Under the pieces are notes generated by a model. That model searched no databases and was not told the DNA's origin. It saw nothing but the letters and a program-made list of their open reading frames with translations. A DNA stretch of 64,000 nt from Burkholderiaceae bacterium (lineage in GTDB: Bacteria; Pseudomonadota; Gammaproteobacteria; Burkholderiales; Burkholderiaceae_C): assembly GCA_019751915.1 (NCBI GenBank), contig JAIEMS010000006.1, forward strand, positions 1 to 64,000, read 5' to 3'. Positions 1-64,000 of this stretch are shown here, piece by piece. Both the position numbers and the translations under genes were made by a program. Every line of letters begins with the position of its first letter. Within the stretch, counting starts at the first letter, position 1.

Positions 1-153
1 TTGTCGTTTTTGCCATGCTCATGTTACCCAAGGCCGCATGGTTGTTGGCCCTGACAGAGAGTTCATAACACGCTCTAAATTATTTATAGGCAATTCAAAG
101 AATATAAATTCCTGCTCCGCAGTTGATTGCTTTTAAATTAATACTAAAAACTT

Positions 154-388
154 GTGGCTCCAACTTTATTTCGTGAAGGTCAATTTCGGTTTTTCTTTTT
201 CTCACGGGAGGAGCCACGAATTCATGTTCACGTTTCCCGTCCCGAAGGTGACGGCCAAATTTACGCCGCACATCCATTTGGCAAATTCGACTGGCTTAAA
301 TCAAAGACAGATTCGAGAAGCCCATTTCCTGATTGAAAACTATCTGATGGATATAGAAAATGCTTGGCACAGCCACTTTAGTACCTGA
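154..388 (+). pseudogene. DUF4160 domain protein, frameshifted
   Basis: The first half reads from a GTG at 154 in one frame (APTLFREGQFRFFFFSREEP, then RIHVHVSRPEGDGQI), which is the typical start of DUF4160 proteins. The second half continues in the other frame (KFTPHIHLANS, then LNQRQIREAHFLIENYLMDIENAWHSHF), the typical DUF4160 C-terminus. The frame changes near 255-262. Neither single frame carries a complete domain, so the gene is probably broken by a 1-nt indel; programmed frameshifting or a sequencing error are alternatives. DUF4160 genes are commonly paired with DUF2442 genes, as here, and the pair is regarded as toxin-antitoxin-like. Function is unproven. Confidence 0.75.
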
Positions 389-611
389 AGTGACCCACAT
401 TTCAAAACATGGATTTTGGATTTTGTGGGCCGATGAGGAATTTCTGCTTCCCTTTGATCAATTTCCTTGGTTTCGCAAAGAAAATATTGATCAAATATCG
501 GAAGTGGAAGCGCCAACTAGTAATCACTTATATTGGCCTCAGTTGGATATTGATTTATCAGTAGATTCTATCCGAAAGCCAGAAGATTTTCCTCTTGTAT
601 CGGCCACGTAG
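360..611 (+). CDS. DUF2442 domain-containing protein
   Basis: This 83-residue protein has the DUF2442 pattern: VTHISKHGFWILWADEEFLLPFDQFPWF near the N-terminus and an HLYWPQLDIDLSVDSIRKPEDFPL segment near the C-terminus. It overlaps the end of the broken DUF4160 gene by 29 nt, the usual order for this pair. DUF2442 proteins are presumed DNA-binding or antitoxin-like partners, but no biochemical role is established. The ATG at 360 is the start given by the ORF track; a start a few codons later is possible. The region is more AT-rich than the housekeeping genes that follow, consistent with acquired DNA. Confidence 0.8.
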   Translation: MLGTATLVPEVTHISKHGFWILWADEEFLLPFDQFPWFRKENIDQISEVEAPTSNHLYWPQLDIDLSVDSIRKPEDFPLVSAT

Positions 612-637
612 CTGTCAAATTTCAGCAAGGGTAAATC

Positions 638-880
638 ATGCAAACGTTCACCGCAAGCCAAGCCCGTGTCAATCTTTACCGCTTGATGGATCAAACGGCA
701 GAGTCTCATACGCCAATCACTATTTCTGGCAAGCGCCACGATGCCGTCCTTTTGGCAGCTGAGGACTGGTACGCGATTCAAGAAACACTTTATCTGTTGT
801 CTGTTCCGGGAATGCGAGAATCTATCAAAGAAGGCTTGGCAGAATCTACTGAATCCTGTGCTAAGGAGTTGGACTGGTGA
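638..880 (+). CDS. yefM: type II antitoxin, YefM/Phd family
   Basis: An 80-residue protein starting MQTFTASQARVNLYRLMDQT, the Phd/YefM N-terminal DNA-binding fold, followed by an acidic C-terminal tail (ESIKEGLAESTESCAKELDW) of the type that wraps the toxin. It should neutralise the YoeB-type toxin encoded next to it and autorepress the operon with it. Its stop codon overlaps the toxin start (GTGA at 877-880), which indicates translational coupling. An AAGGAG sequence at 863-868 lies at a good distance from the toxin start. The pair looks intact, unlike the neighbouring DUF4160 and hicB remnants. Confidence 0.9.
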   Translation: MQTFTASQARVNLYRLMDQTAESHTPITISGKRHDAVLLAAEDWYAIQETLYLLSVPGMRESIKEGLAESTESCAKELDW

Positions 881-1140
881 GTTGGAATTTGGTCTATGCA
901 AAACACGCACAAAGAGATGCACAAAAGCTTGCCGCATCAGGACTAAAAACCAAGGCCCAAGAGTTATTATCTATTATTAAAGAGAATCCATTCCAGAATC
1001 CGCCTTCCTATGAAAAGCTCGTTGGTGATCTGGCAGGTGCTTATTCACGGAGAATCAATATTCAACACCGTTTGGTGTACCAAGTTATTCCAGAAGAGCG
1101 CCTTGTGAAGATTCTGCGTATGTGGTCACACTACGAATGA
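877..1140 (+). CDS. yoeB: type II toxin, YoeB/Txe mRNA interferase
   Basis: This 87-residue protein matches the YoeB family in length and ends in MWSHYE, containing the His-Tyr pair that is catalytic in YoeB. The glutamate in PSYEKL and the arginines in YSRRINIQHRLVYQV fit the other known active-site positions. YoeB toxins cleave mRNA in the ribosomal A site, and the upstream yefM gene encodes the antidote. The start is a GTG overlapping the antitoxin stop, with a strong AAGGAG ribosome-binding site. All expected catalytic residues are present, so the toxin is probably functional. Confidence 0.92.
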   Translation: MSWNLVYAKHAQRDAQKLAASGLKTKAQELLSIIKENPFQNPPSYEKLVGDLAGAYSRRINIQHRLVYQVIPEERLVKILRMWSHYE

Positions 1141-1248
1141 GGTAAATCTCACGGCGGCTTCAAAACTGAAGTGCAACACCTGCAACGAAGTAAAGTTCGC
1201 AGAGGCAAAGCCAGATGGCACAAGTACCAGAAAAGAGGCGACGGCACC

Positions 1249-1323
1249 ATGAAGTTCACCGCAGTTCTCCATGCCAATGAGGGGCAATGCTGCGGCGTGC
1301 CCGTGCCCGCTCTACCCGGCTAA
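1249..1323 (+). pseudogene. hicB: hicB antitoxin remnant (N-terminal 24 codons)
   Basis: The ATG at 1249 opens a 24-codon frame MKFTAVLHANEGQCCGVPVPALPG followed by TAA. This is the conserved HicB N-terminus (MKFTAVIH..G.C.GV.VPDLPG in intact proteins), cut exactly after LPG. It is too short for the ORF track. A GAGGCG stretch upstream may be its old ribosome-binding site. No hicA is recognisable upstream. The TAA lies in a TAAAATACC sequence that could be the -10 region of the following aminotransferase gene, so the stub seems to end at the junction between island DNA and core DNA. Confidence 0.7.
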
Positions 1324-1390
1324 AATACCCCCTCGCGCACCCTTTTTGGTTGCGCTTGCCACCACTTTTCACCCTCTTCAGGTAACGCCC

Positions 1391-2587
1391 ATGTCTCTGT
1401 TCTCCGCCGTCGAAATGGCCCCCCGCGACCCTATCTTGGGTCTCAATGAGCAATTCAACGCTGACACCAACCCCAACAAGGTCAACCTCGGCGTGGGCGT
1501 GTATTTTGATGACAATGGCAAACTGCCTCTGCTGGCCTGCGTCCAAGCCGCCGAAAAAACCATGATGGACAAGCCCACCGCCCGTGGCTACCTGCCCATC
1601 GATGGCATCGTGGCCTACGACAACGCCGTCAAAGGCTTGGTGTTTGGCGCTGACAGTGAACCCGTCACTTCGGGCCGCGTCGCTACCGTGCAAGCCATTG
1701 GCGGCACCGGCGGTTTGAAAATTGGTGCCGACTTTCTCAAGCGCCTCAGCCCCGATGCCAAGGTGCTGATTTCCGATCCCAGCTGGGAAAACCACCGCGC
1801 CCTGTTTACCAACGCCGGTTTTACCGTCGATACCTATGCCTACTACGATGCGGACAAGCGCGGCGTTAATTTTGACGGCATGCTCGCCAGCCTGAACGCT
1901 GCCGCTGCCGGCACCATCGTCGTGCTGCACGCTTGCTGCCACAACCCGACGGGCTACGACATCACCCCAGCGCAGTGGGATCAGGTGATTGCAGTGGTCA
2001 AGGCGAAAAACCTGACTGCCTTTTTGGACATGGCCTACCAAGGCTTTGGCTACGGCATTGCCGAAGACGGTGCCGTGATTGGCAAGTTTGTCGCTGCGGG
2101 TCTGAACTTCTTTGTCTCGACCTCGTTCTCCAAGAGCTTTAGCTTGTACGGTGAGCGCGTCGGTGGCCTGTCGGTGTTGTGCGCCGACAAGGAAGAAGCG
2201 GGCCGGGTGCTGTCGCAACTGAAAATCGTGATTCGCACCAACTACTCTAACCCCCCGACCCACGGCGGTGCGGTGGTCGCTGCGGTGCTGGGCAACCCCG
2301 AGCTGCGCGCCCTGTGGGAAAAGGAATTGGGCGAAATGCGCGTTCGGATCAAGGCGATGCGCCAAAAGCTGGTCGATGGTCTCAAGGCCGCTGGCGTGCA
2401 GCAAGACATGTCGTTCATGACGCAACAAATCGGCATGTTCAGCTACTCGGGCTTGAACAAAGACCAAATGGTGCGTCTGCGCAGCGAGTTTGGTGTCTAC
2501 GGCACCGACACCGGCCGCATTTGCGTGGCTGCGCTCAACAGCAAGAACATCGACTACGTTTGCCAAGCCATTGCCAAGGTGGTCTGA
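1391..2587 (+). CDS. tyrB: aspartate/aromatic amino acid aminotransferase (class I, PLP)
   Basis: A 398-residue class I aminotransferase that moves amino groups between aspartate or aromatic amino acids and 2-oxoglutarate. The start is the ATG at 1391 (MSLFSAVEMAPRDPILGLNE), the normal start of AspC/TyrB proteins; the longer ORF from 1271 runs through the upstream leader. The PLP lysine lies in STSFSKSFSLYGERVGGLSV, and the substrate-binding arginine region (GTDTGRICVAALN) is near the C-terminus. An intrinsic terminator follows. AspC and TyrB cannot be separated by eye, so the symbol is tentative. Confidence 0.93.
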   Translation: MSLFSAVEMAPRDPILGLNEQFNADTNPNKVNLGVGVYFDDNGKLPLLACVQAAEKTMMDKPTARGYLPIDGIVAYDNAVKGLVFGADSEPVTSGRVATVQAIGGTGGLKIGADFLKRLSPDAKVLISDPSWENHRALFTNAGFTVDTYAYYDADKRGVNFDGMLASLNAAAAGTIVVLHACCHNPTGYDITPAQWDQVIAVVKAKNLTAFLDMAYQGFGYGIAEDGAVIGKFVAAGLNFFVSTSFSKSFSLYGERVGGLSVLCADKEEAGRVLSQLKIVIRTNYSNPPTHGGAVVAAVLGNPELRALWEKELGEMRVRIKAMRQKLVDGLKAAGVQQDMSFMTQQIGMFSYSGLNKDQMVRLRSEFGVYGTDTGRICVAALNSKNIDYVCQAIAKVV

Positions 2588-2610
2588 GCGACTGCCCGCG
2601 ACAACGCCAA

Positions 2611-2634
2611 AAACCGCCTTCGGGCGGTTTTTTA
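2611..2634 (+). terminator. intrinsic terminator after the aminotransferase gene
   Basis: AACCGCCTTCGGGCGGTT forms a GC-rich hairpin with a TTCG loop, followed by a T run. It lies 24 nt after the stop codon. Confidence 0.9.
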
Positions 2635-2639
2635 TGGTC

Positions 2640-2692
2640 TTTTTGGTTTCTAGCGCTTATGTAGCAATGGTTTGTTGCTATAAATAGTAGAG
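2640..2692 (+). repeat. dispersed palindromic element, copy 1
   Basis: CTAGCGCTTATGTAGCAA followed by TTGTTGCTATAAATAGTAG shares the AGCGCTTAT and GCTAT..A.TAG modules with copies near 11300, 16000, 19630 and elsewhere. It lies between the terminator and the next gene. Confidence 0.7.
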
Positions 2693-2723
2693 CATTGTTC
2701 ACTCCACACCACGGCCCTTTCTG

Positions 2724-3614
2724 ATGACCACCAGCCCACTCCAGCCCCTGCGCAACACCCGCATCCTTAGTTTGGCGTTAAACCTGCCCGGCCCGGCCGC
2801 GCTGGTGCGCTGCGCCCGCATGGGTGCCCAGTGCTCCAAGCTCGAGCCGCCCGTGCCCGCAGGCCAGACCAGCGCCGACCCAATGGCCCACTACAGCGCC
2901 ACCGCCTACGCTGCCATGCACGAAGGCCTGCCGGTGTTTTACGCTTCACTGAAAACCCCAGAGGGCCAAGCCTTGCTGCACGAGGCATTGGCCGATACCG
3001 ATGTGCTGATCACCTCGTTTCGGCCTTTGGCGATGGCGAAATTGGGCTTGGATTGGGATGGGCTGCATGCGCGCTACCCGCGCTTGTCGCTGGTTCGCAT
3101 TGTGGGTGCCACTGGCGCACGCGCCGAAGAACCGGGCCACGATTTGACCTACCAAGCCGAAGCCGGTTTGCTGCCCAGCCTTGAAATGCCTTCCACCCTG
3201 TTTGCCGATATGGCGGGCAGTTTGGCGGCCAGTGAAGCCGTACTGCAAGCACAACTGGCCCGCGCCCAAGACGGCCAAGGCGTGTGCATCGAAGTCGGGC
3301 TGGCCGAATCGGCCCAGTGGCTGGCCTTGCCCCACGTATGGGGTTTGATGGAGCACAGCAGCGACACGGGCGGTGCCCATGCAGGCTACAAAATTTACCC
3401 CTGCGCCGATGGCCGCGTGGCAATGGCTGCGTTAGAGCCACACTTTGCCGTGCGCCTGTGCCAAGCGATGGGTTTGCCTGCGGTCGGCGATGCCGCCACG
3501 ATGCGAGAGCCTGCCATGCACAGCGCGGTAGCGGCCTTCGTCGCGACGCAAACGCGTGCCCAGCTCGATGCGCTGGCCGCTGAAAAGGATGTTCCGCTGT
3601 TCACGTTGGCTTGA
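2724..3614 (+). CDS. CaiB/BaiF CoA-transferase family protein (short form)
   Basis: A 296-residue protein of the CaiB/BaiF (class III) CoA-transferase family, recognisable from RILSLALNLPGPAAL at the N-terminus, the LADTDVLITSFRP and RLSLVRIVGATG segments, and the GHDLTYQAEAGLL region. Class III enzymes usually have about 400 residues, so this is a short version common in Burkholderiales. The usual catalytic aspartate lies in the GHDLTYQ segment. Substrates cannot be inferred. It is followed after 6 nt by a DUF1294 gene, so the two are probably co-transcribed. It has no obvious pathway partner nearby. Confidence 0.8.
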   Translation: MTTSPLQPLRNTRILSLALNLPGPAALVRCARMGAQCSKLEPPVPAGQTSADPMAHYSATAYAAMHEGLPVFYASLKTPEGQALLHEALADTDVLITSFRPLAMAKLGLDWDGLHARYPRLSLVRIVGATGARAEEPGHDLTYQAEAGLLPSLEMPSTLFADMAGSLAASEAVLQAQLARAQDGQGVCIEVGLAESAQWLALPHVWGLMEHSSDTGGAHAGYKIYPCADGRVAMAALEPHFAVRLCQAMGLPAVGDAATMREPAMHSAVAAFVATQTRAQLDALAAEKDVPLFTLA

Positions 3615-3620
3615 GCCAAG

Positions 3621-4019
3621 ATGCCAATGCAACGCAGGCCCGGTGTGGCGCAAGCCCCAGCGGGCGCAGGCATGGCCCATGCCTTGATGCTGCTCTGGGC
3701 GGGGTTGGTAGCGTGGGGGCTGTGGGGGCAAAAAAGCCTGCCGCTGTGGACGTTGTTGGCACTGCTCGGCATCAACGCGGCAACCCTTTGGAGCTATGCC
3801 GCCGACAAAAATGCCGCCCGCAGGGGTGGCTGGCGTATCCCTGAAAACCAGTTGCACCTGCTGGCGCTGCTGGGGGGCTGGCCGGCAGCATGGCTGGCAC
3901 AGCAAAATATGCGGCACAAATCGTCCAAAACCAGTTTTCGGGCGGTCTATTGGTTGACCATCGTGGCGCACTGCGCCGCGCTGCTCACTTGGATGGGTGT
4001 GGGTGGTTTTGCTGGGTGA
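3621..4019 (+). CDS. DUF1294 family membrane protein
   Basis: A 132-residue protein with about four hydrophobic segments. The central AADKNAARRGGWRIPENQLHLLALLGGWPAAWLAQQ and the following HKSSKTSFRAVYWLTI are the DUF1294 hallmark. It should sit in the inner membrane; its role is unknown. In other species the domain is sometimes fused to a cold-shock domain, which is absent here. The ATG at 3621 follows the CoA-transferase stop by 6 nt; an internal ATG at about 3672 (MAHALMLLW) is an alternative start. It converges on scpB. Confidence 0.85.
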   Translation: MPMQRRPGVAQAPAGAGMAHALMLLWAGLVAWGLWGQKSLPLWTLLALLGINAATLWSYAADKNAARRGGWRIPENQLHLLALLGGWPAAWLAQQNMRHKSSKTSFRAVYWLTIVAHCAALLTWMGVGGFAG

Positions 4020-4029
4020 TGCTGCGTGT

Positions 4030-4581
4030 TCACAGCGCCAGCGTGGCCTGCAAGGCATCGGTCGCCAAATCCTGCGAATCCAACAGGGGCAACTGGTTGA
4101 GCGATTGCAAACCCAAGTCGTCTAAAAATTGGCGCGTAGTGGCAAACAAGGCGGGGCGACCGATGGATTCACGGTGCCCGATGACCTCAATCCAGCCACG
4201 GTCTTCGAGCTGCTTGATGATCAAGCTATTGACCACAACCCCCCGAATATCTTCAATATCGCCGCGCGTCACCGGCTGCCGGTAGGCAATGATCGCCAAA
4301 GTCTCTAAGGTGGCACGGGAGTAGCGCGGTGGTTTTTCTGGGTGCAGCCGGTCTAGAAAAGGCCGCATTTCAGGCCGACTCTGAAACCGCCAGCCAGTGG
4401 CTACCTGTACCAACTCCACGCCGCGCTGTGCCCAGTCTTGCTGCAATTCGAGCAGCAGCCGTTTGACGGCCTCGGCATCGAGCGCGTCGTCAAACAGCAG
4501 GCGCAAATCGCGCACCGCGACGGGCTGCAAAGCGCAGATCAAGGCGGTTTCCAGAACCCGTTTGCTGTCCTGTATGTTCAT
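4030..4581 (-). CDS. scpB: segregation and condensation protein B
   Basis: ScpB is the winged-helix dimer that binds ScpA and SMC in chromosome condensation. The 183-residue protein has the expected tandem winged helices, with [18 protein letters not shown] at the start and the family signature [31 protein letters not shown] in the middle. A second signature, [25 protein letters not shown], follows. No scpA is adjacent. The ATG at 4581 is preceded by a repeat-derived leader shared with the gene at 23655. The 3' end nearly meets the DUF1294 gene. Confidence 0.92.
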
Positions 4582-4583
4582 TT

Positions 4584-4687
4584 AAAACTAACTTCGCTTT
4601 GAAACCTCCCCCTTCAAGGGGATAGAATCATTTTGGGAGAGAGGTGGCCTCTTTCAAAGTCGCTTCTTAGGAGGCGTGGATTGAAAC
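4584..4687. repeat. composite two-hairpin element, copy A
   Basis: The left half (AAAACTAACTTCG, CCCCCTTCAAGGGG hairpin, ATAGAAT) matches the sequence at 23658. The right half, 4652-4687, is a 36-nt palindromic unit starting TTTCAAAGTCGC and ending GTGGATTGAAAC. The right half resembles a single CRISPR repeat and pairs with a related unit at 38136-38172 in which the stem bases change but pairing is kept. The element begins 3 nt from the scpB start codon. Confidence 0.65.
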
Positions 4688-4697
4688 ATCGTGTACC

Positions 4698-5708
4698 TCA
4701 GGACAACTGGTAGTCGAAATCCCAGAGTTCGAGCGCTTGCACCATGTCCGCTGGCAGCGGTGCGCGCAAGTCCAGCGACTCTCCTGTCAAGGGATGTACC
4801 AGCGCCAGCCGAAAGGCATGCAAGGCTTGGCGTTGCATGCCCACCGCAGGGGCACCACCGTACAAAGTGTCAGCGACCAACGGATGGCCCAAAGAGGCCA
4901 TATGTACCCGAATTTGGTGGGTACGGCCCGTGTGCAGCGTGCATTGCACCAAACAGCCGGTATCGCCATTGCGCAGCAGCCGGACATCGGTTTTTGCCGA
5001 TTTGCCCGATTGCGTTGCCAAATCCACCACCGCCATGCGCAGGCGGTTGCGTGGATCGCGGCCCATCGGGGCCTCGACGGTTTTGTTGTTAGGTCCCTGC
5101 CACGGGCGATGGGCCAGTGCCAGGTATTGGCGGCTGACTTGGCGCTCGGCAATCATGCGCACCAGTGCATCCATCGTGCTGCGGTCGCGGGCTACGACCA
5201 TCAAGCCGCTGGTATCTTTGTCCAGCCGGTGAACAATGCCCGCGCGCGGTAGCAAAGCGGCTTTGGGGTCGCGGGCCAACAGCCCATTGAGCAGCGTGCC
5301 GCTCCAATTGCCCGGCGCAGGGTGAACGACCAAGCCCGCAGGTTTGTGCAGTACCAGCAGATGGGCATCTTCATGCACGACATCCAGCGCCATCGCCTCG
5401 GGCCGAAACGCTTGGCTTTGCAGAGTGGCCCGCATCTCGATCACGACCACATCGCCCGCTTTAATGCGCTGGGCCGCTTTGGAGGCGGGTTTGCCATTCA
5501 AACGGACGGCACCTTGTTCCAGCAACTGTTGCAGGTAACTGCGGGAGAACTCGGTCACGAGTTCGGCCAGCGCACGGTCAAGGCGCTCGCCGTGCTGGGC
5601 CACGCCCATGCTCAGGGTTCGCAGCTCGGGGGGGCGGTTGGTATCGGTATCGAGGTCGAAAAAGTCGTCGGCCAAGGCGATGGCTGGGCCGGGGTTAGGG
5701 GTACTCAC
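4698..5708 (-). CDS. rluD: 23S rRNA pseudouridine synthase, RluD-type
   Basis: RluD converts uridines in helix 69 of 23S rRNA to pseudouridine. An S4 RNA-binding domain (GERLDRALAELVTEFSRSYLQQLLEQGAVRLNG) precedes the RluA catalytic domain, which contains GIVHRLDKDTSGLMVVA with the catalytic aspartate. TGRTHQIRVHMASLGHPLVADTLYG is the second family signature. The ORF track extends to 5834, but that extension overlaps nlpD in another frame. A GTG at 5708, 10 nt after the nlpD stop, gives 336 residues, close to the family length. It probably belongs to a surE-pcm-nlpD-rluD transcript. Confidence 0.9.
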   Translation of the reverse strand: MSTPNPGPAIALADDFFDLDTDTNRPPELRTLSMGVAQHGERLDRALAELVTEFSRSYLQQLLEQGAVRLNGKPASKAAQRIKAGDVVVIEMRATLQSQAFRPEAMALDVVHEDAHLLVLHKPAGLVVHPAPGNWSGTLLNGLLARDPKAALLPRAGIVHRLDKDTSGLMVVARDRSTMDALVRMIAERQVSRQYLALAHRPWQGPNNKTVEAPMGRDPRNRLRMAVVDLATQSGKSAKTDVRLLRNGDTGCLVQCTLHTGRTHQIRVHMASLGHPLVADTLYGGAPAVGMQRQALHAFRLALVHPLTGESLDLRAPLPADMVQALELWDFDYQLS

Positions 5709-5718
5709 CAATGTGCCC

Positions 5719-6573
5719 TTAGCGGTTGGGCAGGTAGCGTGACGGATCGACCGGCTTACCTTGGCGACGGATTTCAAAGTGCAGTTTGACCCGGTCAGCG
5801 TCGGTGTTGCCCATTTCGGCAATTTTTTGTCCACGGCGTACCGACTGGTCTTCTTTGACCAGCAAAGTCTGGTTATGGGCGTAGGCCGTCAAGAAGGTGT
5901 TGTTGTGCTTGAGGATGATGAGGTTGCCATAGCCGCGCAGCCCGGAGCCAGAATAGACAACGCGACCATCTGCGGCAGCCAACACGGGGTCGCCCGCTTT
6001 ACCACTGATGTCATAGCCTTTGTTGCGGGCTTCGTCAAAGCCTGCAACCAAGGTGCCAGAGGAAGGCCAGATAAAACTGACATCGTCATCACCGCCAGCG
6101 GCTGGCGATGGCGCTGCGGAGGGTGCAGGTGCAGGCGTAGGCCGAGCCGTGCTGGCCGTTGTGGGCGTGACAGCGGTGGTGACAATGGGCCGCGCGACCA
6201 CGCCGGGGCCATCAAGCACTGCCGGCCCCGGTGCTGTCGGGGTCACTCGGAGCACTTGGCCGATTTCAATCAGGTTGGCATTGCCGAGATTGTTCCAGCG
6301 GGCAATGTCTTTCCAGCTTTGCCCGGTTTCTAGTCCAATGCGAATCAAGGTATCACCGGGCTTGACGGTGTAATAACCCGTTTTGCTGGCATTTTCTGCA
6401 CCGGGCAAAGGTTTGGTTTGCGACCCCATTGCACCGGGTGCAGCATCAGCTCCAGACACGGCTGTGCCCCGATCTTCGACCGGCGCTTTGTTGAGCCGGG
6501 TGCCACAGCCAGCCAGCACCAGCCCTGCTAGCACTACAGAACCCCAGACCACAAGCCCACGCGATACCACCAT
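5719..6573 (-). CDS. nlpD: NlpD-like murein hydrolase activator lipoprotein (LysM + M23)
   Basis: NlpD activates amidases that split septal peptidoglycan. The signal peptide ends in a lipobox (LAGLVLAGC), so it should be anchored by lipid in the envelope. A LysM domain (YYTVKPGDTLIRIGLETGQSWKDIARWNNLGNANLIEIGQVLRV) is followed by a Pro/Ala/Thr-rich linker and an M23 domain (GYDISGKAGDPVLAAADGRVVYSGSGLRGYGNLIILKH). The usual zinc-binding His-x3-Asp motif is degenerate (GYDISG), as in non-catalytic NlpD/EnvC activators. The neighbours pcm and surE are the classic partners; rluD stands where rpoS often lies in related bacteria. Confidence 0.92.
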   Translation of the reverse strand: MVVSRGLVVWGSVVLAGLVLAGCGTRLNKAPVEDRGTAVSGADAAPGAMGSQTKPLPGAENASKTGYYTVKPGDTLIRIGLETGQSWKDIARWNNLGNANLIEIGQVLRVTPTAPGPAVLDGPGVVARPIVTTAVTPTTASTARPTPAPAPSAAPSPAAGGDDDVSFIWPSSGTLVAGFDEARNKGYDISGKAGDPVLAAADGRVVYSGSGLRGYGNLIILKHNNTFLTAYAHNQTLLVKEDQSVRRGQKIAEMGNTDADRVKLHFEIRRQGKPVDPSRYLPNR

Positions 6574-6593
6574 AAATCAATCCCTTCAGGCCT

Positions 6594-7382
6594 TCAGGCA
6601 ATCCCCGATTTTAGAGGGACAAAATGCACTGGCTCCAGCACGCTTTGTTTTAACCCATGTGCGGTCTTGTCTACCACCATCAGCATCTGCTGTCCACCCA
6701 AGACGACCGTGGGTGCGACGAGGCGGCCACCGACGGCCAATTGATCGCACCAGTCGCTGGGCAAAGTAGCGCCGCCTGCCGCCGAGATGATGCCCATATA
6801 CGGTGCGCCTTTGGCATAACCGAGCATGCCGTCGCCCAGCAGCAGGTGCAGATTGGGCAGACGCATGATCCGCAGATTGACGCGGGCCTTTTCGTGCAAG
6901 CCGCGCAATCGTTCGATGGAATAGACCTCGCGCGCCAATTGGCTTAAAACGGCAGCTTGGTAGCCGCAGCCGGTGCCAATTTCGAGGATGCGGCCCAAGC
7001 ATCCCGCTTCGCGCACTGCGGCCGACTCCATCAGCAACTGGGCCATGCGCGCAACGATGCTGGGTTTGGAGATGGTCTGGCCCAAGCCAATAGGCAAGCT
7101 GGTGTCTTCATAGGCTTGGTTGATCAGCCCGCTATCGACAAATCGGTGCCGCTCAATGGTGTTCATGGCTTGCAGCACCTGTGGCGACGAAATCCCTGCC
7201 GCCATAAGCCGTTGCACCATGCGCGCGCGCACTGCTGCTGAATCGAGTCCAACCCCCGAAGGCATGACCTTAGGTATGGGCAGGGGCTTGTGCAGACCCA
7301 CTTGCCCGACAACGACTGGTTTGGGGCTGGATGAACCCGGAATGCGTGCCGGAAATCCGGGACGGCGTTGCTGCTGCATCAA
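6594..7382 (-). CDS. pcm: protein-L-isoaspartate O-methyltransferase
   Basis: Pcm methylates isoaspartyl residues in aged proteins with S-adenosylmethionine so they can be repaired. The SAM-binding motif is [20 protein letters not shown], preceded by the [17 protein letters not shown] segment typical of the family. At 262 residues it is longer than most Pcm proteins because of an N-terminal extension of about 45 residues ([16 protein letters not shown] onward). An internal start is possible, but the start at 7382 overlaps the surE stop by 4 nt, the expected coupling. The cluster order surE-pcm-nlpD is conserved. Confidence 0.93.
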
Positions 7383-8164
7383 AGCACCTTTGTTGGCGTG
7401 GGGCTGTTGTGGGCAAACTGCGCTGCAAGGGCAGCCCAGTTGTCGAGGCTGTGGTGGTCGGTCAAATCCACCTTGAGCGGTGTGACTGCGACATGGCCTT
7501 GCGCGGTGGCGTGAAAATCAGTGCCTTCGGAATCGTCTTTGGCCGCGCCTGCACCGCCAATCCAGTACATGGTTTCACCCCGGGGGCTTTGCTGGACGAT
7601 CACGCGCTCGGCAGCGTGGCGCCGTCCAAGGCGGCACAGCTTGAGCGGGCGCAGCGCTGGCAATGGCAGGTTCGGGACATTGACGTTCAGTAGCCAAGGG
7701 TGCTCACCGATTTGTTGCTGGGCTTGCAGTTGCAAAACCAATTGGCGCGCTGTGTGCGCTGCCGCTTCAAGTTCTTGCCAGCCCTTGTCTACCTGCGAGA
7801 AGGCAATGGACGGGATGCCAAAAAGATAACCTTCCATTGCTGCGCCGACGGTGCCAGAATAAATCGTGTCGTCGCCCATGTTGGCACCGTTGTTGATGCC
7901 TGAGACCACCAGATCGGGCCGATAACCGAGCAGGCCGGTCAGGGCAATATGCACACAATCGGCCGGTGTGCCATTGACATAGCGAAACCCGTTGTGTGCT
8001 GTATGGACGTACAGCGGCGAGTGCAGGGTCAGGGCGTTGGATTTTGCGCTGTTGTTGTGTTCCGGCGCGACCACCTCGACCTCGGCCACGGAAGACAAAG
8101 CGGCATGCAGTGCCACAATACCGGGCGCTTGGTAGCCATCGTCGTTTGAAATAAGGATTTTCAT
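7379..8164 (-). CDS. surE: 5'/3'-nucleotidase SurE
   Basis: SurE is a metal-dependent nucleotidase acting on nucleoside 5'- and 3'-monophosphates. The protein begins [16 protein letters not shown], with the Asp-Asp metal ligands of the family, and continues with a conserved [12 protein letters not shown] and [12 protein letters not shown]. The ATG at 8164 gives the usual N-terminus; the ORF track adds seven residues upstream that are not family-like. It is the first gene of the leftward cluster with pcm, nlpD and rluD. A divergent diguanylate cyclase gene starts 125 nt away. Confidence 0.95.
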
Positions 8165-8289
8165 AGTGCAGACAAGTTCAATCAATTGTAGGCCTGCCTT
8201 GCAGTCGGGCTGAACTTTCTAGGTGCGTTCGCCTCTGTCACACTTAACGCCTCTTTTTTGCATACAACCACTGCCCTGGCAGCCTGTCA

Positions 8290-9819
8290 ATGGCGGAACG
8301 ATTACCCTCCGATATTGCGCGTGACACCCTTAAGCAATTGGCTATTCGCCGGTTGCCGCCCACGCCAGAAAATTACCAAACGCTGTACGACGAAATCGCT
8401 GGAGTTCGCTCGCCCGGGCTTTTTCCCGATGGGCCATTTCGGAACATTTTGCGCATTATTCCCGGTCAAACCCCGACCCAAAAACGATTGCTTGGATTGT
8501 TTGAGGCCGCAGTAGCGCAGCGCGACTGGGTCGCTGTGCAAAATGTGCTGATTGGGTACGCCAAGCTTGGCTTTAACACCACCGATCCCCATGCAGGCGA
8601 GGCGCGGGCGGTGGCTGCGCCGGTCATTTTGCCTGATGAACTGGCCGAGCAATTGGCCCGTTTGATTGAGAACACCACCGCCGCTTTGAACAGCGATGAC
8701 GCGCGCTTGCATTTGCAAAGTACTCAGTTGCTACAGTTTTTGCGCCAACCTGCACCACCGGCCAGCACCTTGCAGTTGATGCTGTCGAACTTTAACTACC
8801 GGGTCTCTTTTGCCGCCGAAGACCAAGCGGCCATTTGCACCACGCTGCTGGAGTTGCTGCACATGGTGTTCGAGAACATTGTGGCACTCAGTGCAGACGA
8901 CCGTTGGCTGCATGGTCAAGCCGAGGCTTTGGTGTCCGCTTCGGCGCATCCACTGACTTTGCGCCGTCTGGACGATGTGCGCTTGCGGCTCAAAGATGTC
9001 ATTTTTAAGCAAACTGAGGCCAAGGGGCGCATGGTCGAGGCCCAAGAGCAGATGAAAGCAATGCTCGCGACCTTTATTGGCCGTTTGTCGTCCTTTACTG
9101 AAACCAGCGGTGGCTACCAAGACCTGATGGAGCGCTGTGCCGATCAAATCGGCAAAGCAGCCACGCTCAATGAGATGGCCCCGGTGCTACAAGAGGTCAT
9201 GGGCGCTACGCGCTCGATGGCCCTCGATAGCCGCATGGCCCGTGATGAGCTGAGCGATTTGCGCGACCGCACCGAACAAAAACAGGCGGAAATGCTGCGC
9301 TTGCAGCAGGAACTCGACCACGCCAGCGCTCAAGCGCGCCACGATCCTTTGACAGGTTCGCTCAATCGCAAGGGTTTAGACGAGGTGATGGAGCGCGAAA
9401 TGGCCCGCGCTCTGCGCACCGACACGCCGCTGTGCATATCGCTGCTGGATGTAGACAACTTTAAGCAAATCAATGACCGCCTCGGCCACGAAGCCGGTGA
9501 TGCAGCGCTGGTGCATTTGGCCGATGTGGTGCGCTCGGTAATGCGTCCGCAAGACATGCTGGCCCGCTACGGCGGCGAGGAGTTTGTTCTGGTGTTGCCC
9601 AGCACCCCGCTCGCTCAGGGCATCGAGGCCATGCAGCGCTTGCAGCGTGAGCTGACGCGGCGTTTTTTCTTGCGCGAAAACGAAAAAGTGCTCATCACCT
9701 TCAGTGCTGGGGTGGCCCAAGTGACCGCTGAGGAAACCAGCAGCGAAACCATCCGCCGTGCTGACCAAGGGATGTATCTGGCCAAACGTTCAGGCAAAAA
9801 CCGGGTGATGGCTGCCTGA
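8290..9819 (+). CDS. GGDEF diguanylate cyclase with an unassigned N-terminal region
   Basis: The C-terminal domain makes cyclic di-GMP: it carries DPLTGSLNRKGL, LDVDNFKQINDRLGHEAGD and the active-site motif RYGGEEFVLVLP. RPQD just upstream fits the RxxD inhibitory site, so product feedback is likely. The first 330 or so residues are predicted soluble, with no membrane segment. They start MAERLPSDIARDTLKQLAIRRLPPTPENYQTLYDEIAG, a pattern seen at the start of several Burkholderiales diguanylate cyclases. A probable coiled coil (RDRTEQKQAEMLRLQQELDHA) links it to the GGDEF domain. The signal sensed is unknown. Confidence 0.92.
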   Translation: MAERLPSDIARDTLKQLAIRRLPPTPENYQTLYDEIAGVRSPGLFPDGPFRNILRIIPGQTPTQKRLLGLFEAAVAQRDWVAVQNVLIGYAKLGFNTTDPHAGEARAVAAPVILPDELAEQLARLIENTTAALNSDDARLHLQSTQLLQFLRQPAPPASTLQLMLSNFNYRVSFAAEDQAAICTTLLELLHMVFENIVALSADDRWLHGQAEALVSASAHPLTLRRLDDVRLRLKDVIFKQTEAKGRMVEAQEQMKAMLATFIGRLSSFTETSGGYQDLMERCADQIGKAATLNEMAPVLQEVMGATRSMALDSRMARDELSDLRDRTEQKQAEMLRLQQELDHASAQARHDPLTGSLNRKGLDEVMEREMARALRTDTPLCISLLDVDNFKQINDRLGHEAGDAALVHLADVVRSVMRPQDMLARYGGEEFVLVLPSTPLAQGIEAMQRLQRELTRRFFLRENEKVLITFSAGVAQVTAEETSSETIRRADQGMYLAKRSGKNRVMAA

Positions 9820-9838
9820 ACGCCCGTGCCATTGGTGG

Positions 9839-11122
9839 TTAAACCTGATCGAGGGCTTGGGCCAAGTCGGCTTGCAGATCGTCGATGTGCTCAATGCCCA
9901 CCGACAAACGCACCATGTTTTCGCTCACGCCTGCTTTTGCCAGTTCTTGTGGGTTGAGTTGGCGGTGCGTGGTCGAGGCCGGGTGTGTTGCCAGCGATTT
10001 GGCATCGCCAATATTGACCAGTCGTGTGAACAATTGCAGTGCGTCCAAGAAGCGCGCCCCGGCTGCACGGGGGTCTGCATCGCTGGTCTTGAGGCCAAAC
10101 GACAAAATCCCCGAGGCACGCCCGCCCATTTGGCGCTGCACCAGCGCGTGGTCTGCGTGGTTGGGCAGGCCTGCGTAACGCACCCATTCGACCTTGGGGT
10201 GTGTTTCGAGGTAGCGCGCCAGCGCCAGCGTGTTGTCGCAGATGCGGTCCATGCGCAGGGGCAGGGTTTCGATGCCTTGCAGCGTTGTCCATGCGTTGAA
10301 TGGCGACAGTGCAGCGCCCATGTTGCGCAGTGGCACGACGCGAGCGCGGCCAATGTAGGCGGCAGCACCCAGAGCTTCGGTATAGACCACGCCGTGGTAG
10401 CTGACATCAGGCTCGTTCAGGCGCTTAAAGCGCGTTTTGTGCTCGGCCCAAGGGAATTTGCCGCTATCGACAATCACGCCGCCAATGCTGTTGCCATGGC
10501 CATTCATGTATTTGGTCAGGGCGTGAACCACGATGTCTGCGCCGTGCTCGATGGGGCGAAACAGGTAGGGGCTGGGCACGGTGTTATCGACAATCAGCGG
10601 CACGCCGTGGGCATGCGCTACTTGGGCCAGTGCCGCGATGTCGGTGACGTTGCCCAGCGGGTTGCCGATAGATTCACAAAACACGGCCTTGGTGCGTTCG
10701 TCGATCAGGGCCGCGAAGCTGGCCGGGTCGCGTGGGTCGGCAAAGCGCACCTCGATGCCTTGCTGTGGGAAGGTGTGGGCAAACAGGTTGTAGGTGCCAC
10801 CGTACAGTGTGCTGGCCGAGACGATGTTGTCGCCAGTTTCGGCAATGGTTTGGATGGCCGCTGTGATGGCTGCCATGCCCGATGCCACGGCCAGCGCCGC
10901 AACGCCGCCTTCTAGCGCTGCCACGCGCTTTTCGAGCACATCGGTGGTCGGGTTCATGATGCGGGTGTAGATGTTGCCCGCAACCTTCAGGTCAAACAGG
11001 TCAGCGCCGTGCTGGGCGCTGTCAAAAGCGTAAGCCACGGTTTGGTACAGCGGCACGGCTGCTGATTTGGTGGTGGGGTCGATCTCGTAGCCAGCGTGGA
11101 CGGCAAGGGTTTCGATTTTCAT
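9839..11122 (-). CDS. metY: O-acetylhomoserine sulfhydrylase/aminocarboxypropyltransferase
   Basis: A PLP enzyme of the Cys/Met metabolism family that forms homocysteine from O-acetylhomoserine and sulfide. It starts MKIETLAVHAGYEIDPTTKSAAVPLYQTVAY and has YTRIMNPTTDVLEKRVAALEGGVAALAVASGMAA, typical of MetY. The PLP lysine is in VVHALTKYMNGHGNSIGG. The length of 427 residues fits MetY rather than the shorter MetB/MetZ. The ATG at 11122 is the family start; the ORF track extends 23 residues further without support. I looked for a SAM riboswitch upstream and did not recognise one. Confidence 0.92.
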   Translation of the reverse strand: MKIETLAVHAGYEIDPTTKSAAVPLYQTVAYAFDSAQHGADLFDLKVAGNIYTRIMNPTTDVLEKRVAALEGGVAALAVASGMAAITAAIQTIAETGDNIVSASTLYGGTYNLFAHTFPQQGIEVRFADPRDPASFAALIDERTKAVFCESIGNPLGNVTDIAALAQVAHAHGVPLIVDNTVPSPYLFRPIEHGADIVVHALTKYMNGHGNSIGGVIVDSGKFPWAEHKTRFKRLNEPDVSYHGVVYTEALGAAAYIGRARVVPLRNMGAALSPFNAWTTLQGIETLPLRMDRICDNTLALARYLETHPKVEWVRYAGLPNHADHALVQRQMGGRASGILSFGLKTSDADPRAAGARFLDALQLFTRLVNIGDAKSLATHPASTTHRQLNPQELAKAGVSENMVRLSVGIEHIDDLQADLAQALDQV

Positions 11123-11296
11123 CAGGTTTGTCTTTCTGCAAGGGGGTAAAAGGGCAGCGCTGCTGCGCTCTGGAGGGCATTTTTGCAGCACTATGGCCCA
11201 AGGTGAACCAATTGTTCGCTATGTGCTTATATTTTGTTTTGTGCAAAGTGCGCGGGTCGGCTGTAGAAGGCTGTTGGCGCAGAATTTTTAATAAAA

Positions 11297-11351
11297 AATG
11301 CCTGTAGCGCTTATGCAGCAACTGTTTGTAGCTATTAAATAGATAGCACTC
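11297..11351. repeat. dispersed palindromic element, copy 2
   Basis: TGTAGCGCTTATGCAGCA and GTAGCTATTAAATAGATAGC match copy 1 almost module for module. It lies between metY and rlhA and reaches the rlhA stop codon. Confidence 0.75.
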
Positions 11352-13362
11352 AATGGGTGCGTGCCGGTTTTTGGGGCCGTGTGCGATAGAACTGTACCGG
11401 CTGCTCTGGTGTTTGTGGCAGCGGTTGTTGCAAAACGGAGCGCTTGATTTTGCCCACGACGTGCATCTCGCAGGGCTTGCAGTCAAAGCGCAGGGTCAGT
11501 TTTTCTTTGCCGTTGATGAGGTGCAGCGGCTCGGCCTTGATGGTGCCCTTGACACCAATCACGTCCTTGGCTTGTTTGGGGCACAGGCTCATGCTGTAGC
11601 GCACGCAGTGCTTGGTGATCATCAGGCTGACTTCACCCTCTTCTTCTTGGCTCTCGTAGGCAGCGGCAATCACCTTGACACCGTGGCGGGCATAAAAGTC
11701 GCGCGCCTTGTGGTTAAAGACGTTGGCAAGATAGGTCAGGGTGTCGTCGGGGTAGGGCGTGGGCGGTTGCACGGGCTGGGCACGGGGCAAGCGCTGCAAG
11801 CCTTGCGTGCGTGCTGTTTCGAGCTGGGCTACTGCGTCGCGGCGCAAGGCATTGAGCACCGATGCAGGCACAAACCAAGGCCGCGATAGCTGCAAACTGA
11901 TGTCGATTACTTCAAAAATAGTAGCGCCGAAACGGCCCAGTTGCTCGCGCAGCGCCGCTTCTGCCTTGAAGGTATCGTCGGCCCCTTGCAGGGTGTGGGC
12001 GATGCTGGCTTGGGCGCTAAAGCCATCTTCGTCGGTCAGGGTCAGCAGCAGGCCTTCGGGCCGGTCTGACAGTTGCAGCCAAACGCCAATGCGCCGATCG
12101 CTGGATTTTTTATCGAGGCTACGAACCCAGTCCATATCGCGGTTGCGATTGACCTCGGTGCCCTTGCGCAGGTCTGTCAAGTCCTCCAACGGGTCTTTGG
12201 GGAACACGCGCCACTGCGTGGTGCTGCGCGGCGTGGCCCGTTCAGCACGGTTGATGGCCAAGCCGACCAGCTCTTTTTGCAGGTTGTAGTAGCACAGACC
12301 GTCGCCGTTGTGCAGCACTGTGTCGGGGTTGCTGACTTCGAGTTCGACAAAATCAGGGCCGATTTTTGTTACCCAGCCAATGGCTTGGCCGGGATTTTTC
12401 GGCGAATCAAAAGCACCGATGTCCTCTTTGCGGCCATTGACAAAATAATCGGTAAATTCGCGATTAAAGTTTTGCAACGGGTCGGGTGTGAACGTAAAGC
12501 GGGTCTGACCGCTTGATGCTCGGGCCAGTGGACTGCCCGAGAACTCGCCTTGTTCAATGATTTCGTCCAGCAGCGTGCGGTAGTGGGCTGTGATGTTCTT
12601 GACGTAGGCCATATCCTTGTAGCGGCCTTCGATTTTGAAGCTGCGTACCCCGGCCTGAATCAGCGCGCGCAGGTTGTCGCTCTGGTTGTTGTCCTTCATC
12701 GACAGCACGTGCTTGTCATGGGCAATAAAGCGCCCGGTGTCGTCGGTCACTTGGTAAGGCAAGCGGCAGGCTTGGCTGCAATCGCCCCGGTTGGCGCTGC
12801 GCCCGGTGTGGGCGTGGCTGATAAAACACTGGCCGCTGTAGGCCACGCACAGCGCACCGTGGATAAAAAATTCGATATTGCAGCGCTCGGGATCGGTGGC
12901 CGCGCGAATGGCGGCAATTTGCTGCACCGTCAGTTCGCGGGCCAAGACGATTTGCGACAAGCCCGCATCTTGCAAAAAGCGGGCTTTTTCCGGGGTGCGG
13001 ATGTCGGTTTGGGTGCTGGCGTGCAACTGAATGGGCGGCAAGTCCAGCTCCAGCAGGCCCATGTCTTGGATGATCAGGGCATCGGCCCCGGCGTTGTACA
13101 CCTGCCAAGCCATTTGGCGGGCACCTTCTAGCTCATCGTCGCGCAAGATGGTGTTGAGCGTGACAAAAATCCGGCTGCGAAAGCGGTGTGCGTGTGCTAT
13201 GAGGCGCTCAAGGCCGCGCAAATCGTTGCCAGCGCTGGCGCGTGCGCCAAAAGCCGGCCCGCCGATATAGACCGCATCGGCACCGTGGTTGATGGCTTCA
13301 ATGCCAATATCGGCATCGCGCGCAGGAGAGAGGAGTTCGAGTTGGTGGGGCAGCAAGGACAT
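11350..13362 (-). CDS. rlhA: U32-family tRNA/rRNA hydroxylation protein, RlhA-like (YdcP)
   Basis: The 670-residue protein matches the long U32 'peptidase' type represented by E. coli RlhA, needed for hydroxylation of C2501 in 23S rRNA. It starts MSLLPHQLELLSPARDADIGIEAINHGADAVYIGGPAFGAR. The U32 signature is NIEFFIHGALCVAYSGQCFISH, with further Cys residues in GRSANRGDCSQACRLPYQ, which may bind an iron-sulfur cluster. The C-terminal domain with FDCKPCEMHVVGKIK is also typical. A protease role is unlikely for this branch. The stop codon abuts repeat copy 2. Confidence 0.88.
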   Translation of the reverse strand: MSLLPHQLELLSPARDADIGIEAINHGADAVYIGGPAFGARASAGNDLRGLERLIAHAHRFRSRIFVTLNTILRDDELEGARQMAWQVYNAGADALIIQDMGLLELDLPPIQLHASTQTDIRTPEKARFLQDAGLSQIVLARELTVQQIAAIRAATDPERCNIEFFIHGALCVAYSGQCFISHAHTGRSANRGDCSQACRLPYQVTDDTGRFIAHDKHVLSMKDNNQSDNLRALIQAGVRSFKIEGRYKDMAYVKNITAHYRTLLDEIIEQGEFSGSPLARASSGQTRFTFTPDPLQNFNREFTDYFVNGRKEDIGAFDSPKNPGQAIGWVTKIGPDFVELEVSNPDTVLHNGDGLCYYNLQKELVGLAINRAERATPRSTTQWRVFPKDPLEDLTDLRKGTEVNRNRDMDWVRSLDKKSSDRRIGVWLQLSDRPEGLLLTLTDEDGFSAQASIAHTLQGADDTFKAEAALREQLGRFGATIFEVIDISLQLSRPWFVPASVLNALRRDAVAQLETARTQGLQRLPRAQPVQPPTPYPDDTLTYLANVFNHKARDFYARHGVKVIAAAYESQEEEGEVSLMITKHCVRYSMSLCPKQAKDVIGVKGTIKAEPLHLINGKEKLTLRFDCKPCEMHVVGKIKRSVLQQPLPQTPEQPVQFYRTRPQKPARTH

Positions 13363-13455
13363 GCGGGCGATTATCCTGCGCCAATTCCCACAGCTTGCGG
13401 TGGCTATCCCCTTTTGTTACATCTGGCATGGTCACTTCCACGATAGCATCAGGGG

Positions 13456-13803
13456 ATGTTCAGGGCAGCAGAAAAATTTTTCCATATGCCGCTGTACAAG
13501 CCGGGTACGGTGGTGGTGTGGCGTGCGACAAAACAAATTGTCAGCCACATCATGTTGCGGCGTAACGAGTTGTGGGTCTATTTGACACAGCGCGCGGAGC
13601 CCGTGCGCCCGGAAGAATTGCAACTCAAGCCCACCGTCCTTTCTACGGTGCGCCAGCCTGAGCGTCCCCGATTGCACGCACCGGTCAAACGCGTTGTGTT
13701 GCCGCCGCCTGTGTCATCGGCTGTCCGAGTCGTACCGGGCGTGCAGCTGTCCAGTCTGATGGAAACTCCACCGCCGCCGCTGGAAACAACACCACCACCG
13801 TAG
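13456..13803 (+). CDS. hypothetical protein overlapping psd
   Basis: I do not recognise this 115-residue ORF. The first 60 residues (LYKPGTVVVWRATKQIVSHIMLRRNELWVYLTQ) look like a real compact fold with charged and hydrophobic alternation, while the C-terminal 50 residues are rich in Pro and Val and end in PPPPLETTPPP. The last 119 nt overlap the 3' end of psd on the other strand. An internal ATG at 13486 (MPLYKPGTV) may be the true start. The overlap makes either the C-terminus or the whole ORF questionable. Confidence 0.5.
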   Translation: MFRAAEKFFHMPLYKPGTVVVWRATKQIVSHIMLRRNELWVYLTQRAEPVRPEELQLKPTVLSTVRQPERPRLHAPVKRVVLPPPVSSAVRVVPGVQLSSLMETPPPPLETTPPP

Positions 13804-14545
13804 AGCCAAGCAAGAATCGGCCCATTTCTTCGCCTTGGCGCAGTGCAATGTTTTGGTCTTGGTAGTCCCATTGGCGCAGTACGCCCGGTCGGGGCGGATT
13901 AACCAGTCCGTGCCACACCGTAGCCATGCTGCCGACGATGGTGGCTCCGACCAGAACCATCACAAACGGCCCGTGGGCACCATCGAAAACACAAACCACC
14001 CGTTCGTTGCGGGCAAACAGTCCGGGAACGCCACGCGCTGTGGTCGGATTGACCGAAAACAGCGCACCGGGGACGTGAGCCATGCGCCGCAACCGGCCAG
14101 CGCAGGGCATGTGGATGCGGTGGTAGTCGCGTGGACTGAGGTAAATGGTGGCGAAATGCCCGTTCTCGAACTGTGCAGCCAAGGCAGCATCGCCCCCGAG
14201 CAGCGCTGTGGTCGAATAGTGGTGGCCTTTGGCCTGAAAAATTTGATTGCCCTCAATCGGCCCCAATTGGCTGATGGCTCCATCGACCGGACAAATCCAG
14301 TCGGCTGCGGCCAGCGGCCTTGCACCGGGGCGCAAGGAGCGGGTGAAAAAGTCGTTAAAACTGGCGTAGCTAGCGATGTCAGGATTGGCCGCCTCGCTCA
14401 TGTCCACGCCATAGCGGGCAACAAAGCGGCGAATCAGGGCGGTGGTGAGCGCACCCGCGCGTGCCGAAGCGACACGACCTGCAAAGGTGGTCAGGGCACG
14501 CTTGGGCAAAAGGTATTGCGGCAGTACAGCAAGGCGGTCGGACAC
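13685..14545 (-). CDS. psd: phosphatidylserine decarboxylase proenzyme
   Basis: Psd decarboxylates phosphatidylserine to phosphatidylethanolamine at the inner membrane. The proenzyme is cut at an LGST motif to make a pyruvoyl group; here the motif is RFLLGSTVVVLFP near residue 250 of 286. FNDFFTRSLRPGARP, CPVDGAISQLG and HFATIYLSPRDYHRIHMPCAGRL are further family signatures. The short alpha chain after the LGST serine is encoded in the stretch that overlaps the convergent ORF at 13456-13803. Length is normal, so psd should be taken as the real gene in the overlap. Confidence 0.94.
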   Translation of the reverse strand: MSDRLAVLPQYLLPKRALTTFAGRVASARAGALTTALIRRFVARYGVDMSEAANPDIASYASFNDFFTRSLRPGARPLAAADWICPVDGAISQLGPIEGNQIFQAKGHHYSTTALLGGDAALAAQFENGHFATIYLSPRDYHRIHMPCAGRLRRMAHVPGALFSVNPTTARGVPGLFARNERVVCVFDGAHGPFVMVLVGATIVGSMATVWHGLVNPPRPGVLRQWDYQDQNIALRQGEEMGRFLLGSTVVVLFPAAAVEFPSDWTAARPVRLGQPMTQAAATQRV

Positions 14546-14889
14546 GGCGTGAAGTGGGGTAGTGGCGGGATCGGGTCATTCTATCGACCCCCATGGCCCA
14601 AAATAGAGCACATAGCGCCCGATGGTATTCGGGCTGTGCGCCTTGGTCATTGGTGCTGGTAGGCGTTTTTGCTGTGGCAGGCTACAATGGGCGTGCTCAT
14701 GCACAGTGCTTCGCCTGTCCATTGACGCCGTCTCCCCCGGCCCTCTTTCCGACCTGCGCCCCGGGTGCAGCGACTCCCACAGCCCGCCACGCACAGAGCG
14801 TTGAGCCCCCGATGGGGCTTTGCCGCTTTGGGAGTGCGCGACTCACACAGGCGCCGAGCACGGATTTATTTGTTTTTACGAGATTGAAC
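14546..14889. other. intergenic region between psd and infA, probable infA promoter and leader
   Basis: No convincing gene is seen; the ORFs here are short and overlapping. GGCTACAATGGG at 14681-14692 contains a good -10 hexamer (TACAAT) but no clear -35, and would give infA a leader of roughly 195 nt. AGCCCCCGATGGGGCTTTG at about 14804-14822 forms a hairpin inside that leader. Confidence 0.4.
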
Positions 14890-15138
14890 ATGGCCAAAGA
14901 AGAATTGATTGAAATGCAAGGCAGCGTCACGGAAGTGCTGCCCGACTCGCGTTTTCGCGTAACGTTGGAAAACGGTCACCAGCTGATCGCCTACACCGGC
15001 GGAAAAATGCGCAAGCACCACATCCGCATCTTGGCCGGCGACAAAGTGTCGCTGGAGATGTCGCCATACGACCTGAGTAAAGGCCGCATCACCTTCCGCC
15101 ATTTGGCCGGTCGTGGCCCCGGCCCTAGCAGCCGTTAA
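14890..15138 (+). CDS. infA: translation initiation factor IF-1
   Basis: IF-1 binds the ribosomal A site during initiation. The ATG at 14890 begins [70 protein letters not shown], a complete S1-like OB fold. The protein has 82 residues because of a C-terminal tail ([12 protein letters not shown]) beyond the usual 72. This stand-alone copy lies outside any ribosomal protein operon; Burkholderiales often carry more than one infA. The ORF track start at 14593 is far upstream in the leader and should be ignored. Confidence 0.95.
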
Positions 15139-15194
15139 ATATTTTTGGCAGATTTTCTAAAACAACGATTTTTTCGTATTAGAATACATGCTGT

Positions 15195-15271
15195 CGGAGC
15201 GTAGCGCAGCCTGGTAGCGCATCTGCTTTGGGAGCAGAGGGTCGCGAGTTCGAATCCCGCCGCTCCGACCA
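15195..15271 (+). tRNA. tRNA-Pro (anticodon UGG)
   Basis: The acceptor arms CGGAGCG and CGCTCCG pair and are followed by an encoded ACCA end. The anticodon stem-loop CTGCTTTGGGAGCAG places TGG in the anticodon. The T loop is GTTCGAATC. The gene is 77 nt long and complete. A terminator hairpin follows, and a decayed integrase gene lies just beyond, suggesting this tRNA once served as an integration site. Confidence 0.97.
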
Positions 15272-15280
15272 TAGATTATA

Positions 15281-15313
15281 AGGGTTCCAAGGTTTTTCCT
15301 TGGAACCCTTTTG
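15281..15313 (+). terminator. terminator after tRNA-Pro
   Basis: AGGGTTCCAAGG and CCTTGGAACCCT form a 12-bp perfect stem around a TTTTT loop, followed by TTTT. Confidence 0.92.
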
Positions 15314-15340
15314 TCTAACAGAAACCCCATTGTCTAACGG

Positions 15341-15768
15341 CTATCGCGCTGCCCCCGTCTTTATTGCGGTTTTGTGGCGCACATAATCGGCTGTTTGAGA
15401 CTGTGTTGAGTGTGCTCCCATCCTTTGAGCATCCACAATCCCCCGTAACCTGTCTACATCCGTCAGGGCCTTGCTGCGCAGATCATGAAAATGGCTGTCT
15501 GGTATGCCAGTCGGTTGGTCGCATCATTGGCCTGCATTTTTTTGCTGTGCTGACTACCAACGTTTCACAGCCAATCGGCAATCAACCGGGGCATTGCGTC
15601 TTGGACAACTTCGGAAGTTTCTAGGTCTTCCAGTGCTCGGTACCGGCTTGGTGGGCCGTCTTTTATGCCGTACAAACGGGTTCATTCGCTTTTTTTACCA
15701 ATGGCACCAACGTGCCAATAGGCACCATTTTTGAGGTACACCTGCTTGGGCAGGTCGCGGGGTTTCAT
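15341..15768 (-). pseudogene. decayed tyrosine recombinase (phage-type integrase)
   Basis: The C-terminal piece, ending at a TAG at 15341, reads FHDLRSKALTDVDRLRG followed by QRMGAHSTQSQTADYVRH. This contains the HxxR-type HDLR box, the later His and the catalytic Tyr of tyrosine recombinases. The N-terminal piece, from an ATG at 15768, reads MKPRDLPKQVYLKNGAYWHV, then after a frameshift YGIKDGPPSRYRALEDLETS and MPRLIADWL, the arm-binding region of Burkholderiales phage integrases. The two pieces lie in different frames with stops between them and most of the catalytic core missing. It sits beside tRNA-Pro, where such integrases insert. Confidence 0.75.
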
Positions 15769-16091
15769 TTGGGTGTAAGCACTTTGGGGCTTTCAATGGG
15801 TCTCCGGTGGTTAGGCGGTAGCGGTGTTCGCCGTAATGCGGGCGGCTTTTCGGTGCGGCTTGCACTTGGGATTCTTCCACGGAAGCACGGGGTTTTTCCT
15901 GCATCTTTGCTTGCTCCTCTGCGTTGTCGTTTGTTCCGGTGTTGTCCGGTTGTGCTGGCATTTGGGCCGGTGCGCAGGGGTAATTGTTGAATTTTGTTGC
16001 TATTAATTTAGTAGCTAATAATGCTTTACAGACAGGCGCTAGAGCACGGTTTGATCTAAAAAATGTCAAATCAGGCTTCTAAAATGGCCCC
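15769..16091. other. intergenic remnant region before the FAD dehydrogenase gene
   Basis: Apart from repeat copy 3, I see no supportable gene. The minus-strand ORF 15695-16069 runs through the repeat and into the integrase remnant and shows no recognisable domain. This is probably leftover DNA of the same lost element. Confidence 0.5.
15991..16050 (+). repeat. dispersed palindromic element, copy 3
   Basis: GTTGCTATTAATTTAGTAGC forms the inner palindrome and GGCGCTAGAGCACGG the end module. It lies about 40 nt upstream of the FAD dehydrogenase start. Confidence 0.8.
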
Positions 16092-17552
16092 ATGAGCCAA
16101 GCCACCATCCCCCCTGACCTGCACCGCCTCGGTTGCATTGAGGCCCTGCGCGCAGCCATCGGCGCTGAACACGTTTTGACCGATGGCGATTTGAGCACCT
16201 ACGAGCAAGACTGGCGCAGGCGCAGGCCGGGCAAAGCGCTGGCGGTGGTGCGCCCGGCCAGCACCGCCGACGTAGCGGCGCTGGTCAAAGTTTGTGCCCA
16301 AGCGGGTGCGCCCATCGTGGTGCAAGGGGGCAACACCAGTTTGTCGGTGGGATCAACGCCCGACGATTCGGGCCGCGAGGTGGTGCTGAGTCTGGCGCGC
16401 ATGAATGCCGTGCGCGCTTTGGATGCCGACAACCTCACGCTGACGGTCGAGGCGGGCTGCATCTTGCAAAACGTCCAGCAGGCAGCAGCCGATGCCGGAT
16501 TGTTGTTTCCGCTGTCATTGGCCTCTGAGGGCAGTTGCACCATTGGCGGCAACTTGGGTACCAATGCCGGTGGCACACAGGTGCTGCGCTATGGCAACAG
16601 CCGCGATGTGTGTTTGGGGCTGGAAGTGGTCACGGCGCAAGGCGAAGTTTGGGACGGTTTGCGCGGCTTGCGCAAAGACAACACCGGCTACGACCTGCGT
16701 GATGTGTTCATCGGCAGCGAAGGCACGCTGGGCATCATTACTGCTGCAACGCTCAAGCTGTTCCCCCAGCCTGCGGCGCAACTGACCGCATGGGCCAGCG
16801 TGCCCTCGATGGCGCAGGCCGTGGCTTTGCTGGGTTTGGCGCAGCAGCATTTGGGCGCTGGACTGACCGGCTTTGAGGTCATGGGCCGCTTTGCGCTGGA
16901 CTTGGTTCAAAAGCACCTGCCGCAGTTGCGCGTGCCTTTGCATGGGCAGCAAAATATGCCCTACAGCGTGTTGCTAGAAAACTCCGACAGCGAATCCCAA
17001 GACCACGCCCGCACCCGCTTGGAAGCCTTGCTCCAAACCGCGCTGCAAGCGGGCTGCATCACCGATGCGGTAGTGACCGAGAACCTGACGCAGGCGCGCC
17101 AGCTTTGGCAGGTGCGCGAAAGTATCCCGCTGGCCCAAGCCAGCGAAGGCCTGAACATCAAGCACGATATTTCGCTACCGATTTCACGCATCCCAGCGTT
17201 TGTGGAACACACCAGCGCCCTGCTAGAGCGCCACATCCCCGGCGTGCGTTTGGTCAATTTTGGGCATTTGGGCGATGGTAATTTGCATTTCAACGTGCAA
17301 GCGCCAGCGGGCAGCGATGCCAAAGCCTTCTTGCACGGTCAAGAAGCGCACGTCAATGCGTGGGTTTACGACGCTGTGGCCCAGTTTGGCGGCTCCTTTT
17401 CTGCCGAGCACGGCATTGGCGCGCTCAAGGCGGGGGCGCTGCAAAAGTACCAGTCACCGGTGGCGCTGCACATGATGCGGGCCATCAAGCAGGCCCTTGA
17501 CCCGCAAAATCTGTTCAATCCGGGGCGGGTGCTGTCGATTCAATCGCTATAA
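16092..17552 (+). CDS. FAD-binding oxidoreductase (GlcD/D-2-hydroxyglutarate dehydrogenase type)
   Basis: A 486-residue flavoprotein of the FAD_binding_4/FAD-oxidase_C family that oxidises 2-hydroxyacids. The FAD site includes [36 protein letters not shown] and [12 protein letters not shown]. The C-terminal cap contains [13 protein letters not shown] and [12 protein letters not shown], conserved metal- and substrate-binding motifs. D-lactate, D-2-hydroxyglutarate and glycolate dehydrogenases share this design, so the substrate is undecided. No glcE/glcF partners are adjacent. An ATG at 16092 is a reasonable start because the protein begins with the usual [22 protein letters not shown] segment. 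Confidence 0.9.
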
Positions 17553-17635
17553 AATCAACGGCTTCGCGCGCAGACCTTGCCGCAGCTTGCGTCTTTGAAA
17601 GGCGCTATTTTTTTGCCGCTTTGCGGACTTTTGCC

Positions 17636-18469
17636 ATGCCCTTGCGTCCGATCCGCTCCCAGTACGAAGACCTCATGCGCCATGTGTTCATCCACGGCGT
17701 GGACAAGGCCGACCGCACCGGTACTGGCACCAAAAGCGTGTTCGGTCACCAAATGCGCTTTGATCTGCGCGAGGGCTTTCCGCTGGTGACCACCAAGAAG
17801 GTGCATTTAAAGTCGATCATTGTCGAATTGCTGTGGTTTTTGACCGGTTCGAGCAACAACCGCTGGCTGCAAGAGCGCGGTGTTTCGATTTGGGACGAGT
17901 GGGCGCGTACCGATGGCGAGCTTGGCCCGGTGTATGGGGTGCAGTGGCGCAGCTGGCCCACGCCCGACGGCGGTCATATCGACCAAATCAGCCAAGTTGT
18001 GCAAACGCTCAAGACCAACCCCGACAGCCGCCGCATCATCGTCAGCGCTTGGAATGTGGCCGATCTGGACAAAATGGCACTCATGCCCTGCCACGCTTTG
18101 TTTCAGTTCTACGTTGCTCCAGCACCAACGCCGGGCGCACGCGCCACGCTCAGTTGCCAGCTCTACCAGCGCAGCGCCGACATCTTTTTGGGGGTGCCCT
18201 TCAACATTGCCAGCTATGCTCTGCTGACGCACATGGTGGCCCAGCAGTGCGACTTGGATGTGGGCGACTTCATCTGGACGGGCGGCGATTGCCACCTCTA
18301 CAGCAACCACAGCGAACAGGTACAAACGCAGCTGGCGCGCGCACCTTATGCCTACCCTACGCTGCACATCCAGCGCCGCCCCGACAGCTTGTTTGATTAC
18401 CAGTTGGAAGATTTCGAAGTACGCGAGTACCAACACCACCCGGCCATCAAAGCGCCGGTTGCGGTGTAA
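17636..18469 (+). CDS. thyA: thymidylate synthase
   Basis: ThyA methylates dUMP to dTMP using methylene-tetrahydrofolate. The catalytic cysteine is in [14 protein letters not shown], the dUMP-binding arginine region in [19 protein letters not shown], and the C-terminal [11 protein letters not shown] is conserved. The ATG at 17636 gives [17 protein letters not shown] and 277 residues; the ORF track uses an upstream TTG at 17621. The gene leads a cluster with a DUF4337 protein and folA, which regenerates the folate cofactor ThyA consumes. Confidence 0.97.
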
Positions 18470-18503
18470 TTTTTTTGTTTTAACCACACGACTGAGACCC
18501 ACC

Positions 18504-19094
18504 ATGTCTTCCCACGGATTTCACGTACACGGCCCCCACGACCACGCTCTAGAGCACGCAGCCCAAGGCCACGGCGGTGACCACGGCTCGGATGCCAGCA
18601 CCAACAAAATCGCGATGTTCACGGCGGTGATTGCCACTGTCGGCGCACTGTTTTCCTACATGGGCGGTGCAACCCAAGCCAACGCTGGATTGTTTAAAAA
18701 CGATGCGGCCATCAAAAAAACCGAAGCCTCGAACCAGTGGAATTATTTTCAGTCCAAGAGCACCAAGCAATCCTTGGCAGAGCTGGCCCGCGACTTGGCC
18801 CCCGATGATCGCAAGGCCGTGTACCAAGCCAAGATTGAGCGCTACGAAACCGAAAAGAACGCCATCAAGGTCGAGGCCGACAAGCTCGAAGCCCAAGCTA
18901 CCGAGTTTGATGCCAAGAGCGACGTTCAAATGCACCAGCACCACCGCTGGGCGCAGGCGACCACAGCGCTGCAGGTGTCGATTGCGCTGGCCGCGATTGC
19001 CCTGCTGACCAAGAAAAAATGGCTGGAGTACGGCATGTTCGGCATCGCTGGGCTGGGCGTGGCCGTCGGCGGCATGGCCTTCTTCCATATCTGA
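18504..19094 (+). CDS. DUF4337 family membrane protein
   Basis: A 196-residue protein with a His-rich N-terminus (HGFHVHGPHDHALEHAAQGHGGDHG), one membrane segment (IAMFTAVIATVGALFSYMGG) and two more near the C-terminus (ALQVSIALAAIALL and YGMFGIAGLGVAVGGMAFF). A charged, probably coiled-coil region lies between them (KQSLAELARDLAPDDRKAVYQAKIERYETEKN). This is the DUF4337 architecture; no function is known. It starts at the ATG at 18504 and lies 34 nt after thyA and 19 nt before folA, so it is probably co-transcribed with the folate genes. Confidence 0.85.
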   Translation: MSSHGFHVHGPHDHALEHAAQGHGGDHGSDASTNKIAMFTAVIATVGALFSYMGGATQANAGLFKNDAAIKKTEASNQWNYFQSKSTKQSLAELARDLAPDDRKAVYQAKIERYETEKNAIKVEADKLEAQATEFDAKSDVQMHQHHRWAQATTALQVSIALAAIALLTKKKWLEYGMFGIAGLGVAVGGMAFFHI

Positions 19095-19113
19095 CGTACG
19101 CGCGTTGACCACC

Positions 19114-19605
19114 ATGTCCCTGTACCTGATTTATGCCCGTGCTGCCAACGGCGTGATTGGCAAAAATAATGCTATTCCTTGGCATCTGCCCGAGGATATG
19201 GCGCATTTTCGCCAGCTCACGCACGGTTGCCCGGTCGTCATGGGGCGTAAGACGTGGGACTCTTTGCCGCCGCGTTTTCGTCCGTTGCCCGGGCGCACCA
19301 ATATCGTCATCACCCGCCAGCCCGGTTGGTACGGCCCCGGTGCCCAGCGCGCTTCCAGCTTGCGTGACGCGCTACAGATGTGCGAGCAGCAAAGCAAGCC
19401 GATTTGGGTGATGGGCGGGGCGCAAATCTACGCCCAAGCGCTGCCGCTGGCCGAGCGGCTCGAAGTGACTGAAATCGCCGAAAATTTTGATGGCGACGCT
19501 TTTGCCCCCGAACTGGGGCCAGAGTGGGTTGAATCGGCCCGGGCACGCCACGTCAGCACCAAAGGATTGGCGTTCAGTTTTGTCACGTACCTGCGTAAAG
19601 ACTGA
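19114..19605 (+). CDS. folA: dihydrofolate reductase
   Basis: FolA reduces dihydrofolate to tetrahydrofolate with NADPH, replenishing the cofactor used by ThyA. The protein starts MSLYLIYARAANGVIGKNNAIPWHLPEDMAHFRQLTHG and has VVMGRKTWDSLPPRFRPLPGRTNIVITRQ and PIWVMGGAQIYAQALP, all standard DHFR motifs. The ATG at 19114 gives 163 residues; the ORF track begins at a TTG nine bases earlier. It ends just before repeat copy 4. Confidence 0.97.
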   Translation: MSLYLIYARAANGVIGKNNAIPWHLPEDMAHFRQLTHGCPVVMGRKTWDSLPPRFRPLPGRTNIVITRQPGWYGPGAQRASSLRDALQMCEQQSKPIWVMGGAQIYAQALPLAERLEVTEIAENFDGDAFAPELGPEWVESARARHVSTKGLAFSFVTYLRKD

Positions 19606-19665
19606 ATTTTTTTGCTCCTTATTTGATAGCTACTCGTGCTTGACCCGTCAGCGCTAGAAGGCAAA
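19606..19665 (+). repeat. dispersed palindromic element, copy 4
   Basis: TTTGCTCCTTATTTGATAGCTACT then AGCGCTAGAAGGCAAAA. It fills nearly the whole gap between folA and xth. Confidence 0.8.
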
Positions 19666-19670
19666 AGAAC

Positions 19671-20444
19671 ATGAAAATCGCCACTTGGAACGTCAATTCG
19701 CTGTCGGTGCGCTTGGGGCAGGTGCTCGACTGGCTGGCGGCCCATCCCGTCGATGTCTTGGCGCTGCAAGAACTCAAGCTCACTGACGATAAATTCCCGC
19801 TCGCTGCGCTGCAAGAAGCTGGTTACCACGCCGTTGCCTTGGGCCAAAAGACCTACAACGGCGTGGCGTTGTTGGCCCGCGCTCCGCTGCGCGAGGTGCA
19901 GCGCAACCTGCCCGGTTTCGCCGATGCGCAAGCACGCTTTATTGCCGCCACCATCGATACCGAGGCAGGCCCGCTGCGGTTGCTCAATGGTTACTTTGTC
20001 AATGGGCAGGCACCGGGCAGCGAGAAATTTGCCTACAAAATGGACTGGCTGCAGGCACTGCACGGTTATGTGCAGCAAGAGCTGGCACAGCATCCGCGCT
20101 TGGTGTTGCTGGGCGATTTCAACATTGCCCCCGAAGACCGCGACTCCTACGATGCCGAAGGTTTGCGCGGTAGCATTCACCACACCGACGAAGAACGGGC
20201 GCACTTTCAGGCGCTGCTGGCGCTGGGCCTGACGGATGCCTTTCGCTTGTTCGAGCAGCCAGCCAAGAGCTTTTCGTGGTGGGATTACCGCATGCTGGGG
20301 TTCCAAAAAAACCGAGGGTTGCGTATCGACCACATTTTGGTCAGTTCCGCGCTGCGTGCCAGCGTTAGCGCTTGCACCATCGACCGCGCACCGCGCAAAA
20401 ATCCCCAGCCCAGCGACCACGCTCCGGTGGTGGTGACGCTCTAG
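19671..20444 (+). CDS. xth: exodeoxyribonuclease III
   Basis: An AP endonuclease and 3'-5' exonuclease for base-excision repair, 257 residues. It starts MKIATWNVNSLSVRLGQVLDWL and has the metal-binding glutamate in VLALQELKL, LVLLGDFNIAPEDRDSYD, FSWWDYRMLGFQKNRGLRIDHIL and the C-terminal [10 protein letters not shown]. These cover the whole catalytic set of the family. The start is an ATG at 19671, only a few nucleotides after repeat copy 4. The 3' end overlaps the convergent ntrC gene by 4 nt. Confidence 0.96.
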   Translation: MKIATWNVNSLSVRLGQVLDWLAAHPVDVLALQELKLTDDKFPLAALQEAGYHAVALGQKTYNGVALLARAPLREVQRNLPGFADAQARFIAATIDTEAGPLRLLNGYFVNGQAPGSEKFAYKMDWLQALHGYVQQELAQHPRLVLLGDFNIAPEDRDSYDAEGLRGSIHHTDEERAHFQALLALGLTDAFRLFEQPAKSFSWWDYRMLGFQKNRGLRIDHILVSSALRASVSACTIDRAPRKNPQPSDHAPVVVTL

Positions 20445-21946
20445 CCCTCGTCGGGCATGTCCAGCCCCAGTTCTTGAATTTTGCGGGTGATGGTGTTGCG
20501 CCCAATGCCCAAGCGCTGCGCGGCCTCCATGCGCCGCCCGTGGGTGCAAGCCAGCGCCGTGCGAATCAACCGCGACTCAAAACGGCGCGTCAGGGTGTCC
20601 CAGACTTCGCCATGCCCGCCCGCCAGCAGCGCTTGCGCCTGCGCTTCAAGCAACTGTTCCCAGCCCGAGGCATCACTGGCACCTGCCAGCGCCGGCTGGC
20701 CGCTGCCAGATGCCAGCCCCGTGGCCGATGCCGCAGGCGATGGGCTTGTCAGGGCTGCTTCTGGCAACGCCGTGTCCAGCACCTCGGGCGGCAAATCTTG
20801 CACTGAGATGACTTGCGCTGGGGCCATCACCGTCAGCCAGTGGCAAATGTTTTCAAGCTGGCGCACATTGCCCGGAAAACCAAACAGTGCCAGCCTTGCC
20901 ACCGCTGCATCGGCAATGCGCTTAGGTTCGACACCCAACTGACGGGCACTTTGCTGCAAAAAGTGGCGTGTCAACATGGGCACATCTTCGGTGCGCTCGC
21001 GCAGGGCTGGCAGGCGCAAACGGATGACGTTCAGGCGGTGAAACAAATCTTCGCGAAAGGCACCCTCTTTGACGCGCTGCTCCAAATTTTGGTGGGTAGC
21101 GGCAATCACCCGCACTTGCGTCTTGACGGCACTGTGCCCCCCGACGCGGTAAAAATGCCCATCCGACAGCACCCGCAGCAAGCGCGTTTGCAAATCAAAC
21201 GGCATATCGCCAATTTCGTCGAGAAACAAGGTGCCGCCATCGGCTTGTTCAAAACGGCCCCGGCGCTGCGTCTGCGCTCCGGTAAAGGCACCGCGCTCAT
21301 GACCAAACAACTCCGATTCGAGCAAGTCTTTGGGGATCGCTGCCGTGTTGATCGCCACAAAAGGCCCGTTAGCGCACGGCGAATGCTTGTGCAGTGCCCG
21401 CGCTACCAGCTCTTTGCCCGAGCCAGACTCGCCGGTAATGAGCACCGTGACTTGGCTTTGGCTCAGGCGGCCAATGGCGCGGAACACGTCCTGCATCGCC
21501 GGGGCTTGGCCGAGCATTTCGGCAGCGACGGTGGGGCTGTCTTGGGTGACTTCTTCGCGCTGGCTTTCTTGCACTGCGCGGCGAATCAACTCCACGGCCT
21601 TGGGCAAATCAAAAGGCTTGGGCAGGTATTCAAAAGCCCCACGCTGAAACGCCGACACCGCGCTATCGAGGTCAGAATAGGCCGTCATGATGATGACAGG
21701 CAACGCCGGTTGCAGCGCGTGCACCTTCTCCAGCAATTGCAAGCCCGAGCCGCCGGGCATCCGAATATCGCTGACCAACACCTGTGGCCCCGGCACAGAG
21801 CCATCGCCCTCGCTCAGTGCCGTCAGCGCCTCGAGCACTTCGCGCGGATTGGTAAAGCTGCGCGTGGGCAGACTTTCGCGCGCTAGCGCCTTTTCGAGCA
21901 CGAAACGGATCGAAGGGTCATCATCTACTATCCAGATCGGCTTCAT
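20441..21946 (-). CDS. ntrC: nitrogen regulation response regulator NtrC
   Basis: NtrC activates sigma-54 promoters under nitrogen limitation. The receiver domain begins [21 protein letters not shown] with the phosphorylated aspartate in [13 protein letters not shown]. The central AAA+ domain has a Walker [18 protein letters not shown] and the sigma-54 contact motif [10 protein letters not shown] Fis-type helix-turn-helix ([24 protein letters not shown]) ends the 501-residue protein. ntrB lies 36 nt upstream and glnA beyond it. Two NtrC-type palindromes and a sigma-54 promoter lie upstream of glnA. Confidence 0.96.
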
Positions 21947-21982
21947 GGGTGTGTTTTCTCGCTGGTTACTGCTCGGTAGTTT

Positions 21983-23116
21983 TCAAGGCAGGGGAATCAG
22001 GATACGGAAATCGGTACGCCCCGGGGCGCTATCGCATTCAATCGTACCGTGGTGGCGTTGGATAAAAGTTTGTGCCAACGTCAGCCCCAAACCGGATCCG
22101 CCATCGCGGCCCGATACCAGTGGGTAAAAAATTCGTTCCCGAATGGCATCGGGCACACCCGGCCCGTTGTCGATGACATGCAATTCCAATGCCAGCTTGT
22201 AGCGCTCGCGCCCCACCGTAACTTGCCGGGCCACGCGGGTACGCAAGGTGATGCGGGCATCGCCCTGCGCTATGCGCGCACTCAGGGCTTGGGCCGCGTT
22301 TTGCACCACGTTGAGCACCGCTTGGATCAGTTGCGCCCGGTCGCCCCGAAACTCAGGAATCGAGATGTCGTAATCTTGCTCGACCCGCAGCCCCTGTGGG
22401 TATTCGACCTGAATCAGCGAACGTACCCGCTCGCAGACCTCGTGAATGTTCACATCGCCCACCAGATACGGATGGCGGTGCGGTGCCAGCAGGCGATCAA
22501 CCAAACTTTGCAGTCGGTCGGCCTCGTGGATGATGACTTGGGTGTATTCGGTCAGATCGGGGCTTTCTAGCTCCATCTCTAGCAGTTGGGCAGCACCACG
22601 AATACCGCCCAACGGATTTTTGATTTCGTGGGCCAAATTGCGAATCAGCTCTTTGTGCGCTTGTGCCTGTTCGCGCAAGCGTTCCTCGCGGTCTTGGCGC
22701 GCTTGCTGCTCCAGCGGCCACAGCTCAACCCAGACCTCACCGGGCAAATCGGCAGCAGCCACACTCACATGGACATGCACAGGCTCTTGGTGTACGCGCT
22801 TGAGGCTGGCTTCAAAGCGCAGCGCCGTAAAGTCTTGGCTTCGGGCACCCTCGAGGGCGTTTTGCAACAAAGCCGGAGCGGTCAAGAACTGGGCGAAATG
22901 GACACCTTCGAGGGTACGCCGTGACAAACCCAGCGTGGTTTCCAGCGCAGCGTTGGCAAACAGCACCGCACCATCGGCGCGCAGTACCGCTACCAGCAGC
23001 GATAAAAAATCCAGCGACTGAAACCGCGCCGCCGTTTGCTGTGCTGGGGGGGTGTGTTCGTTCGCAAGCGGCGCAGCCATGCCAGAGTGGAGAGGGGGAA
23101 TAGAGATTTTTTTCAC
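21983..23116 (-). CDS. ntrB: nitrogen sensor histidine kinase NtrB
   Basis: NtrB phosphorylates or dephosphorylates NtrC in response to PII protein. The 377-residue protein has a PAS-like N-terminal region (VLRADGAVLFANAALETTLGLSRRTLEG) and the phospho-accepting H-box LIRNLAHEIKNPLGGIRGAAQLL. The ATP site has an N-box (LNVVQNAAQAL), DNGPGV and GLGLTLAQTFIQRHHG. There is no membrane segment, as expected for a cytoplasmic kinase. Its start overlaps the upstream secreted-protein gene by 4 nt. A later ATG (MAAPLANEH) is an alternative start. Confidence 0.95.
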   Translation of the reverse strand: MKKISIPPLHSGMAAPLANEHTPPAQQTAARFQSLDFLSLLVAVLRADGAVLFANAALETTLGLSRRTLEGVHFAQFLTAPALLQNALEGARSQDFTALRFEASLKRVHQEPVHVHVSVAAADLPGEVWVELWPLEQQARQDREERLREQAQAHKELIRNLAHEIKNPLGGIRGAAQLLEMELESPDLTEYTQVIIHEADRLQSLVDRLLAPHRHPYLVGDVNIHEVCERVRSLIQVEYPQGLRVEQDYDISIPEFRGDRAQLIQAVLNVVQNAAQALSARIAQGDARITLRTRVARQVTVGRERYKLALELHVIDNGPGVPDAIRERIFYPLVSGRDGGSGLGLTLAQTFIQRHHGTIECDSAPGRTDFRILIPLP

Positions 23117-23655
23117 GGTTTGGGGGCCAGACGTGCCAGTTCGCGCCGAATGCCGGCCACATCGCTTTCAGCACGGGCAACGCTGGCTTTGAGTTCTGCG
23201 GTGCGTTCCATGTAGCGCTGTGGGTTGCGTAAATCAAGGGCGTTGCGTTCGGGCGCACCGTTGTTGTATTCGCGTGTTAATTCGGCCAGACGGCCCTCGG
23301 CTTTGCGTAATTCCGACTCCAAAATAGCGCGCGCATCGGCATCGCGGGCACGTTGGTCACTGCTGGCAAGGCGCGAGGGGCTAGGCGGGGCAGCAGCGGG
23401 GGCAGGGGTAGCAGCAGTGCTGCCTCCAGCGCTGGTGCTTGCACTAGCGCCTGTGCTGGCACCCGAAGCGCCTGCGCCAGAGCGCTTGCTGGGTACTACC
23501 GTAACGTTTCCGCCTTCTACCAGCTTGCAATTGCGATCCTTGGCATGGCTGGCATTGTTGGTGTATTCGTTGCCACAGCGGTAAATACGATCCTGGGCCC
23601 AAGCGGTGGGCACCAGCAAGGCTGCGCACGACAGGAGGTAGAGTAGTTTGTTCAT
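23113..23655 (-). CDS. secreted DUF4124-like protein between glnA and ntrB
   Basis: A 180-residue protein with a signal peptide (MNKLLYLLSCAALLVPTAWAQ). A short N-terminal module (DRIYRCGNEYTNNASHAKDRNCKLVEGGNVTVV) has two Cys and resembles the DUF4124 start. A long Ala/Ser/Gly-rich linker follows, then a charged helical C-terminus (ADARAILESELRKAEGRLAELTREYNNG). I cannot assign a function. The stop overlaps the ntrB start, so it is translationally coupled to the nitrogen sensor. Its leader carries a partial copy of the composite repeat. Confidence 0.8.
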   Translation of the reverse strand: MNKLLYLLSCAALLVPTAWAQDRIYRCGNEYTNNASHAKDRNCKLVEGGNVTVVPSKRSGAGASGASTGASASTSAGGSTAATPAPAAAPPSPSRLASSDQRARDADARAILESELRKAEGRLAELTREYNNGAPERNALDLRNPQRYMERTAELKASVARAESDVAGIRRELARLAPKP

Positions 23656-23657
23656 GG

Positions 23658-23714
23658 AAAACTAACTTCGGTGTGAAACCTCCCCCTTGAGGGGAACAGA
23701 ATGGATGGGGGCAC
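23658..23714. repeat. composite element, reduced copy C
   Basis: AAAACTAACTTCGG, CCTCCCCCTTGAGGGG and CAGAAT repeat the left half of copy A at 4584. Only a GTGGATGGAAAG remnant of the right half is left. On the minus strand it forms the leader directly before the start at 23655. Confidence 0.65.
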
Positions 23715-23758
23715 GTGGATGGAAAGCCACAGAGTATCCCCCATCACCCCCGCACCAT

Positions 23759-23787
23759 GAAAAAAAGCGGCTTGCGCCGCTTTTTGG
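23759..23787 (-). terminator. terminator after glnA
   Basis: AAAAAAGCGGCTTGCGCCGCTTTTT forms a stem with A/T runs on both sides. It lies about 23 nt beyond the glnA stop on the minus strand. Confidence 0.85.
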
Positions 23788-23808
23788 GAGACTGGCCGAA
23801 GCTTGGGC

Positions 23809-25224
23809 TTACAGCGAGTAGTACATGTCGTATTCGACAGGGTGCACGGCTTGGCGGAAGCGTGTGACTTCACCCATCTTCAACTCAATGTAGGCATCGA
23901 TCATGGCTTCGGAGAACACGCCACCCTTGGTCAGGAAGGCACGGTCTTTGTCCAGATGCTCCAGCGCTTGGTCGAGGCTGTGGCACACGGTAGGCACCAA
24001 TTTGTCTTCTTCGGGCGGCAGATGGTACAGATCCTTGGTGGCAGCTTCGCCGGGGTGGATCTTGTTTTCCACGCCATCGAGACCGGCCATCAGCAAGGCG
24101 GCAAAACCCAAGTAAGGGTTCATCAGTGGATCGGGGAAGCGTGCCTCGACGCGGCGACCCTTGGGGTTGGACACGTAAGGAATACGGATCGAAGCCGAGC
24201 GGTTTTTGGCCGAGTAAGCCAATTTCACCGGTGCTTCAAAGTGAGGAACCAAGCGCTTGTAGCTGTTGGTGCCGGGGTTGGTGATGGCGTTCAGGGCACG
24301 GGCGTGCTTGATGATGCCGCCGATGTAGTACAGCGCAAAATCGCTCAGACCGGCGTAGCCGTCGCCAGCAAACAGGTTTTTGCCATCTTTCCAGACCGAC
24401 TGGTGAACGTGCATGCCCGAGCCATTGTCGCCAGCATAGGGCTTAGGCATGAAGGTGGCTGTCTTGCCGTAGGCATTGGCGACGTTGTGGATCACGTACT
24501 TTTGCAGCTGTGTCCAGTCGGCGCGCTCGACCAAAGTGCTAAAGCGGGTACCGATTTCGTTTTGACCTGCGCCAGCGACTTCGTGGTGGAACACTTCGAC
24601 TGGAATGCCCAACGATTCGAGCAACAGCGACATCTCGGCGCGCATATCGTGCGTGCTATCGACAGGGGGCACTGGGAAGTAGCCACCCTTGACGGTAGGA
24701 CGGTGACCGCGGTTGCCGCCTTCGAGCTTGGTGCCGGTGTTCCAAGGTGCTTCGTACTCTTCGATTTCGTAGAAGGTCTTGCCGGGTTCGTTGCTCCAGC
24801 GCACACCATCAAAAATGAAGAATTCTGGCTCAGGGCCAAAGAAGGCGGTATCGCCCAAACCAGAGGCCTTGAGGTAGGCTTCAGCGCGTTTGGCGATAGA
24901 GCGTGGATCGCGGTCGTAGGCCTTGCCATCGCTAGGCTCGATCACGTCACAGGTCAACAGCAGCGTGGTTTCTTCAAAGAAGGGGTCAATATTGGCCGAA
25001 TTGGGATCGGGAATGAGCTGCATATCCGATGCCTCAATGCCCTTCCAGCCAGCGATGGACGAGCCATCAAAAGCGTGGCCTGACGAAAATTTGTCTTCGT
25101 CAAAATGCGACACCGGCACAGTGGTGTGGTGCTGCTTGCCACGGGTATCGGTGAAGCGGAAGTCAACAAACTTGACTTCGTTTTCTTGCACCATCTTCAT
25201 CACGTCTGCAACGGTTTTGGACAT
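23809..25224 (-). CDS. glnA: type I glutamine synthetase
   Basis: GlnA makes glutamine from glutamate, ammonia and ATP. The 471-residue protein has the family motifs [19 protein letters not shown], and [35 protein letters not shown]. The tyrosine in [10 protein letters not shown] is the adenylylation site found in GSI-beta enzymes, so adenylyltransferase control is expected. A sigma-54 promoter lies 54-70 nt upstream of the start and two NtrC palindromes at about 155-195 nt upstream. A terminator follows the gene. Confidence 0.97.
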
Positions 25225-25277
25225 CCGGTTCTCCTGGGTAAAGCGTGGGGTTAAAAATTAAAATATGCCGACAGAAA

Positions 25278-25294
25278 AGCAGTTTACGTGCCAA
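25278..25294 (-). promoter_or_regulatory. sigma-54 promoter of glnA
   Basis: The minus strand reads TTGGCACGTAAACTGCTTTT, matching TTGGCACGnnnnTTGCTTTT at all but one of the fixed positions, with GG and GC 10 nt apart. The predicted start of transcription is near 25267, about 43 nt before the glnA ATG. Confidence 0.9.
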
Positions 25295-25367
25295 GCATGG
25301 GGCCGTAGCGTACAGCATAGAAGGGTTCCGCACAGATGCAGTGCAGAATCAATTACTATGGTAAAGA

Positions 25368-26189
25368 TTAAAGATTTCGCACCAATTCGGTGCTGCAAAT
25401 TGCACCGGATTGGTGCAATCCTTCGCGCAGACTGGCCCACGCGGCGGGCACATCGTCCACGGGGCCTTTAACGCCCAATTCAATGTGCGGGCCGTATTCA
25501 GGGTGATCGACACTGGGCAGGCTAAAGACGCGCACCGTTGGGTGGTTGCGCTCGGTTTGTTCCATCAGCGGTGTCAGTGCGGCCTCCATAGCGCCCAAGA
25601 CGATGATCGAATGCTCGGCTTGGGGCGACTGGTGAAACCATTGTGCGCATTGCTGATCAAGCACCCATTCGATCATCGGCCAAGCCATTACCGGGAATCC
25701 GGGTGTGAAGTGCACCACTCCTGCACCTGCACCAGTGCAGCTAAAGCCGGGAATTTTGTTATAGGTATTGGGAATGATGCGTGCCCCCACCGGAATCATG
25801 CCCATTTGCAGGCGCTGCAGGGTGTCCGGATGCTCGGGTTCGTAGGGTAGTCCGCGCTCGCGGGCAGTGTCTTGGATGCGTTCACGAATCAGTGCCTCGG
25901 CCTGCGGGTGCAAATGCAATTCTTCGCCCAATGCGCGGGCAGCGCACATGCGGGTGTGGTCATCGGGGGTAGCGCCAATGCCTCCGGTACAGAACACCAC
26001 ATCGCCAGAAGCAAAGGCTTGTTTCAATGTGGTGGTGATGCGCACGGGGTCATCACCAACATAGTGCGCATAGGCCAGCGACAGGCCGCGTGCAGCCAAC
26101 AGTTCGATGGTTTTGGGCAGGTGCCTATCGATGCGTTTGCCCGACATGATTTCGTCGCCGACGATGATGAGGCCAAAGTTGGGTGCCAT
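25368..26189 (-). CDS. molybdopterin-binding domain protein (CinA N-terminal-like)
   Basis: A 273-residue protein of the MoCF_biosynth/CinA N-terminal family. It begins FGLIIVGDEIMSGKRIDRHLPKTIELLAARGLSLAYAHYVGDD and has the nucleotide-binding VVFCTGGIGATPDDHTR and GFSCTGAGAGVVHFTPGFPVMAW motifs. It lacks the C-terminal CinA amidase domain. In CinA such domains hydrolyse ADP-ribose or pyridine nucleotide products, but the role here is unknown. The ATG at 26189 is preferred over a TTG two codons upstream. Its last 17 or so codons contain the two NtrC sites that serve glnA. Confidence 0.85.
   Translation of the reverse strand: MAPNFGLIIVGDEIMSGKRIDRHLPKTIELLAARGLSLAYAHYVGDDPVRITTTLKQAFASGDVVFCTGGIGATPDDHTRMCAARALGEELHLHPQAEALIRERIQDTARERGLPYEPEHPDTLQRLQMGMIPVGARIIPNTYNKIPGFSCTGAGAGVVHFTPGFPVMAWPMIEWVLDQQCAQWFHQSPQAEHSIIVLGAMEAALTPLMEQTERNHPTVRVFSLPSVDHPEYGPHIELGVKGPVDDVPAAWASLREGLHQSGAICSTELVRNL
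25379..25393. promoter_or_regulatory. NtrC-type binding site 1 upstream of glnA
   Basis: GCACCAATTCGGTGC is an inverted repeat matching the NtrC half-site TGCACC. It lies about 85 nt upstream of the -24 element and 23 nt, centre to centre, from site 2, close to two helical turns. Confidence 0.8.
25400..25418. promoter_or_regulatory. NtrC-type binding site 2 upstream of glnA
   Basis: TTGCACCGGATTGGTGCAA contains TGCAC-N5-TGGTGCA, the pattern of the strong NtrC enhancer sites of enteric glnA. It lies inside the coding sequence of the neighbouring upstream gene. Confidence 0.88.
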
Positions 26190-26196
26190 GGTCAAA

Positions 26197-27048
26197 CTAC
26201 TCCAGAGGGGGGGAGATCAGCAAAGTGACGGGCTGGGCGTTACCGGCAGGCAGTGCCTCAGCGCGCAACTGCTCCAGCGCCGCCAAACAAAAATGGGCAA
26301 ACCACAAAGAAGAAAATGCAAATACCAGCGCATAAATCCAAATTGCCACCGGAATCAAAACCACAAATGCAGCTGCAAACACCATTCCAGAGGCCCAGAC
26401 GATAGCCGGTGCAGCCCCCAAGTATCCGCTAAAAATACCCATCACCAGCAGGGCCACGCGGTGGCGTTGGAGCAGCGTTTCGCGCTCGCTTTTGCTGGCG
26501 TGTTCGGCCAAAGCATCAAAGGCCATGACGCGGTAGGTTAGCCAGCCCCAAATCAGTGGCGGCAACACCAAAATCAATGGGGGGATGAACCACAAGGGCG
26601 TAGATACCAACAGCGCCAATAAAGCCAGAAGGGTCGAGCCAATGGACCAGCCTAGACTCAAAAGGAAAGAGCCACCTTGTTTGCGTTCTAAGCTGGCAAA
26701 GCGTCGTTGTGCCACCAAACCCACCAAGGCGGGGGTCATGAGCAAAGCAACTGCCAATAAAGACAACAAAACCATCAGCGGCGTGATGAGCACGACCAGC
26801 AACAGGGGGGCCATCAGTGCGGGCGCATCGCCTACCCCAATGCCTTGCAACCAACCCCAAAGAATTTGCAGCAAGCCGGGTGATTCGAGCCATATGCGCA
26901 TGCTCTGCACGGCTGCGTCCCAGTAGAAATAGCCCCAGCCCCATGCCAGCACCCCCATCAGCAGCAGTGGCAGCAAAGAAAGTGCGATGACGCGTGGATG
27001 TACGCAATAGGCCACTGCGCGCCAGAAGGAGTCCAATAACAGGGCCAT
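26197..27048 (-). CDS. EI24/CysZ-like membrane protein
   Basis: A 283-residue integral membrane protein with about six hydrophobic segments, among them VIALSLLPLLLMGVLAWGWGYFYW, LMAPLLLVVLITPLMVLLSLLAVALLMTPALV and PLWFIPPLILVLPPLIWGWLTYRVMAFDALAEHAS. The last pattern is characteristic of the EI24 family, which includes the sulfate transporter CysZ, but Burkholderiales members like this are not shown to carry sulfate. It ends 7 nt before the downstream molybdopterin-domain gene, so the two probably share a transcript. Confidence 0.82.
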   Translation of the reverse strand: MALLLDSFWRAVAYCVHPRVIALSLLPLLLMGVLAWGWGYFYWDAAVQSMRIWLESPGLLQILWGWLQGIGVGDAPALMAPLLLVVLITPLMVLLSLLAVALLMTPALVGLVAQRRFASLERKQGGSFLLSLGWSIGSTLLALLALLVSTPLWFIPPLILVLPPLIWGWLTYRVMAFDALAEHASKSERETLLQRHRVALLVMGIFSGYLGAAPAIVWASGMVFAAAFVVLIPVAIWIYALVFAFSSLWFAHFCLAALEQLRAEALPAGNAQPVTLLISPPLE

Positions 27049-27091
27049 AAGGGGTTGTGGAGCGTGGTGAGGGGGGTACTCCGTAGGGTGG

Positions 27092-28063
27092 TTAGGCGCG
27101 CCCGGCTAAACGCAACAGGCCACGCCACTGTTGGCCCCAAAAACCTTGGCCGTAGTCACGCAGCCGACCATCTGGCCCCGCCTCGACTTGGTCGCGCACC
27201 CCGGTGGGGTCAAAGCGGTGCTCAAAATTGGCGGTACCAAACAGCATGTCCCACCACGGCAGGAGAACGCCAAAATTGTGCCCACCCAAGGCTTTGCCTG
27301 CCGATTCATGGCCGATGCCAATGGCGTGGTGCAGCCGGTGAAACCGAGGGCTGACCCAGAGGCGCTCACCGATGCTGCCAAACCAAACCCGCAAGTTGGC
27401 ATGCTGAAAACTTTCGCTCAGTTGTGTCAAGGCCACAATCGCCACAAACTGTCCTGGTGCGACACCAATCAGCTGCGCTGCTATGACCATGATGCTGCTG
27501 CGCAAAACGTCATCGAGCAAATGGCTGCGGTTGTCGCTCCAAGCGGTCAATTGGCGCTGGGCATGGTGCAACGAATGCAGCCGCCACCACCATTCAAACT
27601 GATGTTGTCCGCGGTGCGTCCAGTAGTTAATCAAGTCAAACACCATCAGGTAGAGCAACAAACTCACCCACGGGCCATCGGTAACACCCGGCCACAAACT
27701 ATCGAGCTGGAAGGTGTGAATGCCGCTGACGCGCAGTGCGCCAAACAGCGTGTCCCACAGCGGAGAGAGCGAGAAGAACAGCACCAACTCGAACACTCCC
27801 AAGCGATGGATCAGTGTGTAAATGACATCGGTGCGTACCGCTGCTGGGTCGGTGATGGGTTCGACAGGTCGCCAGCGTTGCAGCGGCACCATCACCACCA
27901 AAATGACCACCAACTGGAGCAACCCAATTAAAAACCATCCAGCGGCGCGGTAACCGTCTTCTAAAAAGTTTGCCATGCCAAAAGCAAACAGCAGCGGCTG
28001 CATGAAGGTTTCAAAAAACCATTGTTGCGCTGCCCCAAAGCTGTTGATCCACCATTCCATCAT
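27092..28063 (-). CDS. sterol desaturase/fatty acid hydroxylase family membrane protein
   Basis: A 323-residue membrane-bound di-iron enzyme candidate. It has the His clusters of the superfamily: FDLINYWTHRGQHQFEWWWRLHSLHHAQRQLTAWSDNRSH and later SPRFHRLHHAIGIGHESAGKALGGHNFG. Hydrophobic segments occur around AAGWFLIGLLQLVVILVVMVPL and VSLLLYLMVFDLINYW. Members oxidise lipid chains or sterols; the substrate here is unknown. It lies 27 nt downstream of the polysaccharide deacetylase and about 44 nt upstream of the EI24 gene in the same direction, suggesting one envelope-related operon. Confidence 0.87.
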   Translation of the reverse strand: MMEWWINSFGAAQQWFFETFMQPLLFAFGMANFLEDGYRAAGWFLIGLLQLVVILVVMVPLQRWRPVEPITDPAAVRTDVIYTLIHRLGVFELVLFFSLSPLWDTLFGALRVSGIHTFQLDSLWPGVTDGPWVSLLLYLMVFDLINYWTHRGQHQFEWWWRLHSLHHAQRQLTAWSDNRSHLLDDVLRSSIMVIAAQLIGVAPGQFVAIVALTQLSESFQHANLRVWFGSIGERLWVSPRFHRLHHAIGIGHESAGKALGGHNFGVLLPWWDMLFGTANFEHRFDPTGVRDQVEAGPDGRLRDYGQGFWGQQWRGLLRLAGRA

Positions 28064-28090
28064 TTACTCCTTGGTCTGGGCTGCGAGTGC

Positions 28091-28903
28091 TCAGGGCGCA
28101 CCCGTCTGCCGTTGCCGATAGTGGGGATGCTCGCGCAGGGTGCGAAAGCAAAAACCACGTTTTTTTAAACCAACAATCAGTGGCTCTAGTACCACCGGTG
28201 CCCACGCATCCTTGCGCGACCAGATGCCCAAATGGGCCATCAAAATATCACCACTGCGAATGTTTTTGAGTGCCTGTTGCAACAAGGTTTGATTGCTAAA
28301 GCGTTCACTGGACAACTCATCACCTAAAAACCCCGCTGGGGCCCAGCCGACATGGGCGTAACCGCAAGACTGTGCTACCGCTAGCAAACGTGCCGAGGTT
28401 TTACCGCCGGGGGCACGAAAAAGCGGCAAGGGCGGCTGTTCGGTCAGCGTTTGCAAGCGCTGTGCGGCATCGGTAATCTCTTGGCAATATTGCCCTGCTC
28501 CGAGCGTGAACGTTTTACCCGCACGTGGGCCTGCCGAGGGCTGCACCCGAAATGCTGGTGCTGCATCGGTGCCGACATCGGCCCGCCAATAGGTGTGGTT
28601 GAAGGTGTGCGATGCGAACGCATGGCCCTCAGCGGCCCGTGCTTTCCACCAAGGTGCCCAATACTCCCCCAAACTACCATCGCCCTCTTTGGTGCGCTCA
28701 TGGGCGGCAAAAAAAGTGACCCTCACCTGTTGGCGCTGCAACACCTGTGCAATCAGTGGCGCTATTTCCATGTGCCCAGTGTCAAACGTAAGGTACAGAG
28801 GTTTATTGCAATCAATTTGGCCTCTAGCCCCCGTTGAATAAGCACATGATGCTATCAATAAAGAAGCAAAAATAGGCCTTTTGACACCGGGGCTGCGCCA
28901 CAC
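28091..28903 (-). CDS. polysaccharide deacetylase family lipoprotein
   Basis: A NodB-fold enzyme predicted to remove acetyl groups from a surface polysaccharide. Motifs are LYLTFDTGHMEIAPL (a variant of the usual TFDDG), FASHTFNHTYW with the HxxxH metal ligands, and FRAPGGKTS. The ORF track extends to 29005, overlapping the upstream gene in a different frame. A GTG at 28903 (or TTG at 28915, right after the upstream stop) is more likely. The export signal VKRPIFASLLIASC looks like a lipoprotein signal with lipobox IASC, and it is encoded by repeat copy 5. About 270 residues. Confidence 0.82.
   Translation of the reverse strand: MWRSPGVKRPIFASLLIASCAYSTGARGQIDCNKPLYLTFDTGHMEIAPLIAQVLQRQQVRVTFFAAHERTKEGDGSLGEYWAPWWKARAAEGHAFASHTFNHTYWRADVGTDAAPAFRVQPSAGPRAGKTFTLGAGQYCQEITDAAQRLQTLTEQPPLPLFRAPGGKTSARLLAVAQSCGYAHVGWAPAGFLGDELSSERFSNQTLLQQALKNIRSGDILMAHLGIWSRKDAWAPVVLEPLIVGLKKRGFCFRTLREHPHYRQRQTGAP
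28815..28875 (-). repeat. dispersed palindromic element, copy 5, inside the deacetylase gene
   Basis: Minus strand: TTTTTGCTTCTTTATTGATAGC then GGGGCTAGAGGCCAAATTG. It is translated as the signal-peptide region of the deacetylase. Confidence 0.75.
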
Positions 28904-28916
28904 ATAGGGCTGCAAC

Positions 28917-29900
28917 TTAGCGCGGTGCGTGGTCGAGTGTCCAAACGCCATGCGGCGACTTTCCGACATTGACCTGACGCACGACCTTGCGGGTCTGTGT
29001 GTCAATCACTGTCAATTTGCGCGCCCAACGCGAGCTCAGGTAAATCCAGCGGCCATCGGCAGACACGTCCATGCAATCGGGGCCGCCCGGGGCTGGGTAG
29101 GTGTCCGCCACTTGTGCGGTCAGCATGTTGATTTTGCTGATGGTGTTGGCGACGCGGTTGCTCACGTACAAATGCACTCCATCGCCAGCAGCACGAAAGG
29201 CATGAGCGCCGTTGCCGGTTTTGATGACTTTGACGCTGCGGGGTTCGCGTCCAGAAATATCGAACACTTCAACACCATCGCTGCCGGTCAGTCCGATGAA
29301 CAACTGGCGACCATCGGGGCTGCCGTACACGTCGGCAGGCAAGGGGCCAGTGCCCACGCGCCACAAAATGGTTTGTGTCGCGATGTCCATTGCTACCAAT
29401 TCGTTGCTGTCTTGCATCGTGGCATAGACCCGGCTGCTGGTGCTGTCAATCCACAAATGGCTGGGCGTGCGCGATGTGGCAACACGCTTGGCCAGCGTTA
29501 AATCTTTGCCGTCCCAGCGGTAAAAGTCGACGTGGTTGAGGCGATTGCCCGCCGTGATGAGCCACTTCATGTCGGGCGTAAAGCGCAGATGGTACGGATC
29601 GACAATGCCATGCACCGTGCGCTGAATTTGTCCATTGTGTGGATCGACAAAAGTCAGCGAGTCCCCGACCGCGTTAGCGATGATGAACGACTTTTCGTCG
29701 GGGGTCAGGTACAAATGGTGAGGCTCTTTGCCCGCAGGAATGCGCGATGTTTCTTTCCACGTTACCGGGTCAATCACACTGACATTGGCATCGAGCGAAT
29801 TGAGAACAAAAAGTGGCCCAGCCACCGCAGAAGCAGCACCAACGGAGGCCACAACCAAAATAACTGCCTTGCGCAGTAAACCGTACATCAAAGTATTCAC
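28917..29900 (-). CDS. YncE-like YVTN beta-propeller protein
   Basis: A 327-residue secreted protein with a signal peptide (LLRKAVILVVASVGAASAVAG) and seven or so blade repeats of the 40-residue YVTN type, such as PLFVLNSLDANVSVIDPVTWKETSRIPAGKEPHHLYLTPDEKSFIIAN. Further blades include GVHLYVSNRVANTISKIN and RWARKLTVIDTQTRKVVRQVNVGKSPHGVW. Such propellers act in the periplasm as binding scaffolds; some bind metals or DNA. The exact role is unknown. It is the first gene of a probable operon with the deacetylase and the desaturase-like protein. Confidence 0.87.
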   Translation of the reverse strand: MNTLMYGLLRKAVILVVASVGAASAVAGPLFVLNSLDANVSVIDPVTWKETSRIPAGKEPHHLYLTPDEKSFIIANAVGDSLTFVDPHNGQIQRTVHGIVDPYHLRFTPDMKWLITAGNRLNHVDFYRWDGKDLTLAKRVATSRTPSHLWIDSTSSRVYATMQDSNELVAMDIATQTILWRVGTGPLPADVYGSPDGRQLFIGLTGSDGVEVFDISGREPRSVKVIKTGNGAHAFRAAGDGVHLYVSNRVANTISKINMLTAQVADTYPAPGGPDCMDVSADGRWIYLSSRWARKLTVIDTQTRKVVRQVNVGKSPHGVWTLDHAPR

Positions 29901-29995
29901 AAAATGGCTTTCAAATCAGCCTGACAGTTTAGCTGCCTAACACGAAAATGCTGTTCCTGTCGGTTGCAATTTTGCGACTCCTTATTGCGCTAAGA

Positions 29996-30033
29996 CAAAA
30001 AAACCGAGGGCAGTGCAGGCTGTGTGCCCTCGG
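29996..30033 (-). terminator. terminator after rlmH
   Basis: CCGAGGGCA and TGCCCTCGG form a stem around CAGCCTGCAC-type loop sequence, followed on the minus strand by seven Ts. It lies about 16 nt after the rlmH stop. Confidence 0.88.
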
Positions 30034-30048
30034 GGCAACGTCAGGGGG

Positions 30049-30516
30049 CTATTCGCGGTGGTAAGGGTGGCCTGCATTGACCGACCAAGCGCGGTAGAGC
30101 TGCTCAATCAACAGCACCCGCACCATCGCGTGGGGCAGGGTCAGATCAGACAGGCGGATGCGCTCGTGGGCAGCTTGGCGAAAGGCCGGATCCAGCCCAT
30201 CGGGGCCACCAATGACCAAAGCCACGTCGTCACCGCCCAGTTGCCAGCCCTTGAGCCGCTCGGCCAGCGCCTTGGTGGTCAGGTTGGTGCCGCGCTCGTC
30301 CAGCGCCACCACCCGGGTGCCGCGTGGAATGGCCGATTCGATGCGCTCACGTTCAGCGGCGTAGAGTGTTTCTAGCGTTTTAGAGCCGCGCGGCTCGGTC
30401 TTGACGGCCTTGAGTTCGACCTTCAGCTCGGGCGGAAAACGCTTGGCATAGTCATCGTAGGCGGTTTGGGCCCAGTCGGGCACCCGCTGGCCCACAGCGA
30501 CGATCAGCAGGCGCAT
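30049..30516 (-). CDS. rlmH: 23S rRNA (pseudouridine1915-N3)-methyltransferase
   Basis: RlmH methylates pseudouridine 1915 in helix 69 of 23S rRNA. The 155-residue SPOUT-type protein starts [39 protein letters not shown] and has [30 protein letters not shown] and [34 protein letters not shown], which form the SAM-binding trefoil knot. All match the family to the last residue. It follows rsfS by 15 nt. The maf and rng genes that often follow it in related genomes are missing here, and a terminator comes instead. Confidence 0.97.
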
Positions 30517-30531
30517 GGTGGAGTGCCTTCT

Positions 30532-31398
30532 TTACGCTTTGCGTGCGGCAGGTTTGCGCGCAGGGGCCTTGGTGGTTTTGGTGCTGCTGCTCACCGCTGC
30601 GTCTGCTGGAGCCGTTTTGGCCGCAGTTTTGCGTGCAGGCTTGGCGGCGGCTTTTTTAGCCGGTGCTTTTTCTGCGCGGGGTTTGACGACCACGGTTTTG
30701 ATGGTGGTCTTGGCAGGTGCTACTTTGGCTGCCGTTTTGGCGGGGGTTTTTGCTGCCGTTTTAGTGGCTGCGACCTTGGCCGGTGTCTTGGCTGCTGTCT
30801 TGCGCGCGGGCTTAGGGGCCTCGACGACCTCTTCGGCCACTGGGCGCGTTGGCTTGCGGGCTGTTGGCTTGCGGCCTACGGGCTTGGCGGCAGCTTTGGC
30901 GGTGGCCTTGGGGGCTGTGGTTTCACCCGATTCGATGGCTTCAGCTTGGGCCTTGGCTGCGCGGCGGGCTGCGGTTTTGGCAGGCACTTTGGGGGCAGCA
31001 GGTTCGGCGGGCTTGGGCGCACCGATTTTGAGACGCACGGGCTTTTCGCCCCACAATTCTTCCAGACGGTAGTACTGGCGGATGGTTGGCTGCATGATGT
31101 GCACGACAGCGGAGCCGCAATCGACGATGATCCATTCGCCGTTGTCTTCGCCTTCCATGCGGGGTTTGGCAAAACCGGCATCGCGCACGGCATCGCGCAC
31201 GCTGGCGGCCAGTGCTTTGGTTTGGCGATTTGACGTGCCTGAAGCCACGATCACGCGCTCAAACAGCGCTGTCAGGTGCTCGGTATTGAACACCTGAATG
31301 TCTTGCGCCTTGACGTCTTCGAGGCCATCAACGATAGCGCGCTGGAGTTTGGTGACGTCTTTTTTGGCAGTGGTTTCCGAGGAGGTGGAGGTGGTCAT
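30532..31398 (-). CDS. rsfS: ribosome silencing factor RsfS with long histone-like tail
   Basis: RsfS binds ribosomal protein uL14 and blocks subunit joining in starvation. Residues 15-125 form the standard domain: LQRAIVDGLEDVKAQDIQVF, VIVASGTSNRQTKALAASVRDAVRDAG, GEWIIVDCGSAVVHIMQPTIRQYYRLEELWGEKPVRL. After that, about 160 residues are dominated by Lys, Ala, Pro and Thr in PAKTAAK and KPARKTAAK units, like bacterial histone H1-type tails. The usual protein has about 110-140 residues. The tail is presumably disordered and nucleic-acid binding. rlmH follows; nadD, the usual upstream neighbour, is absent. Confidence 0.93.
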   Translation of the reverse strand: MTTSTSSETTAKKDVTKLQRAIVDGLEDVKAQDIQVFNTEHLTALFERVIVASGTSNRQTKALAASVRDAVRDAGFAKPRMEGEDNGEWIIVDCGSAVVHIMQPTIRQYYRLEELWGEKPVRLKIGAPKPAEPAAPKVPAKTAARRAAKAQAEAIESGETTAPKATAKAAAKPVGRKPTARKPTRPVAEEVVEAPKPARKTAAKTPAKVAATKTAAKTPAKTAAKVAPAKTTIKTVVVKPRAEKAPAKKAAAKPARKTAAKTAPADAAVSSSTKTTKAPARKPAARKA

Positions 31399-31525
31399 CA
31401 GGCAGTATTTCTGGGGTAAGAGAGATCAGGAGGGGCCAATATAGCGCGCGACAGCCAACAGCACCAGAGGAGGTGTGCCTGCCGCGCTAGGCAGGTGGTG
31501 CGCTCAGGCACCCGGGTTTTGAAGT

Positions 31526-31584
31526 GTTTTAGGGCTTTAGTGCATATGGGACAAGCACTGGCAGCTATTGAAATTATAGCTTTC
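31526..31584 (+). repeat. dispersed palindromic element, copy 6
   Basis: TTTTAGGGCTTTAGTGC, then AAGCACTGGCAGCTATTG and AAATTATAGCTTTC. It sits in the 224-nt gap between rsfS and hemF, which holds no gene. Confidence 0.7.
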
Positions 31585-31622
31585 AGGTCTGCTTGTCCTT
31601 GCTTCTTGCTGGGCTGTGCAGA

Positions 31623-32564
31623 TTACAGCCAATTGCGGCGCACCAAGTAGCGCTGGGTCAGCTCGGCCTCGGGGGTGCCGGGGGCATCTTCACGCTGGTA
31701 CGCCCAGCTTGCCAGGGGGGGCATCGACAGCAAAATGGATTCGGTGCGACCACCCGATTGCAGGCCAAAGTGTGTACCCCGATCCCAAACCAAATTGAAC
31801 TCGACGTAGCGGCCTCGGCGGTACAACTGAAAATCGCGCTCGCGTTCGCCATAGGGCGTGGCCTGACGGCGCTCCACGATGGGCAAATAAGCCCCTAAAA
31901 AGGCATCGCCCACCGATTGGGTCATGGCCAAGCTTTGCGCAAAATCTGGCTCAGCGAAGTCGTCAAAGAACACCCCACCGACACCGCGCTGCTCGTTGCG
32001 GTGTTTCAGAAAAAAGTATTCGTCGCACCACTGTTTAAAACGCGGGTATTTATCGTTGCCAAAAGGCACCAGCGCGTCGCGGCAACTGCGGTGGAAATGC
32101 ACCGCATCTTCCTCAAAGCCGTAGTAGGGCGTTAAATCCATACCACCACCAAACCAACACACGGGCACTTGACCGGGATGGCCGGCAGCGATCATGCGCA
32201 CATTCATGTGGACGGTCGGTACGTAGGGATTGCGCGGGTGAAACACCAACGACACCCCCATGGCTTCAAACGGTGCGCCCGCCAATTCGGGGCGGTGTTG
32301 CGTTGCCGATGGTGGCAATTGTGGCCCGCGCACATGAGAAAAGCCGCAACCGGCGCGTTCAAACACGCGACCGTTCTCGATGATTTTGGTGATGCCATCG
32401 CCTTGCAGCAAGCTGCCCGGCTCTTTATGCCACGGGTCAACCACGGCACGGGCACCGCCCTCACCCTCGATAGACTCCAGCGCATCCATGATGCGCGTTT
32501 GCAGGCCGACCAAGTAGTTGCGTACTTGCGCCACCGTGCCTTCGGTATTGAAAACCGGGGTCAT
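31623..32564 (-). CDS. hemF: oxygen-dependent coproporphyrinogen III oxidase
   Basis: HemF converts coproporphyrinogen III to protoporphyrinogen IX with oxygen in heme synthesis. The 313-residue protein has [68 protein letters not shown] and [35 protein letters not shown], the full set of family signatures. Its start overlaps the purD stop by 4 nt, so it is translationally coupled to purine synthesis, the usual Burkholderiales arrangement. The dependence on oxygen suggests an aerobic lifestyle. Confidence 0.97.
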
Positions 32565-33844
32565 TGGCTTTTGATGGCCCGGTGGCCGATGTCGCGACGG
32601 TACTGCACACCGTCGAAATGGATGCCCCGTGCCACATCGTAGGCGCGTTGTTGGGCTTGGCGCACGCTATCGGCCAGCACTGTCACGCACAGTACCCGGC
32701 CACCGCTGGTTTGCACGATGCCATCTTCGAGAACCGTGCCGGCGTGGAACACCACGGCATCGTCGGCTTCGGCGGGCAGGCCGGTGATAGCGTCGCCCTT
32801 GCGTGGGTTTTCGGGGTAGCCGTGGGCGGCCATGACCACGCCCAGCGCTGGGCGGCGATCCCATTGCAGATCGACCTGATCGAGCTTGCCATCAATGGCA
32901 GCGCCCAACAAGTCGAGCAGATCGCTTTTGAGGCGCATCAAAATCGGCTGGGTTTCAGGGTCGCCCATGCGGCAGTTGAATTCGAGCGTTTTGGGTCGGC
33001 CCTGTGGGTCAATCATCAAACCGGCGTAAAGAAAGCCTGTGAACGGAATGCCGTCTTTTTCCATGCCCCGAATAGTGGGCAAAATGATTTCGCGCATGGC
33101 ACGGGCATGAACGTCGGCAGTGACGACCGGGGCGGGCGAGTAAGCGCCCATGCCGCCGGTGTTGGGGCCTTCGTCGCCATCTTTAAGGCGCTTGTGGTCT
33201 TGGCTGGTGGCGAGGGCCGCGACATTTTTGCCATCGCACAGCACAATGAAGCTGGCCTCTTCGCCTTCGAGAAACTCTTCAATCACCACCCGAGCGCCAC
33301 CTTCGTTGTGCGTGACACCGTATTTGTTATCGACCAGCATAAAGTCCACCGCATCGTGGGCTTCTTGCAGCGTCATGGCAACCACAACGCCCTTGCCTGC
33401 GGCCAAGCCATCGGCCTTGATGACGATGGGGGCACCCAGTCGATCCACGAAGGCATGGGCGGCCACCGGGTCGGTAAAGGTGTCGTAATCGGCTGTGGGA
33501 ATGCCGTGGCGGCGCATGAAAGCCTTGGAGAAGGCTTTGGAGCTTTCCAGCTGCGCGGCGGCCTTGGTAGGGCCAAAAATACGCAGACCGTGGGCCCGGA
33601 ATTCATCGACCACCCCCGCAGCCAGCGGCCCTTCGGGGCCGACGACGGTCATGCCGATTTTTTCGGTCTGCGCCCAAATGCGCAGGGCGATTACGTCGGT
33701 GATAGGCAGGTTTTCAAATTTGGGACTCAAGGCTGTGCCACCATTGCCGGGCGCGACAAAAACGCGCGTGACTTTAGGCGACTGGCTGAGTTTCCAGGCG
33801 AGAGCGTGTTCGCGGCCACCGCCGCCAATGACAAGAACTTTCAT
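32561..33844 (-). CDS. purD: phosphoribosylamine--glycine ligase
   Basis: PurD catalyses the second step of purine synthesis, joining glycine to phosphoribosylamine with ATP. The 427-residue ATP-grasp enzyme starts [38 protein letters not shown]. It has [56 protein letters not shown] and the C-terminal [20 protein letters not shown]. Both ends overlap neighbours by 4 nt (yebC upstream, hemF downstream), so the three genes form one tightly coupled operon. Confidence 0.97.
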
Positions 33845-34563
33845 AAGAGGGCAGCGTTGTGATAGACCGCTTGGACATCGTCCAAGTCTTCCAAAATGTC
33901 GAGGAGTTTTTGCATACGGGTTGCTTCTTCGCCTTCGAGGTCGATGGTGACATCGGGGCGCATGGTGACATCGGCGGCGGCAGGCGCAAGGCCAGCAGCC
34001 TCTAAAGCGTTTTTGACCGCTTCAAAATCGGTGGGGGTGGTCAGTACCTCAATGGCACCGTCGTCGTCGGTGACAACATCTTGTGCACCCGCTTCAAGGG
34101 CGACTTCCATTACTTTGTCTTCGTCGGTGCCCGGTGCCAAGATGATTTGGCCGACATTTTTAAATTGAAAGGCTACGGAGCCTTCGGTGCCCATGTTGCC
34201 GCCGTGTTTGCTAAAAGCGTGGCGCACCTCGGCCACGGTGCGCACACGGTTGTCGGTCATGGTGTCCACAATGATGGCAGCGCCACCAATGCCATAGCCT
34301 TCGTACCGAATTTCTTCGTAATTGACACCTTCGGCGTTGCCGGTGGCTTTGTCAATGTTGTATTTGACACGGTCGGCAGGCATGTTGGCGGCCTTGGCTT
34401 TTTCGACAGCCAAGCGCAGGCGCGGGTTGGCACCCAAATCGCCGCCACCGGCGCGCGCTGCGACCGTGATTTCACGGATGATGCGGGTCCATATCTTTCC
34501 GCGTTTTTCGTCTTGGCGACCCTTGCGGTGTTGAATATTCGCCCATTTGCTGTGTCCGGCCAC
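33841..34563 (-). CDS. yebC: YebC/PmpR family protein
   Basis: YebC proteins were described as transcriptional regulators and more recently as factors helping ribosomes through proline stretches. The 240-residue protein starts [32 protein letters not shown], the family hallmark, and continues with [36 protein letters not shown] and [49 protein letters not shown]. It heads the leftward operon with purD and hemF. A divergent HerA-like gene starts 66 nt away, so promoters of both lie in that gap. Confidence 0.95.
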
Positions 34564-34629
34564 GGGAAGTCCTTTGGTTATCCTGATTTAATCTACAGCT
34601 TCGATTCTACTTTTGCCCACCATACCCCT

Positions 34630-36144
34630 ATGGCCGCCCCTTTGTTGATTGCCCAAAATACCTCGGCCCAGTGCCATCTGCTGCCTGCACTGGCCAATCG
34701 CCACGGCTTGATAACGGGGGCTACAGGTACCGGCAAAACGGTCACGCTGCAAACATTGGCCGAGAATTTTTCGCGCATCGGCGTGCCGGTGTTTATGGCC
34801 GACATCAAGGGCGATCTGACGGGCATCAGCCAAGTCGGGCAGGTGAGTGAAAAAATGGCCGCTGCCCTGCAAGCGCGCCACCTGCCCCAGCCCAACGCCT
34901 TGGCTTGCCCGACCACCTTGTGGGATGTGTTTGGTGAGCAGGGGCACCCCGTGCGCGCCACCATTTCTGACATGGGGCCATTGTTGCTTGGGCGTATGCT
35001 CAACCTCAACGAGACGCAACTGGGTGTGCTCAACTTGGTTTTCAAGATCGCTGACGACAACGGCCTGCTGTTGCTCGATCTGAAAGACTTGCGCGCCATG
35101 TTGCAACATGTGGGTGACAACGCCAGCACATTTACCACCGAATATGGCAACGTCAGTCCGGCCAGCGTGGGTGCCATTCAGCGCGGTTTGCTGCAAATTG
35201 AGCAACAGGGCGGGAGCCAGTTCTTTGGCGAGCCGATGCTCAACATCCAAGACTTTATGCAGACCGTCGATGGTCAGGGTGTGGTCAATGTGCTGGCCGC
35301 TGACCGGCTGATGCATTCGCCGCGCTTGTACGCCACTTTTTTATTGTGGATGCTCTCGGAGCTGTTTGAACAATTGCCCGAAGTGGGCGACCCCGAGCAG
35401 CCCAAGCTGGTATTCTTTTTTGACGAGGCCCATTTGCTGTTCAATGAGGCCCCCAAGGTGCTGATTGAACGCATTGAGTTGGTGGTGCGTCTGGTGCGCT
35501 CGAAGGGGGTGGGCGTGTATTTTGTGACGCAAAATCCGCTCGACATTCCCGACAGTGTGTTGGCGCAATTGGGCAACCGGGTGCAGCACGCGCTGCGGGC
35601 TTTTACGCCGCGCGACCAAAAAGCGGTCAAGGCATCGGCCACCACCATGCGCCAAAACCCCAGTTTGGACATCGAAGCGGCGATTACCGAGCTGGCTGTG
35701 GGCGAGGCGCTGGTGAGTTTTCTGGATGCACATGGCCGTCCTAGCATCACTGAGCGTGTTTATGTGTTGCCCCCGGGCAGTCAAATCGGCCCGATTGATG
35801 CTGCCCAGCGCCAAGCATTGTTGCAAGGGTCGTTGGTTGCCGGTGTTTATGAAAAGACGATAGATCGTGAGTCTGCCTACGAAATCCTCAAAGGCCGTGC
35901 CGACAGTGCCGCTGGCGCTGGCGCTGGCAGTGGCAAGGGCACTGCGATGGCAGAGGACGCGGGGGGCGGGTTGCTGGGCGGTTTGAGTGATGTGTTGTTT
36001 GGCACGACTGGCCCAAGGGGTGGCAAGCACGATGGTTTGGCCCAGATCATGGCAAAGTCGGCTGTTCGCACGATGGGTACGGCCCTTGGGCGCGAAATTC
36101 TGCGCGGTGTGTTGGGTAATCTTTTTGGCAACTCTCGGCGTTGA
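34630..36144 (+). CDS. HerA-like ATPase, DUF853/YjgR family
   Basis: A 504-residue P-loop ATPase. The Walker A motif is [17 protein letters not shown], and the Walker B is [48 protein letters not shown] and [41 protein letters not shown] are typical of the YjgR/DUF853 branch of HerA/FtsK-like proteins. Their role is not established; DNA translocation is likely from the fold. The C-terminus contains a Gly/Ala-rich linker ([23 protein letters not shown]). The ATG at 34630 gives the family start; the ORF track adds antisense yebC sequence in front. Confidence 0.9.
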
Positions 36145-36153
36145 GGCCTGTCC

Positions 36154-36975
36154 ATGGGGTCGGTTACACAAACGCTGGCGCTGTGGGTGGGCCGTTTCCT
36201 GCCGTGGGTTGTCCCCGCGTGGGGGTTGGCATTGGGCGGTGCGTGGATAGGTTGGTGGCAGGCGCAGTCGGTTTGGGGAGTCTATTTTCTCTGCACCGTG
36301 CTGGCTGTGATGGTTTTGACCATGTGGCTGCGTGCCGTGCGCGAGCGCTTTGTCCATGAAGCACAGCTGCCCCAGTTTCTCAAGCGCAAGCTGCGCGACG
36401 CTTACCCTCATTTAAACCAAAAAGATGCCGAATTGGTCGAGCGTGGCCTGCGTCAATTCTTTATTGCATGTATGCGCAGCCGCAAAAAATTTGTGGCGAT
36501 GCCATCGCGTGCTGTGGATGTCTTGTGGCATGAATTTATTCTGCACACCAAGGCCTATCAGACTTGGTGCCGAAGTGGTTTGGGGTTTTTCTTGCACCAC
36601 ACTCCGGCGGAGGCTTTGGGCCTGCGTTCAAAGCACAACGATGGCCTGCGCCGTGCTTGGTGCTGGGCCTGCAAAGACGAAGCCATTGACCCGCGTGCGC
36701 CAACCCGTTTGCCGCTGTTGTTTGCTTTGGATGCCAAGCTCAAAATTGCCAATGGATTTTTTTACGTCCCCGACTGCACGGATATTGCACGCAAAAACGC
36801 GGCTGGAGGCAGCGGCGGTACGCCCTACTGCGGCACGGATTTTGCCGATGGCAGCTACAGCGGCAGTGCCAGCGACTTTGGTGGCGTTGATGGTGCAGAC
36901 GCTGGCAGCGGCGATGCGGGTGGTGACGGCGGCGGCGATGGTTGTGGTGGTGGCGGATGCGGCGGTGGCGACTGA
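36154..36975 (+). CDS. glycine-rich domain membrane protein, function unknown
   Basis: A 273-residue protein with two N-terminal membrane segments (FLPWVVPAWGLALGGAWIGWW and VYFLCTVLAVMVLTMWL) and a central domain with RQFFIACMRSRKKFVAMPSRAVDVLWHEFILHTKAYQTWC and GLGFFLHHTPAEA. The WHEFILHTKAY type motif is found in glycine-rich-domain proteins. The C-terminus is almost pure Gly/Asp/Ser ending in GGGDGCGGGGCGGGD, with two Cys. Function is unknown. It starts 9 nt after the HerA-like gene, so the two probably form one transcript. Confidence 0.75.
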   Translation: MGSVTQTLALWVGRFLPWVVPAWGLALGGAWIGWWQAQSVWGVYFLCTVLAVMVLTMWLRAVRERFVHEAQLPQFLKRKLRDAYPHLNQKDAELVERGLRQFFIACMRSRKKFVAMPSRAVDVLWHEFILHTKAYQTWCRSGLGFFLHHTPAEALGLRSKHNDGLRRAWCWACKDEAIDPRAPTRLPLLFALDAKLKIANGFFYVPDCTDIARKNAAGGSGGTPYCGTDFADGSYSGSASDFGGVDGADAGSGDAGGDGGGDGCGGGGCGGGD

Positions 36976-36979
36976 AAAA

Positions 36980-37036
36980 GCCATCAAAATTCATAGCTAA
37001 AAAGTCATGAGCAGTAAGCGCTAGAACACGATTCTT
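36980..37036 (+). repeat. dispersed palindromic element, copy 7
   Basis: AAAATTCATAGCTAAAAAG then AAGCGCTAGAACACGATT. It lies directly after the glycine-rich protein gene. Confidence 0.75.
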
Positions 37037-37109
37037 TGCAAGATAATCCATTTATATGCCCAAAATCGGGCTAATCAAAACATGCCGGCTTGCGCCCAAG
37101 GATGCTGAA

Positions 37110-38084
37110 ATGAACCTCCCTCCCCTGCCCTTGCCCTCCCCTGAAGACGTGGTCCAAGCAGCCCATCGGCTCAAGGGTTTGGCGCACCGCACGCCGGTGC
37201 TGTGTTCGCACACGGCGGATCGGTTGCTGAATGCACATGTTTTCTTCAAGTGTGAAAATTTGCAGCGCACCGGCTCTATCAAATTTCGTGGTGCCTTCAA
37301 TACGTTGGCACAGTTCACGAGTGAGCAGTGCCGCCGGGGTGTTTTGGCCTTCTCTGGCGGCAACCATGGTCAAGCCATTGCATTGGCCGCGCGCTTGTTG
37401 GACATGCCGGCCTTGATCCTCATGCCCGAGGATGTTTCTCCCAGCAAAATGGCCGCCACGCGTGAATATGGCGCACAAGTAGTCACCTACAACCGCTACA
37501 CCGAAGACCGCGAAGCCATCAGCCAACGGATTGCCCTTGAGCGCGGCATGACGCTGGTGCCACCGGCAGAGCATCCGCACGTCATCGCTGGTCAGGGCAC
37601 GGCTGCGCTGGAGCTGCTCGAAGAAGTCCCTCGGTTAGATTATTTGTTTGTGGGCGTGGGCGGTGGTGGGCAGCTTGCCGGTAGTTTGTTGGCTGTGCGG
37701 TCACTGGCACCGCGCTGTAAGGTGGTGGGGGTCGAGCCAGAGGCGGGCAACGATGCACAACAGTCGCTGCGCAGCGGACAGATCGTGCACATTCCGGTAC
37801 CACGCACCATTGCCGACAACGCACAAACGCAAAATTTGGGGCCTTTGGTGTTCGAGACCGTGCGTGGTGGGGTCGAAGATATCGTCACCGCCAGCGACCT
37901 TCAACTCATGCAGGCGCTGCGTTTCTTTGCCGAGCGCATGAAAATCGTCGTTGAACCCACGGGAGCACTGGCTTTTGCCGGGGCGCAGCACGGTGGGCTT
38001 GATCTTCGCGGCAAACGCGTCGGGGTCATTTTGAGTGGTGGCAATGTCGATTTAGCCCGTTACGCCCGCTTTTTGTCCGATTGA
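37110..38084 (+). CDS. PLP-dependent threonine/serine dehydratase-like enzyme
   Basis: A 324-residue fold-type II PLP enzyme. The cofactor lysine lies in QRTGSIKFRGAFN, the phosphate loop is FVGVGGGGQLAGSLLA, and the SGGNHGQAIALAARL substrate loop is conserved. There is no ACT domain, so it is the short form seen in catabolic threonine ammonia-lyase, serine racemase and hydroxyaspartate dehydratase; the exact substrate is open. The ATG at 37110 (MNLPPLPLPSPEDVVQAAHRLKG) is preferred to the ORF-track start at 37056. The gene is followed by the composite repeat. Confidence 0.88.
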   Translation: MNLPPLPLPSPEDVVQAAHRLKGLAHRTPVLCSHTADRLLNAHVFFKCENLQRTGSIKFRGAFNTLAQFTSEQCRRGVLAFSGGNHGQAIALAARLLDMPALILMPEDVSPSKMAATREYGAQVVTYNRYTEDREAISQRIALERGMTLVPPAEHPHVIAGQGTAALELLEEVPRLDYLFVGVGGGGQLAGSLLAVRSLAPRCKVVGVEPEAGNDAQQSLRSGQIVHIPVPRTIADNAQTQNLGPLVFETVRGGVEDIVTASDLQLMQALRFFAERMKIVVEPTGALAFAGAQHGGLDLRGKRVGVILSGGNVDLARYARFLSD

Positions 38085-38087
38085 AAT

Positions 38088-38172
38088 CACCGTTCTTCAA
38101 AGAAATGGAATTTCTTTGGATGGGGCGGTAACTTGTTTCAAAGTCACCACTTCAGGTGGCATAGGTTCAAAC
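38088..38172. repeat. composite two-hairpin element, copy B
   Basis: The left half has a TTCTTCAAAGAA hairpin and ATGGAAT, aligned with CCCCTTCAAGGGG and ATAGAAT of copy A. The right half (38136-38172) is a 37-nt unit starting TTTCAAAGTCACCAC and ending GGTTCAAAC. Its stem CCAC/GTGG replaces the copy A stem, keeping pairing. Confidence 0.6.
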
Positions 38173-38200
38173 GCAGGCTACAATACGCTTCTCACGACCA

Positions 38201-38231
38201 AACGGGCGGGTACCAACCGCCCGTTTTTTTT
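38201..38231 (+). terminator. intrinsic terminator in the rimP leader (possible attenuator)
   Basis: ACGGGCGG and CCGCCCGT form a GC-rich stem around GTACCAA, followed by eight Ts. A TACAAT -10-like hexamer lies at 38179-38184, so a short transcript would end here, 76 nt before rimP. Confidence 0.85.
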
Positions 38232-38306
38232 GGTCGATTGCTTTTGGAGCTCGAGGCCTCTGGGGGTTATCGGGTTTTTTGTTTTTCTGGGATTGAATAC
38301 AAGCAC

Positions 38307-38897
38307 GTGGCATTGCAGCAAATAGTCGAACAAATAGTGGCCGGTCTGGGCTATGACCTAGTAGAGATTGAACGCTCTGCGGGCGGCTTGCTGCGGATCA
38401 CCATCGATTGGCCTTGGCAGGCCCCCACCGAAGGCTTACCTGTGTTGGTAGACCAGTTTGTGACGGTTGAGGACTGCGAAAAGGTGACACGCCAACTCCA
38501 GTTTGCGCTGGAAGTCGATGGAATCGAGTACAAGCGTCTAGAAGTATCCTCGCCAGGCATTGATCGCCCGCTGCGCAACGAACAAGATTTCGTGCGTTTT
38601 GTGGGTGAGGTGATCGACATTACGCTCAAGAACCCGATGGGCGCTGCAGCCGCCGGTCAGGTCAGTGCCAATCGCAAAAAATTTCGCGGCACGCTCGAGC
38701 GTGCTGAGGCGGGTGGTTGGCAAATCGTCTGGAGTGATGAGCCGCCGCCTAAGCCAGGCCAGAGGGTCAGTAAAAAACGGATTCCTGCACCGCTACAGGC
38801 GCTGGGCTTTACGCTGGACGAATTGCGCGATGCACGTTTAGCGCCCATTGTGGACTTCAAGGGGCGTAGCGCAGGCAACGCCCCTGCACGGGACTGA
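38307..38897 (+). CDS. rimP: ribosome maturation factor RimP
   Basis: RimP assists assembly of the 30S ribosomal subunit. The 196-residue protein starts at a GTG (VALQQIVEQIVAGLGYDLVEIERSAGGLLRITID) and has DQFVTVEDCEKVTRQLQFALEV and the signature YKRLEVSSPGIDRPLRNEQDFVRFVGEVIDITLK. The C-terminal domain binds uS12 in known proteins. It is the first gene of rimP-nusA-infB-rbfA-truB. The ORF track start at 38133 lies upstream of the leader terminator and should not be used. Confidence 0.94.
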   Translation: MALQQIVEQIVAGLGYDLVEIERSAGGLLRITIDWPWQAPTEGLPVLVDQFVTVEDCEKVTRQLQFALEVDGIEYKRLEVSSPGIDRPLRNEQDFVRFVGEVIDITLKNPMGAAAAGQVSANRKKFRGTLERAEAGGWQIVWSDEPPPKPGQRVSKKRIPAPLQALGFTLDELRDARLAPIVDFKGRSAGNAPARD

Positions 38898-38979
38898 TGG
38901 ACTGGACGAATATATGGGTGGCACGGGCCGGGGTTGCCGGGCTGTGGAACGCAGTTGAAGGAAACAGGAGAGTCGTCGC

Positions 38980-40464
38980 ATGAATCGCGAATTGTTGATG
39001 TTGGTTGAAGCCATTTCGCGCGAGAAAAACGTCGAGCGCGACGTGGTACTGGGCGCTGTCGAATTGGCGCTGGCCCAGGCCACCAAGAAGCTGTATGAAG
39101 GCGATGTCGATATCCGCGTGGCGGTCGATCGCGACAGCGGTACCCATGAAACCTTCCGCCGCTGGCTGGTGGTGCCGGACGATGCCGGACTGCAAAATCC
39201 AGAAGCCGAAGAGCTGTTGATGGATGCGCGTGATCGCATTGCCGACATCGAAGTCGGTGAATACATTGAGGAAGCCATTGAGTCGGTGCCGATTGGCCGT
39301 ATTGGTGCCATGGCGGCCAAGCAAGTGATCTTGCAAAAAATCCGTGATGCCGAGCGTGAAATGCTGTTGAGTGACTTCATGTCGCGCGGCGAAAAAATCT
39401 TCACTGGCACCGTCAAGCGCATGGACAAAGGCGACATGATTGTCGAATCGGGTCGCGTTGAGGGCCGTTTGCGCCGTAGCGAAATGATTCCTAAAGAAAA
39501 TCTTCGCAGTGGTGATCGGGTGCGCGCCATGATTATGGATGTTGACCTGACGCTGCGTGGCGCTCCCATTATTTTGTCGCGCTCGGCACCAGAATTTATG
39601 GTGGAGCTGTTTCGCCATGAAGTCCCCGAGATCGAACAGGGCCTGCTGGAAATCAAGAGCTGTGCCCGCGATCCCGGTAGCCGCGCCAAAATTGCTGTGC
39701 TGTCGCACGACCGGCGTGTGGACCCCATCGGCACTTGTGTCGGTGTGCGTGGCACCCGCGTCAATGCTGTGACCAACGAACTCGCTGGCGAGCGCGTCGA
39801 TATTGTGCTGTGGTCTGAAGACCCCGCCCAATTTGTGATTGGCGCATTGGCTCCGGCCAACGTGCAATCCATCGTTGTGGACGAAGAAAAACACGCGATG
39901 GATGTGGTGGTGGACGAAGAAAATCTCGCCATCGCCATCGGTCGTGGCGGTCAAAATGTCCGTTTGGCTTCTGACCTGACGGGCTGGAAGATCAACATCA
40001 TGGACGCTGCTGAGTCTGCTCAGAAGCAGGCCAACGAGACCAGTGTGGCCCGCCAACTGTTTATGGAAAAGCTCGATGTCGACCAAGAAATGGCCGATAT
40101 TCTGATTGCAGAAGGTTTTGAGAGCTTAGAAGAGGTGGCTTATGTGCCCCTCCAAGAGATGCTTGATATCGAGAGTTTCGATGAAGATACCGTCAACGAG
40201 CTGCGCGCACGCGCCAAGGACGCTCTGTTAACCATGGAAATTGCACGTGAAGAGAGCGTGGACGATGTGTCGCAAGAGCTGCGCGATCTGGATGGGCTGA
40301 CGCCTGAACTGATTGCCAAGCTTGCCGAAAGCGGCGTAAATACACGCGACGACCTGGCCGATTTGGCCATTGACGAACTGACCGACCTGACCGGACAGTC
40401 CGAAGAAGAAGCCAAAGCCTTGATCATGAAGGCGCGCGAACATTGGTTCGCGGGGCAACAGTAA
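38980..40464 (+). CDS. nusA: transcription termination/antitermination factor NusA
   Basis: NusA binds RNA polymerase and modulates pausing, termination and antitermination. The 494-residue protein has the N-terminal domain ([39 protein letters not shown]), an S1 domain around [22 protein letters not shown], and KH domains with [23 protein letters not shown] and [22 protein letters not shown]. Two C-terminal acidic helical repeats follow, as in other proteobacteria. It lies 82 nt after rimP with an AGGAGA ribosome-binding site, and 24 nt before infB. Confidence 0.97.
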
Positions 40465-40488
40465 AGGTCAGGGAGGCACGAACCACAT

Positions 40489-43383
40489 ATGTCCAGCACC
40501 ACAGTCGCAGAGTTTGCCAGCGAACTCAAAAAATCCCCCGAAACCTTGCTTGAGCAACTCAAGTTGGCAGGCGTCTCCAAAAAAGCGCCGTCTGACGCTT
40601 TAACCGAGTCTGACAAGCAAAAGTTGCTTGCACACTTGCAAGCCAGTCACGGCATGTCGCCTGGTGATCGCAAAAAGATCACTTTGGTCACCCGTTCTAC
40701 CAGCGAAATCAAGCAAGCAGACGCTACCGGCAAGGCCCGCACGATTCAGGTTGAGGTGCGTAAAAAGCGTACCTTCATTAAGCGTGAGGAGGGTGCTGAA
40801 GTGCCCGCTGAAGACGCTGTCGACACGGTGGCAGAACCGGCAGCGCCGGCTCCGGAGCAAAACCCTGAATTGGTTCGCCGCGAAGAAGAAGCGCGCAACC
40901 AAGCGGAGTTGATTCGCCGCCAAGAGGACGAGCTGGCGCAAAAGCGCCGCGAACGTGAAGCGCGTGAGCAGCGCGAACGCGAAGCCGCCGAACGCGCTGC
41001 TGCCTATGCGGCCCAAGAAGCACAGAAAAAGGCCCAAGCCTCTGCGGTGAAAAAAGAAGCGTCTCGCGAGCAAGCCGCTGAGGCTGCTGCACGTGCCGCT
41101 GCCCAAGCTGAAGCCCGCGAAAAGGCAGAAGCCGAATCGCGTGCTCGTGCCAAAGAAGAGGCAACCCGCGCCACCGATTTGGGTGAACGCCGTCGTAAAG
41201 CCGAGGCAGAAGCGGCCGCTATTCGCTCCATGATGGCGGCGCCTAAGAAGGTTCTGGTTGCCAAAAAGCCTGAGGAACCTAAACCCACACCTCGCCCAGC
41301 TGCTGCTGCAGATGCCAAAAAAGGCACTCTGCACAAGCCGGCAGCAGGTGCAGCGGGCGCTGGCCCTCGCGCGGCTGCTGGTGCGCCTGTAGCACCAGCA
41401 GGGCCTGGTGGCAAAGAGGTCAAGTCAGCCAAGTTGTCTTCGAGTTGGGCTGGCGATCCTGCCAAAAAGAAAGAAATAAAGACCCGTGGCGACAGCAGCG
41501 CTGGTGCCAATCGTGGCAGCGCTTGGCGTGGTGGCCCTAAGGGTGGTGGTAATGGCCGCCGTGGCAATGACCGCAATGACCGTGGTGGTAACGACCACCA
41601 TGCCCATGCAGCGCCGGTTGAAGCGCGTATTTTGGAAGTCCACGTTCCTGAAACCATCACGGTGGCTGAATTAGCACACAAGATGTCTATCAAGGCATCT
41701 GAGGTGATCAAGGCGCTGATGAAGATGGGCCAAATGGTCACCATCAACCAGCCGCTGGACCAAGATACTGCCATGATCATGGTGGAAGAACTCGGTCACA
41801 AAGCGGTGGTGGCTGCACTGGACGATCCAGAAGCCTTCACCCAAGACGACACAGCGCACCAAGATGCCCCATTGTTGCCCCGTGCTCCAGTGGTGACGGT
41901 GATGGGTCACGTCGATCACGGTAAAACCTCGTTGCTGGACTACATCCGTCGCACCAAGGTGGCAACTGGCGAGGCCGGTGGTATCACCCAGCACATTGGT
42001 GCTTACCACGTTGAAACCCCGCGCGGTATGGTGTCGTTCCTCGATACCCCTGGTCACGAGGCCTTTACGGCCATGCGTGCCCGTGGTGCCAAGGCCACCG
42101 ACATTGTGATTTTGGTGGTTGCCGCCGACGATGGTGTCATGCCCCAAACCAAGGAAGCTATCAAGCACGCCAAGGCAGCTGGTGTGCCGATTGTGGTGGC
42201 TATCACCAAAGCAGACAAACCCGATGCCAACCCCGACCGTGTCAAGCAAGAGCTGGTGGTCGAGGAGGTGGTGCCTGAAGAATACGGTGGCGAGTCTCCC
42301 TTTATTCCTGTGTCTTCCAAGACAGGTATGGGCATTGATGAGTTGCTGGAGCAAGTGCTGTTGCAAGCAGAAGTGCTTGAACTCAAGGCTCCGGTCGAAT
42401 CACAGGCCAAAGGCTTGGTCATTGAAGCCAAGCTCGATAAGGGCCGTGGCCCAGTGGCAACCGTGCTGGTGCAGTCCGGTACGCTCAAGGTCGGCGATGT
42501 GGTGCTGGCAGGCCAAACCTTTGGTCGTGTCCGTGCGATGTTGGACGAAAACGGCAAAACAGCCAAAACCGCAGGCCCATCGATTCCGGTCGAAATCCAA
42601 GGTTTGACCGAAGTGCCACAGGCGGGCGACGAGTTCATGGTGTTGTCCGATGAGCGCCGGGCGCGCGAAATCGCCACCTACCGCGCTGGCAAGTTCCGCA
42701 ACACCAAGTTGGCCAAGCAGCAAGCCGCCAAGCTCGAAAACATGTTTGCCGACATGACTGCGGGCGAGGTCAAAATGCTGCCTATCATCGTCAAGGCCGA
42801 CGTGCAGGGTTCGCAAGAAGCGCTGTCGCAGTCGTTGCTCAAGCTCTCGACCGACGAGGTCAAGGTGCAACTGGTGTACACCGGCGTGGGTGGTATCAGC
42901 GAGTCCGACATCAATTTGGCGATTGCTTCCAAGGCGATCGTGATCGGCTTCAATGTTCGTGCCGATGCTGGAGCGCGCAAGTTGGCCGAAGGCAATGGCG
43001 TCGATTTGCACTACTACAGCATCATTTACGACGCTGTCGATGAGCTGAAGGTGGCGATGTCGGGTATGTTGGCCCCTGAACAGCGCGAAGAAATTCTCGG
43101 TACTGCCGAAATTCGCACGGTGTTCGTGGCTTCCAAAATCGGTACAGTGGCCGGTTCCTACATCACCTCCGGTATGGTGCATCGCAACGCCAAGTTCCGT
43201 CTGCTGCGCGAAAACGTGGTGGTCTATACCGGCGAAGTCGATTCGATCAAGCGCCTCAAAGACGATGTGCGCGAGGTCAAGGAAGGCTTCGAGTGCGGTA
43301 TCAAGCTCAAGAATTACAACGACATCAAAGAAAACGATCAGTTGGAATTCTTCGAGATCAAGGAAATCGCGCGGACGCTGTAA
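40489..43383 (+). CDS. infB: translation initiation factor IF-2
   Basis: IF-2 brings initiator tRNA to the ribosome and hydrolyses GTP. The 964-residue protein starts with the IF2_N motif ([26 protein letters not shown]). A long charged region follows, rich in Glu, Ala, Arg and Lys. The G domain has [23 protein letters not shown] and ITKADKP. The C-terminal domains II to IV end with [15 protein letters not shown]. It is normal in length for Burkholderiales. An ATG at 40489 follows a GGGAGGC ribosome-binding site. Confidence 0.98.
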
Positions 43384-43386
43384 GCC

Positions 43387-43758
43387 ATGGCTGCTAAAAA
43401 GTCCACGACCCCCAACCGCGCCTTCAAGGTGGCCGACCAGATCCAGCGCGATCTGACGGAGCTGATCGCGCGCGAGTTGAAAGACCCGCGCGTGGGCATG
43501 GTGACGCTGCAAGGCGTGGAGGTCACGCCTGACTACGCCCATGCCAAGGTGTTCTTTAGTCTGCTGACGGGCGACCCACAGCAAACGCAAGATGCCTTGA
43601 ACCAAGCCGCAGGCTTTTTGCGCAACGGCTTGTTTAAGCGCCTGCACATTCACACCGTGCCGACGCTGCATTTCATTTTTGACCGCACCTCTGAGCGTGC
43701 AGCCGACATGAACGCCTTGATTGCCAAGGCCGTTTCTTCCCGCGCGAAAGACGACTGA
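43387..43758 (+). CDS. rbfA: ribosome-binding factor A
   Basis: RbfA helps mature the 5' end of 16S rRNA in the 30S subunit. The 123-residue protein has [50 protein letters not shown] and [30 protein letters not shown], the complete KH-like domain. It starts 3 nt after infB and ends 2 nt before truB, so the operon is tightly coupled. Confidence 0.97.
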
Positions 43759-43760
43759 CC

Positions 43761-44753
43761 ATGAACGCGCCACGCACCAGGGTGCAGCGGCGCCCTGTGC
43801 ATGGGGTGTTGTTGCTCGATAAACCGCTGGGTCTTTCCAGCAACGATGCTTTGCAAAAAGCCAAGTGGCTTTTGCGCGCCGAAAAAGCCGGTCATACCGG
43901 CACACTCGATCCGCTGGCCACGGGTGTGCTGCCGCTGTGCTTTGGTGCTGCCACCAAATTTAGCCAGTTGCAGCTTGATGCGCCCAAAACCTACGAAGCC
44001 ATCGCCCGTTTGGGTATCACTACGACCACCGGTGATGCCGAGGGCGAGGTGCTGCGCGAATGTGCCGTCACACCGGCTATGCTGACACCCGAGCGCCTCG
44101 CGCAGGTGCAGCAGCAGTTTACCGGCCCGATTCGCCAAGTGCCACCGATGTACAGCGCCCTTAAAAAAGACGGCAAGGCGCTGTACGAGTATGCGCGTGA
44201 AGGCATTGATGTCGAGCGTGCAGCCCGCGATATTCAAATTTACGCACTCAATGTGGCTCCAGCGCTTGATGGTCAAGCCCAGCCAGCTATCAAAATCATA
44301 GTTACATGCAGCAAAGGCACGTATATCCGCACGCTGGGCGAAGACATCGGCGCGGCACTCGGGTGTGGCGCCCACCTGACCTTTTTGCGCCGCATGGATA
44401 CCGGCGGTCTGGGCATTGACCGCTGCGTTACCTTGACCGATCTCGAAGCGATGGACGAATCGCAGCGCTTGGCTTGCTTGCTGCCGCCAGAGTCGCTGTT
44501 GGTCGATCATCTGCACGTCACATTGGGCGCAGAAGATGCAGCCCGATTCTTGTCGGGTCTGCGCCGCCGGGGTGCTTGGCCTGATGCCAAGGCGGTGGCC
44601 GTGTTTGGCGAATCGCCCCGCGCGCTGCTGGGCGTGGCCCACACAGTGGCGGGCGAGCTGATTCCCGACCGCTTGTTAAGCCCTCTCGAAATTCAACAAA
44701 TCCTGCAAAGTACGCCGGTCGCAGTGGCTGCCGGCATTTTGGAAACACTATGA
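43761..44753 (+). CDS. truB: tRNA pseudouridine-55 synthase TruB
   Basis: TruB makes pseudouridine 55 in the T arm of tRNAs. The 330-residue protein has [24 protein letters not shown] and the catalytic aspartate in [19 protein letters not shown], then [23 protein letters not shown] and [31 protein letters not shown]. Just before the last signature is a short stretch ([13 protein letters not shown]) that looks derived from the dispersed repeat. Its stop overlaps the typA start by 4 nt. Confidence 0.96.
44261..44307 (+). repeat. dispersed palindromic element, degenerate copy 8, inside truB
   Basis: AGCGCTTGATGGTCAAGC and AGCTATCAAAATCATAGTT resemble the modules of other copies, but the end module is missing. 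It is translated in frame. This is the weakest copy. Confidence 0.4.
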
Positions 44754-46570
44754 GCAAACAAATTCGCAATATCGCCATCATCGCCCACGTTGACCACGGC
44801 AAAACCACGATGGTGGACCAGTTGCTGCGCCAGTCGGGCACTTTTGCCGACCACGAAAAAGTGATCGACACCGTGATGGACAACGGTGCCATCGAGCGCG
44901 AGCGCGGCATCACCATCTTGGCCAAGAACTGCGCTGTGAGCTGGGAAGGCACCCATATCAACATCGTCGATACCCCCGGTCACGCGGACTTTGGTGGTGA
45001 AGTCGAGCGCGCGCTGTCGATGGTCGATGGCGTGGTGTTGCTGATCGATGCCCAAGAAGGCCCCATGCCGCAAACCCGCTTTGTGACCAAGAAGGCGTTG
45101 GCCTTGGGTCTGAAGCCGATTGTGGTGGTCAACAAGGTCGATAAGCCCGGTGCCAACCCCGACAAGGTGGTCAATGCCGCTTTCGACTTGTTCGACAAAC
45201 TCGGCGCTACCGACGAACAACTCGATTTCCCAGTGGTGTACGCCTCGGGTATCAATGGCTGGACTTCGCTCGAAGAAGGCGCTCCGGGCGAACAATGGGG
45301 CCCCGATATGTCGGCCCTGTTCAATACCGTGCTCAAGCACGTACCACCACAAGAAGGTGACCCAGAAGGCCCACTGCAATTGCAAATTTCGGCGCTGGAC
45401 TTTTCGACCTTCGTCGGTCGCATCGGCGTGGGCCGCATCAGCCAAGGCACGTTAAAGCCCATGATGGATGTGGTCGTCATGGAAGGCCCAGACGGTAAAT
45501 CAATCAAGGGCCGTGTCAATCAGGTGCTCAAGTTCCACGGTATTGACCGCGTGCAAGTGACCGAAGCTGGCCCCGGCGACATCGTGCTGATCAACGGTAT
45601 TGCCGACATCGGCATTGGCGTGACCGTGACCGATCCGACCAACCCAGCACCGCTGCCGATGCTCAAGGTCGATGAGCCGACCCTGACCATGAATTTCTGC
45701 GTCAATACCAGCCCCTTGGCCGGTCGTGAAGGCAAGTTCGTCACCAGCCGCCAAATCTGGGATCGTTTGCAAAAAGAACTGCAACACAACGTGGCCCTGC
45801 GCGTGAAAGAAACCGACGAAGAAGGTATCTTTGAAGTCATGGGCCGTGGCGAACTGCACTTGACCATTTTGCTGGAAAACATGCGCCGCGAAGGCTACGA
45901 GCTGGCCGTGTCGAAGCCGCGCGTGGTGTTCCGTGATGTCGATGGCGTGCGCCATGAGCCTATCGAGTTGGTGACGGCCGACATCGAAGAAACCCACCAA
46001 GGTGGTGTGATGCAAGCGCTGGGCGAACGCAAGGGCGAACTGGTCAACATGGAACCCGATGGCCGTGGCCGTGTCCGCCTCGAATACCGCATTCCAGCAC
46101 GGGGCCTGATTGGTTTTACCAACGAATTCTTGAACCTGACACGCGGTTCTGGCCTCATTTCCAACATTTTTGACAGCTACGAGCCGCACAAGGGTGACAT
46201 CGGTGGCCGCAAAAATGGCGTGTTGATTTCGATGGACGAAGGCGAAATCTTTACCTACGCTTTGGGCAAACTCGATGACCGTGGCCGTATGTTCGTCAAG
46301 GCGAACGATCCAGTGTACGAAGGCATGATCGTCGGTATCCACAGCCGCGACAACGATTTGGTGGTCAATGCGACACGCACCAAACAATTGACCAATTTCC
46401 GGGTCTCGGGCAAGGAAGACGCGATCAAAATCACGCCTCCTATCGACTTGACACTGGAATACGGCGTTGAATTCATCGAGGACGACGAATTGGTCGAAAT
46501 CACGCCCAAGTCGGTGCGTCTGCGCAAGCGTCACTTGAAAGAAAGCGACCGCAAGCGCGCTGGCCGTTGA
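44750..46570 (+). CDS. typA: translational GTPase TypA/BipA
   Basis: TypA/BipA is a ribosome-associated GTPase needed for 50S assembly at low temperature and under stress. The 606-residue protein starts [30 protein letters not shown] and has the switch regions [11 protein letters not shown] and [17 protein letters not shown], then [13 protein letters not shown]. The C-terminal EF-G-like domains include [12 protein letters not shown] and the TypA-specific [21 protein letters not shown]. The ATG overlaps the truB stop, so it is part of the rimP operon. An intrinsic terminator follows it. Confidence 0.97.
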
Positions 46571-46587
46571 TTCGGTAGCATGTACGA

Positions 46588-46617
46588 AAGGGCTACTGCC
46601 ACGCAGTGGCCCTTTTT
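46588..46617 (+). terminator. terminator after typA
   Basis: AAGGGCTACTGC and GCAGTGGCCCTT pair around CACG, followed by a T run. It closes the rimP-typA operon, 18 nt after the stop. Confidence 0.88.
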
Positions 46618-46656
46618 GTCGTTAAAGGCACAGGTTTTAACAACGAAGGAAGAAAA

Positions 46657-47751
46657 ATGACGGAGACAGTCTCTGAGGTATTGAGCGAAATTCGCGGTCA
46701 AGTAGGCTTTATTACGTTGAACCGGCCTCGGGCGCTGAATGCGCTGTCGCTGGGCATGGTGCGCGATTTGATGGCCGTGCTGTTGGCTTGGCAAAACGAT
46801 GACAGGGTGTTGGCTGTGGCGATTCGTGGCAGCAACAAAGAAGGCCCATTTGGTGCTTTCTGCGCCGGTGGGGACATTCGCTTTTTGCACCAAGCCGGTA
46901 GCCAAGGTAATCCACAAATTGAAGACTTCTTTACCGAAGAATACGCACTCAACCACCTGATTCACCGCTATACCAAGCCTTACATGGCCTTCATGGATGG
47001 CATTGTCATGGGTGGTGGCATGGGCATTAGCCAAGGTGCTGCGCTGCGTATCGTCACCGAACGCACCAAGATGGCCATGCCCGAAACGGCCATTGGCTTG
47101 TTCCCCGACGTGGGCGGCGGTTACTTTTTGAGCCGTTCCCCGGGGCGCACAGGCGAGTGGCTTGGGTTGGTGGGCGAAACCATCGGTGCTGGCGATGCCA
47201 TTGCCTTCGGTTTGGCCGATGGCTGCTTGGCCGTCGATCAGCAAGCGCCGCTGTGGGACGCGCTGGGCACGCAAGCGTTTGCCGATGGTGCCGCGATCCG
47301 TGATTTTGTTGCTACGAAATTAGTAGCTGCTGAAGCAGTTATGGCAAGCGCTAGGGCCGATATTGACCACTATTTTGCGCTGGAGAGCGTCAGTGCCATC
47401 GTCACTGCACTGGAAGCGGCTGGCAGCGACTGGGCCAACGCTACGGCGGCCCTGCTGCGCAAGCGCTCGCCGTTGATGCTGCATGTGGTGCTGGAGCAGG
47501 TGCGCCGCGCCCGCGCTATGGACTTGGCCCACGACCTGCGTATGGAGCGCGACTTGGTGCGCCACTGTTTTTACCTGCGTCCCGGTCAGAGTGAAACGCT
47601 CGAAGGCATCCGTGCGTTGGCGGTCGACAAAGACCACTCGCCGCGCTGGAATCCGGCCCGCATCGAAGACGTTACACCCGCGTTGGTCGAGTCGTTCTTT
47701 GTCAGCCCGTGGCCCGCCTACGCGCACCCACTGGTCGATTTGGTCAATTGA
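46657..47751 (+). CDS. enoyl-CoA hydratase/3-hydroxyisobutyryl-CoA hydrolase family protein
   Basis: A 364-residue crotonase-fold enzyme of the ECH_2 group, which includes 3-hydroxyisobutyryl-CoA hydrolase of valine breakdown. Motifs are VGFITLNRPRALNALSLGMV, the oxyanion-hole stretches GAFCAGGDIRFLHQAG and AFMDGIVMGGGMGISQGA, and TKMAMPETAIGLFPDVGGGYFLSR. The ATG at 46657 follows a GAAGGAAG ribosome-binding site. Residues around FVATKLVAAEAVMASARAD are encoded by repeat copy 9. No valine-pathway genes are adjacent, so the exact substrate is open. Confidence 0.88.
   Translation: MTETVSEVLSEIRGQVGFITLNRPRALNALSLGMVRDLMAVLLAWQNDDRVLAVAIRGSNKEGPFGAFCAGGDIRFLHQAGSQGNPQIEDFFTEEYALNHLIHRYTKPYMAFMDGIVMGGGMGISQGAALRIVTERTKMAMPETAIGLFPDVGGGYFLSRSPGRTGEWLGLVGETIGAGDAIAFGLADGCLAVDQQAPLWDALGTQAFADGAAIRDFVATKLVAAEAVMASARADIDHYFALESVSAIVTALEAAGSDWANATAALLRKRSPLMLHVVLEQVRRARAMDLAHDLRMERDLVRHCFYLRPGQSETLEGIRALAVDKDHSPRWNPARIEDVTPALVESFFVSPWPAYAHPLVDLVN
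47303..47359 (+). repeat. dispersed palindromic element, copy 9, inside the hydratase gene
   Basis: TTTTGTTGCTACGAAATTAG, TAGCTGCTGAAGC and AAGCGCTAGGGCCGAT. The reading frame passes through without a stop. Confidence 0.8.
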
Positions 47752-47775
47752 TTTGGAGCGCCTATGGGGGGCCGG

Positions 47776-48249
47776 TCAGCGGTGACGGCTCTTCATGGCG
47801 CGTTCGACTTCGCGCTTGCCTTCGCGGTCTTTGATGGTGTCGCGTTTGTCGTGCTCGGCTTTGCCTTTGGCCAAAGCGACTTCGCATTTCACGCGGCCAT
47901 CTTTCCAGTGCAAGTTCAGGGCCACAAGGGTGTAGCCCTTTTGCTCGACTTTGCCAATCAAGCGCTTGATTTCTTCCTTGTGCAGCAGCAACTTTTTGGT
48001 GCGTATCGCGTCCGGGTTGACGTGGGTCGAGGCGGTTTTGAGGGGGTTGATTTGGCAGCCGATCAGGTACAACTCGCCCTCACGAATCACCACGTAGCCA
48101 TCGGTCAGTTGCACCTTACCATCGCGCAGTGCTTTGACTTCCCAGCCTTCAAGCACCAAGCCCGCTTCGTAGCGTTCTTCAAAGAAATAGTTGTAAGCCG
48201 CTTTTTTGTTGTCGGCAATGCGGGAGGAGGTTTGGGGTTTCTTGGCCAT
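47776..48249 (-). CDS. smpB: SsrA-binding protein SmpB
   Basis: SmpB binds tmRNA and rescues stalled ribosomes by trans-translation. The protein starts [53 protein letters not shown] and ends with the conserved basic tail [27 protein letters not shown]. The ATG at 48249 gives 157 residues; the ORF track adds six residues upstream. It lies divergent from ratA with a 112-nt gap, the usual Burkholderiales arrangement. The 3' end faces the hydratase gene. Confidence 0.97.
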
Positions 48250-48361
48250 CGGGAGTAGATGCGGCACCAGACGGGAGATAAAAGGCCTCCCTACAATCGC
48301 TGTCGCCGTGTACCTTCGATTCTAGTTTCGTCCTGCCTGTGCTGGGCTATTCACTGCTCAT

Positions 48362-48802
48362 ATGAAAACTGTCCATAAATCCGTTTTAATCTGGTACAGC
48401 CCCGAAGAAATGTTCGCCTTGGTCACTGGCGTGGCCGAGTATCCCCAGTTTTTACCTTGGTGCGACCGGGCGCGTGTGCTAGAGCAAGACAGCACTGGAA
48501 TGCAGGCCGAAATCGGCATTGCCCTGAGCGGTCTGCGGCAAACTTTTGTGACCCGCAATGTGCATGAGGAAGGCCGCCGGGTGCAAATGCACTTGGTCAA
48601 AGGGCCATTTTCTCGGCTCGATGGTGATTGGCACTTCCATCCCGTAGGCGATGGCAGCCAGCGCGCCTCGCGCGTGGAGTTGCAACTGAACTATGGCTTT
48701 GCCAACCGAGCACTGGCTGCTTTGGTGGGGCCTGTGTTTGACCGCATTGCCGCCACGATGGTGGATGCTTTCGTCAAACGGGCGCAGCAGGTATATGGGT
48801 AA
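48362..48802 (+). CDS. ratA: RatA/COQ10-type polyketide cyclase (START fold)
   Basis: RatA-family proteins have a START/Bet v 1 fold. Some bind ubiquinone like yeast Coq10, and in E. coli RatA was described as blocking 70S assembly; which role applies here is open. The 146-residue protein starts MKTVHKSVLIWYSPEEMFALVTGVAEYPQFLPWC, and has FVTRNVHEEGRRVQMHLVKGPFSRLDGDWHFHP and VDAFVKRAQQVYG. It overlaps rnfH by 8 nt, and smpB lies divergently, the conserved trio. Confidence 0.93.
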   Translation: MKTVHKSVLIWYSPEEMFALVTGVAEYPQFLPWCDRARVLEQDSTGMQAEIGIALSGLRQTFVTRNVHEEGRRVQMHLVKGPFSRLDGDWHFHPVGDGSQRASRVELQLNYGFANRALAALVGPVFDRIAATMVDAFVKRAQQVYG

Positions 48803-49157
48803 CGTTAGAGTCACAGCCAGCCTTGCCGAGGCTGCAACGATCACCGTGGTGGTGGTTTCGTCTCCCGGAAAGTCGCAAATTTTAGAGCGCTGCGTGCAGT
48901 TGCCGCTGGGCGCGACGCTGGCCGATGCTGTGCGGCGCAGTGGTTTGCTCGATGCAAAGCTGACCCCAGCGCAATGGCCCGTTTGCGGCATTTGGGGCCG
49001 TGTGGTCGAGTCTTCGCAAGTGCTCGCCCACCATGACCGGGTGGAGCTGTACCGACCGTTAACGGTGGATCCAAAAGTGGCTCGGCGCGAACGCTTCGCC
49101 CGCCAAGGCGCACGCAGCGCTGGTTTGTTTGCCCGCCAGCGTACTGGGGGCCGTTAA
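48795..49157 (+). CDS. rnfH: RnfH family protein (ubiquitin-like fold)
   Basis: A small protein of the RnfH/UPF0125 family, adjacent to ratA in most proteobacteria; its molecular role is unknown. The 120-residue frame from the ATG at 48795 (MGNVRVTASLAEAATITVVVVSSPGKSQILERCVQLPLGATLADAVRRSGLL) contains the conserved GIWGRVVESSQVLAHHDRVELYRPLTVDPKVARRERFARQ. It overlaps the end of ratA by 8 nt. The ORF track start at 48693 overlaps ratA much further and is unlikely. Confidence 0.92.
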   Translation: MGNVRVTASLAEAATITVVVVSSPGKSQILERCVQLPLGATLADAVRRSGLLDAKLTPAQWPVCGIWGRVVESSQVLAHHDRVELYRPLTVDPKVARRERFARQGARSAGLFARQRTGGR

Positions 49158-49179
49158 GCTGGTGCAGCGCTGATTTGGG

Positions 49180-51265
<2,086 letters not shown>

Positions 51266-51286
51266 TTTTTACCTTTGTGCCCCCAC

Positions 51287-51323
51287 AGGCCCGAACCCAC
51301 GCAGCGGTGTTCGGGCCTTTTTC
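51287..51323 (+). terminator. hairpin with T run between guaB and guaA
   Basis: AGGCCCGAAC and GTTCGGGCCT pair around CCACGCAGCG, followed by TTTTCTTTT. It lies 21 nt after guaB and 11 nt before the guaA start. Confidence 0.85.
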
Positions 51324-51334
51324 TTTTGATCGCC

Positions 51335-52954
51335 ATGCAACACTCCAAAATCCTCATTCTCGACTTTGGCTCCCAAGTCACGCAACTGATCGCCCGCCGG
51401 GTGCGCGAAGCCCATGTGTTCTGTGAAGTCCATCCCTGCGATGTCTCGGACGACTGGGTGCGCGAATACGCCAAAGATGGCTCCCTCAAGGGCGTGATTT
51501 TGTCGGGTAGCCACGCCAGTGTCTACGAGGAAACCACCGACCGTGCGCCCCAAGCGGTGTTCGATTTGGGTGTGCCGGTGCTGGGCATTTGCTACGGTAT
51601 GCAAACGATGGCGCAGCAGTTGGGCGGCAAGGTGGAAGGCGGTCACACGCGCGAGTTTGGCTATGCCGAAGTGCGCGCCCACGGCCACACCGCGCTGCTC
51701 CAAGACATTGCCGACTTCACCAGCGCCGAGGGCCACGGCATGCTCAAGGTCTGGATGAGCCACGGCGATAAAGTCACGCAACTGCCGCCCGGTTTCAAGC
51801 TGATGGCCAGCACGCCCAGTTGCCCGATTGCGGGCATGGCCGACGAAGAGCGCAAATACTATGCGGTGCAGTTTCACCCCGAAGTCACGCACACCGTGCA
51901 GGGTCAAGCCTTGCTGAACCGCTTTGTGCTTGGTATTTGCCAAGCCCGCCCTGACTGGATCATGGGTGACTACATTGCCGAAGCCGTCGCCAAAATCCGC
52001 GAACAAGTCGGCGATGAAGAGGTGATTTTGGGCCTGTCTGGAGGGGTTGATTCTTCGGTGGCGGCGGCGTTGATTCACCGCGCCATTGGCGACCAACTGA
52101 CCTGCGTCTTCGTCGATCATGGCCTGCTGCGCCTGAACGAGGGCGATATGGTGATGGAGATGTTCGTCGGCCAGCTCCATGCCAAGGTGGTGCGTGTTGA
52201 TGCCAGCGATTTGTTCTTGGGCAAGCTGGCTGGAGTCAGCGAGCCGGAGGCCAAGCGCAAAATCATTGGCGGTTTGTTTGTGGATGTGTTCAAGGCCGAG
52301 GCGGCCAAGCTCAAGGCCGGCGATGGCGGCCACAAGGGTGCTACCTTTTTGGCGCAGGGCACGATTTACCCCGATGTGATTGAGTCCGGTGGTGCCAAGA
52401 GCAAAAAAGCCGTCACCATCAAGAGCCACCACAACGTCGGTGGTCTGCCTGAGCAATTGGGTCTGAAGTTGCTAGAACCGCTGCGCGAACTGTTCAAGGA
52501 CGAGGTGCGCGAGTTGGGCGTGGCGCTGGGTTTGCCAGCGGGGATGGTCTATCGCCATCCGTTCCCCGGCCCCGGTTTGGGCGTGCGTATTTTGGGCGAG
52601 GTGAAAAAAGAATACGCCGACCTGCTGCGCCGTGCCGATGCCATCTTCATCGAAGAACTGCACAACTTTACCGATCCTGCCAGCGGCAAGACTTGGTATG
52701 ACCTGACCAGCCAAGCCTTTACGGTGTTTTTGCCGGTCAAGAGCGTGGGTGTGATGGGCGATGGCCGCACTTACGACTATGTGGTAGCACTGCGCGCGGT
52801 GCAAACCAGCGACTTTATGACTGCCGATTGGGCCGAGCTGCCTTACGCGCTGCTCAAAAAGGTCTCGGGCCGCATCATCAACGAAGTGCGTGGCATCAAC
52901 CGCGTCACCTACGATGTATCGAGCAAGCCACCAGCAACCATCGAGTGGGAGTAA
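51335..52954 (+). CDS. guaA: GMP synthase (glutamine-hydrolysing)
   Basis: GuaA aminates XMP to GMP. The 539-residue protein starts [34 protein letters not shown]. The glutaminase half has the catalytic cysteine in [17 protein letters not shown] and the His-Glu pair in QFHPEVTH. The synthase half has the PP-loop [17 protein letters not shown] and the C-terminal dimerisation domain ending [16 protein letters not shown]. The ATG at 51335 is preceded by an unusually T-rich region from the terminator and no clear Shine-Dalgarno sequence. Confidence 0.97.
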
Positions 52955-52990
52955 AAAAGGCCGCCACAGCCACTTTTTTGAAAAATAAAG

Positions 52991-53052
52991 AGTGGTTTTG
53001 GCCTCTAGCCCTTATTCAGTCAGTATTAATTGCTATTGAATTGATAGCTACT
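52991..53052 (-). repeat. dispersed palindromic element, copy 10
   Basis: TTTTGGCCTCTAGCCCTTAT and AATTGCTATTGAATTGATAGC. It fills the gap between guaA and the DUF192 gene and touches the latter's 3' end. Confidence 0.85.
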
Positions 53053-53533
53053 TGCTCGGGGCGGCGCTCTGCTGAAAAGGTGCTCCGCCCAGCTTTGAGC
53101 CTGCCTGAAGCCCCTTTTTTGCAAACCAGCCTTGGTTCATTTCAAGCACGTAGCGCACCGGCTTGGCCGAGCAATGCGGCTCGGTGGTTTGGGGCTTCAT
53201 GTGGGCCAAATTGACGATGCTGCCATCGTCGGCCACAAAAGCGGCAGTGAGCGCCAGCAGGGTATTTTTCATCCAAAAACACTGGACGGCGGGTTGCTCA
53301 AAAACGAACAGCATGCCCTCGTGTTGGGGCATGCTCTGGCGGTGCATAAGTCCGATCTGGCGCTCTTGCGGCCCTTGTGCTACTTGAGCGTCAATCCGGT
53401 GCATACCGGCTGTCAGTTCGACGCGCGGCAAGTGCAGTTGCGGCGCTTCTTGGGCCGTGCTGGCCATGCTGGTCAGGGCTAAAACACCAGTGAGCAGGAG
53501 CGCCAGCGGTAGGCGGGTGGCAGACAAAATCAT
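53048..53533 (-). CDS. DUF192 domain exported protein
   Basis: A 161-residue protein with a signal peptide (LPLALLLTGVLALTSMASTAQ) and the DUF192 domain: QVAQGPQERQIGLMHRQSMPQHEGMLFVFEQPAVQCFWMKNTLLALTAAFVADDGSIVNLAHMKPQTTEPHCSAKPVRYVLEMNQGWFAKKGLQAGSKL. DUF192 proteins are small periplasmic proteins of unknown function. The C-terminal few residues (APFQQSAAPSK) extend past the domain into the repeat. It faces guaA and lies behind the small basic peptide gene. Confidence 0.9.
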   Translation of the reverse strand: MILSATRLPLALLLTGVLALTSMASTAQEAPQLHLPRVELTAGMHRIDAQVAQGPQERQIGLMHRQSMPQHEGMLFVFEQPAVQCFWMKNTLLALTAAFVADDGSIVNLAHMKPQTTEPHCSAKPVRYVLEMNQGWFAKKGLQAGSKLGGAPFQQSAAPSK

Positions 53534-53576
53534 CGGTCAGGTCTTTGGCAACAAGGGTGAAAACGCAGCCGGGCGT

Positions 53577-53604
53577 AAAAAAGCCCGCACGCAGCGGGCT
53601 ATTT
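53577..53604 (-). terminator. terminator of the small basic protein gene
   Basis: On the minus strand, TAGCCCGCTGCGTGCGGGCTTTTTTAC forms a strong stem and T run. It lies about 50 nt after the stop of the 53653-53874 gene. Confidence 0.8.
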
Positions 53605-53652
53605 TGCGGCAAGGCACCAAAGGCACACGCAAAGCGCAGGCCCCAGAGCGCC

Positions 53653-53874
53653 TTAGGCAGCGCGGTGCGCTCTTCTGTGGTGACGGTTTTTCTTGTGCTT
53701 GGCGCGTGCCTTGGCTTTAGCCTTGGCCTTAGCCCGGGCACCAGCGTGGGGTGCATAGGGGGCAGCGTTGGTAGCGCTGGTGTGCGCTGGAGCTGGTGCT
53801 GCGGGTGCAGGCATTTGTGCGAATGCGCCGATAGCGAAAAAGCCGGCAACCAATGCAGAGAGAATTTTGTTCAT
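53653..53874 (-). CDS. small exported Lys/Ala/His-rich protein
   Basis: A 73-residue protein with a signal peptide (MNKILSALVAGFFAIGAFAQ) and a mature part first rich in Ala and Pro (MPAPAAPAPAHTSATNAAPYAPHAG), then strongly basic (ARAKAKAKAKARAKHKKNRHHRRAHRAA). I do not recognise a domain. Such a peptide could bind nucleic acid, lipopolysaccharide or metal in the periplasm, but this is guesswork. It has its own terminator. The promoter would lie in the 184-nt gap shared with icd. Confidence 0.7.
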   Translation of the reverse strand: MNKILSALVAGFFAIGAFAQMPAPAAPAPAHTSATNAAPYAPHAGARAKAKAKAKARAKHKKNRHHRRAHRAA

Positions 53875-54058
53875 GGTGAACTTTCAATAGAAAACAGGAT
53901 CAACGTGCATCGCAAATATACGACGACGCTGTAGCGTAACGCCGCACAGTGTAGTTTATTGCCAGAATTGGCACTTTTTTTGTCGGTAGAATCAACGTGC
54001 TTAAGAGAGCTTTGCCCAACTTACTGAAATTTTTCAGTCCTACAGGAGACCCCCGCAC

Positions 54059-55318
54059 ATGACCAGCTACCAGCACATCAAGGTGCCTGCCGAAGGCCAG
54101 AAAATCACTGTCAATGCCGATACGTCGCTCAATGTGCCGGATCAGCCTATCATCCCATTCATCGAAGGCGATGGCACCGGTGCAGACATCACCCCCGTGA
54201 TGCTCAAGGTGGTCGATGCAGCCGTGGCCAAGGCCTACGGTGGCAAGCGCAAGATCCACTGGATGGAAGTTTATGCCGGTGAAAAGTCCACCAAGGTCTA
54301 TGGCCCTGACGTGTGGCTGCCTGAAGAAAGCCTGCACGCGATCAAAGACTACGTGGTCTCGATCAAAGGCCCACTGACCACCCCCGTCGGCGGTGGCATC
54401 CGTTCGCTGAACGTGGCCCTGCGCCAAGAGCTGGACCTGTACGTTTGCTTGCGCCCGATCCAGTACTTTGATGGCGTGCCTTCGCCCGTCAAAGAGCCAC
54501 AAAAAACCAACATGATCATCTTCCGTGAAAACTCGGAAGACATCTACGCTGGCATCGAATTTGAAGCCGAAAGCGAAAAGGCCAAGAAGCTGATCAAAAT
54601 CTTGCAAGAAGATTTTGGTGTCAAGAAAATCCGCTTCCCTGAAACCTCCGGCATCGGCATCAAGCCCGTCTCGCGCGAAGGCACGGAACGTCTGGTGCGC
54701 AAGGCCATTCAATACGCCATTGACAACGACAAGTCCAGCGTGACCATCGTTCACAAGGGCAACATCATGAAGTTCACCGAAGGTGGCTTCCGTGACTGGT
54801 CTTACGGTCTGGCCGCCAAAGAGTTTGGTGCTGAACTGATCGACGGCGGCCCTTGGATGCAATTCAAGAACCCCAAGACTGGCAAAGAAATCACCGTCAA
54901 AGACAGCATTGCCGATGCCTTCTTGCAACAGATTTTGCTGCGTCCAGCCGAGTACTCGGTCATCGCTACGCTGAACCTGAACGGCGACTACGTCTCTGAC
55001 GCGCTGGCAGCCCAAGTCGGTGGTATCGGTATCGCTCCCGGTGCCAACCTGTCCGACACCATCGCCATGTTTGAAGCCACCCACGGCACGGCCCCCAAGT
55101 ACGCTGGCAAGGACTACGTGAACCCCGGTTCCGAAATTCTGTCGGCTGAAATGATGCTGCGCCACATGGGCTGGATTGAAGCGGCTGACCTCATCATCAG
55201 CTCGATGAAGAAGTCGATTGCCAGCAAGAAAGTGACCTATGACTTCGCACGCCTGATGGACGGCGCTACGCAAGTGAGCTGCTCGGGCTTTGGTCAAGTC
55301 ATGATCGACAACATGTAA
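54059..55318 (+). CDS. icd: NADP-dependent isocitrate dehydrogenase
   Basis: Icd converts isocitrate to 2-oxoglutarate in the citric acid cycle. The 419-residue protein starts [48 protein letters not shown] and has [28 protein letters not shown] with the phosphorylatable serine region, and [28 protein letters not shown], the NADP-specific signature. The ATG at 54059 follows an AGGAGA ribosome-binding site. An intrinsic terminator follows. Confidence 0.97.
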
Positions 55319-55358
55319 TTTGTTGCTCCGGCTGCCACAGCTGTGGCTCCAGACTCCA

Positions 55359-55387
55359 ACCCCGCCCCTTCAAGGCGGGGTTTTTTT
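55359..55387 (+). terminator. terminator after icd
   Basis: AACCCCGCCCCTTCAAGGCGGGGTT pairs around CTTCAA, followed by seven Ts. Confidence 0.92.
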
Positions 55388-55430
55388 ATGGTGCGCCCGG
55401 CAGAACTCGCCAGCACACCGCGCTGGCGAA

Positions 55431-55784
55431 TCAGCCAGCAGCACCAGCCTGAATGCGCTCCCACAGCGCTTGTACCTCGGGCGTTTGTGGACTGGCGGAG
55501 GGGGCATGGGTCAGCATGCGCACCAGCACCCCCACTTGTGGCGGCAATGGCCCCAGAAAACGCACTCCATCCCCGTCGGCTATCAGCAAGGTCGGAAACG
55601 TTTCTACGTCCAGATCACCAACCAAGTCGGCCTCGTCCTCAACGTCTAACCAAACAAAGCGCAGGTGCGGATACTGCGCAGCCACAGAATCGAACACGGT
55701 GCGGTAGGCCTCGCAGGTGCGGCACCAAGCCGCGCACAAGCACACGACCCAACCAGAAGCAAAAGAAGCGGTTTCAGCGACCAT
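55431..55784 (-). CDS. thioredoxin-like protein
   Basis: A 117-residue thioredoxin-fold protein with the redox pair in CLCAAWCRTCEAYRTVFDSVAAQYPHLRFVWLDVEDEADLVGDLDVETFPTLLI. The active site is CRTC rather than the canonical CGPC, and the cis-proline is in TFPTLL. No signal peptide is visible, so it is probably cytoplasmic. The ATG at 55784 gives a normal thioredoxin length; the ORF track start at 55946 overlaps the small gene on the other strand. The gene is convergent with icd. Confidence 0.85.
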   Translation of the reverse strand: MVAETASFASGWVVCLCAAWCRTCEAYRTVFDSVAAQYPHLRFVWLDVEDEADLVGDLDVETFPTLLIADGDGVRFLGPLPPQVGVLVRMLTHAPSASPQTPEVQALWERIQAGAAG

Positions 55785-55932
55785 CACAAAAAGGCTCAAA
55801 AAGGTAGAAAGGGGATTGCCGAGCAAAAGGTGCTGCCGATTGTGGCCGCTCTTGCGCTGGCTTGGCGTTGCTGCCCATAGGGTATTGGTCGCTTGGGTTT
55901 CTTTTTTTCTGAAAAGAGGTACTCTTAGCGCT

Positions 55933-56151
55933 ATGTCCGACCCCAACAGCCCCGAAAGCCACTACGACCGCGCAGTCGCGCATGGGTTTTTGACTGGGCG
56001 CTCCGAAGAAGAAGTCGTCTCGCTTTGGGCGCGCATGATTGACCTCATCAACAACGCCCACATGACCCCCCACGATGCCGCTGCCGTCGTGATTGCCGAG
56101 GAGGCAAGGGCCAAGCAAAAGAAAATACCACCCAGAACCCCACTGGGCTAA
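55933..56151 (+). CDS. small conserved-looking hypothetical protein
   Basis: A 72-residue soluble protein, MSDPNSPESHYDRAVAHGFLTGRSEEEVVSLWARMIDLINNAHMTPHDAAAVVIAEEARAKQKKIPPRTPLG, with no domain I recognise. The helical, acidic composition and clean ATG suggest a real gene. It is divergent from the thioredoxin-like gene and convergent with pgsA. The ORF track lists it from 55717, which would overlap the thioredoxin gene; the ATG at 55933 is more plausible. Confidence 0.6.
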   Translation: MSDPNSPESHYDRAVAHGFLTGRSEEEVVSLWARMIDLINNAHMTPHDAAAVVIAEEARAKQKKIPPRTPLG

Positions 56152-56181
56152 TCGGGTGCAGGCCAGTGGATTTTTGCAGCG

Positions 56182-56754
56182 TTATTTTTTCACGCGGGCG
56201 CGAATTTCAGGCAAGGCCTTTTGCAGGTAGTAAACCATCGACCACACCGTCAGCACTGCTGCGGCCCAAATCAACCACGTGCCCCAAACGCCGGTGTCGA
56301 TCACCCCGAATAATCGGCCATCGTAAAGCAGGAACGGAATCGCAATCATCTGCACCGTGGTTTTGAGTTTGCCCAAAATATGCACGGCCACGCTGCGCGA
56401 GGCACCAATCTGTGCCATCCATTCACGCAGCGCTGAGATCGCAATTTCACGGCCAATGATGATGAGGGCCACAAAGACATCAGCGCGGTGTAGATGCACC
56501 AGCACCAGCAGCGAAGCGCAGACCAAAAACTTATCGGCCACGGGGTCAAGAAAGGCCCCAAACGAGGAGGTTTGGTTGAGTTTGCGGGCCAAGTAGCCAT
56601 CGAGCCAATCGGTGGCGGCAAAGACAACAAACATCACCGTGGCCAGCAGGTTGCGCATGGCTTCATTGAGCGGGGTGTAGAAAAACACCCCCACGATCAA
56701 AGGTATCGCGACAATGCGCGTCCAAGTCATGATGGTGGGAATGGTCCAAAACAT
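56182..56754 (-). CDS. pgsA: CDP-diacylglycerol--glycerol-3-phosphate 3-phosphatidyltransferase
   Basis: PgsA makes phosphatidylglycerophosphate, the precursor of phosphatidylglycerol and cardiolipin, in the inner membrane. The 190-residue protein starts MFWTIPTIMTWTRIVAIPLIVGVFF and carries the CDP-alcohol phosphotransferase motif DWLDGYLARKLNQTSSFGAFLDPVADK. Several hydrophobic helices follow the motif. It lies downstream of uvrC on the same strand with a 51-nt gap, the common uvrC-pgsA arrangement. Confidence 0.96.
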   Translation of the reverse strand: MFWTIPTIMTWTRIVAIPLIVGVFFYTPLNEAMRNLLATVMFVVFAATDWLDGYLARKLNQTSSFGAFLDPVADKFLVCASLLVLVHLHRADVFVALIIIGREIAISALREWMAQIGASRSVAVHILGKLKTTVQMIAIPFLLYDGRLFGVIDTGVWGTWLIWAAAVLTVWSMVYYLQKALPEIRARVKK

Positions 56755-56805
56755 GGGCGCGATTGTGTCATGACCGCCATTGCCCCCAAAAATGGAGCGT
56801 CACGT

Positions 56806-58743
56806 TTAGCGTAAGGCTTGGTAAATGACCTCGGCCAATGCAGGCGATATGCCATCGACGGTGCGCAGGTCTTGAACGCTGGCCGATGCCACGCCGCGCA
56901 CCCCGCCAAACTGTTGCAACAAGCGGGCCCGTTTTTTTGGGCCAATACCGGGAATATCCTCCAGTTGGCTGGCCCCGACCCGCACTTTGGCCCGCGCAGC
57001 GCGCATACCCGTGATGGCAAAGCGGTGGGCTTCATCGCGAATCTGCGCCACCAGCATCAGTGCAGCCGAGTCTTTGCCCAAAGACACTTTAGCCCGGCCA
57101 TCGGCAAACACCAATTCTTCCAGCCCTACTTTGCGGCCTTCGCCTTTTTCAACCCCGACGATGCGCGAGACATCCAGCCCCAGTGCGGTAAACACTTCGC
57201 GCGCCACCCCGACTTGGCCTTTGCCACCATCGACCAGCACCAAGTCGGGCAGACGGGCTTGGCTGCCGCCGCCAGCCTCGTGCAGCGCCTGAGCCACCTT
57301 GCTGTAACGCCGCTCCAGCACTTGGCGCATGGCGGCGTAGTCGTCGCCGCCCGTAATACCTTCTATTTTGTAGCGGCGGTATTGGCTGGCCTGCATTTTG
57401 TGCTGCTCAAACACCACACACGAGGCTTGCGTCGCTTCGCCCGAGGTGTGCGAGATGTCAAAACATTCAATCCGCAACAGGGCTAAATCTTCTTGGGGCA
57501 CATCCAGCACCTGTGCCAGCGCACGGGTACGCGCCTGCTGTGAGCCTTCTTCGGCCAGCAAACGCGCGAGCTGTAAGTCGGCATTGTGTTGTGCCATGTC
57601 GAGCCACGCGCGGCGCTGTTGGCGCGGTTGGTGAACCGCCACCATGCGTTGGCCGCTTTGTTCTGACAGCACCTGCAACAGGGCTTTGCTGACCGGAGCG
57701 CTGCTGACCAAAATCGGCGGCACCGGGTGCCCGACATAGTGCTGGAGGATAAAAGCGTGCAGCACCCGCGTCTCGATGGAGTCATGTCCCTCTGTGCTTG
57801 GAGCGTCTTCATCGGGCTGAAACATGGCCGCAGCTTCTTGTACCTGCACCGGAAAATAGGCCCGGTCGCCCAAATGCCGGCCACCGCGCACCATGGCCAG
57901 ATTGACGCAGGCCCGCCCGCCTTGCACCCGTGCCGCCAAAATGTCCACATCTTTATCGGACACGGTTTCGATGGCCTGTTGGTGCAAAACCCGCGATAGC
58001 GCTGTGATTTGGTCGCGCAGTTGGGCCGCTTGCTCAAACTCCAGCCGTTCGGAGTGGGCCGCCATGCTCGCCTGTAGCTGCCCGAGCACGTCGTGGGTTT
58101 CGCCGCGCAGCAGGGCCTCGGCATGGGCCACATCGTGCGCGTAGGTCTGGGGGTCGATCAGGCCGATGCACGGGGCGGTGCAGCGCTTGATTTGGTAGAG
58201 CAGACAGGGCCGGGTGCGGTTGGCAAACACGCTGTCCTCGCAGGTGCGCAGGCGAAAGACTTTTTGCAGCAGTTCGATGGTCTCTTTGACGGCCCAGCCG
58301 CTGGGGTAGGGGCCAAAATAGCGGTGTTTGGCATCGACAGCGCCTCGGTAGTAGCCTAGGCGGGCAAAGCGCTGTCCCGGTGTGTGGCCTGTGCCGTCTT
58401 GGGCCGCGAGGCCGGTGATCTTCAGGTAGGGGTAGCTTTTATCGTCGCGAAACAAAATGTTGTAGCGCGGTTGCAACGACTTGATGAGGTTGTTTTCTAG
58501 CAGCAGCGCTTCAGCCTCGGAGCGCACCACCGTGGTTTCGAGCCGGGCAATTTTGCCCACCATGTGGCCGATACGGGTCTCGCCGTGGTTTTTTTGAAAA
58601 TAACTGGCAACACGCCGCTTCAGGTGCAGCGCTTTGCCCACGTACAGCAGCGCGCCTTGGGCATCAAAGTAGCGATAGACTCCCGGCAGCGCGGGCAACG
58701 CAGCCACCTGCGCGAGGAGTTCTTCAGAATAGGCATCAGACAT
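56806..58743 (-). CDS. uvrC: excinuclease ABC subunit C
   Basis: UvrC makes both incisions in nucleotide excision repair. The 645-residue protein from the ATG at 58743 starts [49 protein letters not shown], the GIY-YIG domain. A UVR domain ([22 protein letters not shown]), the RNase H-like second nuclease domain ([20 protein letters not shown]) and C-terminal helix-hairpin-helix repeats ([30 protein letters not shown]) follow. The ORF track extends 112 residues too far upstream, into earP. Its start lies 9 bp from the divergent earP start. Confidence 0.96.
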
Positions 58744-58752
58744 AGCGCTATT

Positions 58753-59904
58753 GTGCAAAATCACCACGCCCCATTTTTTCCGGCCCAACAATGGGATATT
58801 TTTTGCCGCGTCATCGATAACTTTGGCGATATGGGCGTGTGCTGGCGTTTGGCTTGCGCTTTGGCCGCCCGAGGCCAGCAGGTGCGCTTGTGGACAGACG
58901 ATGCTTCGGCGCTGGCGTGGATGGCACCGCAGGGCTGCACAGGGGTGCAGGTGCGCGCTTGGGGCAGTGCGTTTTTGCCCGACGAACGCCCCAGCGATGT
59001 ATGGGTCGAGGCCTTTGGTTGCGAGATTGCTCCTGATTTCATAGCTACTAGCGTAAGCCAATCGAGCGCTAGAGGCCAAAAACCTTCATGGATCAACCTC
59101 GAATACCTTTCCGCCGAGCGCTACGTTGAGCGCTGCCACGCTCTGCCCTCGCCGGTGCAACAAGGCCCGGCGGCAGGCTGGACAAAATGGTTTTTCTACC
59201 CCGGCTTCACCCCGGCCACGGGCGGGTTGCTGCGCGAGTCTGATTTACTCCAGCGTCAAGCCGATTTTGATGTAGCCGCTTGGCGCAGCGCCCAGCCCAG
59301 AGCCGCCGATGCCACCAGCACCACGCCACCGAATGCCCGTTGGGTGTCCTTGTTTTGCTACGAGCCTGTGGCATTGCCCGCTTTACTGGCACAGTGCGCG
59401 CAGGCCACCACCGCCACGCGGCTGCTGGTCACGCCGGGCCGGGCTACAGCGGCCACACAGGCCATTGGGCATGAAAAAAGCAATCAAATAGCCAACCAGC
59501 CCTTGTCTGGCAACACTAATCTGCTATCAATTTCATACTTGCCAGCGGTGACGCAAGCGGAGTTTGACGAGATGCTCTGGGCCTGCGATGTAAATTTCGT
59601 CCGGGGCGAAGACTCGCTGGTGCGCGCACTGTGGGCGGGCAAACCGCTGGTGTGGCAAATTTACCCCCAAACCGACAACGCCCACCACGCCAAGCTGCAA
59701 GCCTTCCTTGATTGGTTGCAAGCGCCGGTCTCACTGCGCCAATTTCATGCAGTTTGGAATGGGCTGATCGATGCACCGCTGCCTGAATTGAGCGCCGCTA
59801 CGTTGCAAGAATGGAGCGATTGCATCGGTGCAGCCCGTGCCCGATTGCTGACGCAAAGTGATTTGTTGAGCCAACTAATGGGTTTTTGCAGCCGAGAACG
59901 CTAA
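58753..59904 (+). CDS. earP: EF-P arginine rhamnosyltransferase EarP
   Basis: EarP adds rhamnose from dTDP-L-rhamnose to an arginine of elongation factor P, encoded just downstream. The 383-residue protein from the GTG at 58753 has [44 protein letters not shown] and the C-terminal nucleotide-sugar site [43 protein letters not shown], both diagnostic. Two repeat-derived stretches interrupt it: [16 protein letters not shown] and [19 protein letters not shown]. The GTG lies 9 bp from the uvrC start on the other strand. Confidence 0.93.
59036..59090 (+). repeat. dispersed palindromic element, copy 11, inside earP
   Basis: TTTCATAGCTACTAGCGTAAGC and GAGCGCTAGAGGCCAAAAA. It is translated in frame, between conserved EarP segments (IAPDF... 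and [14 protein letters not shown]). Confidence 0.85.
59474..59540 (-). repeat. dispersed palindromic element, copy 12, inside earP
   Basis: AAAAAAGCAATCAAATAGCC and CTGCTATCAATTTCATACTTG. The end module is degenerate. It is translated in frame within EarP. Confidence 0.6.
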
Positions 59905-60005
59905 AATCCACGGTTTTGCGCGAATCCGCCGGGCACGCTGTTGTGCTGGCCTCGCGCGTCTCCCGCCGCCCACGCATTGAGCGGCCCCAACCCAAGCAAC
60001 CTGCT

Positions 60006-60560
60006 ATGAAAATCGCTCAAGAAATCCGCGCCGGCAACGTCATCATGCACGGCAAGGATCCGATGGTCGTCCTCAAGACCGAATACGCCCGTGGCGGCCG
60101 CGGTGCAGCCACCGTCCGGATGAAGCTCAAGAGCCTGATCGGTAACTTTGGCACCGAAGTCGTCTTCAAGGCCGACGACAAAATCGACAACGTGATTCTG
60201 GACAAGAAAGAGTGCACCTACTCCTACTTTGCCGATCCGATGTACGTTTGCATGGACACCGAGTTCAACCAATACGAAGTCGAAGCCGAAAACATGGGCG
60301 ACTCGCTGAACTACCTCGAAGACGGCATGACCGTCGAAGTGGTGTTCTACGACGGCAAGGCCATCTCGGTCGAGCTGCCTACCAGCGTCGAGCGCGAAAT
60401 CACTTGGACAGAACCCGCCGTCAAGGGCGACACCTCTGGCAAAGTGCTCAAGCCCGCCAAGATCGCTACCGGCTTTGAAGTGCCCGTGCCATTGTTTGTC
60501 AGCCAAGGCGACAAGATCGAAATCGACACCCGTACCGGCGAATACCGCAAGCGCGTGTAA
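60006..60560 (+). CDS. efp: elongation factor P
   Basis: EF-P relieves ribosome stalling at polyproline. The 184-residue protein starts [60 protein letters not shown]. The loop GGRGAA presents an arginine, not lysine, as expected for the EarP-modified class, and earP is directly upstream. The rest matches the family ([57 protein letters not shown]). The ATG at 60006 is preferred over the ORF-track start at 59886 in the leader. Confidence 0.97.
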
Positions 60561-60575
60561 TGGCCCTGCGGCAAC

Positions 60576-60605
60576 AAAAAGGCTTCCCTTGGGAAGCCTT
60601 TTTTT
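60576..60605. terminator. bidirectional terminator between efp and rimO
   Basis: AAAAAGGCTTCCCTTGGGAAGCCTTTTTTT is a near-perfect stem with A and T runs on both sides. It can serve the convergent efp and rimO genes. Confidence 0.92.
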
Positions 60606-60623
60606 ATGGGCCAGTGTGGTTTT

Positions 60624-62015
60624 TTACACTGGCAATGCCACCAAGTCGTGACCGCGCACGCCCACAATACGTGCCTTGGTAAATTCGCCCACCTTCATCG
60701 TCTTGCTGAGTTTTTCTGGTGGCAGCAACTGCACCGTGCCATCAATCTCTGGCGCATCGGCGTAGGTGCGGCCCACGCCGCCCTTGCGACCCAAGCCGGG
60801 GGCCGAATCGACCAGCACCTGCATGGTGGCTCCCACGCGGCGCTGGAGCTTGGCAATCGACACCTCTTCCGCCACGGCCATGAAGCGCGAGCGGCGCTCC
60901 TCGCGCAGCTCTAGGGGCAGCATGCCGGGCAAGGCATTGGCAGCGGCACCGCTGACATCGCTGTAGGCAAAGCAGCCAGCGCGGTCAATTTGTGCTTCGC
61001 GCAAAAAGTCCAGCAGGTGCTGGAATTCTTCTTCGGTCTCGCCCGGGAAACCGGCAATAAAAGTGCTGCGAATCACGATATCGGGGCAAGCCTCACGCCA
61101 GCGCTGAATGCGTTCGAGATTTTTCTCGCCGCTGGCCGGGCGCTTCATGCGCTTGAGCACATCGGGGTGGCTGTGCTGAAACGGCACATCCAAATAGGGC
61201 AGTACCAAGCCCGAAGCCATCAGCGGGATGACTTCATCGACGCTGGGGTACGGATAAACATAGTGCAAACGCACCCAAGCACCGTAGGGGGCGGCAATTT
61301 CGCCCAAGGTTTGCACCAATTCAAGCATCCGCGTCTTGACCGGCTTGCCGTCCCAGAAGCCGGTGCGGTATTTGACATCCACGCCATAAGCCGAGGTATC
61401 TTGGCTGATGACCAGCAGCTCTTTAACCCCCCCTTCAAACAAGGCCTTGGCTTCGGACAGCACATCGCCCACTGGCCGCGAGACCAAATCGCCGCGCATC
61501 GATGGAATGATGCAAAAAGTGCAGCGGTGGTTGCAGCCTTCACTGATTTTCAGGTAAGCGTAGTGCCGGGGTGTGAGTTTGATGCCGGCCACGCCAAAGC
61601 TGCCGGGCACCAAGTCGATGAAGGGGTCGTGGGGCTTGGGTAAGTTGTGGTGGACAGCATCCATGACCTCTTGGGTGGCATGGGGGCCGGTGACGGCCAG
61701 CACACTGGGGTGCATCTCGCGCACCAAGTTGCCACCGCTTTGGCCGGCGCGTGCGCCCAAGCAGCCGGTCACGATGACCTTGCCGTTTTCGGCCAGCGCT
61801 TCGCCGATGGTGTCGAGGCTTTCGCGCACGGCATCGTCAATAAAACCGCAGGTGTTGACGATGACCAAATCGGCACCGTCGAAGGTTTTGGAGGTTTGGT
61901 AACCCTCAGCGCTCAGTTGCGTGAGGATCAACTCAGAGTCCGTCAATGCCTTAGGGCAACCAAGGCTGACGAATCCGATTTTGGGTATTTTGGCGGGGGA
62001 TGGAGCTTCAATCAT
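60624..62015 (-). CDS. rimO: ribosomal protein uS12 methylthiotransferase
   Basis: RimO is a radical-SAM enzyme that methylthiolates an aspartate of ribosomal protein S12. The 463-residue protein starts [40 protein letters not shown] and has the UPF0004 iron-sulfur domain ([20 protein letters not shown]), the radical-SAM CxxxCxxC in [19 protein letters not shown] and a C-terminal TRAM domain ([39 protein letters not shown]). It is complete and convergent with efp. Confidence 0.97.
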
Positions 62016-62058
62016 GCCCCTATTGTCCCCGCATTGGGCTGTTCAGGTGCTGGCAGGG

Positions 62059-62637
62059 TTAGCGTTTGAGGCCCAGCACCCCGAGCATTTGCTCGGTTTG
62101 TTGTTGCATTTTTTCTTGCATTTGCGTCACCATCGTGCGCGACTGCTCGGCGTAATTTCCCATCAGACCCTGCAACATGGGCGATTGGGTGCTCATAAAT
62201 TGGGCCCAAATCTCGGGTGTCACACTGGGCGACTGCTCGGCCATTTTGGTTTGCATATCGGTAAAGAGCTGAACATTCTTTTCGAGGTAGCTGCCCATAA
62301 ACCCCTGCATGGCATGGCCATAGACCCGAATGATGTTGGACAAAACGGCCTCTGTGAACAGCGGGGCACCGCCAGCTTCTTCTTCCAAAATGATTTGCAG
62401 CAAAATGCTGCGCGTAATGTCTTCTCCGGTTTTGGCATCGCGCACCACCAAGTTTTTGTGGGCCATTACCAACTGCTTGACTTCTACCAGCGTGATGTAG
62501 CTGGAGGTATCGGTGTCATAGAGGCGTCGGTTGGGGTATTTTTTAATGACGCGCTGCGCTGCCTTAGCGGCAGGCACAGGTTCTTTTTCTTGCACTGGCG
62601 ACTCCTCGGGCGATGATGCCCATTGTTTAGATTGCAT
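62059..62637 (-). CDS. phaR: polyhydroxyalkanoate synthesis repressor PhaR
   Basis: PhaR represses phasin and PHA genes and binds nascent PHA granules. The N-terminal DNA-binding domain is QRVIKKYPNRRLYDTDTSSYITLVEVKQLVMAHKNLVVRDAKTGEDITRSILLQIILEEE, typical of the PHB_acc_N family. The rest forms a helical region (MQEKMQQQTEQMLGVLGLKR). The ATG at 62637 is more likely than the ORF-track start at 62661. No PHA synthase genes lie in the window. The gene is divergent from aat. Confidence 0.93.
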   Translation of the reverse strand: MQSKQWASSPEESPVQEKEPVPAAKAAQRVIKKYPNRRLYDTDTSSYITLVEVKQLVMAHKNLVVRDAKTGEDITRSILLQIILEEEAGGAPLFTEAVLSNIIRVYGHAMQGFMGSYLEKNVQLFTDMQTKMAEQSPSVTPEIWAQFMSTQSPMLQGLMGNYAEQSRTMVTQMQEKMQQQTEQMLGVLGLKR

Positions 62638-62738
62638 TGCGGCTGATTTTAGGATGCCCACATGAAGATTTACTGATACCAGCAGTGCCCTGCATGGTTC
62701 ACAATGGTGTCGCTTCCATCAACCATTCCACCGGATTA

Positions 62739-63494
62739 ATGCACCCCCCTTTGCCTTGGTTAGAACCCAACGCCCCTTTCCCCGCTCCCAGCAGCGCTTG
62801 GGCAGCGGGCGACCCTGCCCCCGGATTGCTGGCCGCCGGTGCTGCACTGGACGTAGCCCACCTGCGCCGGGCCTACAGCGAAGGCATTTTTCCGTGGTTT
62901 AGCGCAGGCCAGCCGATTTTGTGGTGGGCACCCGACCCGCGCATGGTGTTGCCGGTGGCGCAATTTCGGCTACACCGTTCGTTGCGGCGGGCGCTGCTGA
63001 AATTTCGGGCCGATCCCAGCTGTGAGATTCGCATTGACCACGCTTTTAGCCAAGTGGTGAGCGCGTGTGCCAACGCACCGCGCCAAGGGCAGCAGGGCAC
63101 TTGGATCGTGGCCGAGATGCAGGCCGCTTACGCCGATTTTCATGCCGCAGGCTACGCCCACAGCATCGAAACCTGGATCAATGGAGCCTTGGTCGGAGGC
63201 CTTTATTGCATTGGCATGGGCCGGGCCGTATTTGGCGAATCTATGTTTGCCCACCAAACCGATGCCTCCAAAATCGCTTTGGCCGCGCTGGTCTGTCTGT
63301 GTCGCCACCACCAAGTAGCGCTGATTGATTGCCAGCAAAACACCCGGCATTTGGCTTCGCTGGGGGCGCATGAAATAACCCGCTCCGATTTTCTGGCACA
63401 TATCCACCAAGCACGTACCCAGCCAGACCTCGACTGGCAATTTGACCCCCTATACTGGAACACGCTTTTGCCCCCTACAGCCATTGCGGAATGA
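62739..63494 (+). CDS. aat: leucyl/phenylalanyl-tRNA--protein transferase
   Basis: Aat adds leucine or phenylalanine to N-terminal Arg or Lys, marking proteins for ClpAP by the N-end rule. The protein has [61 protein letters not shown] and [29 protein letters not shown], all standard. The ATG at 62739 ([10 protein letters not shown]) fits the family; an ATG at 62694 would add 15 residues. The stop overlaps the next start by 4 nt, coupling aat and bpt. Confidence 0.96.
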
Positions 63495-64000
63495 CGCAAC
63501 TCAACGACCTCCCGCTTCCAACGCTACAGTTTTATGCCACGGCCCCCTACCCGTGCAGCTACCTGGCCGACCGGCAGGCACGCTCACAGGTGGCAACGCC
63601 GGGGCATTTGGTGCGCAGTGACAATTTTTCTGATTTGGTAGCCCAAGGTTTTCGGCGCAGTGGCATGTTTACCTACCGACCTTACTGCGATGGTTGCCGG
63701 GCCTGCACCCCCTTGCGCGTGTTGGCGCAGGCTTTCAAGCCAGACCGCAGCCAGCGCCGCGCACAAAAACGCCACGGCCAGCTTCAAACCCGCATACTGC
63801 GCCCCAGCTTTGTGCCCGAGCATTACCAGTTGTACCTGCGTTACCAAAATGGCCGCCATGCCGGGGGCGGTATGGACCACGACAGCATTGACCAGTACAC
63901 CCAGTTTTTGCTGCAAAGCCGCGTCGATACCCGGCTGGTGGAGTTTCGCCAGCCCAGCCCGAACCACCCAGACGGCATTCTCAAGATGGTGTCGATTTTG
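63491..64000 (+). CDS. bpt: aspartate/glutamate leucyltransferase, partial (runs off the window)
   Basis: Bpt attaches leucine to N-terminal Asp or Glu for N-end-rule degradation, complementing Aat. The frame from the ATG at 63491 stays open to the window end, 170 codons. It starts [37 protein letters not shown] and has the family signature [26 protein letters not shown]. The three Cys cluster and following basic helix ([17 protein letters not shown]) are typical. It overlaps aat by 4 nt. The ORF track omits it because it lacks a stop here. Confidence 0.96.

Follow-up and report, generated by a model that had tools for sequence, protein, structure and literature searches.

A dispersed palindromic repeat of the Comamonadaceae encodes the predicted signal peptide of a polysaccharide deacetylase

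The window, that is, the whole 64-kb stretch of DNA that was analysed, carries on its minus strand a polysaccharide deacetylase gene with a copy of a dispersed repeat at its 5' end. The features of this locus, in window coordinates, are:

28917..29900, minus strand, upstream gene for a YncE-like beta-propeller protein (PF21783, 2.2e-154)
28091..28903, minus strand, polysaccharide deacetylase gene (Polysacc_deac_1, PF01522, 5.7e-18), start assumed at the GTG at 28903
28844..28903, minus strand, n-region MWRSPGVKR plus hydrophobic core PIFASLLIAS, up to the Cys of IASC (TGT, 28846-28844), as read from the sequence
28806..28877, minus strand, target repeat copy, encoding the h-region and c-region of the predicted signal peptide (R1 E=6e-12, 63.7 bits)
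28820..28828, minus strand, A-R-G|Q, putative site of signal peptidase I, with the cut falling between 28820 and 28819; the conserved GCTAGAGGCC block of the repeat encodes it
27092..28063, minus strand, downstream gene of the fatty acid hydroxylase family (PF04116)

The GTG at 28903, which the stop codon of the upstream gene precedes by 14 nt, is a plausible start for the deacetylase and would give the n-region MWRSPGVKR; a TTG at 28915 would also be possible. The preliminary description of this locus had placed a repeat copy at 28815-28875 and translated it as IFASLLIASCAYSTGARGQI. This translation is correct (28873-28814, minus strand) and the place is the same, but the true span is slightly larger, at about 28806-28877, and translates to PIFASLLIASCAYSTGARGQID. 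That this segment is a repeat copy was confirmed with a model, R1, and a position matrix, both built from 22 other copies of the source genome with the target copy excluded. The target copy is full length and ungapped, reaches E=6e-12 with R1 (rank 32 among the best 150 copies of the genome) and scores 63.7 bits by the matrix, compared to nothing above 12 bits in the shuffled window. Much of both stems has disappeared from it (GCTTC/ATAGC), the second being lost, and no stable DNA fold was found for this copy, its folding being no better than that of shuffled sequences.

The repeat has an AT-rich core of about 62 nt in a fixed register (72 nt in the model frame), with a layout of approximately GCTAT-N7-ATAGCTnCTnnnGCTT-N7-AAGCGCTAGAGGCCAAA, in which GCTAT-N7-ATAGC and CTAGCGCTT-N7-AAGCGCTAG form inverted repeats and stem pair 34-48 covaries across the family. 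At least 150 copies were scored with the R1 model in the source genome, and a search for the core AAGCGCTAGAGGCCAAA with up to three mismatches gave 78 genome matches vs. 7 for the reversed control. The copies sampled from this genome are divergent, with a mean pairwise identity of 0.62 and a maximum of 0.85, so that no near-identical pair was seen in the sample. Within the window nine copies exceed 36 bits by the R1 matrix; those apart from the target are:

2632..2703, minus strand, repeat copy, intergenic, 66.4 bits
11286..11357, minus strand, repeat copy, 60.9 bits
15989..16060, plus strand, repeat copy, 59.2 bits
19604..19675, plus strand, repeat copy directly ahead of xthA, matrix match
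31519..31590, minus strand, repeat copy, 46.5 bits
47301..47372, plus strand, weaker repeat copy, 36.5 bits, in frame with coding sequence on both sides, in a gene that reads as enoyl-CoA hydratase family (a name of our own reading, with no profile search behind it)
52987..53058, minus strand, repeat copy, intergenic, 70.3 bits
59019..59090, plus strand, repeat copy within an EarP-family gene (locus L005)

Rfam at gathering score left the repeat unmatched, its sole match in the window being a tRNA. When one genome from each of 24 other families of the order was searched, R1 gave zero matches; within the sampled order, the repeat family was found in the Comamonadaceae only. The xthA locus shows turnover of intergenic copies between congeners: among 21 loci of the genus, the upstream copy is present only in the source species and in G001.

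Some further observations concern repeats in these genomes. A second, unrelated dispersed repeat, GTTTGTTCATnnAAAACTAACTTCGnnnTGAAACCTCCCCCTT, is present in the window at 4572-4628 and 23646-23702, in two copies that are 84% identical. At L369 (G122 contig 1, 3316000-3319300), five copies of the main repeat share one orientation over about 3 kb. Two of them are identical across 72 nt, and the copies have common flanks and are separated by small open frames, an arrangement that looks like a gene-cassette-like array. The top-scoring repeat match of 48 genomes searched (2.7e-15) lies at 107813-107879 of G407 contig 2, a genome with five repeat matches in total, and this may be a recently acquired region.

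Whole-genome and contig searches provided about 140 deacetylase loci, with some genomes represented twice. The best repeat-match scores of their N-termini were bimodal, few falling between -30 and 10 bits, and 71 distinct repeat segments scored above 10 bits. Counted by distinct orthologue, 67 of 115 had a signal of the repeat type, the named hosts including Acidovorax, Paenacidovorax, Rhodoferax, Polaromonas, Diaphorobacter, Alicycliphilus, Ottowia, Hylemonella and Ramlibacter, whereas no repeat-type signal was found among the deacetylase orthologues examined from outgroup families. Orthologues without the repeat, to which the preliminary description had pointed as the comparison to make, carry unrelated ordinary signals. 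All repeat-type signals use a single frame, and the usual offset, -58 nt from the mature Gln, is shared by 57 of the 71 sequences. These signals use the codons of the repeat. In repeat-type orthologues ATA encodes the conserved Ile in 55/55, compared to 5.5% elsewhere in the same genes, and GCT encodes the first Ala in 67/68, compared to 10%, a contrast inflated by the selection of these rows by repeat score, with the bias limited by the gap in the score distribution.

The type of deacetylase signal follows the repeat content of the genome. Among 47 genomes, the signal was of the repeat type in 28 of 31 repeat-rich genomes and in 2 of 16 repeat-poor ones (p=2e-7, a value that ignores kinship; Spearman 0.73), the exceptions being the repeat-poor G213 and G173, which keep it, and the repeat-rich G138, G239 and G073, which are without it. 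In repeat-poor genomes, most signals no longer show the repeat at the DNA level. Repeats also differ between genomes in what we call dialects, as seen in the ratio of AAGGGC to AAGCGC, which is 13:0 in G028, 15:0 in G227 and 30:1 in G349, but 0:40 in G359, 0:32 in G417 and 1:38 in G186. Across the 13 genomes of clear dialect, the signal has G in 3/3 of the G-dialect and C in 9/10 of the C-dialect, the other one having T. In G227 and G349 the stem partner is changed as well, corresponding to a compensatory flip of pair 34-48 between dialects. With dialect matrices made from 100-kb samples per genome (from fetched copies for the source genome), the signal copy was found to fit the matrix of its own genome best across seven genera, both over all columns (p=1e-4) and at third codon positions (about 1.5e-4). 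Base composition alone gave no significant match (p=0.34 and 0.10) and was rejected as the cause. Coding copies therefore remain within the repeat family, each matching the dialect of its own genome even at third codon positions, which implies that the coding copy is still homogenised with the intergenic ones or selected alongside them.

The deacetylase is not the only gene concerned. The coding census of the source genome covered 107 sampled copies, a subset of all, and one copy forms the predicted signal peptide of GspD, the type II secretin (NCBIfam 2.3e-114). This signal was of the repeat type in 27 of 30 orthologous loci (22 to 52 bits); the three loci without it (-30 to -45 bits) belong to G002, G008 and G005, in which R1 detected 0, 5 and 3 repeat copies, respectively, compared to at least 81 in all other congeners. 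Among the 107 copies, two others in the same frame form the starts of predicted exported proteins, a DsbD_N protein (PF11412, 4.1e-18) and a 157-aa protein with no Pfam match (loci L357 and L334). Besides the deacetylase, the repeat appears to supply the predicted export tag of GspD and probably those of these two further proteins, all unrelated to one another, with orthologue support for the deacetylase and GspD and evidence from the source genome for the DsbD-type and 157-aa proteins. Four signal-peptide copies out of 19 coding ones correspond to a p near 1e-5 if copies fall evenly on coding DNA, taking our own estimates of 19 coding copies and of 0.7% of coding DNA for signal peptides, and counting as signal peptides neither the second transmembrane segment of DsbB (TM2; L012, 30.5 bits) nor an AroE-like frame (L017, 33.2 bits) nor the copies in CysN and MurG.

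Copies were also found in frame inside DapF, AnmK, a Cu-oxidase_4 protein, EarP and PbpC (L027, L323, L318, L005 and L028), where they occupy both orientations and several reading frames; in the source genome CysN and MurG carry copies at their ends. The N-terminus of CysN carries a repeat copy in two genera, at L304 (G332) and L001 (source genome), reading MTTDLIAASASPVSATGQNDHISALKFITCGS and MTTPETIASNAVAVSARSQDDHISALRFITCGS. Copies in reverse orientation at L289 (G036) and L307 (G332) give apparent hydrophobic N-termini that end in QAQ or HAQ (MQKALAAIFLVAIGLPVQAQNWPERP; LTASLLIAFGVLQAPGIHAQPA).

Repeat identity, frame, distribution, motif conservation and dialect match were computed; to these we add, as what we infer, export, cleavage by signal peptidase I and a single old origin. 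The explanation that we consider well supported as a whole is that the deacetylase has a Sec signal peptide derived from the palindromic repeat of the Comamonadaceae, recruited long ago and still co-evolving with the other copies. Read in one frame, the repeat would approach a ready-made signal peptide, with GCTAT-N7-ATAGC giving a hydrophobic A-I-x-[LF]-I-A core and GCTAGAGGCCAAA a cleavage region A-x-[AG]|Q. The deacetylase copy would have been recruited early in the Comamonadaceae and retained because it works as an export signal, and it still evolves together with the repeats of its genome, be it by gene conversion, by re-insertion or through one co-evolving recognition factor.

The last of these routes leads to a different account, in which the motif is recognised at every site by a protein or a DNA structure and the codons of the signal peptide are under selection at the DNA level, with no part for gene conversion. 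We regard this as possible, if doubtful. It would fit the compensatory flip of stem pair 34-48 between dialects and the behaviour of the repeat-poor genomes, which lose the DNA signature but keep a similar amino-acid pattern, as the GspD signals of G002, G005 and G008 do (e.g. LRTALHALFASALLLHSGVPLYAQ); such a factor is, however, only hypothetical, the second stem is lost in the target copy, and gene conversion explains the same data.

Regarding the kind of signal, the preliminary description had proposed a lipoprotein export signal, with a mobile repeat recruited for it. Recruitment of the copy as a predicted export signal stands, but a lipoprotein type is less likely. The IASC of the target fits the lipobox pattern [LVI][ASTVI][GAS]C at the end of the h-region, and lipobox-like matches occur in 28/71 repeat-type orthologues vs. 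3/48 of the others, as would be expected if the repeat supplied a signal peptidase II signal at which Lgt and Lsp act, leaving the enzyme anchored to the membrane. However, the Cys is present in only 23 of 57 in-register orthologues, its column containing C 23 times, G 13 and S 10, followed by Y, F, T, W and N, whereas position -3 is A, V, S, G or T and position -1 is A, G, S or T in 57/57, with Gln next in 40/57. With a Cys that varies freely beside an invariant signal peptidase I motif, a specific lipoprotein signal is not supported; moreover, non-repeat orthologues are mostly of the plain signal peptidase I type. The target itself has the Sec/SPI layout, with the charged n-region MWRSPGVKR, the PIFASLLIAS core and the small residues of A-R-G|Q at -3/-1. 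Membrane anchoring through IASC is thus unlikely, and to judge from these patterns periplasmic export by the Sec/SPI route is likelier for the target enzyme than lipoprotein formation; IASC would then most likely be a variable by-product of the repeat sequence. The enzyme may still be a lipoprotein in the source species, but not as a function conserved across orthologues.

In the tree built from 115 mature domains, the repeat-type trait is clustered and extends across the Comamonadaceae, including deep branches, with at least 13 changes. Since so many changes are required, repeated gains are possible beside one gain with many losses, and the signals could have arisen separately in many lineages, each time by an insertion or a replacement at the same codon position. 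Apart from this patchiness, the match of each signal to the dialect of its own genome and the turnover of intergenic copies between congeners would agree with such events. Against them are the one frame used throughout, the identical offset in 57/71 repeat-type sequences, the presence of the trait in deep branches, and the persistence of an alignable amino-acid pattern in lineages without repeat DNA, as in Variovorax (LLVAASVVSTGAVAQ), which together make repeated insertion quite improbable. An early gain in the Comamonadaceae followed by many losses, with a single old origin, is what we infer instead. The earlier idea of recruitment is thereby modified to an old, family-wide state that is one of several cases, rather than a single recent insertion. 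As to chance or convergence of an AT-rich signal, hydrophobicity is common to signal peptides and there is some overlap in codons, but 63.7 bits over 72 ungapped positions including synonymous codons, the same register in many genera, the independent model (E=6e-12) and the shuffles (<12 bits) make it negligible, and it was rejected.

A wider reading can be offered tentatively, on which we are rather evenly divided, leaning slightly against: the repeat may be a portable signal-peptide module, recruited repeatedly and independently (deacetylase, GspD, DsbD-type and others), in which recognition or conversion of DNA by the repeat system dictates the codons of the signal for as long as the family is kept, only the amino-acid pattern outliving it.

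The deacetylase provides a concrete, testable and deeply conserved case of repeat DNA turned into a protein-targeting signal, with a built-in comparison in related genomes without the repeat family. Synonymous codons of a coding sequence that track the intergenic repeats of the genome are unexpected under standard models of coding evolution, and N-termini of this type could mislead the annotation of signal peptides and start codons in the Comamonadaceae.

A search of the open-access literature found no description of the repeat, the papers listed for its letters being unrelated by title, which is not proof of absence. The REP elements of the GTAG and CGTC super-families (PMC3733652) are likewise small palindromic repeats with many copies per genome, and none of the Comamonadaceae genera looked for is mentioned there. 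The beta-proteobacterial repeat element BRE is also a repeat of Betaproteobacteria, including Comamonadaceae, with some copies in coding sequence, but at 75-91 bp, 69% GC in Bordetella and at most 29 copies (PMC3110155) it was rejected as the identity of the present repeat on length, GC and copy number, a distinction made by description and not by sequence. The Rickettsia palindromic elements (RPE) are protein-coding palindromes (Ogata 2000; reviewed in PMC10969869 and PMC2229807) of about 105-150 bp that encode a conserved peptide. Like them, the Comamonadaceae repeat is short, palindromic and found both between genes and in frame in conserved genes (here DapF, AnmK, EarP, PbpC and MurG, among others); unlike them, and again comparing by description only, it is about 62 nt long and supplies predicted signal peptides. 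Part of the signal peptide of Yersinia YPO1552 is formed by an RU-2/YPAL repeat (Delihas 2007, PMC2759123), and related proteins elsewhere have unrelated signals, as the non-repeat relatives do here. That case is limited to a single gene, of unknown function, shared by two closely related species (PMC2759123), whereas the present one extends to orthologues in many genera, has orthologue support for two genes and includes the tracking of dialects. Prior art includes the coding palindromes of Rickettsia and one RU-2 signal peptide of Yersinia.
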